From contig CAIFEG010000011.1 in the NCBI GenBank assembly GCA_903789415.1, forward strand, positions 1 to 51,343: a stretch of 51,343 nt of DNA, in the 5' to 3' direction. The DNA is from an uncultured Eggerthellaceae bacterium. Its GTDB lineage: Bacteria > Actinomycetota > Coriobacteriia > Coriobacteriales > Eggerthellaceae. The translations under genes and the position numbers were made by a program. Under the pieces are notes generated by a model. That model was given only the letters and a program-made list of their open reading frames with translations. It was not told where the DNA came from and did no database searches. Positions 1-51,343 of the stretch are shown one piece after another (the first letter of the stretch is position 1; every line of letters begins with the position of its first letter).

Positions 1-109
1 AGCTGAGTGTGAGAGGGATTCTTTGCTGTATTGTTGAAGTTAGGAATCAAATCATGAATCACGATTTGTCCTTACCTTTTGAATTTTTGTTCATCCTAGC
101 AGAAATGTC

Positions 110-138
110 TTGCGTAAATTCTTACAAGGGGTTAAAGT
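110..138 (+). promoter_or_regulatory. Possible promoter of the tRNA-Ile gene
   Basis: A TTGCGT box at 110-115 and a TAAAGT box at 133-138 are separated by 17 bp, and the -10 box lies 17 bp before the mature tRNA-Ile 5' end. The spacing fits a vegetative promoter but neither box is perfect, so this is tentative. The sequence upstream of it holds no gene I can support. Confidence 0.35.
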
Positions 139-155
139 ACTCAATTGTTGTAAGT

Positions 156-232
<77 letters not shown>

Positions 233-247
233 TTTAATTTGGCAGAT

Positions 248-291
248 AAACGCTCCACCGTGAGCCGAGTTGCCGGTGGAGCGTTTATTTT
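248..291 (+). terminator. Rho-independent terminator after tRNA-Ile
   Basis: A perfect 13-bp stem (248-260 with 274-286, AAACGCTCCACCG and its complement) closes a 13-nt loop and is followed by a T-rich tract. It separates tRNA-Ile from tRNA-Ala, so the two may be transcribed independently. Confidence 0.85.
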
Positions 292-312
292 TATATTAGC
301 AGCATCATCAAT

Positions 313-388
313 GGGGCATTAGCTCAGCTGGGAGAGCGCGGGCTTTGCAAGCCTGAGGTCAGGGGTTCGAGCCCCCTATGCTCCACCA
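313..388 (+). tRNA. tRNA-Ala (anticodon TGC)
   Basis: A 76-nt cloverleaf with acceptor strands GGGGCAT and ATGCTCC (one G-T pair), D arm AGCTCAGCTGGGAGAGC, anticodon loop TTTGCAA (TGC), T arm GGGGTTCGAGCCCC and an encoded CCA end. It lies 80 bp after tRNA-Ile, with a terminator between them and another behind it. Confidence 0.97.
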
Positions 389-416
389 TTAAAAATTTTG
401 GAACGTATGTTCTTTA

Positions 417-446
417 GAAGCCGCCCAGCTTGGACGGCTTTTTTAC
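417..446 (+). terminator. Rho-independent terminator after tRNA-Ala
   Basis: An AGCCG.CC/GG.CGGCT stem (about 419-439) is followed directly by TTTTTT. It closes the tRNA-Ala transcript. Confidence 0.75.
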
Positions 447-604
447 ACTATAAGGACGTATTTACACTAACGGCTTCTCCACTCATTTTCGAAATCAAAA
501 CTTCTTGAGAATACGTTTAGGGTTTCTCTAAAATACATACGAGTGAAAATATAGAAATGAAAATATACGAATGAAAATATACGAGGGAAGGTAAGGAGGA
601 GAAT

Positions 605-1153
605 ATGAACAGGCACGAAGCTCTTGCAACTCTTGGCCTCACCGATCCCGTTACGATGGATGACATTAAAGCTGCATACTTAGAGAGTGCGCAGATTCTC
701 CATCCCGATAAATTTGCTGGTAACCGTAAGCTTCAGGAGCGCGCCACTGAGCAATTCAAGCATATGCAGGAAGCATATGAATATTTACGTAAGCACTCTA
801 AAGATAGATCTGAACCATCAGCCGATGATTTAGGATCTGGTTCGTATTCTTCGGAAGATTTCTCCACCCAAAATATCCGCGCAAGGCTTTTAGGGTTACA
901 AGCAGCGCGCGAACAACTCGTCGCACAAAGAGATTCCCAACTGGATCGTCGCAGAAATGCAATCTCTATCGCCGGTGTCGGTGCGGTGGTTTTCTTTTTA
1001 TTCCATAGGATTCCTTTTATGGTCGCCCTTGGTGGAACCGCGGTAATTTGGGGCATTATTGATATTGTCTCCGCGTATAAAAATATCGAAAGTCTCGACG
1101 ACCACATTCGCAGTTTAGAGAAGCAAAAGCGAAGACTCGAAGATAGTCTGTAA
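605..1153 (+). CDS. Small membrane-anchored J-domain protein
   Basis: The 182-residue product begins with a J domain (about residues 4-65) that holds the HPD tripeptide, here LHPDKF, which in this family stimulates Hsp70 ATPase. A helical charged linker follows (about 85-118), then a hydrophobic segment (about 119-150) that could form one or two membrane helices, and a charged coiled tail. A strong ribosome site AAGGAGGAG lies just before the ATG. Three copies of a GAAAATATA-like motif stand in the leader (545-585). The gene appears monocistronic. The likely role is to recruit DnaK to the membrane. The substrate is unknown, and it is not the canonical DnaJ, which is encoded later in this window. 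Confidence 0.8.
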   Translation: MNRHEALATLGLTDPVTMDDIKAAYLESAQILHPDKFAGNRKLQERATEQFKHMQEAYEYLRKHSKDRSEPSADDLGSGSYSSEDFSTQNIRARLLGLQAAREQLVAQRDSQLDRRRNAISIAGVGAVVFFLFHRIPFMVALGGTAVIWGIIDIVSAYKNIESLDDHIRSLEKQKRRLEDSL

Positions 1154-1298
1154 TACACCATGGCACTTTTAGTATTAAGACATGTTTGAGATGAGTTTAT
1201 AAAGGCGATATGAACTTATTTCTAAATACGATTTTTTACCTAATATGTAATAGGTAATTTTTATAACTCAAATTTCTACACATAAAAGAAGAGGGAAA

Positions 1299-3137
1299 AT
1301 GAAACAGGAACATCTACGCAACGTAGCAATCATTGCTCATGTTGACCATGGTAAAACAACACTGGTGGATAGGCTTTTGTCTGCTACGCATGTGTTCCGC
1401 GACAATCAACAAGTACAAGATCGTGTGCTCGACTCGGGAGCGCAAGAGCGTGAGCGTGGCATCACGATTCTTTCTAAGAATATTTCAATTCATTACAAGG
1501 GCTACAAAATTAACGTTATCGACACCCCTGGTCATGCGGATTTCGGTGGAGAAGTCGAACGTGTATTAAATATGGCTGATGGTGCGCTGCTTATTGTTGA
1601 TGCATTTGAAGGCCCCATGCCGCAAACTCGTTTTGTTCTTCGTCACGCGATTGATCTGGGTCTGCGTATTGTTGTTGTCATCAATAAAATTGACCGCAAA
1701 GGTGCGCGTCCCGACGAAGTTCTTGATGAAGTGTTTGACTTGATGGTTGAGCTTGGTGCAACAGATGCTCAACTGGACTTCCCTGTTATTTATGCAAGCG
1801 CCGTCAATGGATATGCTCGCTATGATTACAACGATGGCAATATGGATATGATTCCGCTGCTCGATACCATCATTAAGGAAATCCCTGCCCCTGACGTTCA
1901 ACCCGATGGACCAATTGCGCTTCAAATCTGCACTGTTGACCATTCAAGCTTTGTCGGCCGTATTGGTGTTGGGCGCCTCCATAGTGGCACCATGCATAAA
2001 AACGAGCCCGTATTGGTGGTAAAGCGTGACGGAACGCGCTATGACACCACGATCAAACAGGTATTTACCTTCGAAGAACTCGGTAAAAAAGAACAAGATC
2101 AAGTAACGGCGGGCGATATTATTGCGGTTGTTGGCGTGGAAGATGCGGATATCGGCGATATTGTCACGAGCCGTGAACATCCTGTTCAAATGGCTCCAAT
2201 TAAGATTGATGAACCAACACTTTCGGTTATTTTCCAACCAAATGACAGCCCGTTAGTTGGCCAGGATGGCGACATTGTTGGTGGACGTCAACTTAAAGAA
2301 CGTCTTCTTGCAGAAGGCGAAAGCAATGTTGCTATGAAAATTCACGAACTCGAAGATAAAACCGGTTTCGAAGTTTCAGGCCGTGGTGTACTTCAAATTT
2401 CAGTTCTGATCGAAACGATGCGTCGTGAGGGTTTTGAGCTGCAGGTAGGACGTCCACGCGTCATTATTAAAACCGATGAAAACGGGAATAAACTTGAGCC
2501 AATCGAAGAAGCAACCGTTGAATGCCCTTCCGATTATGCTGGTAAGGCAATCGAAGTATTTGGTCGTGCAGGCGGCGAAATGACTGACATGGCTAATAAG
2601 GGCGATCAAACCCAGATCATGTTTAAGATTCCCACGCGCGGCACAATGGGTTTGCGCAACAAACTGCTCAATGCAACACATGGCGAGGCAACTATGTTCC
2701 ACCGGTTTAGTGAATATGGTCCGTACCGTGGAGAATATCAAGGTCGTACCAATGGTTCGATGATTTGTATGACCACGGAAAAGAGTGTGGCATACGCACT
2801 GAATACGCTGCAAGAACGTGGCACCTTGTTTATTGGACCAGGTGAAGATTGCTACGAAGGCATGATTGTTGGCGAGTCTGCAAAAGAAGGCGACATGGTC
2901 GTCAACGTCGCAAAGACGAAAAACCTCGGCAACCAGCGTTCCAGTGGTGCCGACAAGGCGATTGCGCTTACCCCGCCGGTACGTTTCACCCTCGAAGAAG
3001 CGCTCGAATATATTGATGAAGACGAACTGGTGGAAGTAACTCCGCATCACATCCGTCTGCGTAAGCGTATTTTAAGCACGGTGGAGCGTCGTAAGGCTGA
3101 TAAAAAACGCGAGATGAAGGCTCAGGGTAAAAACTAA
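1299..3137 (+). CDS. typA: Translational GTPase TypA/BipA
   Basis: The 612-residue product has the normal length for TypA/BipA, a ribosome-associated GTPase of the EF-G family that acts in 50S assembly and stress adaptation. The GTPase motifs are complete: AHVDHGKT (13-20), the RGITI switch, DTPGHAD and NKID. EF-G-like beta-barrel and alpha-beta domains follow, with the conserved TypA C-terminal region ending in a basic tail. The start follows a GAAGAGGGAAA ribosome site at the usual spacing. It seems to be a single-gene unit: a degenerate repeat tract and a terminator hairpin lie downstream. BipA's preference for low temperature and stress is family knowledge and is not shown here. Confidence 0.97.
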
Positions 3138-3140
3138 TTA

Positions 3141-3239
3141 CCCGTTTTAATTTACCTGTTTGAATCGTTGGTTTTAGCCAGAGCTGTTGGTTTCTGTCTA
3201 AACTGTTAGGTGTAACCTGAACCGTTGATTCTCCGTCTA
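3141..3239. repeat. Degenerate tandem repeat of about 20 bp after typA
   Basis: Consecutive blocks at about 3141-3161, 3162-3180, 3181-3200, 3201-3220 and 3221-3239 share a C(T/C)GTT(G/A)G.TT core with a period of 19-21 bp. Copies two and three are closest (CGTTGGTTTTAGCCA and TGTTGGTTTCTGTCTA). No reading frame is preserved. With the terminator behind it, this is most of what the 435-bp gap 3138-3572 holds. Confidence 0.5.
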
Positions 3240-3320
3240 TTGGTAATGTAGTGTTAACAACCTACATTCAGCGAAAAACATGCGCGAACAACGGGTTTAA
3301 AAGGATCGCAGAAAATTTAA

Positions 3321-3355
3321 GACACATGCACATCGTTTCGTGCATGTGTCTTTCT
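3321..3355 (+). terminator. Terminator hairpin in the typA to nikR gap
   Basis: A perfect 11-bp stem (GACACATGCAC at 3321-3331 with GTGCATGTGTC at 3340-3350) has an 8-nt loop and is followed by TTTCTTT. It lies 184 bp past the typA stop and before the small gene of the nikR cluster. The rest of the gap (3356-3572) is AT-rich and probably holds the nikR-cluster promoter, but I see no convincing boxes. Confidence 0.75.
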
Positions 3356-3572
3356 TTATACTCATGTTTTTGCTGTAATAAACCGGATTTTACCCTTCTA
3401 AAAGTTTGCGATACCTCATAGTTAGTGTTACAAATATAGCCATACGTAACTTCCTTGTTTTTCGTTCAGGGCTACTCATCTACGTCGTACATGGAAAACT
3501 AAGTGATATATCGTTTACTGTTTTCAAAATCCAACCAAACGACCGGATTTTGATACTTTGAAAGGAATTGCT

Positions 3573-3830
3573 ATGTGCACCAATGGAGTAAATGTAGGTC
3601 AGTACAAAATGATGATTCAGCAGATCGACGATCAGATCGCGCTCCAGCGTCGTTGGGCTCATAAGCTTTATCACATGGCCGATAATGCAAACTTTGAAAA
3701 GACTGCCAAAATCATGGAAGATCTTCAGCATTCATTAGATGATGCACGTGCACTTATGTCTGATATTGATGATGCGGTTGATGATGATGCCGAAAATGGC
3801 AAGGGTGTTACCGTTCAAGCGTTTGTCTAA
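3573..3830 (+). CDS. Small acidic helical protein upstream of nikR
   Basis: I do not recognise this 85-residue protein. It is mostly helical, with a C-terminal half rich in Asp and Glu (runs such as DDAVDDDAEN near residues 66-75). It has one Cys near the N-terminus and no membrane segment. The ATG at 3573 was chosen because GAAAGGA sits 6 bp before it; an in-frame TTG 15 bp upstream would put the ribosome site inside the gene. It ends 5 bp before nikR, so the two are probably cotranscribed and perhaps translationally coupled. Its position with nikR and hypE suggests a role in nickel or hydrogenase biology, but the sequence alone does not show it. Confidence 0.75.
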   Translation: MCTNGVNVGQYKMMIQQIDDQIALQRRWAHKLYHMADNANFEKTAKIMEDLQHSLDDARALMSDIDDAVDDDAENGKGVTVQAFV

Positions 3831-3835
3831 AACCT

Positions 3836-4336
3836 ATGGCAGCCGATCATAAAGAAAACCAAGAACAAGAAAAACGTCCCCAAGTGATGCGTGCAGGGAA
3901 ATTGCGTCCTGCACCAAACAGCCACGATTTAGTTCGATTTTCTGTGGCTATGCCAGAAGACCTTTTAATGCGCTTCGATCACTTGGTTGCGCGCCGCGGA
4001 TTAGCGAAAAATCGCAGCGAAGTCGTGCGCGATCTCGTTCGCGATGCTTTAGCTGCTGATGAATGTGATACACCTGGAGCTATTGTTGTAGGTACTCTCT
4101 CCATCGTGTTTGAACATCACGGCGGCGTTCAAGATAAGCTTGATAATATTCAGCATGATTATTTTGAAACGATAATATCTTCTATCCATGTTCATCTTGA
4201 TCGAGATCACTGCATGGAAGTTATTATCATGAAAGGCGAGACCGGGCTTATCCAAGATATTGGCAATTTGATCTTGGGAACCAAAGGGGTAAAAACCGGT
4301 AAGCTTGTTCTTATGGGAACAGGTCAATATATCTAA
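3836..4336 (+). CDS. nikR: Nickel-responsive regulator NikR
   Basis: The 166-residue product has an N-terminal extension of about 30 residues, a ribbon-helix-helix DNA-binding domain (about 31-75: VRFSVAMPEDLL, then KNRSEVVRDLVRDAL), and a C-terminal ACT-like nickel-sensing domain. The nickel ligands of the family are present in order: His in IQHDYF, the HVH pair in SSIHVHL, and Cys in DHCMEV. NikR binds DNA when loaded with nickel and usually represses nickel uptake. There is no clear ribosome site before ATG 3836, so translation may be coupled to the upstream gene; an internal ATG at 3884 would remove 16 residues. It lies 55 bp before hypE, which suggests one nickel/hydrogenase operon. Confidence 0.92.
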   Translation: MAADHKENQEQEKRPQVMRAGKLRPAPNSHDLVRFSVAMPEDLLMRFDHLVARRGLAKNRSEVVRDLVRDALAADECDTPGAIVVGTLSIVFEHHGGVQDKLDNIQHDYFETIISSIHVHLDRDHCMEVIIMKGETGLIQDIGNLILGTKGVKTGKLVLMGTGQYI

Positions 4337-4391
4337 AAATAGTCAGCAAAAAGCTCGTGCAAGCGGGCTTTTTGTATGTTCGGAGGAATGT

Positions 4392-5414
4392 ATGGACGAT
4401 AAAGTCTTATTAGGTCATGGCAGTGGCGGCGTGATGATGCGCCGCATTATTGATGAAGTATTTTTCAAAGCGTATGAAACCGAAGAGCTTGCTCAGGGTA
4501 ATGATGCTGCCGATTTACCGCTTCCTCAAAATGGTGAACGACTTGCCTATTCTACTGACAGTTTTGTGGTAACTCCTCAATTCTTCCCTGGTGGAGACAT
4601 TGGTCATTTGGCAATTTGTGGAACCGTCAATGATGTTGCCACGTCTGGGGCTATCCCGAAATACCTCAGCGCCGCGTTTATCTTGGAGGAAGGATACCCC
4701 ATTAAAGACCTGCAGAGAATTTGTGCCTCAATGGCAAAAACAGCGAAAGAGGCCGGGATTCACCTGGTTACTGGTGATACCAAAGTGGTAAATCGCGGTC
4801 ATGGTGACGGGGTATTTATCAACACCAGTGGCATCGGTTTTATTCCCAAAGGCAGACATCTGGGAGGTCAGTTCTGTAAACCAGGCGACAAGATCTTAGT
4901 TTCCGGAACGCTCGGCGATCACGGCATCACGATTATGAGCTGCCGTGAACAACTCAGCTTTACGACAAACCTTAAAAGCGACGCCGCGCCGCTCAACCAT
5001 ATGATCCAACATGTACTTGAGGCGGCTCCCGATGTACGGTGCTTCCGTGATCCTACGCGTGGTGGTTTGGCGTCCACGTTAAATGAACTTGCCGAACAAT
5101 CCGGCGTGAATATGGAAATTGAAGAGGATTCAGTTCCTATTCACGATGCGGTTCGTGGTGCGTGCGACATGCTCGGATACGATGTGTACCAGGTTGCAAA
5201 CGAGGGCAAGATGGTGTGTGTTGTAGCTCCTGATGAAGCTGATGCAGCACTCAAGGCAATGAAGGAAGATCCTCATGGCAAGGATGCAGCTATTATCGGT
5301 GAGGTACAGCCGAAAGAAGAGGGGCATGCATCTCGTGTAACGCTTCGTACAGGATTTGGAAGCACCCGAATTCTGGACATGCTCGTGGGCGAGCAATTAC
5401 CGCGCATCTGCTAA
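4392..5414 (+). CDS. hypE: Hydrogenase maturation protein HypE (carbamoyl dehydratase)
   Basis: The 340-residue product is an AIR-synthase/PurM-type protein with the HypE start signature LLGHGSGG and the diagnostic C-terminus PRIC. In HypE that terminal Cys accepts the carbamoyl group from HypF and is dehydrated with ATP to a thiocyanate that supplies the CN ligands of [NiFe]-hydrogenase. The ATG follows CGGAGGA. The C-terminal PRIC and the lack of a SelD-type N-terminal Cys/Sec loop exclude the related selenophosphate synthetase SelD. hypF, hypC, hypD, hypA, hypB and hydrogenase subunits are not in this window, so its partners must lie elsewhere. Confidence 0.95.
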   Translation: MDDKVLLGHGSGGVMMRRIIDEVFFKAYETEELAQGNDAADLPLPQNGERLAYSTDSFVVTPQFFPGGDIGHLAICGTVNDVATSGAIPKYLSAAFILEEGYPIKDLQRICASMAKTAKEAGIHLVTGDTKVVNRGHGDGVFINTSGIGFIPKGRHLGGQFCKPGDKILVSGTLGDHGITIMSCREQLSFTTNLKSDAAPLNHMIQHVLEAAPDVRCFRDPTRGGLASTLNELAEQSGVNMEIEEDSVPIHDAVRGACDMLGYDVYQVANEGKMVCVVAPDEADAALKAMKEDPHGKDAAIIGEVQPKEEGHASRVTLRTGFGSTRILDMLVGEQLPRIC

Positions 5415-5444
5415 GAAATCTCTGCATTTTTTTACAATTTTGTG

Positions 5445-5475
5445 TTTGTGATTATAAGAATCACAAATCTTTATA
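5445..5475. terminator. AT-rich inverted repeat after hypE
   Basis: TTTGTGATT at 5445-5453 and AATCACAAA at 5459-5467 form a perfect 9-bp stem with a 5-nt loop. A weak T-rich stretch follows. It could terminate hypE transcripts or act as a palindromic operator for the ferredoxin gene. The remaining 5415-5683 gap shows nothing else I can support. Confidence 0.45.
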
Positions 5476-5683
5476 AAATCACGCCATTAATCACCGAAAT
5501 GCGTGGTATGGTCCACTTGTGCGAAAGAGTAAGATACATACTCTTTAATATGCGTTTTATACGCTGTAATACATGGCTTAAATATCTAAGAAATTGAATG
5601 TGGCGATTCGATTTTACGTATTTTAAAGCCGAGACAGGGGAACCATACGATTGCGCGTTATGTGCAGAAGAACGGAGGCAAAA

Positions 5684-5872
5684 ATGTCACGTCCAATTGT
5701 TAACGAAGAAGAATGTATTGGTTGCGGAATTTGTGCAGACTCATGCCCACAGGGCGTCCTCGATGTCGAAGATGGCGTCGCAAAGGTCGTCAATAAGGAT
5801 GCATGCATTGCGTGCAATACCTGCTTAGAAGAGTGCCCAACAGGTGCTATTACAGAAGTTATAGAGGATTAA
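5684..5872 (+). CDS. 2[4Fe-4S] ferredoxin
   Basis: The 62-residue protein is a clostridial-type bacterial ferredoxin. It has two CxxCxxCxxxCP motifs: CIGCGICADSCP (residues 11-22) and CIACNTCLEECP (41-52), each able to bind one [4Fe-4S] cluster. It is a soluble low-potential electron carrier, which fits an anaerobe. The start was placed at the ATG that follows ACGGAGGC; upstream in-frame codons have no ribosome site. It appears monocistronic, with a terminator about 150 bp downstream. Possible partners are pyruvate:ferredoxin oxidoreductase or hydrogenase, but none is encoded nearby. Confidence 0.95.
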   Translation: MSRPIVNEEECIGCGICADSCPQGVLDVEDGVAKVVNKDACIACNTCLEECPTGAITEVIED

Positions 5873-6024
5873 AGTTGCACCGACTTTTCTGTACGCTTTT
5901 TTTGCGTACGACTCTTGCTTCCGCAGCATAGTATTTGATTACGCGGTGTGGCTGTTCTCGTACTTATGGGGATTTTTAACGGCATGATTAAATATGTAGC
6001 CAATCATGTGTAATCAATCGAATT

Positions 6025-6077
6025 AAAGCCCGATGTTGTGTATGTGATATTTCATGTATGCAAGGTCGGGCTTTTTG
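6025..6077 (+). terminator. Rho-independent terminator upstream of dnaK
   Basis: AAAGCCCGA (6025-6033) pairs with TCGGGCTTT (6066-6074), and the T tract continues to 6076. The loop region can extend the stem with G-U pairs (TTGTGTATG against CATGTATGCAA). It closes the ferredoxin-side transcript and insulates the heat-shock operon. Confidence 0.75.
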
Positions 6078-6318
6078 CGGCTCCTGGGCTTTTTCGTCTC
6101 AATGCTCCAGTACTCAATACTCCAGTACTTCGGTTTTTCGGCATTTCTGTATAGTGCTCAGGCATTTCTAACGAAAAAGTAACGGAAAAGTTCACAGTTG
6201 TTGTCATATCGCACGCATTCTGCCTTTTTAGACGAGCCTTTGGTTTTATGTCTTCTATTACGCCAGCTCACGCGTCCAAAAACTTCAATTTCACTTCTCA
6301 GTTTTTGATTTTATAAAA

Positions 6319-6348
6319 CTTGACAATGGTACACTCAGATAATATATT
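6319..6348 (+). promoter_or_regulatory. dnaK promoter with overlapping HAIR-type (HspR) operator
   Basis: TTGACA at 6320-6325 and TATATT at 6343-6348 are spaced by 17 bp, a near-consensus vegetative promoter. The same bases match the HspR operator HAIR, whose consensus is CTTGAGT, 7 bp, ACTCAAG. Here the halves are CTTGACA (6319-6325) and ACTCAGA (6333-6339) with exactly 7 bp between them, 5 of 7 matches in each. The operator covers the -35 box, so bound HspR would block polymerase. hspR is the fourth gene of the operon, which closes a feedback loop. A second inverted repeat (ACAATGGT and ACCATTGT) spans the same promoter. Confidence 0.75.
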
Positions 6349-6413
6349 AACCATTGTAATAAAAGAGCTTTGTGATACAGGCTCACATAATTAGTTAACC
6401 GTACTTCAAGTAG

Positions 6414-8411
<1,998 letters not shown>

Positions 8412-8413
8412 CC

Positions 8414-9424
8414 ATGAATGAGAACAACGGAAACATCCACATTCACGACGATAGTCAGCAACCTGAAGAGGCTGTAAATCAGCAACAAGAAACGCAGCCT
8501 CAAACCGACGCGAGTGCAAAAGACGAAAAAACAAATTTGACGGAAGACCTCAAAAATACAGTTTCGTCTGTGCATGAACATGGAAAAGCCGATAGGCGTG
8601 TTATGCGTGGAGCAGCAAGAGACATCGGAGCGCAAGTTATGAATGGTGCGAAAGATTTTACTAATAAAGTTGCCGATGCTGCTTCTAAAGCTACAAGGAA
8701 TGTTTCTCAACAGGCCACCGAGACGGCTCGTGGCGTAAACGGAACCGCAGGAAAAGCAGCTGCTGCGGCAGGTAAAGTTGCCCAAGCTACTGCTGATATC
8801 GCAGGAGAGGCAGCTAAAGGTGCGGCAGATGCTGCAGCTAAGGCTGCCACTGCCGCGGCAGATGCATCCGATAAAGCAGCTGATGCAGTTGATTCGGCTT
8901 CCGATGAACTATTAAAGAAAGCCGAAGAGAGTGCGAAAGACTGGCAGGACCGTTTCCTTCGCCTTCACGCCGAATGGGATACGTATCGTCGCCGCACCAA
9001 TGAGCAGCGTGCTGAAGATAAAAAGCAGGCAGGCGAAGATATCGTAAAGGGACTCATTCCTGTTATTGATGACTTTGAGCGCAGCATTGAATATGCCGTG
9101 AAGAACGGCAGCGATGATTTGCTTGAGGGTGTACAAAAAGTGCACTCCAAGATGGTTGATGTGTTGAAGTCAAACGGCGTTGAAGTTATTGATCCGAAAG
9201 GTCAACAGTTCGACGCGCTGCAAGAACAGGCGGTCGCCAAGATCGAAAAAGCTGATGTACCTGAAGAAACCGTTGATGAGGTATATCAAAAAGGCTACAA
9301 GATGGGAAAGAAAGTTATCCGTCCTGCAACCGTGACGGTGACAACCGGAGGCCCGAAGCCGCCGAAAGACGACGAGAAACCTAAGGACGACAAGGACGAG
9401 AGCTCGTCCGACAAAAAAGAGTAA
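8414..9424 (+). CDS. grpE: Nucleotide exchange factor GrpE with a long Ala-rich N-terminal extension
   Basis: Of 336 residues, only about 165-310 form the usual GrpE: a long coiled coil (WQDRFLRLHAEWDTYRRRT), then IPVIDDFERSIEY, and the beta-wing with KGYKMGKKVIRPATVTV. GrpE releases ADP from DnaK. The first 80 residues are polar. Residues about 80-160 are an Ala-rich amphipathic tract with recurring AADAA, KAADA and KAAT motifs, resembling LEA or apolipoprotein 11-mers. The C-terminus is a Lys/Asp/Ser tail. Normal GrpE is about 180-220 residues, so the extension is unusual. It starts 2 bp after the dnaK stop. A hairpin behind it may lower readthrough into dnaJ. Confidence 0.93.
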   Translation: MNENNGNIHIHDDSQQPEEAVNQQQETQPQTDASAKDEKTNLTEDLKNTVSSVHEHGKADRRVMRGAARDIGAQVMNGAKDFTNKVADAASKATRNVSQQATETARGVNGTAGKAAAAAGKVAQATADIAGEAAKGAADAAAKAATAAADASDKAADAVDSASDELLKKAEESAKDWQDRFLRLHAEWDTYRRRTNEQRAEDKKQAGEDIVKGLIPVIDDFERSIEYAVKNGSDDLLEGVQKVHSKMVDVLKSNGVEVIDPKGQQFDALQEQAVAKIEKADVPEETVDEVYQKGYKMGKKVIRPATVTVTTGGPKPPKDDEKPKDDKDESSSDKKE

Positions 9425-9431
9425 TTAAGGC

Positions 9432-9461
9432 AAACGGGCGAGCTTAATTGCGAGCCCGTTT
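9432..9461 (+). terminator. Intra-operon hairpin between grpE and dnaJ
   Basis: AAACGGGC (9432-9439) pairs with GCCCGTTT (9454-9461), and TGTTGT follows. The stem is strong but the T tract is poor, and dnaJ begins 28 bp later. It may attenuate transcription or protect the dnaK-grpE message from 3' decay rather than end the operon. Confidence 0.55.
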
Positions 9462-9489
9462 GTTGTATATATCGAAAGGAGTGGAGCGT

Positions 9490-10476
9490 ATGGCTGAGAA
9501 ACCTGATTATTACAAGACGCTAGGCGTTCCACGCGACGCAACAAAAGATCAAATACGAAAAGCATTTCGTAACCTTGCTCGGAAATATCATCCCGATGCA
9601 GGTGGTAGTAAAGAAAAATTCCAAGAGATCAACGAAGCATACGAAGTTCTCTCTGACGATAAAAAACGGAAAATTTACGACGCGTACGGAACTGCCGATG
9701 AAAGCCAGATTCCTCATTGGGGTGGATTTGGCGGCACAGGCAATCCGAATGTCCGTACCTATACGGTAAATATGGGCGGCGATGGCAGCGGAGCCGATTT
9801 CAGCAGCTGGGCTGACATCTTAGATAGCATGCGTCGCGGTGAAGGCGCATTTGGTACCGATTGGAACTTTGACGACATCTTTGGTGGCGTGGGCGGCATG
9901 GGTGGTCATGCCACAAGCACACCGCGTCAAACACGCGGTCGCAACATGAAGGTCACCTTAAATGTTTCGTTTGATGACGCATTTCATGGATGTACGAAAC
10001 GGGTAACCGTGCGGGTTCCTAACAAGCCTGCAATGACGCTTGATGTAAAGGTGCCTGCGGGTGCTGTTGATGGTGGACGTTTGCGCTACCGCGGTCGTGG
10101 TGGTGAAGGCGAAAATGGTGGTCCATCAGGCGACTTGCTGATTGAGACGCACATTATGCCCGATCCTGTCTTTAGTCGATCTGGTGCCGATGTGCACATG
10201 GATTTGCCGGTAACTATTTCTGAAGCAGCGCTTGGCGCGCGGGTGACTATTCCTACACCTGATGGCTCAAAGGTTCGTGTTCGTGTTCCTGCGGGAACAC
10301 AAGATGGAACGGAGCTTTCTCTTCACGGAAAAGGAGCTCCCAATATCAAAGGTTCGGGACGCGGGGACTTAATTGTTCACGTACGGGTAAAGATCCCAAC
10401 GGATTTAAACGAAAAGCAAAAGACTGCATTACGTGAGTTTGCAAATGCAGATTCTGAGAGAGTGAGGTCTTGGTAA
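9490..10476 (+). CDS. DnaJ-family co-chaperone without a zinc finger (CbpA-like)
   Basis: The 328-residue protein has an N-terminal J domain (about 5-70) with the HPD motif (KYHPDAGG), a Gly/Phe-rich linker (about 75-150), and two beta-sandwich client-binding domains followed by a dimerisation tail (about 158-320). The four CxxCxGxG zinc motifs of classical DnaJ are absent, which makes it a type II, CbpA/DnaJ2-like protein. It stimulates DnaK ATPase and delivers clients. The start follows CGAAAGGAGTGGAGC. It overlaps hspR by one base (TAATG), so translation of the two is coupled. In this operon it appears to stand in for canonical DnaJ, but one could be encoded elsewhere. Confidence 0.93.
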
Positions 10477-10940
10477 TGGAAGATAAAGATCGACCGCTAT
10501 ATATGATTGGCGTAGCGGCAAATATCTTGGGCGTCCATCCACAGACCTTGCGTATGTATGAGCAAAAAGGTCTTGTGAACCCCCAGCGTACCAGCGGAAA
10601 TACGCGCATGTATTCTCAGGCTGATATCGATAGATTGGAATTAATTAACGAATTAACGGGCGAAGGAATTAATCTGGCCGGTGTTATTCGCATTCTCGAT
10701 CTGCAGGGGCGTCTGAGCAAACGCGACAGCGAAATTGATAGTTTGTGCAGTCGTGTTCGCCGTCTCGCCGATCGTGTACATGAATTAGAGACCCGTGAAA
10801 GCGTCACCGCTTTGATGGGGGTAGACACCAACGCGTTGGTTCGGTATCGCTATCCAATCGTGGCTGGTGGAGAAGTTCAAGACCCCAAAGACAGCAATAA
10901 AAACAACAACGATTCCCAAACAGGTGAAATACATATATGA
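10476..10940 (+). CDS. hspR: Heat-shock repressor HspR (MerR family)
   Basis: The 154-residue protein begins with a MerR-type winged helix: LYMIGVAANILGVHPQTLR, then MYEQKGLVNPQRTSGNTRMY. A helical linker and coiled coil (about 85-110) follow, and the C-terminal tail is polar and Asn-rich. HspR is the actinobacterial repressor that binds HAIR operators and uses DnaK as co-repressor. It carries no ligand-binding domain, as expected. ATG 10476 overlaps the dnaJ stop, and its own stop overlaps the clpB start by 4 bp (ATGA), so the gene is firmly in the operon. Its probable target lies at 6319-6339. Confidence 0.95.
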   Translation: MEDKDRPLYMIGVAANILGVHPQTLRMYEQKGLVNPQRTSGNTRMYSQADIDRLELINELTGEGINLAGVIRILDLQGRLSKRDSEIDSLCSRVRRLADRVHELETRESVTALMGVDTNALVRYRYPIVAGGEVQDPKDSNKNNNDSQTGEIHI

Positions 10941-13606
10941 GACTCGATAAATTAGCACTTACGGCACAGCAAGCCGTACAGCAGGCAGTTGCAATCGCAG
11001 GTGATAACAACAACCCTGAGATTGAGCCACTGCATTTGCTTTCGGCCTTACTGAATAGCAATGAAAATAACTTGTCTGCCATCATCCGGCGTATTGGCGC
11101 CGATCCTGAGCAGATGAAGACCCAGGTTAACAGCGAAATTCAGCGCCTTCCAAAAGTGACGGGCGCGCCGAGTAACCCCGGTCAGGACTTTGTAAATATA
11201 CTCGATAATGCGGTTAAAGCAGCCGAAAAACTGGGTGATAGCTATGCAACCAGCGAGCATTTGTTGATTGCGCTTACCGACGACAATGGATCGGCGGGGC
11301 AGGTTTTGTCCCAGAATGGCATTACGCACAAGAATGTGGTTGAGGCATATAACGATCTGCGCGGCGATAGTCGTGTGACCGATCAGGAATCCAAGCCTGA
11401 ATTCGAAGCCTTAAAGCACTATGGTCAGAATTTAACGCAGCTTGCGCGTGAGGGTAAGTTGGACCCCGTCATTGGTCGTTCGGAAGAGATTCGCCGCACT
11501 ATTCAGGTGCTTTCGCGCCGTACCAAGAACAACCCGGTACTTATCGGTGAACCTGGCGTTGGTAAAACGGCAATTGTTGAAGGGTTAGCGCAACGTATTG
11601 TTGCAGGCGATGTACCTTCAAGTCTGAAAGACCGCGAAGTGATCGCACTCGATCTGTCCAGCATGATCGCTGGCGCAAAATACCGTGGCGAATTCGAAGA
11701 CCGCATGAAGGCGGTGCTGCGTGAGGTAAAGCAGGCTGGCGGCAGAGTCATTCTGTTTATCGACGAGTTGCATACCATTGTTGGCGCAGGTGCCACAGGC
11801 GAAAACGCCATGGATGCAGGCAACATGTTAAAACCTGCACTTGCTCGTGGTGAACTTCATGCCATCGGTGCCACAACTTTAGATGAGTATCGCAAGTACA
11901 TCGAAAAAGATGCGGCCCTGGCTCGTCGTTTCCAGCCGGTTATGGTTGGTGAGCCTTCGGTTGAAGACACCATTGCAATTCTGCGTGGTCTGAAGGAAAA
12001 ATACGAGATCCATCACGGCGTTCGTATTACCGATAACGCGTTGGTCGCCGCGGCAGAGCTTTCGAATCGCTATATCACCGATCGTTACTTGCCTGATAAA
12101 GCAATCGACTTGATGGATGAGGCCGCAAGCCGTTTGCGCATCGATATCGACAGCATGCCTGAAAGCATCGACCTGGCAAACCGCAAACTTACACAGATGC
12201 AGATTGAAGAGCAGGCTCTCAAAAAGGAAGATGACCCTGCAAGTAAAGAGCGTCTCGAAAAGTTGCAGAAGACCATAGCCGCTGCTCAGGATAAGCTTGA
12301 TGCACAAAAAGCCGAGTGGAAAAATGAAAAAGATGTCATCGTTAAGGTGCAAAACATCAAGGCGGACATCGAAAAAGCCCAAAACGAAGAAGAACGCGCG
12401 ACGCGTGCGGGTGATTTGTCGAAGGCTTCCGAGATTCGTTTCTCCCGCATCCCTGAGCTAAAAAAACAGCAGGCCGCAGCCGAAAAGGTGCTCAACGAGA
12501 AAAAGCAGAGCGGCGCCATTCTAAAGGAAGAAGTCGGCGAAGAGGAAATTGCAGAAGTTGTTTCTCAATGGACCGGAATTCCTGTGTCTAAGATGATGAA
12601 GGGCGAACGCCAAAAGCTCGTGAACCTCGAAGGCGAGCTGCATAAGCGCGTGATTGGACAGGATGAAGCAGTATCTGCTGTTGCGGCAGCAATTCGCCGT
12701 AGTCGTGCAGGACTTTCAGATCCAAACCGTCCTATCGGAAGCTTCTTGTTCTTGGGTCCGACCGGTGTCGGCAAAACCGAGCTTGCAAAGGCACTTGCTG
12801 AAAACTTGTTCGACAGTGAAAAAGCGCTCGTGCGTATCGATATGTCCGAGTACATGGAGAAGTTCAGTGTGCAGCGTTTAATCGGTGCGCCTCCAGGATA
12901 TGTAGGATATGACGAAGGTGGTCAGCTAACCGAGGCAGTGCGTCGTCGTCCGTATTCGGTCATTTTGCTGGATGAGATCGAAAAGGCGCATCCTGATGTA
13001 TTCAATATTTTGCTTCAGGTGCTTGATGATGGACGTCTGACTGATGGTCAGGGTCGTGTCGTGGACTTCAAGAACACGATTATTATCATGACCAGCAATG
13101 TTGGTAGCCAATACATCCGCGAGTTTGAGGAAAATGGCGACAAGAAGCAGCTGCATAACGCGATTGATGCGTCGCTGCGCAAGACCTTTAAGCCGGAATT
13201 CTTAAACCGTATCGATGACATCATCGTCTTCCATGCGCTCACACTGGAAAACATCGAGCCGATTGTGCGCTTGCAGTTGGATCGTGTGGCAAAACGTCTG
13301 CAGGAGCAGCGCATTAAGCTTGTAGTCAGCGATGATGCGGTGCAACAACTCGCGCTGGATGGCTATGATCCGGTGTTTGGTGCTCGTCCGCTGAAGCGGT
13401 TGATACAAAGTGAAGTTGTCGACCGTGTGGCGAACGAAATGGTCGCGGGTCGCGTGATGGAAAATGCGACGGTCACCATCGACCTCGACAGCGATGCAAA
13501 CTATGTATGCAAGGTTGAAAACCCAAAGGTAGCAAAAGGCCAGATGGAACATGCGTCGTCGTACGGCGATGATCAAACTCCCGTATTAGACGGCGATGTG
13601 AAATAA
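10937..13606 (+). CDS. clpB: ATP-dependent disaggregase ClpB
   Basis: The 889-residue product has all ClpB parts. There is an N domain (about 1-150), AAA1 with Walker A GEPGVGKT (204-211), the coiled-coil M domain (about 405-530, highly charged), AAA2 with Walker A GPTGVGKT (607-614), and a small C-terminal D2 domain. The substrate-pore segment reads [13 protein letters not shown] in AAA2. ClpB solubilises aggregates together with DnaK-DnaJ-GrpE. The presence of the M domain and absence of the ClpP-binding IGF loop distinguish it from ClpA and ClpC. It overlaps hspR by 4 bp and is the last gene of the operon, with a terminator about 110 bp behind it. Confidence 0.98.
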
Positions 13607-13712
13607 AGATGGCAAAACAGGTGGTCGCTCGTGAGCAACACGCTGTAAAAGCGTAAACGCGCAAATAAGGTAAGCTCACACAGCACTTCCTGGTGATCGT
13701 CAAATAAAATGA

Positions 13713-13768
13713 AAACCGCTCTGGAGGATACGAATGGTATTCGGTATCTCTTCCGGGGCGGTTTTTGT
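13713..13768 (+). terminator. Terminator of the dnaK-clpB operon
   Basis: AAACCGC near 13713-13719 pairs with GCGGTTT near 13759-13765. The stem continues through CTGGAGGATAC against GTATCTCTTCCGG with a few G-U pairs, and TTTTTG follows. This is a long hairpin at the proper distance from clpB. Confidence 0.8.
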
Positions 13769-13810
13769 TTCAGAGCTGAACTTTTATCTTGCCGAGAAGC
13801 GCTGGAGGTA

Positions 13811-13920
13811 TTTTGCTGGCGTGCACAGATAGTATTTTCTAGTGTGCACAGATGGTATCTTGCTTGCGTACATGAAAAATTTTTGCTGGCGTGCACAGAT
13901 GGTGAGTACATGAAGAATTT
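13811..13920. repeat. Interspersed short repeats between clpB and the trkH unit
   Basis: The motif TTTTGCTGGCGTGCACAGAT occurs at 13811-13830 and again at about 13881-13900. A shorter copy, TAGTGTGCACAGATGGTATC, is at 13840-13859. A second motif, GTACATGAAAAATTT, at 13868-13882 returns as GTACATGAAGAATTT at 13906-13920. They form an alternating pattern within 110 bp. Each GTGCAC core is a small palindrome. No protein is preserved across the copies. With the terminator, this fills the 357-bp gap after clpB. Confidence 0.65.
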
Positions 13921-13963
13921 TGCCTTGCTGAATGAAGGTTCCGTATGCGCTAAAATTCCCTGT

Positions 13964-14101
13964 ATGGAACGCAATACGCAAAAGAAACATGCTCATACGA
14001 AAGATTTTTTCATTGGCATCGGAACAATGATCTTAGCCATTGTTTCTTTCTTACTCGTGTGTCAACTCTTGGTTGTTATCGTAAAACTCATTATTGGGTA
14101 A
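13964..14101 (+). CDS. 45-residue single-pass membrane protein before trkH
   Basis: I do not recognise this peptide. It has a short basic, His-containing N-terminus (ERNTQKKHAHTKD) and then one long hydrophobic helix (about residues 15-44) that ends at the C-terminus in KLIIG. A further in-frame ATG at 13910 would add 18 residues, but that start lies inside a DNA repeat; neither start has a strong ribosome site. The gene ends 18 bp before trkH. Its size, topology and position suggest a small accessory subunit of the potassium transporter, comparable in style to KdpF, but this is inference from context only. Confidence 0.6.
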   Translation: MERNTQKKHAHTKDFFIGIGTMILAIVSFLLVCQLLVVIVKLIIG

Positions 14102-14119
14102 TTATTGGGTAGTTAGATC

Positions 14120-15655
14120 ATGTGGCTCCATTTTACAGTTCGTGACGCGCGTTCTATTTCCTACTACATGGGTGTTGTCCTTGTTGCCGAAGCATTCGCG
14201 ATGCTTGTTCCGTTTGTGTTCGCATGCTTTATCTACGAGTGGGAAGCAGCTGCCCGTTACCTGTTCTGGGCGGGAATATGTGCGATCATCGGCACCGGCC
14301 TGCGTATGATTCGCATCTACCCCGAAGGGCTCAATCGCCAACAAACAACGTTGCTCGCTGCTTTGGGGTGGCTTGTTGTGGCGCTGATGGGAGCATTTCC
14401 GCTATGGTTTAGCGGGCACTTTGACTCATATTTCAATGCGTTTTTTGATTGTGTTGCCGCATTTACCACGACGAATGTTTCGGTGATGCATGATCTGGAT
14501 CATCTTTCATACGCCGATAATCTGTGGCGATTCGTTATGGCGTTCTCGGGCGGTATTGCGGTGGTAACCCTCAGCCTCACGCTGGGTGAAAATGAACTGC
14601 GCGGCCATCGCGATACGTATTTTGAGGAATCTACCGAACACATTCTGCCGCGCGCATTCAAAGCGTTGCGGGCGGTTATTTATATCATTGTGGCAACCAT
14701 CGTTCTTTTTGGGATTTTGCAAACATGTGCGCTTCTGGCGCAAGGGTTTTATCCTCCGCACGCAGTCTTTCATGGGTTTATGCTCGCCGTTTCCGCATCG
14801 ACGACGTCGGGCATATCACCTATGGAAAATGGCATTGCGTACTACCACAGTTGGCCTCTGGCGTTTCTAATTATGATCGCAACTATTTTTGGCGGAATTA
14901 ATGTGCGTCTGCGCCTTCGTGCACTTCAGGGAAATCTTCGTCCGCTTGCGCATGACACGGCTACGCATACGGCGATCTTTTGGTGGCTGCTCCTTCTTGT
15001 CGTATTTATTGCCTCTCTGATTCTTTCGTCCCAAGTAAATAAACTGCCCGCGCTATTTACCACCGGCATGTTTGAGTTCTTTTCTGCGGCGACCACGTCG
15101 GGATTTTCGATCATCAACGTTCACTACAACCCGCAGGTTATTCCCTCTGGTGGCCTTCTGGTGCTATCGGTGGCAACTGCAATTGGTGCAAGTTCAGGAT
15201 CGACGACCGGCGGAATTCAGCTCGAACGGTTGTCTATTGTTGCGCGGTCTGCAATAAATACCATGCGGCAAGCCATATCTCCTGATTCTGCGCATCAGGT
15301 TATTACCATTAAGCACATGGGTCGTCGTGTGGTAAGCGATCGGCTGATTCAAACATCCATGCTGGTGTTCATCTTGTATATCTCGATGTATACCATCGGT
15401 GCCCTAATTGGCGTGATTTATGGATACGATGCGGTGTCTGCGCTTTCACAAAGTATTACGATGGCGTCGAATGCGGGGCTGAGCACTTCAATTGATCTAA
15501 TGACCGCCCCGGACCTGCTCAAATTCATCTACATTCTTGAAATGTGGCTGGGGCGTTTGGGTCTGATTGCGGTGCTGGGCATTTTCGCCAAACTCATTTT
15601 TACCGTGAGCGCGGGTATCAATCGGCGATTCCTTCAGCGCAGTCATAATCGGTAA
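14120..15655 (+). CDS. trkH: Potassium uptake protein, TrkH/KtrB family
   Basis: The 511-residue integral membrane protein has the fourfold M1-P-M2 architecture of the SKT superfamily plus N-terminal helices. The four pore loops can be read as TTTNVSVM, STTSGISPM, ATTSGFSII and SNAGLSTS. The glycine expected in the first filter is replaced by Asn-Val, which is common in this family. A TGGIQLERL segment after the third pore follows the usual gating-loop pattern. It carries K+ with H+ or Na+ and normally needs a cytosolic TrkA or KtrA RCK subunit, which is not encoded here. The start has no clear ribosome site and may be coupled to the small gene 18 bp upstream. Confidence 0.93.
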   Translation: MWLHFTVRDARSISYYMGVVLVAEAFAMLVPFVFACFIYEWEAAARYLFWAGICAIIGTGLRMIRIYPEGLNRQQTTLLAALGWLVVALMGAFPLWFSGHFDSYFNAFFDCVAAFTTTNVSVMHDLDHLSYADNLWRFVMAFSGGIAVVTLSLTLGENELRGHRDTYFEESTEHILPRAFKALRAVIYIIVATIVLFGILQTCALLAQGFYPPHAVFHGFMLAVSASTTSGISPMENGIAYYHSWPLAFLIMIATIFGGINVRLRLRALQGNLRPLAHDTATHTAIFWWLLLLVVFIASLILSSQVNKLPALFTTGMFEFFSAATTSGFSIINVHYNPQVIPSGGLLVLSVATAIGASSGSTTGGIQLERLSIVARSAINTMRQAISPDSAHQVITIKHMGRRVVSDRLIQTSMLVFILYISMYTIGALIGVIYGYDAVSALSQSITMASNAGLSTSIDLMTAPDLLKFIYILEMWLGRLGLIAVLGIFAKLIFTVSAGINRRFLQRSHNR

Positions 15656-15767
15656 GGAAAGTTTCAGAATATATGCCCGATAAGCGCAGAATCATTCATA
15701 ATGCTTCATAGATTTATTTAAGAAAGAATGCGGTTTTTCGACATTGGTACAACATACATTGACATAT

Positions 15768-16376
15768 ATGCATAAGGCATACGGATATGCAGCGCGCAAC
15801 AAAATTATGCTTGCATGTTTGGTGATGTGCCTTGTCGTATGCTTGATGGTGATGAATACTCCCAATGCATATGCTGCAGACAATCAGCCCAACGAAATCG
15901 ATCAGCAGCAGACCACTGATAGTTCGTTTTTATATGACACAACTATTTCCGATTTGGTGAATAGCGATACGAGCAGGCAAGGCTCAACGGTGCAGGTAAC
16001 GGGGGAAGTTGTCGGCGACAGTGTGAGCGCCGATCAAGATTCAGGAAAACATTGGATCACCCTCGATGCTCCTCAAGGTGAAAATTCGGGTTCTATCTCG
16101 GTGCTTATTGATGATGCCGACCTGTCTTTGATTGACACGTATGGCGAATATGGCTCTCGTGGGACAATGTTGCGCGTGCGTGGAACATTTTATATGACGT
16201 GCCCAACGCACGAGGGGATTATCGATATTCATGCTGATAATGTCGAACGAGTTGAAGATGGGTATTCCACACCTGATACGCTGAACATGGACAACTTCAT
16301 TCCCGGTGCGCTCACGTGTGCGGCGGCAGTGCTGCTTATGGTTTTGTACCATTTCCTGCGAGAGAGGCAGCGTTAA
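15768..16376 (+). CDS. Secreted OB-fold-like protein with a C-terminal membrane anchor
   Basis: From ATG 15768 the product is 202 residues. It has a signal peptide with hydrophobic core (about 13-32) and likely cleavage after NAYA. An extracytoplasmic domain with an OB-fold pattern follows (about 65-160; strands around VQVTGEVVGD, HWITLDA, SISVLID and LRVRGTFY). A C-terminal hydrophobic helix ends in the positive stop RERQR, giving an anchored protein with its domain outside. A TTG 24 bp upstream is an alternative start; neither has a clear ribosome site. rsgA begins 3 bp after its stop, so the two are probably cotranscribed. Function unknown. Confidence 0.78.
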   Translation: MHKAYGYAARNKIMLACLVMCLVVCLMVMNTPNAYAADNQPNEIDQQQTTDSSFLYDTTISDLVNSDTSRQGSTVQVTGEVVGDSVSADQDSGKHWITLDAPQGENSGSISVLIDDADLSLIDTYGEYGSRGTMLRVRGTFYMTCPTHEGIIDIHADNVERVEDGYSTPDTLNMDNFIPGALTCAAAVLLMVLYHFLRERQR

Positions 16377-16379
16377 TCC

Positions 16380-17393
16380 GTGCGTGGATGGGTTATTAAA
16401 CTTGATCGTGGATTTCCGCTGGTCAAAATCGAAAATGGCGATAGGTGCGGGGAAGAAATTCGCTGTCAGCACGCCACGGCGTTAGTCAAACAAGAAAAGG
16501 TTCGTGCCGTTATCGGCGATAATGTTGAAGTTTCTGCGCCGGAAGATGCGGACATGGCTCAAATCACGAAAATTTTGCCGCGTGAGTGTATGCTCGTTCG
16601 GCGCGATCCGGCTGAGCGAACGGAAGCGCAGGTAATGGCGGCAAACTTCGATACAGTCATGATTGCAGAACCCGCAGATCAGCTGAATTTGCATCGTCTG
16701 GAGCGTGAACTCGTAGTGGCTCATGAAACGGGCGCGCGGGTTGTGGTGCTCCTGACAAAAATGGACCTGATGTCCGATTCTTCGGATGAATCAAAAAAGC
16801 GTGTAAGAGCCATTGTTCGGCAGGCAAAAGATGTCGCAGCTCCAGGGGATGCGATTATTCCTGTTTCTGTTTATGACAAGGCCAGCATAGATGAAATTCG
16901 AGCGCTCATCCCCGAAGATTCAAAGGCGGTACTTCTGGGGAGATCCGGCGTAGGAAAATCGAGTCTGGTCAATGCCTTGGTTGGACATGATGTACAGCAG
17001 ACCTCCGCGGTGCGCGTATCTGATGGGAAAGGACGACACACCACGGTCAGCAGGCAGGTTATACCTATTGCTGGCGGAGGTTACATCATTGATATGCCTG
17101 GCACGCGGGGAATCGGAATGTGGCAAAGCGACAAGGGAATCGCTGCGGTCTTTCCCGATATAACCGCTCTAGCCGAGAAGTGCCGATTTCGTGACTGCAC
17201 CCATCATCAAGAACCAGGATGTGCTGTTCGAGCGGCGGTTGAGGCAGGGAAACTTTCTCAGGCTCGCCTGGATTCCTATCACAATTTAATTGAGGAGAAC
17301 AACGAGCAAGCACAGCGGGCCGAGGTTGCGAAGCGTATTCGTGAGCATCCGGGCAGGCCACCACGCTACAGCCGCCATCATGGCAAGCGGTAG
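16380..17393 (+). CDS. rsgA: Ribosome small-subunit assembly GTPase RsgA
   Basis: The 337-residue product is a circularly permuted GTPase: G4 TKMD (126-129) comes before G1 GRSGVGKSS (187-195) and G3 DMPGTRG. An N-terminal OB domain (about 5-75) binds the ribosome, and a C-terminal zinc-binding domain holds CRFRDCTHHQEPGC (Cys and His ligands). RsgA (YjeQ/YloQ) proofreads late 30S maturation and releases RbfA. The GTG start at 16380 lies 3 bp after the previous stop, and the GAGAGGCAG of the upstream gene's last codons can serve as ribosome site. It converges on the addA gene, whose stop is only 4 bp away. Confidence 0.95.
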   Translation: MRGWVIKLDRGFPLVKIENGDRCGEEIRCQHATALVKQEKVRAVIGDNVEVSAPEDADMAQITKILPRECMLVRRDPAERTEAQVMAANFDTVMIAEPADQLNLHRLERELVVAHETGARVVVLLTKMDLMSDSSDESKKRVRAIVRQAKDVAAPGDAIIPVSVYDKASIDEIRALIPEDSKAVLLGRSGVGKSSLVNALVGHDVQQTSAVRVSDGKGRHTTVSRQVIPIAGGGYIIDMPGTRGIGMWQSDKGIAAVFPDITALAEKCRFRDCTHHQEPGCAVRAAVEAGKLSQARLDSYHNLIEENNEQAQRAEVAKRIREHPGRPPRYSRHHGKR

Positions 17394-17397
17394 GAAG

Positions 17398-20300
17398 TTA
17401 ATTTTTGTGCGCATTCACCTGTTGCGCGATGTGCTCTTTCAGGTTCATCTTGTCATCTGTGTTATAGGTAAAACGCACAATTTGCGGTTGCCCATCGGCG
17501 TCAACGTGCTCAACACGCACGAAGCACACTTCAATTTCGGAGAATCCGGCGTTCATTGCGGCATAGGCATAACACTGGCCCTGCAGCTGATGCTTTTTCC
17601 GCAAATCATCTTCGGTTTCGTCCGGAGAACCGCCTGTTTTATAGTCGATAATCAGTGCCTTCGACGGATCGGGCCCATTGTGGCCTGCATTTGTGCAAAG
17701 AAGATCGATCGAGCCCTCCATGATGTTATTTCCCACCGCAATTGAAAACGGCGTTTCTGGCTGGTGCGAAGCAAAAGAAAATGCGCGATGGCATATATCT
17801 GATGCTGCCCAGTTTTCAAAAGTGCTGATCAGACGATCAGTTTGGCTGATTTTGTAGTATGCCCCTATTCTTTTTGCTTGGGCATCACGCGCAGAACGAT
17901 CCGGGATTACATTTTGATATGCAAGCCACTCGCAACATTTGTGAAGTGCCGTTCCGAAATCCGTCGCGCTGTCATATTTTGCAGCGTCGTCATGTGTGTC
18001 GTCACGAGCGTCCTTATGCGCATCGTTATGCGCACCCGAACTAGGGCGCACCACATGCTTTTCACTGGCTGATGCCTCTGCATCTTCTGTTTCTTCGTGA
18101 AGTGTCTCTTCGGTACTGCCTGCAATTGACGAAAATGAGAAAAATCCTGTGTTTGTATGACCAGGCATAAGGAATGGAGATTGCCGTTTTTGAAGTTCCG
18201 GAATTTCTATCGTCGTTTCTCCTTGGCCAATGAGAGACAAAGAATTCTGGTCGGCGTCCTGCTGTTTACTGGGTGAAGAGGTATGCTGCCCATGCGATTG
18301 AGCATTCAGCTGAGAGCCTGATTCTCTGTTTTGATTGCTTCCGGTTTTCGAGGGGGTTGGCAGTGTTTCGCCTTCGACATTACCCTCGTCGTCGGTGCGT
18401 AAATGGGTAAAAGTAACCCTATGATCCTGGCCGTCCACATCATCGTGATAGGCCAGCTCACAAGAGTTTTCGGGAACCTTTTCATCGGGCCAAAATGCGT
18501 CCACGATGTTCTGCTCCACATCTTTAAAACTGGCATTTTTTGTCACCTTATGAGCCACCGAAACGATCAGCGCTTCTGATGCACGCGTTGCGGCAACATA
18601 GAACAGGCGTCGACGTTCGGATAGATCGGCATCATGATTGAGTGCCATAACTGCATACCGAAATTCTGTTAAATTGCTTGTCTGATTTGGGGCTTTACCC
18701 TGCATGTTCTCTGCGAAGTCGTCATTAGCATACGCTGGATCTGCGGTAACAGGGCTTGGTGGCATCATGGTCATCCAGGCATCTTTCTGCTGACTCGCAA
18801 GAGCGAATCGAGATTTTCCGGAAGGCGAACCATCACGAGATGTATAGCATTGGGTCACCGCCACAATAGGAAATTCGAGACCCTTCGAACTGTGAACAGT
18901 CATCAAACGAACCGCGTCATCGTCGGTTACGGAAAGTCCTCCTAAACGCGTATGCTCAGAGTTCGCCGCTTCTTCCATATAGCGCGCCAGACGCACGACA
19001 TCGTATCCCGTTTTTGCTTCCGCATCCTCCAGCAAAGAAATAAATTTCAACACATTGGCGGCGCGGCTTTGACCATCCGCTCCCTGCTTACTCAGCCGCA
19101 AAAGCCAGCCAGATTCCAGAACAACATTACGAAATACCTGGCTAGGTGTGTGTGCACCAACATCTCGCCATGCCCTTTTGAATACCTTGAGTGCTTGTTT
19201 AAGTAGTTCAGACCCTTGTTCGGGAATATCTGAAAACATACCTAAACCAATATCTTGGCGAATAGGTTTGTGAGTTTTTTCATCGAACCGCGTGGCGAGG
19301 TATAGAAGATCATCAGAGCTTACCGGAACGGCATCGCTTGAGAGCACACTCAGCAATTTTTCGGAATCGAGCGGATTTGCAATTGCGTTGAGGATGCACT
19401 GGCACAGTTGCACCTCGGGTTTTTCGTAAAATTGAGAGCCGCCAATTGCGCGACACTGCAACCCCACACTTCTGAGTGCATCTTGGTAAACTTCGATATA
19501 GTTTGTGATGCCAAGGAGAACAACCATTTGAGAGGCTTTATGCCCCAAGGAATGCAAGTAGGCAAATTTCCGCGCGATATGTTCCGCTTCGGTTTGTACT
19601 GCCACTGGCGTCTTTGAGGCATCAGAGAGTACCAGCTCAACACGAGGAACATCACCCTTATACGCCTTGGCTGATTTGGCAATTTTGCCTTCGTCTCGTT
19701 GCGCATGAAGGTCCAAAAAAGTCTCAGTAAAATAGCCTTTTTGACCGCACACCTTCCGTACGAAAGAAAGTATGTCGGCATGGCTTCGATAGTTCGCATC
19801 GAGCTGTTGGGGATCTTCGCCTGAAAGTTTCGTCATGCGCTGCTTATGCGCGAGGTATACGTTGACATCGGCACCTTGGAACCGATAAATGCTTTGTTGT
19901 GAGTCGCCGACCGTGCATAAATTCGACCGGTCTTTATTGGCGATTGCCCCAATCATGTCGATTTGGAGCTGACTGGTGTCCTGAAACTCGTCAACCATGA
20001 TCAGCTTAAACCGGTCGGCATATGACGCGGCAATATCAGGATGTTCTTTAAACGCATTTAAGGTAAAGCGAATCAGGCCACCCATATCCATTGCACCCTG
20101 TGCGCGCAACTGCTGCCTGTATACTTCGTTGATCTGTTTTGCTAACGAAAGAAGTACCTGTTCGTGCTGATATGCGAGCGCGAGACCAGCTTCACTTTCA
20201 AGTTGTTGTTGAAGGGTTTTCGCTTCAGCAACCAGCTCTTTGTTTTTCTGTGCGCGAATGTGTTTCATGTGAAGCATTTGCCCAAGTTCTCGATAGGTTC

Positions 20301-21180
20301 CGTTGGGGTTTGCCTCGAATTGCTCCAGGTTTTCTTCCAGCGCATCAGCAATTTCAGCATTCTTGGTGGTAAACTGCGTGCTTGCTGCCTTAAGCGATTG
20401 GATCATCGCATCGGCCATTTGGTGTGGTGGTGCAGGTGTGGGCCCCAAATGAAACGCGGAAAGTCCTTCGGTGAGTGTAGCCGCTTTATCAAGGATACTC
20501 ACGAGACGGTTATGGACTGTTTGCACGCCATAGATAGTGAACATGTCGTTGATGATGCCAGCGTTCTGCACCTTAAATGATGCAGAAAGATGTATCTGCA
20601 AGCCGTTTGGCGAAGTCGCTTCAGAGCTGCCAGAATCACTGCCAAACGTAGTCCCCGAGACGGTTTCAGAATTGCTTTTGAAAGTGACTCCAGAATTGGC
20701 GCCAGAAGTGGCGTCCTCACTGTTGAGGTTGGAATCTTTTTGAACCCGATCGAGCACTGCCTGAATAGCGCTTTCGAGCATATCGGATGCGCTCGTTTGA
20801 TCAAGCAGCGTAATTTCTGGATCAATCCCCAGTTCAAGTGCGTGCTCTCGTATGATTCGCAAACACGCACCATGAATGGTGGAAATCCACGCCGAGTCGA
20901 CTTTGAGTGCCTGTTCAACCAAACCTTCTGCGCGTAAGTTGGCGCGAATGCGCTCTTTAATTTCGCTGGCCGCTTTGTTGGTAAACGTGATGACCAGGGC
21001 TTGTCCGATGTCCTGCAAAAAAGGTTTGCCCGGACCCGCAGAACCCGGCAGCAAAGCCCACGTAATTCGTTGGGTAAGCGTAAACGTTTTCCCTGATCCC
21101 GCTCCCGCACAAATCAGGAGTGGACGATCAAGGGTTGTTATGCTTTTGCATTGTGGGTCGGTAAAATGGTTAAAATCCAT
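17398..21180 (-). CDS. addA: AddA-type ATP-dependent helicase-nuclease subunit
   Basis: The 1260-residue protein is a UvrD/RecB-family SF1 helicase. Motif I is CAGAGSGKT near residues 24-32, motif II VDEFQDTS, motif III YRFQGAD, motif V TVHSSKGLEF and motif VI FYVAATRA. A C-terminal PD-(D/E)xK nuclease shows LIIDYKTG. With the neighbouring AddB-like protein it would resect double-strand breaks for RecA loading. Two low-complexity inserts stand out: a Ser/Gly/Thr-rich stretch near residues 145-190 and a Ser/Gln/Asn/Asp-rich stretch near 960-1090. It starts about 110 bp after the addB stop. In this phylum AdnA is the alternative name. Confidence 0.92.
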   Translation of the reverse strand: MDFNHFTDPQCKSITTLDRPLLICAGAGSGKTFTLTQRITWALLPGSAGPGKPFLQDIGQALVITFTNKAASEIKERIRANLRAEGLVEQALKVDSAWISTIHGACLRIIREHALELGIDPEITLLDQTSASDMLESAIQAVLDRVQKDSNLNSEDATSGANSGVTFKSNSETVSGTTFGSDSGSSEATSPNGLQIHLSASFKVQNAGIINDMFTIYGVQTVHNRLVSILDKAATLTEGLSAFHLGPTPAPPHQMADAMIQSLKAASTQFTTKNAEIADALEENLEQFEANPNGTYRELGQMLHMKHIRAQKNKELVAEAKTLQQQLESEAGLALAYQHEQVLLSLAKQINEVYRQQLRAQGAMDMGGLIRFTLNAFKEHPDIAASYADRFKLIMVDEFQDTSQLQIDMIGAIANKDRSNLCTVGDSQQSIYRFQGADVNVYLAHKQRMTKLSGEDPQQLDANYRSHADILSFVRKVCGQKGYFTETFLDLHAQRDEGKIAKSAKAYKGDVPRVELVLSDASKTPVAVQTEAEHIARKFAYLHSLGHKASQMVVLLGITNYIEVYQDALRSVGLQCRAIGGSQFYEKPEVQLCQCILNAIANPLDSEKLLSVLSSDAVPVSSDDLLYLATRFDEKTHKPIRQDIGLGMFSDIPEQGSELLKQALKVFKRAWRDVGAHTPSQVFRNVVLESGWLLRLSKQGADGQSRAANVLKFISLLEDAEAKTGYDVVRLARYMEEAANSEHTRLGGLSVTDDDAVRLMTVHSSKGLEFPIVAVTQCYTSRDGSPSGKSRFALASQQKDAWMTMMPPSPVTADPAYANDDFAENMQGKAPNQTSNLTEFRYAVMALNHDADLSERRRLFYVAATRASEALIVSVAHKVTKNASFKDVEQNIVDAFWPDEKVPENSCELAYHDDVDGQDHRVTFTHLRTDDEGNVEGETLPTPSKTGSNQNRESGSQLNAQSHGQHTSSPSKQQDADQNSLSLIGQGETTIEIPELQKRQSPFLMPGHTNTGFFSFSSIAGSTEETLHEETEDAEASASEKHVVRPSSGAHNDAHKDARDDTHDDAAKYDSATDFGTALHKCCEWLAYQNVIPDRSARDAQAKRIGAYYKISQTDRLISTFENWAASDICHRAFSFASHQPETPFSIAVGNNIMEGSIDLLCTNAGHNGPDPSKALIIDYKTGGSPDETEDDLRKKHQLQGQCYAYAAMNAGFSEIEVCFVRVEHVDADGQPQIVRFTYNTDDKMNLKEHIAQQVNAHKN

Positions 21181-21290
21181 GGGATATCACATTCACAAAT
21201 TTCGATCTTGTTTTTGTTTTACGGGCGTGCATGAATTGGTGCATAAGGGGAAGTGCCCGATTGGCTTTGCGTAAACGGTCGAGCGGTTCA

Positions 21291-24200
21291 TCACGCATCC
21301 ACTCGTTTCGGGCACGAGATGACAGGGCAATATTTACAAATATCGTTTGCGGGCTGAAGGGGATCAGGCTTGATATCCCCCTTTGCCAATTCTTTCAGAC
21401 GATCGGCAACCGCATCCTCCGAACGTTGAATGAGCTCATCAAAGTTTGCAGCCCATTCGTAAGGAACTTCCCCCGCATTGAGATCACTCTTACTTGCGAA
21501 GGGAAGCGTCTGCGAATCGACATATCGCGCGTCAAAGGCTCCCTGCGCTTGGCCCTGTAAAGCACCCGTTCCCGAAGTTTTCAACGGATTGAGATACAGC
21601 GCCCCCACTACTTTTACACCGCGCCCATCAACCTGCAGTTTGTCTTGAACTACACGTGCATAGATGAGCGCCTGCATTTTTTGCGGAAGTGTGAATTTGG
21701 GGGCGTCATTCGGCGTGGAATCATGTGCTCCGCCACCATCAGGGGTTCCTTCAGCTTTTTGATTTGCCTTTTTCTGTTTGCCCTCAGTATCCTTTTTCTT
21801 TGGATTATGCAAACGGAACCCATTGTTGAGCGCGGATTTGTAATCAATGACGATCGCGTGCCCGTGATCATCCACGTCGATTCGGTCAACGCTTCCCACA
21901 ATATGCACTCCTGCATAATCAAACGGAACAGGCCTTCCAAATTCCCATTCGAAATACGCTGGATGATAACCAGGCAGCATCTGCGCTTCTGTTGAAAGCC
22001 AGTCAAGAAGTTTTGGAAGCATCTGGTCGCGTTCTGCGCGCTCCCACGAAGTGATGGGAACATAGCGATTCGAATTCCCGTGCATCTGGAATTGATAATC
22101 AGAAAGTTCGCTGAACACATCAGTCATGACTTGACGTGCAGCATCGAGATTTTCATGCGTTACGCGCAGCATTCCATTTTCATGCATGGTCTCATAAAAC
22201 GTCTGCATAATGACATGCATGAAACTTCCACGCTGAAGTGGGCCGAACCCTTCATCGAGCGTCTGAAGTGACATGCGCCGTTGGGCGAACCACTTATACG
22301 GACACTCAAGATAGCTTTCAATTTGAGAGGCCGAAAGATCCATCACGTTTGGATCGGAATTTTGATTTCGCGGAAGCACAATCAAATGGTTGTTTTCTGG
22401 AGCCAAAGTTCCCGTGGGTGGAAGATCTACAGACGTGCTTGGCGGCACTTCGCGTCCAAACAGCGCGTTTTCTACGATATGCTCTTCGCCGCGCTGACGT
22501 GCATACGGAAGCAGCTTTTCGGGCAGCTGTGTCACGTCGTCGAAATCGTCATCATTTTCAAGTGCATCGCGATAACAATCGATAACTTCGGCGTACATTG
22601 CACTCGGAATACAGGCATCACCGTCGGCATTATATAACGTGTGTTGCAAAATCACCTGGCGGCGCGCGGTGGCAAGTGCCTTTGCAAATGTGTGGCGTGC
22701 CGTAATCAGGGGTGCTGCATTATCTTGTGCGCAGTCGAGTTTATCAAGCAAGGTGTGTAGTGCATCTTCGGCTGGCCGAAGCGGATAGAAAGATGCATCC
22801 ATCTGGGCAAAAATGACCGTGTCTACGGACGCCTCATGTTCCTGAGCGAGCGAAGATATCGTGCAGAATACTACGTGCGTATTCGGTTTTTTATCTGCGG
22901 AAACTTGTGTAGATGAGATGCTTACCTGCACGCTCAGTGTTTCCATGATTTTCTCGATGTCGCTTTTTGCTAAGTCAAGCTTAGATGCTAAGTCAAACAG
23001 TTCGGAGCACTGTTCAAGCACCGTTGATTGCACCTTGTGAAATACGGGCAACTTCGAGAAATGCTGGTCAACATATCGTTTCAGGACTCTACAAGCAACA
23101 GTGTATTCATTGTTTTCGAAGTTTGAGGTGACTCCATTTAAATCCCCTGCATTTTGGGTGATATCACAAAGCACCTCTTCACAGGTGATGAGGCGATTTC
23201 CTCGTTCCATCTTTTCGGTTCGAAATGCCTCGGGTGTCGAGGCACCAGAAAATGGATTTCGCTCAAAATCGGCTGCTTGTAAAACGTCTAAATGGTTGAA
23301 CGCCAGATCAGTAAGGGGGCCGCTTAGGGAAGTGTCCTGGGCTGCTGATGCCGCCGCGTCGGTCATTTGCAGCAAGTTATAAATCGCTGACCCCATAACC
23401 GTAGCAACGGTTGGAACAAAGCCCTTTGCCGCGAATGATATTCCGCGCGCATTCAGGGCATCACCAAGCTTCGATGCCATGTCGATGGGGTCGGACGCTA
23501 CCACGGCAATTGTGTGATCTGGTATGGAATGATTTGGTGTGGGGTGATCAATCCCGGCGCCTTCAGGTGTAGTGTGATCAGTCTTGGTGCCATCCGAAGC
23601 GGTCCGGCCAGATTCCGCAGTATTAGAATCCGCCGCATCAAAAATAAGCTCTGCAATTTGGGCATAGGTCGCCGTAGGTCCTGATGGCAGCGCAAAGCGA
23701 ACGCTTCCTGTTGGCTGTATAGGCGCATCGTCGTGTGTGCGTCTGAAAAGGAGATTCCGCAGTGCGCGCAATTCGGGCGCAAGCGCTGAATTCACGTCGT
23801 TGGCACGGTCTTCGGAATTCGTATCACTCGTCGCATCACCCGTGCTGTTTTCAGCAAGACATTCGTTATGAATCATGATCGCATTGCAGGCATCCAAAAA
23901 ATCTTTCTGAATACGAGAAAAACTTTGCTCGTTTAAATCAAATGCGATTACTTGGTATTGTTGCAAAACCGAAGTCATACCAGAAAGCGTAAACATTTGC
24001 TCACAAGATTCGGAACGCCCCCGGTTACTAAGCACTTCGCTATATGCATACATAATTCGCAGCGCGGCTATTTCGGATTCTGCAAACGGCGCCGCTGAAG
24101 CGGTTGTCGCCCCATGCGCTTCAAACGCTTTGCATGCATACGGAAGCGCAACCCGTGCGGTATTTACCAGCAGATTCGTAATTCCCGACGTGCGAGGAAG

Positions 24201-24503
24201 TTCGTTTGAGGTCGGGTTCGATAGCAGCGTTTCAATAATGGTTGACCGCGTAAGGCTGTTGACCGTAGATGTCCCATCACCGAAAATGCTCCAGAGATCC
24301 TCTACCCAATTGCTTAGCGTATCCACTGTCACCGCAAATCCTGCAGATTTGTCAGCGAGAAAACGTTTTATCGAGAGCGATTCGCGGTAGGAATTCGCGA
24401 GAATCACGGGGCGTTTCCCCTCACGAATCGCCTGTTTGCACGCCTCCAGTGCATAATTTCCGCAAGATAAAAAGCTATTTTGATTCATCTGTTTTGCCAT
24501 CAT
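21291..24503 (-). CDS. addB: AddB-like helicase-nuclease subunit with an Fe-S nuclease domain
   Basis: The 1070-residue partner of AddA has a diverged helicase-like N-terminal part without a good Walker A motif and a C-terminal RecB-family nuclease. There the core reads HAIVIDYKSA, and four Cys frame the domain: one in YLECPYKW and three in CKYCPVISCP, the pattern of the AddB/AdnA iron-sulphur staple. It should cut the opposite strand and recognise Chi-like sites. A Thr/Pro/His-rich insert (about residues 295-325) breaks the helicase region. ATG 24503 is the first of three nearby in-frame ATGs (24503, 24500, 24488), none with a strong ribosome site. The pair forms a minus-strand operon. Confidence 0.9.
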   Translation of the reverse strand: MMAKQMNQNSFLSCGNYALEACKQAIREGKRPVILANSYRESLSIKRFLADKSAGFAVTVDTLSNWVEDLWSIFGDGTSTVNSLTRSTIIETLLSNPTSNELPRTSGITNLLVNTARVALPYACKAFEAHGATTASAAPFAESEIAALRIMYAYSEVLSNRGRSESCEQMFTLSGMTSVLQQYQVIAFDLNEQSFSRIQKDFLDACNAIMIHNECLAENSTGDATSDTNSEDRANDVNSALAPELRALRNLLFRRTHDDAPIQPTGSVRFALPSGPTATYAQIAELIFDAADSNTAESGRTASDGTKTDHTTPEGAGIDHPTPNHSIPDHTIAVVASDPIDMASKLGDALNARGISFAAKGFVPTVATVMGSAIYNLLQMTDAAASAAQDTSLSGPLTDLAFNHLDVLQAADFERNPFSGASTPEAFRTEKMERGNRLITCEEVLCDITQNAGDLNGVTSNFENNEYTVACRVLKRYVDQHFSKLPVFHKVQSTVLEQCSELFDLASKLDLAKSDIEKIMETLSVQVSISSTQVSADKKPNTHVVFCTISSLAQEHEASVDTVIFAQMDASFYPLRPAEDALHTLLDKLDCAQDNAAPLITARHTFAKALATARRQVILQHTLYNADGDACIPSAMYAEVIDCYRDALENDDDFDDVTQLPEKLLPYARQRGEEHIVENALFGREVPPSTSVDLPPTGTLAPENNHLIVLPRNQNSDPNVMDLSASQIESYLECPYKWFAQRRMSLQTLDEGFGPLQRGSFMHVIMQTFYETMHENGMLRVTHENLDAARQVMTDVFSELSDYQFQMHGNSNRYVPITSWERAERDQMLPKLLDWLSTEAQMLPGYHPAYFEWEFGRPVPFDYAGVHIVGSVDRIDVDDHGHAIVIDYKSALNNGFRLHNPKKKDTEGKQKKANQKAEGTPDGGGAHDSTPNDAPKFTLPQKMQALIYARVVQDKLQVDGRGVKVVGALYLNPLKTSGTGALQGQAQGAFDARYVDSQTLPFASKSDLNAGEVPYEWAANFDELIQRSEDAVADRLKELAKGDIKPDPLQPANDICKYCPVISCPKRVDA

Positions 24504-24773
24504 ATGTATATTGTACCTGCGCCGTATTCCAGCAATGTAGATTCATGTTCATACCTAGTGTACGAGATGAACGACAAATTGCATGTACCAAGAATGACGT
24601 TTTGCCGACAATAGGTACAAATTGAATGTTTTACCAGTCCAAAACGTAAGAAAATAGCAGTATGGAATGCGGCTAACAAACATCCAATCGTACGGTTTAC
24701 GTCTCGCGATGCAAACTGCATACAAATCATGAGATGTCGACCAAAAATGCAGATCACGAGAAAGGATATGCAT

Positions 24774-25304
24774 ATGAGCGCAAAAGGGAAGCGTGTTTTG
24801 ATGATCATCGCACCAAAAGATTTTCGAGACGAGGAATATGTATATCCACATGCTGCGCTGCAGCTTGCAGGCGCGGACATCACCGTTGCAAGCACTCATG
24901 AGGGCATGTGCACGGGAATGCTTGGCGCGAAAGTCGAGGCCAACACCACGATCGAAGATGCTGCCGACGACAACTGGGACATGGTTGTGATTGTTGGCGG
25001 AAATGGTGCAGATGTCTATTGGGATAACCCTACAGTTCACAAGATTGCTCAAGATGCTGTTCAGGCGAAGATTCCGCTTGCGGCCATTTGCATTTCGCCA
25101 TCCACATTGGCGCGTGCGGGGGTGCTTGACGGCGTGAAAGCAACCGCGTGGAAAGATCGCGAACAGGACCTCAAGGACCACGGCGCCATCTGGACTGGAG
25201 ATCCTGTAACCGAAGGAGTTTCTTCAACTGGTTCACCTATTGTCACAGGGAATGGTCCAAAAGCAGCATACGCATTCGCGCAAACACTCTGCAATCAGCT
25301 GTAA
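24774..25304 (+). CDS. DJ-1/PfpI family protein
   Basis: The 176-residue protein has the class I glutamine-amidotransferase-like fold of DJ-1/PfpI. The nucleophile elbow is AAICISPST, with the catalytic Cys near residue 103, and VVIVGGNGADVYW precedes it. Members include stress chaperones, deglycase-like enzymes and cysteine peptidases, so the reaction cannot be told from sequence. ATG 24774 was chosen because AAAGGA lies 7 bp before it; an ATG 6 bp earlier is too close to that site. It stands alone, divergent from addB. The 270-bp region between them holds no other gene. Confidence 0.88.
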   Translation: MSAKGKRVLMIIAPKDFRDEEYVYPHAALQLAGADITVASTHEGMCTGMLGAKVEANTTIEDAADDNWDMVVIVGGNGADVYWDNPTVHKIAQDAVQAKIPLAAICISPSTLARAGVLDGVKATAWKDREQDLKDHGAIWTGDPVTEGVSSTGSPIVTGNGPKAAYAFAQTLCNQL

Positions 25305-25486
25305 ATTCCGTTGAACGTGAGCTGAAATTTCAAGTGGACGTGAATTGAAGTGCACACTAAACGCGGGCGAAAGCGCATGCAGAAATTTCTGTATATGCGG
25401 TTTAGCATGCAGCGATGATGTGGCATGCTATAAACATGTGTTTATGCGCAGTATGAGCGCAGGGAGTAGAGCCGCAAGGAGAATTC

Positions 25487-27130
25487 ATGCCTGACATAAC
25501 CGAGAGAAGTTCAGACGCAATCAGGCTTGCAAAAGCCTTGCATGATGCTGCGGGCGATTCTGAGACCAACAAGCGCCTTGTCCAGATCATTCGTATTCTG
25601 TGGAAGCACCGCGTATATCGGAGCATTTCCCCTGAACAACTTGTTGCTGTTTTGCAGGACCTGGGCCCGACCTTTGTAAAAATCGGCCAGATGATCAGCG
25701 CCCGCGCGGATATTTTCCCACCCGAATACTGCGATGCACTCACGAAATTACGCACCCAGGCAACGCCGCTTCCGTTCAATGAAATCGAAGACACGCTCAA
25801 CAAAGCATATGGCGGAGATTACGCCCGCGTATTTTCAAGTCTTGACGAAACACCACTTGGATCTGCGTCAATCGCACAAGTTCACAAAGCCACATTGCGC
25901 GATTCGGGGAAAGTGGTTGCGGTAAAAGTTCGCCGTCCGCATGTTAAAGAGCAAATGCTTGAAGATATCAAGCTGCTCCGTCGGGCAAACGAACTGCTGG
26001 AAATCGTAGGCCCTTCAGATTTGGATGCAGCGGCGTTTATTGATCAGATCGAAGAGACCACAAAAAACGAAATCGATTTTCGTGCCGAGGCAGTTAATCT
26101 TCACGATTTCCACCACAATTTGGAAGGATGCGAGCATATCTCAAGTCCTGAAGTGTATGACGAATACACCAGCGAATCAGTGCTGGTCATGGACTATATC
26201 GAAGGTGTTCACGCCGACGATCAGAAAGCCTTTAAGGCGATGGATATAGACACGAAAGAACTGGGCAATCTGCTTACGCAGAACTTCATCAAGCAGCTTC
26301 TCCAAGACGGTCTATTCCATGCTGATCCGCACACCGGCAATATCATTATTAAACCAGGTCCAGAGATTGTTTGGATCGATTTGGGCATGATGGGGCGCCT
26401 CAGCGAGACTGAACGCAGACTCTTGCGCCGCATGTTTTTCGCGGTTGGTGCGCGTGATGCCCGTCGCATGAAAGACGTTCTTTTGGTTTGGGGTCGTCCT
26501 CGCGGCGAAATCAACGAATCACAGATATTGCGTCAGCTGGAAACCATGCTCGTGCGGTATGCGTCGTCGGGAATTCAAGAAATTGATATTGTTTCCGCGC
26601 TCAACGACTTGCTCGCACTTATTCGTGGTCAGCATATTCAGATGCCCGCAACCTTCGCGACAATCGCCCGAAGCATCATCACCTTCGAAGGTACGTTGGA
26701 AACGCTTTCGCCCGACACAAGCATTGTGGGCGCGATCACCGAATATATGGATGACCATCTTTTAGATGATTTTGATTTTGATACGGCAATCCACCAAGAT
26801 TTCTTGCGAACCATTACCACGCTGCGTGATATGCGCGATGTGCCTGCGCAAATAAGCGAAATGTTAGATGGTTTGCTCAAAGGCGAAACGCGCTTCCAAG
26901 TTGGTGTGCGTGATTTGGAACGTCCTCTGCAGCAACTTGAAAGTACGATCGATCGCATGACTTTGGGATTGATCATTGCGGGGCTTTTTATCGGCAGCAG
27001 CTTGTTGTGTACGACGCAAATGCAACCAGTTGTGTTTAATATTCCGCTTATTGGTTTCTTGGGTTATCTCGGTGCGCTGGTGCTGAGCGTGTATGTAGTG
27101 ATATCGAGTCATCGGTCGAATCGGAAATGA
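25487..27130 (+). CDS. ABC1/UbiB/AarF atypical kinase-like protein
   Basis: The 547-residue protein has the ABC1 family motifs in order: LGPTFVKIGQM with the KxGQ signature, the Ala-rich loop PLGSASIAQVHKA, the VKVRRP lysine, the ExD-type DFRAEA segment, HADPHTGNI and the metal-binding IDLGMMG. Two hydrophobic helices close the protein (about 490-540), as in UbiB. UbiB-type proteins bind ATP and support isoprenoid quinone synthesis or transport. An anaerobe of this kind would use menaquinones, which is inference. A ribosome site AAGGAG precedes the ATG. No quinone-synthesis genes are adjacent. Confidence 0.92.
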   Translation: MPDITERSSDAIRLAKALHDAAGDSETNKRLVQIIRILWKHRVYRSISPEQLVAVLQDLGPTFVKIGQMISARADIFPPEYCDALTKLRTQATPLPFNEIEDTLNKAYGGDYARVFSSLDETPLGSASIAQVHKATLRDSGKVVAVKVRRPHVKEQMLEDIKLLRRANELLEIVGPSDLDAAAFIDQIEETTKNEIDFRAEAVNLHDFHHNLEGCEHISSPEVYDEYTSESVLVMDYIEGVHADDQKAFKAMDIDTKELGNLLTQNFIKQLLQDGLFHADPHTGNIIIKPGPEIVWIDLGMMGRLSETERRLLRRMFFAVGARDARRMKDVLLVWGRPRGEINESQILRQLETMLVRYASSGIQEIDIVSALNDLLALIRGQHIQMPATFATIARSIITFEGTLETLSPDTSIVGAITEYMDDHLLDDFDFDTAIHQDFLRTITTLRDMRDVPAQISEMLDGLLKGETRFQVGVRDLERPLQQLESTIDRMTLGLIIAGLFIGSSLLCTTQMQPVVFNIPLIGFLGYLGALVLSVYVVISSHRSNRK

Positions 27131-27263
27131 CAATCTGAGTGTTCTGGATTTAATTACTTGAACAGGAATGTTGCGACAGGCGTTGTTGTGAAAGATTTTG
27201 CGACATTAGAATGTGTCGCGCTGTGGGATACATTTTGCCTGTTGATTAAGTAAGTTCGCCTAT

Positions 27264-28817
27264 CTATGTATGCTTGCTTACTTTAGTGAGTAACTCATCT
27301 TTTGAATCGACGTCAAATTTTCGGTAAATATTTCTTACATGCGTTTTAACGGTGTTGATTGAAATAAATAATGAATCAGCGATGTGTTTTTGGGAATACC
27401 CCTGAACAAGCTGTAAAAACACTTCAGTTTCCCTGTCGGATAAGTTATGCGCTTTGGCAAGCTCTTTGTACTGATCCAAAGCTCCCTTTTTTAAAGAACT
27501 TATTTCCTTAGCTTTTTCTTCTTTTTGGAGCCTATTTTGTACTTGCGATTCGTCAAAAGCTTTAAACATTTGAGCTAACGTCCAGCAAAAAATTACTGTG
27601 GTTAAAACTGCAAGTATTATCACGGACACCGGACGGCCACTTACTCCCAGAATATGAATTGCATTGATGCCAATAAGCTTTCCAAGTGCAAATGCTATTA
27701 CGAGGAGGCATGCCGAAATTCGTGAACGATGTGGTGCAAAGCACACGAAAATTGCGAAGCCGTATAGATTGAAGAAACAAAAATCTCGAATAATTGCCGT
27801 GATTAAACTTAGACCAGCCAGCCTTTCGGTGAAAAATGGTTGAAGCATAAATGCTACGAGACAAAGGGAAACAACAACGTTGCGCAACGCATTTTCCGTC
27901 TTGTTTTCAAGTATCAAATCAACGGAGATTTTGCTTTCTTTTGACTTCCCATTTATATGGCGAACATAGGTATATGTCTCACCTACAAAAAATGCAGCAG
28001 CAATGAATGTTCCGAAAGAGGCAAGAAAAATTGATTCGCCTATTCCTCCTATTTGTGACAGTTCTGGATCCCAAACTAGGCCAACAATGAATTCCAATAG
28101 TAAAACCGAGAGCAAAGGAATCCAGGTTATTTTAAATGCTGAGACAATGCTCTCTGTTTTGTTGTTGAGATGGATATTGCCAGGAACGCGTTCCAGACTG
28201 TACGGGGAAACATTTTTATAGAGAACATATGCACAATAGCTTGCGCTAAAGATCAAACAAATCACTTCAACAAGAGCAGGGAAGTAATTCACCAGTGCAT
28301 AGACACACCATCCAATCACGATGCCAAAAGCGCATATGATTAAGCGATTAAAAGAGCTTTGTCCAGCAATCGTTGGTGCGCTTTCTATCCACAGTGCCGC
28401 AATTCCTATGCCTAAAAATATGCCGCTTATGGGGAAAAATAATTCAATGTTTATATTCGGCGAACCGTAGACAGATCCAATCAGAATGAGAATTCCTGCA
28501 AACGTAGAAAGTACTGCCAGGGCTCCTGTCAGTCGTCCACGTGTATTTCCCTCTTTTTTGGATAGTTTTGCTTTGCATAAAAGAAGTGCTCCCGTGATCA
28601 TTGCGCTTACACAAGACCAAAACACAAGCGGGAAACGCTGCCCAATTTGCAAGTCTGAAACTAAGGGAGAATTAAATTCCTGGATTTCGAGTGTCAAGAA
28701 AATAAGGGCTGCACATTCACTTGCAATATCCCATGGAAAAGATTTCGTTGCAGGCAAATCGGCCTTTTCATCGTCTTCTGATTGGTCAAAATTGCTCTGT
28801 GTTTTATTGATCCCCAT
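27264..28817 (-). CDS. Membrane-spanning LuxR-family regulator (first)
   Basis: The 517-residue protein has about 11-12 hydrophobic helices (residues about 25-430) and then a cytoplasmic LuxR-type helix-turn-helix (about 450-512: LSDRETEVFLQLVQGYSQKHIADSLF, shown in part as SINTVKTHVRNIYRKF). Such polytopic LuxR proteins are common in Eggerthella-like bacteria next to reductase genes and probably sense the substrate or membrane redox state. It is divergent from the flavoprotein at 29058, 240 bp away, which it most likely controls. The start follows an unusual all-G ribosome site, GGGGGGAAT. The shared motif TTTTACCTGG lies about 30 bp before its start. Confidence 0.9.
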   Translation of the reverse strand: MGINKTQSNFDQSEDDEKADLPATKSFPWDIASECAALIFLTLEIQEFNSPLVSDLQIGQRFPLVFWSCVSAMITGALLLCKAKLSKKEGNTRGRLTGALAVLSTFAGILILIGSVYGSPNINIELFFPISGIFLGIGIAALWIESAPTIAGQSSFNRLIICAFGIVIGWCVYALVNYFPALVEVICLIFSASYCAYVLYKNVSPYSLERVPGNIHLNNKTESIVSAFKITWIPLLSVLLLEFIVGLVWDPELSQIGGIGESIFLASFGTFIAAAFFVGETYTYVRHINGKSKESKISVDLILENKTENALRNVVVSLCLVAFMLQPFFTERLAGLSLITAIIRDFCFFNLYGFAIFVCFAPHRSRISACLLVIAFALGKLIGINAIHILGVSGRPVSVIILAVLTTVIFCWTLAQMFKAFDESQVQNRLQKEEKAKEISSLKKGALDQYKELAKAHNLSDRETEVFLQLVQGYSQKHIADSLFISINTVKTHVRNIYRKFDVDSKDELLTKVSKHT

Positions 28818-28845
28818 ATTCCCCCCGTATAGAGTATCGCATCTA

Positions 28846-28855
28846 CCAGGTAAAA
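28846..28855 (-). promoter_or_regulatory. Candidate operator TTTTACCTGG in the first LuxR/flavoprotein gap
   Basis: TTTTACCTGG reads on the minus strand here, between the divergent LuxR and flavoprotein genes. The same 10 bp recur on the plus strand at 36295-36304 between the second LuxR/flavoprotein pair. A GATG follows in both (TAGATG here, GGTGGATG there). It could be a binding site of these related regulators. No other copy was noticed in the window. Confidence 0.4.
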
Positions 28856-29057
28856 GATAAATTCATCCTTTTAGGTGATGGCATGAAAGCGACTCCGTAC
28901 TTATAAAGAGCTTACTAGTTTCAATGCACCTTATCCAAAGAACTTCTGGATGCGTAACTAAAACCAGAATCTTGGTTGAGTCAGCTCTTGAACGTCATGA
29001 GTTTAAGAATTTGATCGCAATTCTTTTTTGGAAAGGCGCATAAACGAAGGAGGGGAA

Positions 29058-30956
29058 ATGAGCGAGGAACATCAAAAGAAAGAAAACATCTCGCGTCGTT
29101 CATTATTGAAAATGGGCGGAATTGCTGCAGTAGGCGCGTTGGGTGCATCTGCCCTTGCATCGTGCGGTCCACGAAACAGAAGCAATGATTCCGGATCGTC
29201 GGGATCGGGCTCAAGCTCGAGTCAAACTTCGGGAAATGCTCCAGAAGGGTATTTCTGTGTCGATGACTGGTTGGGTCAGCCACCTGAGTTAGGAGAGCCA
29301 GACCAGACAAAAGACTGCGACATTGTTGTTGCAGGCGGCGGAAATGCAGGTATTCAAGCAGCTCTTGCAGCCGCTGAGGGTGGAGCAAAAGTCATTGTTT
29401 TGGAAACTGCGTCCGAGGAAAATCGTAAGGTTAAAGGTGAAGACGTTGGCCATGTTAATAGTCAATGGCTGATTAACCAGGGATTTGGCCCATATGATGT
29501 TGGTGAAGTTACCTATGAATTTGTTCGTCGTTCCGGCGGACATGTAAACCCTGAGATTCTGCGTAAATTTGTCGCAAACTCTGGTGAAATGTTTGACCAC
29601 ACGGCTTCGTTGGTCCATTGGCCCGATGATCGTATTCGCGTAACAGATGGCGTAGATGCAAGCGTTTCTCCTATGGACAGCAGTCAGGTGATCGTACAGG
29701 TTCCTGGCGCTGTTGAAGATGGACCAGTTACCTACCCAATTGAGGCAGGTGGTTGGAAGACTTGGCCTGCGACGGCACAGTTTATGGGCCCACTTCAACA
29801 CGATCCGCAGCAAGGTGTCGCCGCATTTAGTCGCCTGGATGAATTCCAACAGTTCGCAATCTTAAGAGGTCAAGATTTAGGTGCTGAATGGGATTACGAA
29901 ACAAGTGCACAAAAACTGTTACAGGATGATTCTGGAAAAGTGATCGGCATTGTAGCAACAACCGCTGACGGTCAGGTGATTCAGTACAACACATCTATCG
30001 GCGTGATTTTGTGCACGGGTGATTATGCGGCAAATGCTGACATGATTTGGAACTTAAATCCGGTAATTTCTGAACGTGCAATGCGTCATGGTGAAAGCCG
30101 TGATAAGGTGACCGGATTCTCAACATCCGATGGTCAAGGACAGAAGATGGGCTGCTGGGCTGGTGGCCGTATGGAGTCGCTTCCCCGTCCTGTTATGGGT
30201 TCGCCGGGATCTGCCGGTGGTGGTGGTCCTTGGGGCTGCACTCCATATTTGTGGATCAATGCAAATGGTGAGCGCTATTGTAACGAGGCTTCGATGGTTG
30301 ATGCCGCGCAGGTTACGGATATGCAACCTGATGGATTGCTCGCAACCGTAACGGATGCCAACTGGTACAACATGATGAAACTTGCATCGCTTGATCACGG
30401 CGCTCCAAACTACGGTCGCCCGGTCTATTTCCAGGAGCTTCGACAGGATATGCAGAATGTTCCTGTTGGGGATCCTAATGGCGGACAATGCCGTTCCTGC
30501 ACAGTTGCAGAACGTATGGCTTCGACCGTTTTGGCTGCAAATACCCTTGATGAGCTTGCTGACATGATGGGCTATGAAGGAGAAGCAAAGCAGAATCTTC
30601 TCAATACCGTTCAGCATTACAACGAAATGTGCCAGAATGCCGATGATACACAGTTTGGTAAAGACTCCAAGTACATGCAGGCTATCAACACGCCGCCATT
30701 CTACGGATGTGTGGGCCAAAATGCTCACAATGAAAATGTTGGTCTGGTGACCTTGGCTGGTCTTGAAACAGACAATGACCTGCAAGTTGTTAAAGCCGAC
30801 GGAACGCCAATTGGAGGACTGTGGGCTGCAGGTAACTGCCTTGGATACCGCTATGGCGCTGGCTATGCAACGCCATTTGCAGGTAATTCAATTGGCATGG
30901 CGATGACGCACGGTCGTGTTGCAGGTAAACTCGCAACAGGTCAATCGGTTTCGTAG
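29058..30956 (+). CDS. Tat-exported FAD-dependent fumarate-reductase-like flavoprotein (first)
   Basis: The 632-residue protein starts with a twin-arginine signal (SRRSLLKMGG) and a lipobox (ALASC), so it is probably a lipoprotein on the outer membrane face. The mature part begins its FAD domain with DIVVAGGGNAGIQAALAA and GGAKVIVLE. The active-site region contains NANGERYCNE, and the end reads LWAAGNCLGYRYG, as in the FrdA/flavocytochrome c/urocanate-reductase superfamily. No CxxCH haem motif is present, so it needs a separate electron donor. The ATG follows AAGGAGGGG at good spacing. Its substrate cannot be told. A membrane LuxR gene is divergent, and a C-rich-loop hairpin plus terminator follow. 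Confidence 0.93.
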   Translation: MSEEHQKKENISRRSLLKMGGIAAVGALGASALASCGPRNRSNDSGSSGSGSSSSQTSGNAPEGYFCVDDWLGQPPELGEPDQTKDCDIVVAGGGNAGIQAALAAAEGGAKVIVLETASEENRKVKGEDVGHVNSQWLINQGFGPYDVGEVTYEFVRRSGGHVNPEILRKFVANSGEMFDHTASLVHWPDDRIRVTDGVDASVSPMDSSQVIVQVPGAVEDGPVTYPIEAGGWKTWPATAQFMGPLQHDPQQGVAAFSRLDEFQQFAILRGQDLGAEWDYETSAQKLLQDDSGKVIGIVATTADGQVIQYNTSIGVILCTGDYAANADMIWNLNPVISERAMRHGESRDKVTGFSTSDGQGQKMGCWAGGRMESLPRPVMGSPGSAGGGGPWGCTPYLWINANGERYCNEASMVDAAQVTDMQPDGLLATVTDANWYNMMKLASLDHGAPNYGRPVYFQELRQDMQNVPVGDPNGGQCRSCTVAERMASTVLAANTLDELADMMGYEGEAKQNLLNTVQHYNEMCQNADDTQFGKDSKYMQAINTPPFYGCVGQNAHNENVGLVTLAGLETDNDLQVVKADGTPIGGLWAAGNCLGYRYGAGYATPFAGNSIGMAMTHGRVAGKLATGQSVS

Positions 30957-30980
30957 TTGATAATCAAAAAACGCGAGGGT

Positions 30981-31013
30981 GCGTGATATAAACCCCTCCC
31001 TTTTGTGTCGCGC
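30981..31013 (+). ncRNA. 3'-UTR hairpin with C-rich loop (copy 1)
   Basis: GCGTGATAT (30981-30989) pairs with GTGTCGCGC (31005-31013) through nine pairs, three of them G-U. The 15-nt loop holds CCCCTCCCT. It lies 24 bp after the flavoprotein stop and before the terminator. CCCCTCC in the loop is exactly complementary to GGAGGGG (29049-29055), the ribosome site of the same gene. Two hairpins with other stems and the same loop core follow at 38161 and 39654. This may be part of a 3'-UTR-derived RNA; the feature type is a guess. Confidence 0.45.
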
Positions 31014-31026
31014 ATCAATGTTTTGG

Positions 31027-31061
31027 ATTCCCCAGTTTGGAAACAAGCTGGGGAATTTTTT
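31027..31061 (+). terminator. Terminator of the first flavoprotein gene
   Basis: ATTCCCCAG (31027-31035) pairs with CTGGGGAAT (31048-31056) in a 9-bp perfect stem with a 12-nt loop, followed by TTTTTT. mntP ends 16 bp further on from the other side, so it may serve both strands. Confidence 0.85.
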
Positions 31062-31076
31062 ACGTTCAGGAACTTT

Positions 31077-31628
31077 CTAAAACATTGCGTGAATGCCGAT
31101 GAAGATCAACACGACGCCTCCGACAATTTGCGCACGATCGCCCAAAAGCGACCCAAATTTCTGCCCGATTCTCAGGGCAATCAGCGTCAAGATGAACGTA
31201 ATACAGCAAATTACCAGGCTATATTCAACAATATTGACATTCATAGCGCGCAAACTGATACCCACGGCGAACGCATCGATAGAGGTTGCGATAGCTTGCA
31301 AGAGGATCATGCCGAACGTAATTGAGCTGCCTCGGTTGGACTCGACCTCTTTATCGACCTTTTTGGTAACTCCTTCATAGATCATGTTGATTCCGATGGC
31401 ACCCAGAATAACGAGTGAAACAATGCCCGCGTACCGTTGAATAAGGTCAGCAAACACTCCGCTTAAGAAGTAACCCAAAAACGGCATTATTCCCTGAAAA
31501 ACGCCGAATGCAATAGGGAATAGAATCATTCTTCTAAATGGTTCTTTGTTATATGAAATCGAGTCACTAATGGTAACAGCAAAGGCATCAAGCGAAAGCG
31601 CAATACTTAGTGTAAGTAACTCTATCAT
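31077..31628 (-). CDS. mntP: Manganese efflux pump MntP
   Basis: The 183-residue membrane protein has six helices in two inverted halves, each with the MntP acidic motif: SLDAFAV near residue 12 and SIDAFAV near residue 107. MntP exports Mn2+ to prevent toxicity. ATG 31628 gives the usual MntP start (MIELLTLS); an in-frame GTG at 31664 would add 12 residues before the first helix and is less likely. It is often governed by a yybP-ykoY riboswitch or MntR, but I could not recognise either upstream. The gene converges on the first flavoprotein terminator. Confidence 0.93.
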   Translation of the reverse strand: MIELLTLSIALSLDAFAVTISDSISYNKEPFRRMILFPIAFGVFQGIMPFLGYFLSGVFADLIQRYAGIVSLVILGAIGINMIYEGVTKKVDKEVESNRGSSITFGMILLQAIATSIDAFAVGISLRAMNVNIVEYSLVICCITFILTLIALRIGQKFGSLLGDRAQIVGGVVLIFIGIHAMF

Positions 31629-31971
31629 TTCGCGAAGGCTTCTTGATTGGGTATAAAAAGACACAAATATTCAGGTAGTTTAGCACATGTATGCAAGGAT
31701 GTTCAGATAGCACATAGATACAACAATCCTCGGGGATGTATATAGGGTAATTAATAACAAGTTGAAATTCTTGCTGCTTGTTGACAGGGATTTTAAACTA
31801 GAAAATGGAATTGTACCCAGAGTTCTTCACCCATACCAATTGTGAACTCATGGGTACAATTCCTTTTTGCTTCTGGTTTGCTGCATTATTGAAGTACAGA
31901 TCATTACGTCTGACGGTGCGAACGGCAGATGGTGTAAATTAAGCTTGCATGCGTGAAATTGGGCGGCGCTT
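31629..31971. other. 343-bp gap between the NSS transporter and mntP
   Basis: No gene is supported. The half near mntP is AT-rich and should hold its promoter. The half near the transporter holds the large hairpin at 31807-31863. I looked for a manganese riboswitch on the minus strand and did not find its conserved core. Confidence 0.5.
31807..31863 (-). terminator. Large hairpin behind the NSS transporter gene
   Basis: GGAATTGTACCCA (31807-31819) pairs perfectly with its complement at 31851-31863. The stem continues through GAGTTC and GAACTC with one bulged base, for 19 pairs in all. It lies 109 bp behind the transporter stop. On the minus strand ATTTTC follows; on the plus strand CTTTTTGC does, so it may act in both directions. 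Confidence 0.65.
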
Positions 31972-33315
31972 TTATCCAATGCCGCCAAACGCAATTCCCA
32001 AGAACAAAACGATAATCGTCACGCCGCAATACACATATTTTCCCAGGTAGTAAAATGCATTTGAAAGTGGCTTCTTGCGTCCCTGGTTCATCTCGTACTG
32101 CGCGCGTTTTTTGCTGAAGAACCAGTAGAAACAAAGAGCTGCGAGGAATGCTCCCAGCGGGCACAAGTAAATGGAGCATACGTCCATCCACGGCGACACG
32201 ATTTGTTGAATCGCCAGACCAATGGCAAGTCCGATAACCCCGATGATGATGCACGCGGTACGGCGCTTCGCATGGAAAATTTCTTGAAGCGTGGCAACCG
32301 GCACCTCAAACAGGTTAATCAACGATGTCAGCCCGCCGAACATTACCGCAATAAAGAAAATGATCATGAATACGGGACCGCCCGGCATCTGCGAGAACAG
32401 ATTCGGCAGGTAGATGAACAGAAGTCCCGGACCACCGCTCGAAAGGCGCTGACCGGCGCTTGCCATAGCGGGGATGATGATCACCGACGCAAGCATGGCG
32501 GCGATGGTGTCGAAAATCGCGACCATTTTTGCGCTATTCGGAATGTCTTCGTTTTCATGCAGGTAGGATCCATAAATAAGCGTGCCGTTGCCCGCCACCG
32601 ACAAACTGAAAAATGCCTGACCAAGTGCGTATACCCATACGGTCGGGTCGGCTAATCCCGCCGGGTTCAGTAAGAAGATGTATTCATATCCTGCGCCCGC
32701 GCCCGGCAAAAACAGCACGTAAATGGCAAGTCCGATGAACATGATGAAAAATAGCGGCATCATAATCTCGTGGGCTTTTTCCACGCCTTTGCCGATGCCG
32801 AAAATCATGATGCCGATGACCACGACCATCGCGATGATCTGAAAAATCGTGTTGTTTGACGAAATATCGGCGAATTGCTGCTGATATGCTTCGGCACCCA
32901 TAATGCCGATATACGAGCCGGTCAGCGAGCCAAACGTGTAGGCAAAAATCCACCCCACAACCACCGAATATCCGATAGCCATGGCCAGCGCGGAAATGGT
33001 AGGCAGTAAGCCCATGATGCGACCCGCGCGCGCGGAGCCAAATTTCTCGTTTGTCGCTTCCCCAAATGCGCCGATAGGGCCTTTGTGCGTGGCGCGTCCG
33101 AGCGACATTTCTTCGATGATGCCCGTGGATGCGATGAGCAGCACAAAAATGAGGTACGGAATTAAAAAGGTTGCTCCGCCATATGCCGAAATGCGCGTCG
33201 GGAACAGCCAGATGTTGCCCATCCCAACAGCTGATCCGATGCACGATAAAATGAAACCACGGCGCGATTTAAACAGTTCGCGTTCTTCTTGTGGCAAATC
33301 TTTTTTGTCTTTCAT
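31972..33315 (-). CDS. Sodium-dependent transporter of the neurotransmitter:sodium symporter (NSS) family
   Basis: The 447-residue protein has about 11-12 helices. Helix 1 carries the NSS Na+/substrate signature (GSAVGMGNIWLFPTR), broken by a Gly-rich kink as in LeuT, and the sodium-site Ser/Gly-rich segment in helix 8 is present (LTSLINLFEV). Bacterial members take up amino acids or related amines with Na+. The substrate cannot be told. A strong ribosome site, AAGGGAGGC, precedes the ATG. It seems monocistronic, with a hairpin downstream. It lies between mntP and tRNA-Thr, and its relation to the flavoprotein genes is unclear. Confidence 0.92.
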   Translation of the reverse strand: MKDKKDLPQEERELFKSRRGFILSCIGSAVGMGNIWLFPTRISAYGGATFLIPYLIFVLLIASTGIIEEMSLGRATHKGPIGAFGEATNEKFGSARAGRIMGLLPTISALAMAIGYSVVVGWIFAYTFGSLTGSYIGIMGAEAYQQQFADISSNNTIFQIIAMVVVIGIMIFGIGKGVEKAHEIMMPLFFIMFIGLAIYVLFLPGAGAGYEYIFLLNPAGLADPTVWVYALGQAFFSLSVAGNGTLIYGSYLHENEDIPNSAKMVAIFDTIAAMLASVIIIPAMASAGQRLSSGGPGLLFIYLPNLFSQMPGGPVFMIIFFIAVMFGGLTSLINLFEVPVATLQEIFHAKRRTACIIIGVIGLAIGLAIQQIVSPWMDVCSIYLCPLGAFLAALCFYWFFSKKRAQYEMNQGRKKPLSNAFYYLGKYVYCGVTIIVLFLGIAFGGIG

Positions 33316-33641
33316 GGCGAAGCCTCCCTTCGTAAATCACAAGCAATCTGTGAAGCCGAAACGCTGCATGGCTTTTGGCGACTACAGAAGTGTTGGTCGC
33401 ATAAAATTGCCGGTCCTATTAAGTTTCCGGTCATATAAGTTGCCAACCATGCAGGTTGCGTTACCTAGAATGGCACAACAAAGTTTCTATATGGGGTTAT
33501 TTGAAAATCGACTTTTAAAAATCATGTGTGAACTCGGTGAGAACGTGTGCGAAAATACATAAAGACAGCGTGTGATATTTGCTTAGCATGGCAAGCTGCT
33601 CTATAATTTTTGCCTGCGTTCGAATGAATGCAAACGCTATT
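33316..33641. other. 326-bp gap between the NSS transporter and tRNA-Thr
   Basis: Only regulatory DNA is expected: the transporter promoter (minus strand) and the tRNA-Thr promoter (plus strand). A twofold repeat, GCCGGTCCTATTAAGT and TCCGGTCATATAAGT, lies at about 33409-33442 and could be an operator. A TATAATTT box at 33602-33609 is a plausible -10 for the tRNA. Confidence 0.45.
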
Positions 33642-33717
33642 GCCAACGTGGCTCAGCTGGTAGAGCAACGCTCTCGTAAAGCGTAGGTCACCGGTTCGAA
33701 TCCGGTCGTTGGCTCCA
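33642..33717 (+). tRNA. tRNA-Thr (anticodon CGT)
   Basis: A 76-nt cloverleaf: acceptor strands GCCAACG and CGTTGGC, D arm GGCTCAGCTGGTAGAGC, anticodon stem ACGCT/AGCGT with loop CTCGTAA (CGT), T arm CCGGTTCGAATCCGG, and encoded CCA. A terminator follows. Confidence 0.97.
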
Positions 33718-33726
33718 GAATTTTTA

Positions 33727-33760
33727 CAGGTCAGAGATCTTCTCTGGCCTGTTTTGTTTT
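33727..33760 (+). terminator. Terminator after tRNA-Thr
   Basis: CAGGTCAGAGA (33727-33737) pairs with TCTCTGGCCTG (33741-33751), one G-T pair, loop TCT, followed by TTTTGTTTTT. Confidence 0.85.
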
Positions 33761-33961
33761 TCCTTTATTTCTCAAAAAAATTAGCATTTATCAGGGTATT
33801 GGGACTATTGTGGGACAGCAAAAGTAAGCCCATACTCTACAATTAAATACAGGATGCATCTCAATCATGTTTTACTGGACGCGCAATGCTGAATGCGAAT
33901 ATCATCGCATGTCAGCCGCGCCCCACACTTCTTCAAACCACGAATTAAAGAGGGAAGAACA

Positions 33962-34474
33962 ATGGGAAAGATTATCGGTTATAAATGCCAGGATTGCGGA
34001 TATGAGTTTAGCGCATCTCTTGGCATTGGCTTCAGTTTTCCAGCAGTCTATGCGGAAACAGTTGAAAAAATGAAGTCAGGAAAGCTTGGAAAAGATGCTC
34101 AGCAATTTTTTGAAGATCATCCTGATGGATCAGTCAACTGTGAAAACGTTCTGTTCCAATGTGATCAATGCCATAAATATTTTTGTGATAAGGATTTATC
34201 AATGTATGTTCCTAAAAGTGGAGTAACCATGCCGCCAAAAACAGGACGATGGAGTGTGGCTATGCCATTTGAAGGTGCCGAATATATTACTAAAGAAGAT
34301 CTTGATAAATACTTTGAACTGTATAAGAGATTTGATCATCGTTGCAAAGAGTGTGGGGGTAAATTGTCGTTTGTGGCTGATGACACTCCAGAACATATCC
34401 AAATGGAAATTGAATGTCCAATTTGTCACGGAAGAATGAAATTGAAATTAGAAGATCTGGGACGTTGGGATTAA
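33962..34474 (+). CDS. Zinc-ribbon protein of unknown function
   Basis: The 170-residue protein holds four cysteine pairs: CQDCGYEF (about residues 9-16), CDQCHKYFC (about 64-72), CKECGG (about 129-134) and CPICHG (about 152-157). They are of rubredoxin/zinc-ribbon style and probably form two zinc-binding knuckle pairs. There is no signal peptide or membrane helix. The start was chosen at the ATG that follows GAGGGAAGAAC. The gene has no clear operon partner: tRNA-Thr lies before it and a convergent LuxR gene behind. The fold cannot be assigned to a family with certainty. Confidence 0.8.
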   Translation: MGKIIGYKCQDCGYEFSASLGIGFSFPAVYAETVEKMKSGKLGKDAQQFFEDHPDGSVNCENVLFQCDQCHKYFCDKDLSMYVPKSGVTMPPKTGRWSVAMPFEGAEYITKEDLDKYFELYKRFDHRCKECGGKLSFVADDTPEHIQMEIECPICHGRMKLKLEDLGRWD

Positions 34475-34565
34475 CGCATAAATAACAGTCCTTACGGATT
34501 GATGCGGAAGCTCGCAGGGTATAAGAGCTTGGTTCCACGCTCGGACAAAAAGTGTGTACATTTTT

Positions 34566-34595
34566 GGGCTTCTGATGCAGATCAGGAGCTCTTTT
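34566..34595 (+). terminator. Terminator after the zinc-ribbon gene
   Basis: GCTTCTGAT (34568-34576) pairs with ATCAGGAGC (34581-34589), loop GCAG, followed by TCTTTT. The same hairpin, with two neighbouring base changes, recurs on the other strand at 41585-41618. The 80 bp between the stop and this hairpin contain another GAAGCTC/GAGCTTGG pairing of unknown use. Confidence 0.7.
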
Positions 34596-34711
34596 CTATG
34601 CTTTTAAAAAGCGAAACTGTTTAACAAGCAGCAGAATGAATATTCTCAATTAGCATAATGACGGCATGGGGAAGACAGTGCCACCAAGTGTCTTGTCTCT
34701 CCTGTTCAGGA

Positions 34712-34738
34712 TGTAAGGTCGCAATTTGCGACCTTACA
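34712..34738 (-). terminator. Perfect inverted repeat behind the second LuxR gene
   Basis: TGTAAGGTCGCAA (34712-34724) and its complement (34726-34738) form a 13-bp palindrome with almost no loop. It is 32 bp past the LuxR stop. No T tract follows on the minus strand, so it might act as a 3' stabiliser or a binding site instead. Confidence 0.5.
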
Positions 34739-34769
34739 AAGCTAATGGATTAAGCATTAGCAGGTATAG

Positions 34770-36170
34770 CTAATCACCCTTAACACCTAGCATTTCGAAC
34801 AACTCGGTTTTCGAATGAATACCAAGTTTATGGTAAATATGCTTTGTGTGCGTCTTAACAGTGCTGTTTGCTATAAACAGTTCATTTTCGATTTCCTTTG
34901 GAGTTTTTCTTTCGCAAAGAAGCATCAACACTTCGTTTTCACGTGATGTCAGATTATATTCGACAGATATTTCATGACACCGAATTGCCAGTCGATGTTT
35001 GGATGCTGCTCCTTGGGTGTCTTTTCCCACAACGCCTTTAAGAATTGCTCCCCAGGGGGAAGAGGAAGGTTCTGAAAGGAATAAATGTGTAGCCCAAACA
35101 ACAATAGCTGCAACAATAATTGCAGTTATATTTCGCTCTATCGAAAGAGAACCTGAAGTAATCATACTTGAGCTAAAAATTCCAAGTTGCACGCTGATGA
35201 GTCGTATTGCGCGTTCGATGCCAAAAAGCCAGATAGCATTTACCCCATAATGATAAGTTATGTGGGAAAGAATGGTCATGATCGAAATCAGGCATAGTGT
35301 GTAACTTAATAACGCGCAGAATCGTGAAATTGCTATTCCGCCCGGGAAAGCATCAATAAACGGGAGAATAGAAACGATCATGCAAACGCATGCCAATACA
35401 TATAATGGAGCAAATCGAAATGTGCTGCGTTGGATGCAAACGAGAGCATATATTAAGATACCCGCGAATAACGCTCCGAATCCAGAGTGAATCCCCAGTG
35501 GACCTTTAAAGACATAAGTGCACAGTCCGTAGGTAAATGAATATAGGGCCACGATGACGATCGGTTTCCATGGAAGAGAAAATGTACCCCATTGTTTTGT
35601 GGGTAGATCATCTTTAGAGATAAGTCGATATGCGTGCCGAAGGCAATCAAGTGAGAGCAATGGAATAAGACAAACGCATACAACAAGCCACCGAATGTCT
35701 AATCCTTTAAACAGCCATAAGATCAAACCACCAATAACAATACCCCCAGAAAAATAAAGCAAAACTTTGGTAGGGTTTAAGCAGCCAAACAATTCTGACC
35801 ATTGCAAGATAATGGTCGCAATTCCGATACTTCCACATATGACGCCGATTGTTCCTAATAACATTGCGTATTGAGAAACCTGTATTGACGCAAAATTAAC
35901 CAAGGCACTTGCAATCAAACCAAATCCGCTTAATATGCTTGGCCATTTTTTGCTAAAAAAAGGAGTCACATGTTTTGCATTAAATGCGTATACGAAGAGA
36001 AGGCATGCAGAAATCAAATTGAAAGCGGCAAATCCTGTCCACCAGAATTGTTGAGCGGGAAAAAAGACTTGGTTGTTGGAATATATTTCTTCTGTCCAGA
36101 CACGAAAAATTCCCATGCCGCTCATGCATAGCGGCATTTCTATAAAAAGCTTTTTCTTAGATTTGCTCAT
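34770..36170 (-). CDS. Membrane-spanning LuxR-family regulator (second)
   Basis: The 466-residue protein has about 12 hydrophobic helices (residues about 10-370) and a C-terminal LuxR helix-turn-helix (about 400-460; LTSRENEVLMLLCERKTP, then STVKTHTKHIYHKLGI). It is the same architecture as the LuxR protein at 28817, with a shorter linker. It is divergent from the flavoprotein at 36407, so it most likely senses that enzyme's substrate or redox state and activates its gene. The start ATG has no strong ribosome site. The candidate operator shared by both pairs lies in its upstream region. Confidence 0.9.
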   Translation of the reverse strand: MSKSKKKLFIEMPLCMSGMGIFRVWTEEIYSNNQVFFPAQQFWWTGFAAFNLISACLLFVYAFNAKHVTPFFSKKWPSILSGFGLIASALVNFASIQVSQYAMLLGTIGVICGSIGIATIILQWSELFGCLNPTKVLLYFSGGIVIGGLILWLFKGLDIRWLVVCVCLIPLLSLDCLRHAYRLISKDDLPTKQWGTFSLPWKPIVIVALYSFTYGLCTYVFKGPLGIHSGFGALFAGILIYALVCIQRSTFRFAPLYVLACVCMIVSILPFIDAFPGGIAISRFCALLSYTLCLISIMTILSHITYHYGVNAIWLFGIERAIRLISVQLGIFSSSMITSGSLSIERNITAIIVAAIVVWATHLFLSEPSSSPWGAILKGVVGKDTQGAASKHRLAIRCHEISVEYNLTSRENEVLMLLCERKTPKEIENELFIANSTVKTHTKHIYHKLGIHSKTELFEMLGVKGD

Positions 36171-36285
36171 TAAAAAAGACTCACTTATAAGACGCTAAAC
36201 ATGTTACACATGTGATTTTCACAATCCTAGTTGAATTCTGCTTAAAGGTTCCGGAAAAGTCGGACAAATATCAATATGAGTAAAT

Positions 36286-36312
36286 ATCCCCCTGTTTTAC
36301 CTGGGGTGGATG
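36286..36312 (+). promoter_or_regulatory. Candidate operator in the second LuxR/flavoprotein gap
   Basis: TTTTACCTGG (36295-36304) matches the minus-strand motif at 28846-28855. It sits inside a larger imperfect palindrome from ATCCCCC (36286-36292) to GGGGTGGAT (about 36303-36311). This is about 100 bp before the flavoprotein start and 130 bp before the LuxR start, a fitting place for an activator site. Confidence 0.45.
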
Positions 36313-36406
36313 ATATAAAAATGTGCCAATTCTCCCTAATCTTGTTCTTACAAATCCAAGCAATTGGTTACAAACCAAACTGTTGGTCATCTCTATGGGA
36401 GGGAAT

Positions 36407-38032
36407 ATGAAAAAGGGAATTACTAGACGTTCGTTTCTCACTGGCGCAGCTGCATCTGCTGTTATGGCTACAGGGCTTGCAGGCTGCTCTACGCATCGTA
36501 GTCGTTCGGATGATGCAAATAATGCATCAAACGGAACTGTTTCAGACGACAACCGTTGGAGTTGGTCTAAGGCACCGGATGCAATTCCGGATTCAGATAT
36601 CTCCGATACCTACGATTGCGATATTTGCATAGTAGGCTTAGGTGCTGCTGGCGCTCCATCCGCTATGTATTCAGCTATGCATGGAGCAAAAACTGTTGTT
36701 CTTCAGAAAGGCGATCACGCAATCAGCAATGGTTGGTGTGCTAATGCAATCAACAATAAAGCATGGTTAGACTCTGGCGGAGCACCATTTGATACAACTG
36801 AGTTATATGCGCAATTCGCTCCATATGCTAATGGTCGCGATAATCCAAGACTTGTGAAAACTTTCTTGGACCGCGGCGGCGAAGTTATGAATTGGATTTT
36901 GGACCAAACAACCGAAATTCCCCCTGTCTGTGTTGAGCATGGGCAAACTCTTGGTTGGTATGAAAACAATGATTTCCAAACTCGTTATTCACGTTATGCA
37001 GATCTCTTAAATCTTATGGCGCAGAAAGCTGAAGATGCTGGTGCGCAAATGTTGTGGAACACACCTGCACAGCAACTTATAACAGATGGCAATGGAACAG
37101 TTACTGGCGTTATCGGCCAAACCCAAGATGGTAATTATGTCAAAGTTAATGCTTCTAAGGGTGTCTTGCTGGCATGTGGCGATATTACCGATGATCAGGA
37201 AATGGTCGAATGCTATGCGCCGTTGTTGAGCGGAATTCAAAATCTTCATGGTGCGCCAAATAACACCGGTGATGCTATTAAGATGGGTTCATGGATTGGT
37301 GCACAAGTAACGCCAGCTCCTCATGCTATTATGATGCACTTTGACCCAACACGCCTTCCTGAAGGTGATGCACCATTCTCAGGCATTCCTTGGTTACGCG
37401 TTAATGAAAATGGTGAGCGTTTTGCAAATGAGGATCTTCCGTATCAGTCTGTTGTTTTAAGTGTTGCCGCGCAGCCTGATCGTGTTGCATTCCAGATCTG
37501 CGATCGCAATTGGATGAACCATATTAACGACTATCCAAATCCAAATAGTCACAGCAGAGAAAACCCAGATCCAGAAGGAAACTGGAATAAGTTTTTAGGA
37601 ACAGGTGCTATTAAGCAGGCAAATACGCTTGAAGAACTTGCTGATGCTGCTGGTATAAATGACAAGCAGACTTTCGTTGCAACCGTTAATCATTACAACG
37701 AGCTCTGCGACAAAGGCCATGATGACGACTTCGGTGTCAATGGAACATTCATGTCTTATAACGCCATTAAAGAGCCGCCATTCTATGCGATCAAACGTAT
37801 TCCGAATGTTCTGGCTACCGTTGGTGGTTTGCAAGTAAACGATCATAACCAAGTGTTGAGCCAAGATGGTGGCACTATCGGGCATTTATATGCAGCCGGA
37901 GATGACGCAGGATCGTTCTATGGACACGAATATCCAATGTTCCTTCCTGGTGGATCTATTGGCAGAGGCTTCATTCTGGGGATCTTGGCAGTGAAAGATG
38001 CTCTTGGAGATTATGACACCCCAACACAATAG
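36407..38032 (+). CDS. Tat-exported FAD-dependent fumarate-reductase-like flavoprotein (second)
   Basis: The 541-residue protein begins with a twin-arginine signal (TRRSFLTGAAASAVM) ending in a lipobox (GLAGC). The FAD-binding segment is CDICIVGLGAAGAPSAMYSA. The active-site region has NENGERFANE, and the FAD-capping end reads HLYAAGDDAGSFYG. It belongs to the FrdA/flavocytochrome c superfamily, is shorter than the first copy, and has no haem motif. It would reduce an organic acceptor with electrons from a membrane cytochrome. ATG 36407 follows GGGAGGGAAT; the upstream in-frame codons lack a ribosome site and would bury the Tat signal. A divergent LuxR gene lies before it and MFS genes behind. 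Confidence 0.93.
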   Translation: MKKGITRRSFLTGAAASAVMATGLAGCSTHRSRSDDANNASNGTVSDDNRWSWSKAPDAIPDSDISDTYDCDICIVGLGAAGAPSAMYSAMHGAKTVVLQKGDHAISNGWCANAINNKAWLDSGGAPFDTTELYAQFAPYANGRDNPRLVKTFLDRGGEVMNWILDQTTEIPPVCVEHGQTLGWYENNDFQTRYSRYADLLNLMAQKAEDAGAQMLWNTPAQQLITDGNGTVTGVIGQTQDGNYVKVNASKGVLLACGDITDDQEMVECYAPLLSGIQNLHGAPNNTGDAIKMGSWIGAQVTPAPHAIMMHFDPTRLPEGDAPFSGIPWLRVNENGERFANEDLPYQSVVLSVAAQPDRVAFQICDRNWMNHINDYPNPNSHSRENPDPEGNWNKFLGTGAIKQANTLEELADAAGINDKQTFVATVNHYNELCDKGHDDDFGVNGTFMSYNAIKEPPFYAIKRIPNVLATVGGLQVNDHNQVLSQDGGTIGHLYAAGDDAGSFYGHEYPMFLPGGSIGRGFILGILAVKDALGDYDTPTQ

Positions 38033-38160
38033 CTCCAAGAAATTAGATACTTTGAGATTTCAGAACAAGATGCTCGGAACTTGCTAACGCAGAGATTTCT
38101 TTACGTAAAATGTGAAAACAGTTTGAACTGAAATTTCAGAGATAGCTAAACATATCTTCT

Positions 38161-38206
38161 GGTCCGGCTTCGAATCCTACCCTCCCTATGGATTCGGGGC
38201 CGTGCC
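38161..38206 (+). ncRNA. 3'-UTR hairpin with C-rich loop (copy 2)
   Basis: The strands 38161-38177 and 38190-38206 pair over 17 positions with one mismatch and a few G-U pairs. The 12-nt loop is TACCCTCCCTAT. ATTTTAACC follows, a weak terminator tail. The loop core CCCTCCC is exactly complementary to GGGAGGG (36397-36403), the ribosome site of the preceding flavoprotein gene. It may be the 3' end of that mRNA, a released small RNA, or both. Confidence 0.5.
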
Positions 38207-38326
38207 ATTTTAACCAATTGTCTCCCTACAAACCTGGAGTAATTGTTTAGAAGATTGCTTTTGCGCGTTTCGGCTGCCACTATTTTAAAAGAAAATGTTC
38301 ACGCATTCGGATTTCGAAAAGAAGCC

Positions 38327-39622
38327 ATGGCCAAGCAAACAGCAAGCGAACCACAAATGCAAAACGCTTCAGAGCACCAAAGTAAATATGCTTTTGTGAT
38401 TGCTGCGTGCTGCTTTCTCTTTATATTTGTAGACGTTGGCATGGTATCGACCTCTTTCAACGTGTATCAGCCTTACATCGTTGAGCTTGTGGGGGACGCC
38501 GGAGGATCGCTCGTTCTCACATTTCGCCTGCTGGCTTCTACAATCGCTATGGTGTTTATCGTCAACTATTACCATCTGCTTGACCTGCGTGTGGGCGCGA
38601 CGGCATCGATGGTTTTTGCTGCGTTAGGCTTTTTCATTTTCGGCGCTATGCAAACGCTCTCAGGATTTCTGCTAGCCACTATTATTATTGGCATCTCATA
38701 CGGTCTTGGTGGAAATGTTGCTATGACCTATGCGGTGAATCGCTGGTTTTCGAACGATGTTGCGAGCATCATCGGGGTGGCGGCCACCGGTAGCGGAATC
38801 TGCGCCATCATCATGCCGCCGATCATTACCTTTTTGGTTGAGACAGTTTCACTTTCCTGGGCGTTTTGGATCGAATCGATTGTTGCCTTAATTCTTGCGG
38901 TGGTCGTGTTTGCTTTGTTGCGGAATCGCCCTTCCGACTTGGGGCTTAAGGCATATCACATCGCTGAAAAGAAAGAACGACGGTCTGCAAAAGACGTATC
39001 GGCACGTAAGCCGCACGTATTCGAACTCCCTGCGGATATGGATTTGTCGGCCCGGGCGAAGGTTGCCCTTGCGGTTTCCGCATTTTGCGTGGGAATCTTT
39101 TGCGTCTCGGCAGCCAGCTACATAACCATTCACATGACATCGAACGGATTCGACCCTCTTTTCGTTGGAGCCTTAGTTTCGCTCGGAGGGCTTTGTCTTA
39201 CCGGGTCGAAGGTTGTTTCAGGCAGGATGTACGACCGTATCGGCGTGAAAAAGGGAACAGCAATTTTATATGTGATCGAGATTGCCGGTCTAGTTGCTGC
39301 GCTACTTATCCCTACAGGAAATCCGCTTGTTGCGGTGATTTGCATCTTGGGTATGTACTGGGGCGGCGCGCTGAATTCGGTGGGAATGCCTGTGTGGGCA
39401 ATCGCGCTTTCGCATCCTGAAGATCGATCAAAACTCATCAAGAATGTGCAGGTGTGTTATACCATCGGTGCGCTGGTCTTTAATTTTATCCCCGGATTTT
39501 TAGTATCGTTTTTTGGCAGCTATGAAATCTCGTACGCGCTATTTTTAATCGCCACGGTGGGATCGATGGTTGTGATCTCGGTTCTGTTCAAGAAATATCT
39601 TCGTGCACGTGATGCTGAATAG
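38327..39622 (+). CDS. MFS transporter, OFA-like (first of two paralogues)
   Basis: The 431-residue protein has 12 predicted helices in two halves with a charged central loop (about 205-240). It resembles the oxalate:formate antiporter (OFA) branch of the major facilitator superfamily, for instance in GISYGLGGNVAMTYAVNRWF in the first half. ATG 38327 was chosen: its product starts just before the polar N-terminus, with AAAAGAAG as a weak ribosome site. The closest relative is the gene at 40141, which shares long identical stretches. The setting suggests import of the flavoprotein's acceptor or its exchange with the reduced product. Confidence 0.9.
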   Translation: MAKQTASEPQMQNASEHQSKYAFVIAACCFLFIFVDVGMVSTSFNVYQPYIVELVGDAGGSLVLTFRLLASTIAMVFIVNYYHLLDLRVGATASMVFAALGFFIFGAMQTLSGFLLATIIIGISYGLGGNVAMTYAVNRWFSNDVASIIGVAATGSGICAIIMPPIITFLVETVSLSWAFWIESIVALILAVVVFALLRNRPSDLGLKAYHIAEKKERRSAKDVSARKPHVFELPADMDLSARAKVALAVSAFCVGIFCVSAASYITIHMTSNGFDPLFVGALVSLGGLCLTGSKVVSGRMYDRIGVKKGTAILYVIEIAGLVAALLIPTGNPLVAVICILGMYWGGALNSVGMPVWAIALSHPEDRSKLIKNVQVCYTIGALVFNFIPGFLVSFFGSYEISYALFLIATVGSMVVISVLFKKYLRARDAE

Positions 39623-39653
39623 GCTTTCAGCAGTGTGCCCCTAGATACATTGA

Positions 39654-39706
39654 TGGCGCAGCTCCAAATCCAACCCTCCCTTTGGATTCAGCGTCGCGCC
39701 ATTTTT
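39654..39706 (+). ncRNA. 3'-UTR hairpin with C-rich loop (copy 3)
   Basis: TGGCGC (39654-39659) pairs with GCGCCA (39696-39701), and AATCCAA (39667-39673) pairs with TTGGATT (39682-39688) around the loop CCCTCCCT. ATTTTTAAC follows. The outer stem is different from that of copy 2, while the loop is the same, which points to selection on the loop. It lies 31 bp after the first MFS stop and doubles as a terminator. Confidence 0.55.
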
Positions 39707-39800
39707 AACATATTTGCAATTCAAGATAATAACATAAATTTCGTCATCATGAATAGTTCTGTCTGATATACGTGTCGTTTGAAGCGGAGCGCGTGCTAGC

Positions 39801-39837
39801 TAAAGCGCTTAGTAAAGCGCTTAGCTAAAGCGCTGAG
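39801..39837. repeat. Triplicate 12-bp near-palindrome
   Basis: TAAAGCGCTTAG occurs at 39801-39812 and 39813-39824, and TAAAGCGCTGAG at 39826-39837. Each copy is nearly self-complementary around AGCGCT. It could bind a dimeric protein or simply be slipped-strand expansion. Confidence 0.6.
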
Positions 39838-39865
39838 CATCCCCGCGAAGCTTTCTGACGGGAAA

Positions 39866-40003
39866 CTCAAAGACTTCGGCGCAACCGAAATGGCGAACAG
39901 CTCGAAGACTTTCGTGCATTCGCAATGATGGACAGCCCGAGGGTTTCTGCACTTCCAAAATGACAAACAACCCAAGGGTTTCTACGCGCATGGGCGATTA
40001 TAC
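39866..40003. repeat. Tandem repeat of four 35-bp units between the MFS genes
   Basis: Units of exactly 35 bp lie at 39866-39900, 39901-39935 and 39936-39970, with a partial fourth to about 40003. Each begins C(T/C)C(A/G)A(A/G)G(A/G)(C/T)TTC and the first three end in AATG(G/A)(C/T)(G/A)(A/G)ACA. The units differ at many positions, so the array is old. No reading frame is preserved. With the other repeats and hairpin copy 3 this accounts for the 518-bp gap 39623-40140. Confidence 0.7.
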
Positions 40004-40140
40004 AAATTAGAAACACCCTTTTATATAGGAACCTATTGTTGTACAACTTCCTATGTTAACTATCGTGCACATAATTACACTTTTTTAATGCCAATATTTC
40101 ACATGGCATTATGAAAAGTCTCAATCGTCGAGAAGGGAAA

Positions 40141-41460
40141 ATGGCTGATAAAACGAAGAGTGCGCCCCAAGAAAATGCGGGGCGTCACAGCAAGTATGCC
40201 TTTGTGATTGCAGCATGCTGCTTTTTTATGATGTTCGTAAACGTTGGGATAGTTTCAACTTCGTTTAATGTGTATCAGCCATATATCGTTGAGCAAGTTG
40301 GAGATGCGGGTGGCTCGCTGGTTATCACGTTCCGCCTGCTTGTTTCCGCAATCTCTATGGTGCTCATCGTCAACTATTACCATCTTCTTGATTTGCGTGT
40401 AGGCATCACGCTATCCATGGTATTCGCAGCAATTGGAATGTTCCTTTTTGGATTTATGCAGTCTCTGCCTGGCTATATGTTTGCAAGTATTTTTATCGGC
40501 ATCGCATACGGGCTCGGTGGAAATGTTGCCATGACCTATGCGATTAACCGTTGGTTCGCCAACGATATCGCAAGTGTGGTTGGGGTGGCTGCAACAGGAA
40601 GCGGAGTTGCGGGAATTCTCATGCCACCAATCATTACGTATGCAGCGGAAACTATCTCGCTTTCCTGGGCGTTTTGGATAGAAGCAATTATCTCGCTCTT
40701 TTTTGCGGTTATTTCATTCTTGCTGTTGCGAAATCGCCCTTCTGACTTGGGTCTTAAGGCATATCATATTACTGATAAAGCAGATCGGCGCCGTGCGAAG
40801 GGGTTGCCTGAGCGCAAAAGCATACACCAGTACACTATTCCTGAAGATGTACAGCTTTCAAAACGAGCGCAGTTTGCTCTTGCTGCATCTGCGTTTTGCG
40901 TAGGCGTTTTCTGCACTTCGGCAGTTTTCTATATCACGATACAAATGACTTCAAGCGGTTTTGATCCTGTTTTTGTTGGTGGAATGATTTCGCTTGGTGG
41001 TCTTTGCCTTACGTTTGCAAAGGTTGTAACGGGTCGAATGTTTGACCATATAGGTGTGCGTAAAGGAACAACCATTTTATACATGATCGAGATTGTTGGT
41101 CTTATTGCCGCGCTGCTCATTCCTACAGGAAATCCGCTCTTTGCTGCTATAAGCATTTTGTGCATGTACTGGGGCGGTTCGATCAACTCTGTGGGTCTTC
41201 CTGTTTGGGGCATTTCGCTTTCTCATCCCGAAAATCGCTCGAAGCTCATTAAGAACCTTCAGGTTTGTTTTACGACCGGTGGCTTGGTGTTTAACTTCAT
41301 CCCAGGTTTCTTGGTACCGATTTTTGGTGGTTACGAGATTTCGTACGTGCTGTTTTTAATCATGACGGTTATTTCAATGGTTGTGATTACGACGCTCTTC
41401 AAGAAATACCTGCATGCACCGGGCTTATTTAGCAAGCGCCACGATGAGGTACATGCATAA
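40141..41460 (+). CDS. MFS transporter, OFA-like (second of two paralogues)
   Basis: The 439-residue protein is a close paralogue of the one at 38327. The two share, for example, VSTSFNVYQPYIVE, VNYYHLLDLRVG, GLGGNVAMTYA and LRNRPSDLGLKAYHI. It has 12 helices and a charged central loop, and it belongs to the OFA-like MFS branch. ATG 40141 follows GAGAAGGGAAA; an ATG 30 bp upstream lacks a ribosome site. The C-terminal tail (KRHDEVHA) extends beyond that of the first copy, and its last codons fall in a 25-bp DNA repeat. A long gap with repeats separates it from the first copy, so each is probably controlled separately. Confidence 0.9.
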   Translation: MADKTKSAPQENAGRHSKYAFVIAACCFFMMFVNVGIVSTSFNVYQPYIVEQVGDAGGSLVITFRLLVSAISMVLIVNYYHLLDLRVGITLSMVFAAIGMFLFGFMQSLPGYMFASIFIGIAYGLGGNVAMTYAINRWFANDIASVVGVAATGSGVAGILMPPIITYAAETISLSWAFWIEAIISLFFAVISFLLLRNRPSDLGLKAYHITDKADRRRAKGLPERKSIHQYTIPEDVQLSKRAQFALAASAFCVGVFCTSAVFYITIQMTSSGFDPVFVGGMISLGGLCLTFAKVVTGRMFDHIGVRKGTTILYMIEIVGLIAALLIPTGNPLFAAISILCMYWGGSINSVGLPVWGISLSHPENRSKLIKNLQVCFTTGGLVFNFIPGFLVPIFGGYEISYVLFLIMTVISMVVITTLFKKYLHAPGLFSKRHDEVHA

Positions 41461-41532
41461 GAGATAATGGCGAGGCGCAGGCGTAAGAGATGACGGCGAG
41501 AACCAGCGTAAGAGATAACGGTTGGGGTCGAC
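41455..41532. repeat. Three degenerate 25-bp repeats overlapping the second MFS stop codon
   Basis: Copies begin at 41455 (GCATAAGAGATAATGGCGAG), 41481 (GCGTAAGAGATGACGGCGAG) and 41506 (GCGTAAGAGATAACGG). The stop codon of the MFS gene lies inside the first copy, so the repeat has taken over the gene's end. The units are related in length and composition to other degenerate intergenic repeats in this window, but the sequence differs. Confidence 0.65.
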
Positions 41533-41584
41533 GCCAATGCAAAAATGACGCGCAGCCGCAGACGGCAAAAGCAGGTGGCAAAAA

Positions 41585-41618
41585 ATTCAGGCTCCTGATC
41601 TGCATCAAGAGCCTGAAT
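41585..41618 (-). terminator. Terminator behind the cytochrome gene
   Basis: ATTCAGGCTC (41585-41594) pairs with GAGCCTGAAT (41609-41618). On the minus strand the hairpin is followed by TTTTTTGCC, so it ends the flavoprotein-cytochrome transcript. Its core is nearly the same as the plus-strand terminator at 34566-34595. Confidence 0.8.
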
Positions 41619-41743
41619 CGTGAAGCCAATATGTGATGATACGAAGTCAACAAGGAACGCTTCCTTGGCTTGCGAAATTTAAGGCAATGCAACTTCCCAA
41701 TTTCGTCCTGACTTCGTGCTTATCGCCAGTTCGTTCTCACAAG

Positions 41744-42292
41744 CTATGAAAGCATGTGCTGACCGCCGTTGTCGTGGCATTCGCCGCATTGATCGACTTG
41801 CGCAGCATGACCTTTATGGCACTCATCGCAATCGATCTGTCCGTGCGGAGAATTGTGTGGGTTGTACGGATCAAGATATGATGTCTGCTCGGCAAGGGCT
41901 TCATAGGATCCGCCATGGCAATCCAGGCACTTCTGATTGTCGACGTAATGGCCGCTCGCAAGCGTTAGGTCGCCATAGGTTCCAGAAAGCTGAGCTTCCA
42001 CTTCAGAAACCTGCGTATTGAGATCAGCCTCATGGCAATCAAGGCATGTTAAACCATTATCCGCATGAACCTTCGCTATTCCGGGACCATTTTCGTAATT
42101 GGTGAGATGCTCACTCATCGTCGTGTGGCATACCGATCCGCAGAACGCGGGGGTGTTGTGCCATTGCCAAAGTCCAATCCCTAACGCCAGAACCGCAACA
42201 ATGACAATGATGGCAATCGTAATTCTCTTTTTGTTGTTTACCGCTTTTGTAGTCGAAGCTTGGCTAGCTTGATTGGTATTATTCTCAGCCAT
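41744..42292 (-). CDS. Membrane-anchored multihaem c-type cytochrome (NapC/NrfH-like)
   Basis: The 182-residue protein has a short polar N-terminus, one membrane helix (about 24-43), and an external domain with five haem motifs: CGSVCH, CLDCH twice, CDECH and CGECH. The first is CX3CH and not the usual CXXCH, and it is followed by TTM in the NrfH/NapC manner. Such proteins take electrons from menaquinol and hand them to a periplasm-side reductase. The gene starts 2 bp after the flavoprotein gene on the same strand, with GAGGGGGAT as ribosome site. The flavoprotein is thus its probable partner, as in the Cgr1-Cgr2 pair of Eggerthella. Confidence 0.92.
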   Translation of the reverse strand: MAENNTNQASQASTTKAVNNKKRITIAIIVIVAVLALGIGLWQWHNTPAFCGSVCHTTMSEHLTNYENGPGIAKVHADNGLTCLDCHEADLNTQVSEVEAQLSGTYGDLTLASGHYVDNQKCLDCHGGSYEALAEQTSYLDPYNPHNSPHGQIDCDECHKGHAAQVDQCGECHDNGGQHMLS

Positions 42293-42294
42293 TG

Positions 42295-44061
42295 TTAAAT
42301 CCCCCTCGCTGCATTTTGTCCCGAAACATATCCGAATGTCAGGCATCTGCCTGCAGAAGGTCCGAAGATGTGACGAGGATAGTTTCCACTGAAGAATCCG
42401 CCAGAAGCACCGCCTGCGGCATAAAGATGTTCAATAGGGTTGTCGTCGTAATCAAGAACGTGGCAATAATAGTCCACTACCAGGCCGGAAACCGTTGCTA
42501 GAATGCATTGCTGCTCTTTAAAAGCCCAGAATTCATTACCTTCCATCTTTGTTGCAGTCTGCATCGGCTTGTTGAAATCTTCATCTTTGCGGTTGTCGAC
42601 GAATTGGTTGTAACGGTTAATCGTTTCGACCAAGTTATCAGCAGGAACGCCCATGTTTGTCGCAAGCTCTTCGACGGTAGACCCAGTGACTAAATAGCCC
42701 TTTTCTTGGCAATAGTCGAAATAAGTTTGTACATCTGACCAGTCATCGGCGCGCTGACGTCTGAAGGGATCGATCTGAGTTTGGCTTACAACACGCCAGC
42801 AGTCAGAGCCGTAATGACGCTGCGCGGAAATGGCGTTTCCTCTTGCCTGGAACGGAAGCGATTCGGAAGCAAACCGAATTCCGTTTTCATTGATGAGAAG
42901 TCCTTGACCGACGAGGCGGTTTGCTCCTCTGGAGTAATAAGCTTCAGGGTTGCCGAAGTCGAAGTTCATGATTGCCGCTGGCAATGGATCCATCTGTCCG
43001 CCGATTTCGAGGCCCATCAGCTGACCGTCGCCCGTTGTGCCCTCGGTCGGTGCCCATGAGGTGGTATTCGCAATATCTTCAGCACGACACCATGCTTTAA
43101 GCATCGCGGGATTTGCATCAAAGCCACCCGTTGCAAGAATGACGCCATTATTCGCATTTACGCGGAAATACCCATCGCTATCCTGACAAATTGCACCGGT
43201 GACGACCCCGTCATCATTACGCTCAAGTTTGCAGACTGCGGTGTTGTAACGAAGGTCGGCATTGCTGCGCTTCTGGAACGTGTTTGCTAAGTCTGCGACG
43301 ATATAGATTCCGGCGCCACCTGCATTACTTGTTGTTTGTTCGGACCATTGTGGCGAACGGAATGCAATTTCTGTTTGCGGCACATCAAAATTGTGAGCAT
43401 TCGCACTTCCACGATGGAAATATGTTTCGATTTGGCCATCGCCCTCGTCAAAACGATCTTGCAGCCAGTCGACTGCTTCACCTGAGCGATCTGCCCAAAG
43501 TTTAATTGGATCAACGGGCACGCGATAATACGCCGCGTGACGCATACGGTCCATCATTTCGGCTTTATCGACGTTGTTACCCGCTGCTTCCATGACTCTG
43601 CCGCCGACAACACCCGCACCTTCGAAGATGCCTCGGCCTTTCGACATTTTCTCAAAGCAGAATACGCTGGTGTGCCCGTCGTCAGAAGCGGCGAGTGCGG
43701 CACATACGCCGGTCCACCCAGCGCCTGCAACCAGCACGTCGCAGGTTTCGGTGCGGTTGATCTGGTTTTCTGGAATGTCTCCTGCGACATAGGCAACCGT
43801 GCCTTGTCGTGTAGTTTCGCAAGGAGCATCAATGATTGGCATGTTTCTTGTTTGAAGTGGAAAAACGTCGGTGTATACGCTTTCGCTGTAATCTGCGACG
43901 CCGCCTCCAACATGTTTGATTGGCTCTTCTGCGTTTGCGTTATTGCTCGAACAACCCGTCATGCTAAATGCACCCGTAGCAGCTGCTGCTGCAAGTGCAC
44001 TCATCCCTGCAGTTTTTAAAAACTTACGGCGGGATAGTGAGCTGTGTTCGCCTGTTCCCAT
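42295..44061 (-). CDS. Tat-exported FAD-dependent fumarate-reductase-like flavoprotein (third)
   Basis: The 588-residue protein starts with a twin-arginine signal (SRRKFLKTAG) and a lipobox (SMTGC). The FAD segment is CDVLVAGAGWTGVCAALAA, the active-site region NENGIRFASE, and the end LYAAGGASGGFFSG. It is a member of the FrdA/flavocytochrome c/Cgr2-like family. ATG 44061 follows a GGGGGGAAAGG ribosome site; an ATG at 44109 would add 16 residues ahead of the Tat signal. The cytochrome gene follows 2 bp downstream, so the pair is a self-contained quinol-to-acceptor reductase. TetR at 44368 is divergent and is the likely regulator. The acceptor is not known. Confidence 0.93.
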   Translation of the reverse strand: MGTGEHSSLSRRKFLKTAGMSALAAAAATGAFSMTGCSSNNANAEEPIKHVGGGVADYSESVYTDVFPLQTRNMPIIDAPCETTRQGTVAYVAGDIPENQINRTETCDVLVAGAGWTGVCAALAASDDGHTSVFCFEKMSKGRGIFEGAGVVGGRVMEAAGNNVDKAEMMDRMRHAAYYRVPVDPIKLWADRSGEAVDWLQDRFDEGDGQIETYFHRGSANAHNFDVPQTEIAFRSPQWSEQTTSNAGGAGIYIVADLANTFQKRSNADLRYNTAVCKLERNDDGVVTGAICQDSDGYFRVNANNGVILATGGFDANPAMLKAWCRAEDIANTTSWAPTEGTTGDGQLMGLEIGGQMDPLPAAIMNFDFGNPEAYYSRGANRLVGQGLLINENGIRFASESLPFQARGNAISAQRHYGSDCWRVVSQTQIDPFRRQRADDWSDVQTYFDYCQEKGYLVTGSTVEELATNMGVPADNLVETINRYNQFVDNRKDEDFNKPMQTATKMEGNEFWAFKEQQCILATVSGLVVDYYCHVLDYDDNPIEHLYAAGGASGGFFSGNYPRHIFGPSAGRCLTFGYVSGQNAARGI

Positions 44062-44367
44062 ATCCTTTCCCCCCATACGAGTTTGACGAAACTGATGCTC
44101 GGTTGTCATAGAAATGACAACTTTCCTTAATTATATACACTGTACGTAATTAATGGTAGGTATATGGCATATTTAATGAGTCCATCTGGACATTTTTTGT
44201 TGATGGCAAAGAAATTAGCCCGAGTTTCCCACAAATATTTTCTTAAAGCTTTTTACGTCACGGTTTGAAAAATTGATCTTAAATTGCATTTCCGCAAGAA
44301 TAAATGAGACTAAATTAGTAGATGAAGTTGAGGATTGCATGTTCATTTTTGAGGAGGTTTGAGTAGG
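44062..44367. other. 306-bp divergent promoter region
   Basis: It separates the third flavoprotein (minus) from the TetR gene (plus). AT-rich stretches are present, with ATTAATGGTAGGTATATGG and GCATATTTAATGAG near 44149-44178. I cannot single out a convincing palindromic TetR operator. Both promoters should lie here. Confidence 0.4.
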
Positions 44368-45030
44368 ATGGCAAAGCCCGGTGTTGAACCAGCATTTACG
44401 AAACAGGATATTGTTGATGCGGCTTTCAATCTTATTGACGCGCAGGGTGAAACTGCCTTCTCTATGCGAAAACTCGCAGATAAATTGGGCATGAGCCCCA
44501 TGGGTCTGTATTCCTATTTTCCTTCAAAAGCGGCGATTGAAATCGCGGTTGTTGAGAAGATGTACAGCGATGTAGACAATAAACCAGTTCCCGGAGAATA
44601 TTGGGAAGATACGATGAAGCGCATATGCAACAGTTTACGCGATGTGTCGCTGCAACATCCGCAAGTGAGAATTCTATCTTCCCAGATCAATAGATTTTAT
44701 TCGTCGAACCATAACAAAAATATTTACTATGTGCATTGTGATCAGGGAATGCCTAAAGATGTCTACCGTATACTTTACGACGTGTTTGCTGCGTTTTTGA
44801 GCGGCTTTATCACGAATGAATGCTACGAAATACTTGACCACCATATCAAGCATCAATCAGCGGACGGGAAGTCTACGGCATGGTCGGTTCTTAAAGACAG
44901 CGCATACAGCAGCGATTCATTTCAAACAGGAGTACAGATTTTGCTCGATGGCATTAAGGTATATGCTGCTCCAGACCCATGCGATTGGCGAACCCCAGAA
45001 GATACATCCAAGTGGACGTTTCCTGAGTAG
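44368..45030 (+). CDS. TetR-family transcriptional regulator
   Basis: The 220-residue protein begins with a TetR helix-turn-helix (about 10-57: FTKQDIVDAAFNLID, then FSMRKLADKLGMSPMGLYSY), followed by a helical ligand-binding and dimerisation domain. The start is ATG 44368, after GAGGAGG with an 11-bp spacing; a TTG 9 bp earlier sits too close to the ribosome site. It is divergent from the flavoprotein-cytochrome operon and likely represses it until a ligand binds. It also lies before the CRISPR locus, but its terminator-free 3' end and the tracrRNA gene between suggest no shared regulation. Confidence 0.9.
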   Translation: MAKPGVEPAFTKQDIVDAAFNLIDAQGETAFSMRKLADKLGMSPMGLYSYFPSKAAIEIAVVEKMYSDVDNKPVPGEYWEDTMKRICNSLRDVSLQHPQVRILSSQINRFYSSNHNKNIYYVHCDQGMPKDVYRILYDVFAAFLSGFITNECYEILDHHIKHQSADGKSTAWSVLKDSAYSSDSFQTGVQILLDGIKVYAAPDPCDWRTPEDTSKWTFPE

Positions 45031-45118
45031 AGAGATTGTCCAGCTCTCAGGAAGATACTTTTGGATTCGTAAATGATTCACTCAACAAATAAGAACTGGT
45101 TACTTTGACTATTTTGAT

Positions 45119-45229
45119 GTATAAAGGAGATGCAGATCTTCAATAAGTGATGGCCTTGTTTGCCATCATGATTTCTCAGCACAGAGAGAGGATCTTCCTC
45201 TCGAAGCCGCCCCGCAAGGGGCTTTTTTT
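45119..45229 (+). ncRNA. tracrRNA of the type II-C system
   Basis: GCAGATCTTCAAT (45132-45144) pairs with the first 13 nt of the CRISPR repeat, with a G-U pair at the end. After a 2-nt bulge (AT), AGGAG (45125-45129) pairs with repeat positions 14-18, and GTATA (45119-45123) with positions 29-33. Downstream are a nexus-like hairpin (TGATGGC at 45148-45154 with GCCATCA at 45162-45168), a second stem (GAGAGGA at 45186 with TCCTCTC) and a terminator (GCCCC-GCAA-GGGGC, then seven T). The terminator fixes the plus orientation. A TATAAA box at 45120-45125 could start a shorter form at about 45132. Confidence 0.85.
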
Positions 45230-45385
45230 ATGCAAGATTCTCTAATTGATACATGTCAAAATTAATGTTGCATATACATCTCAACCGTTTTGTGATGCTA
45301 TTGACCAAACAATTGGAAACAAATCCTGGCTAATGAGCTAAGACAAGGATTAATGGCAAAAAGGTTTAGGGTAATTTAACTAATA

Positions 45386-45400
45386 GTTGAGAAGATCTGG
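45386..45400 (+). promoter_or_regulatory. Degenerate CRISPR repeat in the cas9 leader
   Basis: GTTGAGAAGATCTGG resembles the repeat start GTTGAAGATCTGC with two extra bases. GAAGATCTG (45391-45399) is exactly complementary to CAGATCTTC of the tracrRNA (45133-45141). It lies 5 bp before the cas9 ribosome site AAGGAG. Pairing with tracrRNA could influence cas9 translation or form a guide-like duplex. It may instead be a remnant of an ancestral repeat. Confidence 0.5.
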
Positions 45401-45414
45401 ATTTAAGGAGAATT

Positions 45415-48400
45415 ATGGCTCAGCAAAAAATACGTTATCGAATAGGAATTGATGTTGGGCTTTATTCTGATGGCTTAACTGCCATTGAGATTGATGATTC
45501 TTCTGATGATCCTCGTGATGCGATGCCAATCCGCATACTCAGCTCTATGAGTGTTATCCATGATGGCGGCGTTGATCCTCAGAATGCAAAAGTCGCAGAT
45601 TCTCGTAAAGCAGTTTCTGGAGTGGCGCGACGTACACGTCGTCGGATGAAACAACAGCGAAAAAGGCTTTCTCAGCTTGATGTTATTCTTAAAAAGTTGG
45701 GCTACCCAGTTGATCGTGCTCGAGATATGTCCGATGGGACGATTCCAGAAAATACTTATTGGATGTGGAATGCACGTATTTTTGCTGCAACTTCTTATAT
45801 CAAGAATGATGATGAGCGCGCATTAGCGATTACGGCTGCCGTGCGACATATTGCGCGCCATCGTGGTTGGAGAAATCCGTATGAGAAAGAATCATCCCTT
45901 ATAGAGGACAGTAAAAAGCCTTCGGAATTTTATTTGGAATTTTACAAGCGCATTGCTAAATGGGAATATGAACGCCAGCAACAGGGTATACAAGATGCGA
46001 ATACGTATGGAGCAACCTTCTCTTACGATGATAAAAATAATCTTGTTATTACTCCTCCTAGTTGGGGCGAAGGTGATCGACCAACACCAGCAGAATTAGT
46101 AAAGGATCTTTTAGTTCCGCAAACAGGATTCAGAATCCGCCGCGATCCACCTAAAGAATCTGAAAAAGGTAATAAATCTTCTAACGTGGCAGACATTCCT
46201 GAAACACAGATGAAAAAACTACATCAGAGTGATAACTGCTATGAGCTTCTCAAGATTTTTAAGATGCAAAAAGTTCCGGAAAATCAATGGGATGAAATCA
46301 TTACAGCGGTATTTAAACAGGTTAACCCAAAAGAAGTAGGCGCAGCAGCAAAGCTCGTTGCGAAAGATGATCTGCCGCCGGGAAAACCCCGTGCGTCACG
46401 CGCTTCTATAGCTTTCCAAAAATACGTAATACTTACGACGATCACGAACCTACGTTTGGTAGATGGAAAAGAAGAGCGTCGTTTTACAGCCAAGGAAATC
46501 CAAACAGCATATAAGTTTTTGTGCTCGCGTAAAGTCTCTAAAAATGGCGGATGTACTTGGAGCGATCTAGCAGAAACTCTTGGTACTGAAAGGAACAACA
46601 TTAGAGGAACTGGTGGAGTTACAAAAGATGGCGAGCCAATTTCTAATAAGGTTCCGCCCTATCTATCAACAGAAAAAGAAGTGCAGAAGGTAAAACAACT
46701 TGCTGATTGGTGGTACGACGATACTCCAACAAAAGAAATTGAGCGTGAGATTTTCATTGAGATGATGGGAAATGCTGGGCTTGATGTGTCTCATTTAACA
46801 AAAGAAGAGCAAGAGGCAAAAAGATCAGTTGACAGTTTCTTGGATGAGCTTGGAAAAATGGATGAGGCAGTTCTAAACAAGGTAGATAATATCCATTTAA
46901 AGTCAGGGCGCGCCGCATATAGTGTTGATACACTCACTCGATTGAATCGCCGAATGCTTCATGATGGGATGGATCTTTTTGAAGCGCGTAAAGCTGAGTT
47001 CGGTGTCGATGATAATTGGCGACCGCAACCAAATAAACTCGGAACGCCTACGGGAAATCCTGCAGTAGATCGCAATATAAAAATTGTTGCTCGTTGGATT
47101 TGTGCTTGCAATAAGAAATGGGGCAAACCAGAAACAGTTAATATCGAGCTTGTTCGGCAAGGCTTCATGACTCCAAAGAAAGCCCGTGAAGAGGACCAAG
47201 CTTATACGCGTGAATCTAATAAGCGATATGAAGCAAACCAAAAGGTCAGACAGCAGGTTGCAAAGATTAAATCTAAATATAAAGAAAGGCAAAGTGCGTT
47301 ATCGGAAGAGGCCGATGCTAACATTCATGGTGATGACGCAATAAGTCATGGTGATATAAGAAGACTTCAGGCAGTTCAACGACAAAATGGACAGTGTATA
47401 TACTGTGGTAAACCCATAACATTCCAAACTTGTCAGATGGATCATATCGTTCCTCGTAAGGGTGTAGGTTCCTCGAATGATCTGCCGAATCTCGTTGCAG
47501 CTTGCGCATCATGCAATAAAGATAAAAGTAATCAGTTATTTTATACATGGGCGAAAACGGATGAGAAACGCAAAGAAGTAATCGAACGCGTAGACCACTG
47601 GAACATGGACAGTTATTTTACGAGCGAAAATGAGTTCAATAAGTTTAAAAAAGATGTTAAAGCTCGTCTACTTCAGAAAGAGGAAGACGATCCTCTTGAT
47701 AATCGTTCAATTGAATCAGTAGCATGGACAGCTCGGGAACTGCGTGAACAAATTGAGGGATACTTTGGGTATCGTGGAACAACGACAGGTCATACTGAAG
47801 GTAACGAAGATTATAGCCTACAGCGTGTTAGCGTATTCCGCGGTTCTGTTACTGCAGCAGGACGTAGGGCATCTGGTTTGGAGAACTCGCTTCCATGGAT
47901 TGGGGATAAGAGTAAAAAGACACGTCTAGATCGCCGGCACCATGCTGTTGATGCTGCAGTGATTGCTATGATGCGAGATTCGGTGGCATTAGTACTTGCT
48001 GAGCGTGACAATCTGCATAGGAATCTCCTCGATGGTGCAGTAAGCGAACAGAAATATCTGCTTCAGAAATTGAAGATCAAAGATTGGACAGATTACTGCG
48101 GAGATGAAAGACACCGTGGTCTTTTTGTCCATTGGCGCGATGAACAAATGAAGTATCTTATTAGCTTACTTAGTAATGCGATGAAAGATGGCAAAGTAAT
48201 AGTTACTAATCCTTTGCGATTGCGTCTAGGGCTTGGAAGAGCGCATGAAGATACAATTAAGCCCCTGTATAAATGCAAGGTTGGAGATAAACTCACACCA
48301 ACCAATATCGACAAGGCAGAAACACCACAGCTTTGGTGCGCTCTCACACGGCATCCTGATTTTGATCCTAAGGAGGGACTACCGGAAGACTGGAATCGCC

Positions 48401-48990
48401 GTATTCGAGTAAATGATAAATGGCTTGATGCAGATGATGAAATTGGGTTTATGGCTGACAGCCAAGAGGATTTCAATTCAGTCAAAGATGCCGTTTATGA
48501 AAAAGTCAATGGTGGGTATGCAGCAATAGGAAATGCAATTCATCATGCGCGGTTTTATCGATATCCAAAAATAAGTAAAGCAGGAAAACAAACTGGTTGG
48601 AAATATGGTTATGTTCGTGTTTTCCAAACTGATTTACTTAAGCATCAAAGCGAAGATTTATTCCATGTTGATTTGCCACAACAATCAATCAGCGTCCGTT
48701 CAGCTATTCCAGATTTACGGCGAGCACTCTTTGAGGGAACTGCTGAATATCTTGGTTGGGCTGTTGTTGGTGATGAGATCGATATTGTCCGATCAGATCC
48801 CTATTATGGTCCAACTAGAACATCTGCCATCAATCTTTTTTTGAAAGCTTTTCCTACCATTCAAAAATTTAAAGTAATTGGATTAAAAAGCAATGAGCAG
48901 ATAAAACTTGCACCAATGGAAATGGCGTCTGAGGGTGCTTATTCGATAAATGACCTCAAGAAGCTCGATGAAAAAAACAATTACGGCTAA
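45415..48990 (+). CDS. cas9: CRISPR-associated endonuclease Cas9 (type II-C)
   Basis: The 1191-residue protein is an RNA-guided DNA endonuclease. RuvC-I carries the catalytic Asp (GIDVG, D13), and the Arg-rich bridge helix follows at about 65-82 (ARRTRRRMKQQRKR). RuvC-II has E578 (VNIELVRQG), HNH spans about 658-700 with CIYC and CASC zinc-like pairs and H677 (MDHIVPR), and RuvC-III has H843 and D846 (HHAVDA). All catalytic residues are present. The size and the lack of csn2 or cas4 place it in type II-C. The ATG follows TTAAGGAGAAT. cas1 and cas2 follow, separated from it by a small unknown gene. Confidence 0.97.
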   Translation: MAQQKIRYRIGIDVGLYSDGLTAIEIDDSSDDPRDAMPIRILSSMSVIHDGGVDPQNAKVADSRKAVSGVARRTRRRMKQQRKRLSQLDVILKKLGYPVDRARDMSDGTIPENTYWMWNARIFAATSYIKNDDERALAITAAVRHIARHRGWRNPYEKESSLIEDSKKPSEFYLEFYKRIAKWEYERQQQGIQDANTYGATFSYDDKNNLVITPPSWGEGDRPTPAELVKDLLVPQTGFRIRRDPPKESEKGNKSSNVADIPETQMKKLHQSDNCYELLKIFKMQKVPENQWDEIITAVFKQVNPKEVGAAAKLVAKDDLPPGKPRASRASIAFQKYVILTTITNLRLVDGKEERRFTAKEIQTAYKFLCSRKVSKNGGCTWSDLAETLGTERNNIRGTGGVTKDGEPISNKVPPYLSTEKEVQKVKQLADWWYDDTPTKEIEREIFIEMMGNAGLDVSHLTKEEQEAKRSVDSFLDELGKMDEAVLNKVDNIHLKSGRAAYSVDTLTRLNRRMLHDGMDLFEARKAEFGVDDNWRPQPNKLGTPTGNPAVDRNIKIVARWICACNKKWGKPETVNIELVRQGFMTPKKAREEDQAYTRESNKRYEANQKVRQQVAKIKSKYKERQSALSEEADANIHGDDAISHGDIRRLQAVQRQNGQCIYCGKPITFQTCQMDHIVPRKGVGSSNDLPNLVAACASCNKDKSNQLFYTWAKTDEKRKEVIERVDHWNMDSYFTSENEFNKFKKDVKARLLQKEEDDPLDNRSIESVAWTARELREQIEGYFGYRGTTTGHTEGNEDYSLQRVSVFRGSVTAAGRRASGLENSLPWIGDKSKKTRLDRRHHAVDAAVIAMMRDSVALVLAERDNLHRNLLDGAVSEQKYLLQKLKIKDWTDYCGDERHRGLFVHWRDEQMKYLISLLSNAMKDGKVIVTNPLRLRLGLGRAHEDTIKPLYKCKVGDKLTPTNIDKAETPQLWCALTRHPDFDPKEGLPEDWNRRIRVNDKWLDADDEIGFMADSQEDFNSVKDAVYEKVNGGYAAIGNAIHHARFYRYPKISKAGKQTGWKYGYVRVFQTDLLKHQSEDLFHVDLPQQSISVRSAIPDLRRALFEGTAEYLGWAVVGDEIDIVRSDPYYGPTRTSAINLFLKAFPTIQKFKVIGLKSNEQIKLAPMEMASEGAYSINDLKKLDEKNNYG

Positions 48991-48998
48991 TAAAAGGA

Positions 48999-49202
48999 AT
49001 GTACCAAGATAGCTGGTCATTAGATGATATTAAAAAAATTAATACCGTTTTAGGTCTTGGTGGAAGTTGGCATCCATCAGTTGATGCTCTTCTTAGGACA
49101 AAACCAACAATTGTTCGTCGTAATACCCTTGGTCAAATACGTTGGCATAGTAACAATCACATGCCATGTAGTTGGACTGTACCTGATGAACCCACATTCT
49201 AA
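48999..49202 (+). CDS. Unrecognised 67-residue protein between cas9 and cas1
   Basis: I do not recognise this protein. The ATG at 48999 lies 8 bp after the cas9 stop, with AAAAGGA before it, and the stop lies 9 bp before cas1. The whole spacer is thus coding and in the operon. The product is soluble, with one Cys, four Trp, an Asp/Lys-rich N-terminal helix (WSLDDIKKINTVLG), a basic middle (KPTIVRRNTLGQIRW) and a His/Trp/Pro-rich end. No membrane helix or signal is seen. No standard type II-C component has this place or size. It could be an adaptation cofactor, a Cas9 modulator or an unrelated insertion; the tight spacing favours a real gene. Confidence 0.7.
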   Translation: MYQDSWSLDDIKKINTVLGLGGSWHPSVDALLRTKPTIVRRNTLGQIRWHSNNHMPCSWTVPDEPTF

Positions 49203-49211
49203 AGAGTTGCT

Positions 49212-50132
49212 ATGGCTAGGAACTGGCGTGTTCTTGATTTAAGCACATTTCGAGGTAAGTTTCTCTATGACAAACGAGCTCGGAAACTTGTTGTAGTCAG
49301 TAAGGAAACCGGTGAAGAAACTCTCGTAGGTCTTGGCGATGTCAACGTTATGTTTGTTGGCATCGGAGTGGAGTTTGGTGCTGGAGTTCTTTTTCATCTT
49401 GCTTCAGAAGATGTGGTTACCGTTATGTGCGACTGGAAAGGAATGCCTGTATCAAGCGTATATCCTTGGACGGATGCTCATGGAAGGGTTGCAGCACGAC
49501 AGCGCGCGCAAGCGACAATATCTGTCCCAAGAATAAAAAATGCTTGGATGCGTGTAGTCAAAGCAAAAATACATGGACAAGCCAATAATCTTCGATGTCA
49601 TGGAATCTCGGGTGCTACACAGCTAGACCAAATGGCATGCGAAGTTAGATCAGGTGACCCGTCAAATATTGAAGGAAGAGCTGCTCGGTTCTACTGGCAA
49701 TGTTTATTCGGGAAACAAGGTTTCCGAAGAATTCCTGGTTCGCGAAATGATCCTATTAACTCAATGCTTGATTATGGGTACTCAGTTTTGCGTGGCCATA
49801 GCGTAAGAGCTGTCATTGCGGCAGGTTTGACTCCGGCATTAGGCTTGCACCATAAAGGGCGCTCTAATGCTTTTGCTCTCGCCGATGATCTTATCGAATC
49901 GTTTCGCCCTGCAGTAGACGATGCTGTTGTAACGCTCGGATCTACTGCCTCTCTCGCTGATAAAAATGTTAAAAAGTTTCTTGTTGGTGTCACAGTAAAT
50001 TCTTTCGGATGCGATGACCGTTGTACTGCAACGGTCATGATTGATTTTGGGCAAAAGTATGGGGAATATGTCGAAGAAGATTCAGGGTTTTTAGATGTTC
50101 CAATTTGGAAGAAGGAAAACCATGAAAGTTGA
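49212..50132 (+). CDS. cas1: CRISPR integrase Cas1
   Basis: The 306-residue protein is a type II Cas1. The metal-binding residues are the Glu of NIEGRAARFYW, the His in LGLHHKGRSN and the Asp in ALADDLIESF. With Cas2 it integrates new spacers at the leader-proximal repeat. Its ATG follows AAAGAGTTGCT. It overlaps cas2 by 11 bp, so the two are translationally coupled, as usual. A beta-sheet N-terminal domain (about 1-80) precedes the helical catalytic domain. Confidence 0.95.
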   Translation: MARNWRVLDLSTFRGKFLYDKRARKLVVVSKETGEETLVGLGDVNVMFVGIGVEFGAGVLFHLASEDVVTVMCDWKGMPVSSVYPWTDAHGRVAARQRAQATISVPRIKNAWMRVVKAKIHGQANNLRCHGISGATQLDQMACEVRSGDPSNIEGRAARFYWQCLFGKQGFRRIPGSRNDPINSMLDYGYSVLRGHSVRAVIAAGLTPALGLHHKGRSNAFALADDLIESFRPAVDDAVVTLGSTASLADKNVKKFLVGVTVNSFGCDDRCTATVMIDFGQKYGEYVEEDSGFLDVPIWKKENHES

Positions 50133-50451
50133 TGGGAGAGATACTGTGTGGTGTGTCGTGATGTTTGATTTACCTGTTCAAACCAAAAAAGAGAGACGAG
50201 AAGCAACGAAATTTAGAAAGCTTCTTGTTGAAACAGGCTTTTCAATGATCCAGTTTAGTGTGTACGGGAAATACTCACCAACGGTGCACGACAATATGAC
50301 TGACGAGAAATTTATCAAAAATCATTTACCTTGCAACGGAGAAGTTAGGATTTTCCATTTAACAGACGTGCAATGGGCAAAAGCTACTCGCTATTTATCT
50401 AAAAAGAAAATTGAGAACGAAGAAACACCAGAGCAAATATCGCTCTTTTGA
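50122..50451 (+). CDS. cas2: CRISPR adaptation protein Cas2
   Basis: The 109-residue protein has the ferredoxin-like Cas2 fold. Its start shows the VVMFDLPV strand with the conserved Asp, then a helix of charged residues and the strand FSMIQFSVYGKY. Two Cas2 dimers bridge Cas1 in the integration complex. ATG 50122 follows GAAGGAAAAC inside the end of cas1. The last codons lie only 2 bp before the first CRISPR repeat, so there is no room for a conventional leader between them. Confidence 0.95.
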   Translation: MKVDGRDTVWCVVMFDLPVQTKKERREATKFRKLLVETGFSMIQFSVYGKYSPTVHDNMTDEKFIKNHLPCNGEVRIFHLTDVQWAKATRYLSKKKIENEETPEQISLF

Positions 50452-50453
50452 TA

Positions 50454-51343
50454 GTTGAAGATCTGCCTTCTGACTAGCTGATATACTTAACGAACGACGC
50501 TCTAAAAAGTGATTAGAGTTGAAGATCTGCCTTCTGACTAGCTGATATACTTATACGTGTATCAGGTTATGTTGTAAATATGTTGAAGATCTGCCTTCTG
50601 ACTAGCTGATATACTTATGTGCACCTGAAACGAACGCATTCCATAGTTGAAGATCTGCCTTCTGACTAGCTGATATACTTATCAAACGAGATATCAATCT
50701 GAGTGATCTGTTGAAGATCTGCCTTCTGACTAGCTGATATACTTATAAACATCCTTTTCTACGCCTTTGAGCCGTTGAAGATCTGCCTTCTGACTAGCTG
50801 ATATACTTAGACTGCACATCAAGAATAAATCAGGGACGTTGAAGATCTGCCTTCTGACTAGCTGATATACTTAGCGCAAACAATATACATAGGCACTCCA
50901 CGTTGAAGATCTGCCTTCTGACTAGCTGATATACTTATCACAACTACGCCGTATACCTCTATGAAGTTGAAGATCTGCCTTCTGACTAGCTGATATACTT
51001 ACCCCTCACTTCGTTCGGGGAAAAAGAAGGTTGAAGATCTGCCTTCTGACTAGCTGATATACTTAGCGACGGGCTGCTGAGATTCAACCCTGAGTTGAAG
51101 ATCTGCCTTCTGACTAGCTGATATACTTAAAACCCCATTCGGTTTGGGAAACCGAACGTTGAAGATCTGCCTTCTGACTAGCTGATATACTTAGCCCTTT
51201 TTATGGGTGCATTAAATGACTGTTGAAGATCTGCCTTCTGACTAGCTGATATACTTAATTCCATTGCATTTTTCGATAAAAGGACGTTGAAGATCTGCCT
51301 TCTGACTAGCTGATATACTTAGGTTGCACATCAAGGATAAAGC
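50454..51343 (+). CRISPR. Type II-C CRISPR array, at least 14 repeats, truncated by the window end
   Basis: A 36-bp repeat (first half GTTGAAGATCTGCCTTCT, second half GACTAGCTGATATACTTA) occurs 14 times, all identical, starting at 50454 and then every 64 bp to 51286. Thirteen complete spacers are each exactly 28 bp, and a fourteenth is cut at 22 bp. The tracrRNA orientation shows that crRNAs read to the right. Each repeat ends in TGATATACT, an extended -10 promoter, which would start transcription about 5 nt into each spacer and give guides near 23-24 nt, as in Neisseria type II-C. Spacers 6 and 14 are related to each other. The distal end is not in view. Confidence 0.98.

Follow-up and report, generated by a model that had tools for sequence, protein, structure and literature searches.

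What keeps one short loop constant at the 3′ ends of different mRNAs when the stems presenting it differ? The question arises from a 51,343-nucleotide stretch of DNA of an uncultured Eggerthellaceae bacterium (the window), where a sequence-only reading had placed three such hairpins, after two flavoprotein genes and one MFS transporter gene, and had taken the constant loop as a sign of selection. We asked how far the loop extends beyond this locus and what it may pair with.

Three hairpins share a loop in the window

All three hairpins are found where they had been placed (Table 1) and are stable compared with dinucleotide shuffles: H1 lies within a fold of -19.8 kcal/mol (z = -3.7), while H2 and H3 fold with -28.1 kcal/mol (z = -6.0) and -22.1 kcal/mol (z = -5.3), respectively. 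The raw count of CCCTCCC in the window is unremarkable, with four copies on both strands together against 2.2 ± 1.5 by chance. The sense (+) strand, however, holds only three copies and these are exactly the loops of H1, H2 and H3; the remaining copy is on the - strand, opposite the GGGAGGG that serves flavoprotein 2 as ribosome site. H1 is not itself the terminator, as folding reveals a separate strong one following it. The exact complementarity between loop and own ribosome site, claimed for the first two genes, is indeed present: the site of flavoprotein 1 is matched by CCCCTCC in the H1 loop and that of flavoprotein 2 by the CCCTCCC core. At the start of the MFS gene, a G-rich ribosome site is absent; an exact complement within the own mRNA is present for two of the three window genes.

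Table 1. Genes, ribosome sites and RNA elements of the window.
Feature	Position	Strand	Basis
Flavoprotein 1 (FAD_binding_2 reductase)	29058..30956	+	PF00890, E 3.8e-22
Ribosome site of flavoprotein 1, GGAGGGG, before ATG 29058	29049..29055	+	sequence
H1, 15-bp hairpin in 3′ UTR of flavoprotein 1, loop CCCCUCCCU (30993-31001)	30978..31016	+	fold, sequence
Intrinsic terminator 3′ of H1	31025..31058	+	fold -23.3 kcal/mol, then T run
LuxR-type regulator (GerE domain), divergent from flavoprotein 2	34770..36170	-	PF00196
Flavoprotein 2 (FAD_binding_2 reductase)	36407..38032	+	PF00890, E 6.8e-38
Ribosome site of flavoprotein 2, GGGAGGG	36397..36403	+	sequence
H2, hairpin in 3′ UTR of flavoprotein 2, loop UACCCUCCCUAU (38178-38189)	38160..38207	+	fold
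MFS transporter, adjoins flavoprotein 2	38327..39622	+	PF07690, E 2.6e-29
H3, hairpin after the MFS gene, loop CCCUCCCU (39674-39681), short T run next	39652..39703	+	fold

The motif marks reductase mRNAs across Eggerthellaceae

Sampled stretches of four Eggerthellaceae genomes yielded 90 assigned flavoproteins, 79 of them followed by 60 nt or more of intergenic DNA. Five flavoprotein places in genome G020 and one in G000, to which no gene was assigned, were left out, and the flavoproteins of G002 and G020 were sampled rather than covered exhaustively (the stretches contain 33 of 54 places in G002 and 33 of 56 in G020). Within 150 nt after the stop codon CCTCCC follows 62 of the 79 PF00890 flavoproteins but only 32 of 732 other genes (p = 8e-53), and the full CCCTCCC follows 52/79 against 18/732. 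These final counts rest on codon-usage gene calls, which replaced naive longest-ORF calls (CCCTCCC after 23/46 flavoproteins and 10/592 others). The strand control GGGAGGG occurs in the same interval after 2/79 flavoproteins and 51/732 other genes, and dinucleotide shuffles give 4.0 ± 1.8 flavoproteins with CCCTCCC; together with other C-rich heptamers these controls rule out chance. De novo, CCTCCC is the top 6-mer of the flavoprotein 3′ regions, with the motif being the top k-mer at every k from 5 to 8, and its density there is 5.4 per kb as opposed to 0.015 per kb in flavoprotein coding sequence. When proteins more than 40% identical are collapsed, 31.7 of 42 flavoprotein clusters carry it.

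The pattern recurs in two further genomes (18/30 in G134 and 20/30 in G062) and, within the genome of the window itself, in 7 out of 15 intact PF00890 genes, while none of 30 outgroup flavoproteins shows it. It also extends beyond flavoproteins, since 17 of 27 molybdenum-reductase (DmsB) operons end with the motif, and cytochrome partners, Fe-S subunits and regulators carrying it turned up as well. In Eggerthellaceae, an unpaired CCCTCCC is a feature of the 3′ UTRs of flavin- and molybdenum-dependent respiratory reductase mRNAs and of those of some partner genes. The hairpins of the window belong to an RNA element that is spread over the lineage, larger than first observed and absent in the outgroups sampled. 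The effect is not confined to the region but extends over a functional class across a bacterial family; the suggested RNA network over G-rich ribosome sites would fit the enrichments at ribosome sites described below.

The conserved unit is the unpaired motif

The motif lies close behind the stop codon and either coincides with the terminator or immediately precedes it; terminator loops as well as linkers ahead of terminators contain it. Among 3′ regions having a hairpin with a stem of at least 6 bp, CCTCCC or CCCTCC lies in a hairpin loop in 20/65 cases for flavoproteins and in 8/442 for other genes (p = 1e-13), so the frequency is far from equal in the loops of ordinary terminators; the stems of the motif hairpins in the listed flavoprotein 3′ regions are unrelated in sequence. 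Both observations support the proposed selection on the loop. The hairpin as such was rejected as the conserved unit, because unpaired linker copies before the terminator are common in relatives. The mean unpaired probability of the motif is 0.72, compared to 0.54 for other C-rich G-free hexamers. What is conserved is the unpaired motif, often displayed in a hairpin loop on a freely varying stem. This differs from an ordinary intrinsic terminator, in that H1 stands apart from its terminator and the loop is fixed in the class, and it has the layout of small RNAs derived from 3′ UTRs, with an unpaired seed upstream of or inside the terminator hairpin.

Complements at ribosome sites of reductases and LuxR-type regulators

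A feedback linking both ends of one mRNA, the other proposal of the sequence-only reading, found no support. The pairing of a flavoprotein's own 5′ and 3′ ends ranks no better than swaps with the genome's other flavoproteins (mean ranks 0.51, 0.54 and 0.43), and therefore a strictly cis loop is unsupported; whole-region duplex energies were uninformative for this comparison. The ribosome sites of flavoproteins are enriched in GGAGGG, with GGAGGGA at 21/87 versus 23/1048 for other genes. However, they are mostly AGGAGG(G/A), with GGGAGG at only 5/87, and so do not explain the last C of the motif: CCCTCCT, the exact complement of the common sites, is found in 12/79 3′ regions compared to 52/79 for CCCTCCC. 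As a general observation, C-rich loops of any kind fit many ribosome sites. Further upstream, AGGGAG precedes the ribosome site in 11/81 flavoproteins and 6/629 other genes, and 5′ hairpins with a G-rich loop occur in 8/87 and 9/1048, respectively. A second G-rich element in this area (-100 to -26) was set aside as a part of the system, since it is present in the motif-lacking outgroup G156 (3/14) and scarce in other f1 loci (2/25).

Of 48 long membrane LuxR-type regulators, 16 have the exact complement of the motif, GGGAGG(G), at their ribosome site, against 59/981; for GGGAGGG the counts are 10/48 against 20/981 other genes, and 0/18 for short LuxR genes. This enrichment was noticed post hoc, with start sites chosen by script, and was then tested in other loci, some of which come from genera, or from a genome (G002), already represented in the first set: GGGAGG stands at 13/36 LuxR ribosome sites there, compared to 21/217. 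In outgroup G156 it is seen at none of five readable LuxR-like starts. The two LuxR genes of the window, including the one next to flavoprotein 2, also lack GGGAGG at their starts, one having GGGGGG. The 3′ regions of long LuxR genes contain the motif in 5/48 cases, which by eye is not clearly above background. In E. lenta DSM 2243, LuxR regulators with 10–12 TM helices are described near molybdenum enzymes (19) and near flavin enzymes (50) (PMC9734109).

A possible anti-Shine-Dalgarno seed and its alternatives

We propose that CCCTCCC may be a C-rich anti-Shine-Dalgarno seed, which would pair with G-rich ribosome sites and lower translation, and we put the probability of this explanation for the shared 3′-UTR motif at roughly 0.45. 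Its targets would be the reductase mRNAs, with their GGAGGG-type sites, and the mRNAs of membrane LuxR-type regulators from neighbouring genes, where GGGAGG(G) offers a perfect complement. The seed could act within the mRNA, as in icaR, or alternatively in trans, as a short 3′-UTR fragment consisting of seed and terminator. A reductase, once expressed, would thereby dampen its own regulator and compete with the other reductases, which would provide a post-transcriptional layer of both feedback and allocation.

A somewhat less probable, in our opinion rather unlikely, explanation is that CCCTCCC is recognised by an RNA-binding protein, perhaps one with a KH or cold-shock domain, and that this protein acts on the mRNAs of exported reductases as a group by stabilising, localising or silencing them. 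A single motif presented unpaired in loop or linker across a whole functional class does resemble the regulon of such a protein, and the preference for CCCTCCC over CCCTCCT, the better complement of flavoprotein ribosome sites, would be natural for it. However, a protein site does not predict the enrichment of G-rich complements at the ribosome sites of both the reductases and their regulators. One heptamer common to dozens of mRNAs would also fit a single trans-acting RNA with a GGGAGGG seed, controlling the reductase mRNAs from their 3′ ends. We regard this as improbable: inspecting 45 sites in the genome of the window for CCCTCCC hairpins and neighbouring genes, a slight search, brought up no such RNA, and Rfam at gathering score gave only tRNAs in the stretches scanned. 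Still less probable is a role in transcription termination or 3′-end protection, for instance as a short C-rich site of the Rho type next to the terminator. The C-rich, G-poor composition and the position at or just before the terminator would suit this role, but Rho sites are much longer than CCCTCCC, other genes in the same stretches seldom carry the motif, and its restriction to reductases would be left unaccounted for. Finally, that the motif is a leftover of paralogues multiplied together with their 3′ UTRs is scarcely credible and was rejected, because, even though PF00890 genes are strongly multiplied in the family (three relatives have 26, 54 and 56 of them with E ≤ 1e-15), the 79 3′ regions form 66 sequence clusters, no more than 11 of the 2796 protein pairs are over 60% identical, the stems differ and unrelated molybdenum operons carry the motif too.

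Comparison with known systems

The anti-Shine-Dalgarno explanation has its closest counterpart in icaR of Staphylococcus aureus, whose 3′ UTR contains a C-rich anti-Shine-Dalgarno motif (UCCCCUG) complementary to the ribosome site; action in cis or in trans has been suggested for it (PMC3868564). The icaR case concerns one mRNA and has been demonstrated with compensatory mutations and RNase III cleavage, whereas the Eggerthellaceae motif is a sequence pattern seen in dozens of mRNAs per genome, without a preference for pairing in cis. OppZ and CarZ of Vibrio cholerae similarly come from the 3′ ends of operon mRNAs and exert feedback on the operon, but they are processed by RNase E and each belongs to one operon (PMC7398697), whereas here one heptamer spans unrelated operons. 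The mycobacterial B11/6C RNA is likewise actinobacterial and has C-rich hairpin loops, which pair with G-rich ribosome sites, although B11 is a single stand-alone gene with two loops (PMC10470900); the Rfam 6C model had no gathering match in the window or in eight loci, and none was listed up to E 5 in 30900-39800. Xanthomonas sX13, whose C-rich motifs target translation start regions that are G-rich (PMC3771888), and Listeria LhrC, a multicopy small RNA (PMC4132741), are both dedicated small RNA genes and not mRNA 3′ UTRs. The 10–12-TM LuxR regulators of Coriobacteriia, encoded beside the same reductases, are treated at the level of transcription in PMC9734109, in the main text of which the words untranslated, UTR and small RNA are absent. 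Among top-ranked titles and abstracts of the open-licence literature we found no description of a 3′-UTR element of this kind in Eggerthellaceae.

Implications for reductase choice

Eggerthellaceae respire and transform drugs, bile acids and plant compounds using dozens of reductases per genome, and what is known of the choice among these in each cell mostly concerns LuxR-type activators. The motif is readable from sequence alone and points to uncharacterised genes of the reductase class. It is conceivable, though we consider it doubtful, that a common 3′-UTR seed of the flavin and molybdenum reductases represses translation of both the membrane LuxR activators and the competing reductases, a built-in circuit by which one or a few reductases would be expressed at once. 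A direct test is feasible since E. lenta can now be edited (PMC9734109). If true, the 3′-UTR element of most reductase mRNAs would represent a second, post-transcriptional layer over the LuxR activators.

Hairpins of the window

The three hairpins described in the sequence-only reading (H1, H2 and H3; Table) are all present, with a fold stability well beyond that of dinucleotide shuffles. As had been proposed, their stems differ and all three loops contain CCCUCCC; H1 and H2 do follow flavoprotein genes of the PF00890 (FAD_binding_2) family and H3 follows an MFS gene, and the loops of H1 and H2 are exact complements of the ribosome site of their own gene. The MFS gene before H3 has no ribosome site complementary to the loop. 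The raw count of CCCTCCC in the window is ordinary (4 against 2.2 by chance), and the three copies on the + strand are exactly the loops of the three hairpins. A separate terminator lies downstream of H1. Shortly 3' of H3, repeats of a unit like AAAGCGCTTAG can be read by eye.

Table. Positions of hairpins, genes and other features in the window, in its own genome and in another genome
Feature	Location	Position	Strand	Remark
H1	window	30978-31016	+	z -3.7
H2	window	38160-38207	+	z -6.0
H3	window	39652-39703	+	z -5.3
Flavoprotein 1	window	29058..30956	+	H1 lies 3'
Flavoprotein 2	window	36407..38032	+	H2 lies 3'
Repeats	window	39790-39840		read by eye
L009	own genome, contig C2			CCCTCCC in hairpin loop after flavoprotein gene
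L023	own genome, contig C8			CCCTCCC in hairpin loop after flavoprotein gene
L048	own genome, contig C40			CCCTCCC in hairpin loop just upstream of flavoprotein
L084	own genome, C12	4103-5413	-	PF00890 flavoprotein with one in-frame TAG
L034	own genome, C12	5821-5827	-	GGGAGGG at ribosome site of LysR-like gene (protein start by eye)
L198	G074, C6			inverted repeat 3' of flavoprotein gene

A C-rich motif follows flavoprotein genes as a class

For the comparison we combined the window, stretches of 20 kb surrounding PF00890 genes in three genomes of family f1 (G075, G002 and G020) and a sample spread over the own genome. Genes were called by codon usage, and the 150 nt that follow the stop were compared wherever the 3' intergenic DNA measured 60 nt or more. 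CCTCCC was found after 62/79 flavoprotein genes against 32/732 other genes (Fisher 8e-53), in G075 after 16/22 vs 7/185, in G002 29/30 vs 15/181, in G020 16/25 vs 9/164 and in the own genome 1/2 vs 1/202. For CCCTCCC the counts were 52/79 vs 18/732, with the strand control GGGAGGG at 2/79 vs 51/732 and a far weaker enrichment of the remaining C-rich heptamers. A de novo k-mer scan ranked CCTCC, CCTCCC, CCCTCCC and CCCTCCCT first for k of 5, 6, 7 and 8. Dinucleotide shuffles of the same flavoprotein 3' regions gave 4.0 +/- 1.8 CCCTCCC where 52 were observed; the motif reaches 5.4 per kb there against 0.015 per kb in the coding sequence, and shows no sense enrichment in 5' regions (flavoproteins 2/87, others 21/1048). 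It is kept in 31.7/42 clusters once paralogues more than 40% identical are collapsed. In two genomes of lower GC, among the best 30 of 41 and of 71 PF00890 matches with operonic genes included, CCTCCC or CCCTCC follows 18/30 (G134, GC 0.50) and 20/30 (G062, GC 0.55), the antisense motif 1/30 and 0/30.

The own genome holds 45 CCCTCCC in 1.88 Mb, and several further loop copies adjoin flavoprotein genes (Table). Its 23 PF00890 matches, minus six weak ones, leave 17 of useful length. Two of these were set aside, one running off its contig and the other interrupted by an in-frame stop; in 7 of the remaining 15, CCTCCC or CCCTCC lies no more than 220 nt past the stop. The in-frame TAG of L084 could come from decay of this copy, or from a mistake in sequencing or assembly.

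Other gene classes carry the motif too. In G002 it occurs at 17/27 readable ends after DmsB-type (PF13247) molybdenum-reductase subunit genes, against 6/27 antisense, in a sample of 30 loci from 38 matches (three unreadable) whose ends are not all proven operon ends; by eye, a C-rich 3' motif is seen in 2/6 DmsB loci of the own genome (L262, L263). Further carriers, named by eye from the protein start, are lipoprotein- and cytochrome-like partners, Fe-S subunits and LysR regulators.

Structural display and phylogenetic limit

In flavoprotein 3' regions the motif has a mean unpaired probability of 0.72; the other C-rich G-free hexamers of these regions average 0.54, and copies of the motif after non-flavoprotein genes 0.57. 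Among regions having any perfect-stem hairpin of at least 6 bp, the motif sits in the loop of such a stem in 20/65 flavoprotein regions vs 8/442 others; a looser definition with 5-bp stems gives 28/79 vs 15/732 (shuffles 1.7 +/- 1.2). Stems in this list are unrelated to one another, and their loops resemble each other. Copies of the motif are presented in three forms: in a hairpin loop ahead of the terminator (L058), as the loop of the terminator itself (for example gene 3 of L120 in G002) or in an unpaired linker right before the terminator (L061, L068); the conserved unit is therefore the motif and not the hairpin. Directly 3' of the flavoprotein gene of L198 lies a near-perfect inverted repeat of ~30 bp per arm, perhaps the end of a mobile element.

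We take f1 to be Eggerthellaceae, since the only relatives that a flavoprotein search among named genomes brought up were in Raoultibacter timonensis and Eggerthella sinensis, both of that family; the own genus is represented in the comparison by one genome. A search with flavoprotein 2 gave 17 f1 loci, comprising its orthologues and closer paralogues; in 9 of them CCTCCC lies within 200 nt past the stop, and one more (L067) has only CCCTCC. A second f1 set covered 18 loci in 18 genomes; 11 carry CCCTCC or CCTCCC within 160 nt and 7 do not, so that the element, though frequent in f1, is not present throughout it. Outside f1 the motif was found in 0/30 flavoprotein 3' regions (of 38 matches; seven genomes of families f2, f3 and f8). 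As many f2 and f3 genes are closely trailed by another gene, the informative outgroup count is that of G156, with 0/16 in a genome of 24 PF00890 matches and a GC of 0.62 in the measured locus.

G-rich partner sites

GGAGGGA (21/87 vs 23/1048 others) and AGGAGG (44/87 vs 128/1048) are frequent at the ribosome sites of flavoprotein genes, which therefore pair well with CCCTCC. Feedback between the ends of one mRNA, which the sequence-only reading had suggested as one possibility, is not borne out, since 5' and 3' regions of the same mRNA pair no better than swapped ones. Small 5'-UTR hairpins with G-rich loops (CGGAGGGA, AGGGAG) occur in f1 flavoproteins, for instance L105 and L108 of G075 (8/87 vs 9/1048 others); such a loop is a possible kissing partner of the 3' loop, but an outgroup has the upstream G-rich element too.

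Genes whose ribosome site contains the exact complement, GGGAGGG, include many that encode long LuxR-type proteins, probably of the membrane kind as judged from length and sequence by eye. The complement occurs in 10/48 long LuxR genes, 0/18 short ones, 2/87 flavoproteins and 20/981 other genes, and GGGAGG in 16/48 long LuxR genes vs 59/981 others (p 4.6e-8). At loci outside the first LuxR set the counts are 13/36 vs 21/217 for GGGAGG (p 1.4e-4) and 6/36 vs 8/217 for GGGAGGG (p 0.007). In G156 GGGAGG is at none of five LuxR-like starts; of the LuxR genes in the window one has GGGGGG at its start and the other nothing. Membrane LuxR-type regulators are reported to activate catechol dehydroxylases and to adjoin flavin and molybdenum enzymes (PMC9734109). 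The GGGAGGG of L034 in the own genome is the exact motif complement, as in many long LuxR genes of relatives. GGGAGGG ribosome sites are also shared by two short membrane proteins that resemble each other and are encoded next to flavoproteins (L118 in G075, L143 in G020); the complement is thus not confined to regulators.

Interpretation

The motif is best read as a C-rich anti-Shine-Dalgarno seed in the 3' UTR. Such a seed would pair with G-rich sites, the pairing would repress the target, and the seed-bearing 3' UTR would be processed. Some room is left for CCCTCCC as a protein-binding site, since it is preferred over CCCTCCT (52/79 vs 12/79) and the pairing shows no cis preference; we consider this rather unlikely. 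Scans of the window and of eight loci against Rfam gave no match at gathering score other than tRNAs. The main text of an E. lenta genetics paper (PMC9734109) lacks the words untranslated, UTR, small RNA and post-transcription, the portions seen of a systems-biology paper (PMC10234575) mention noncoding RNA only for depletion probes, and among the titles and abstracts listed by literature searches we found none describing such a 3'-UTR element in Eggerthellaceae. Precedents for this reading are sX13 with its C-rich motifs (PMC3771888), the C-rich loops of B11 acting on ribosome sites (PMC10470900), the 5'-3' UTR pairing of icaR with compensatory mutants (PMC3868564) and autoregulatory sRNAs derived from 3' UTRs (PMC7398697). 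What is new compared with these is a single seed common to a functional class, together with enrichment of its exact complement on the regulators of that class.
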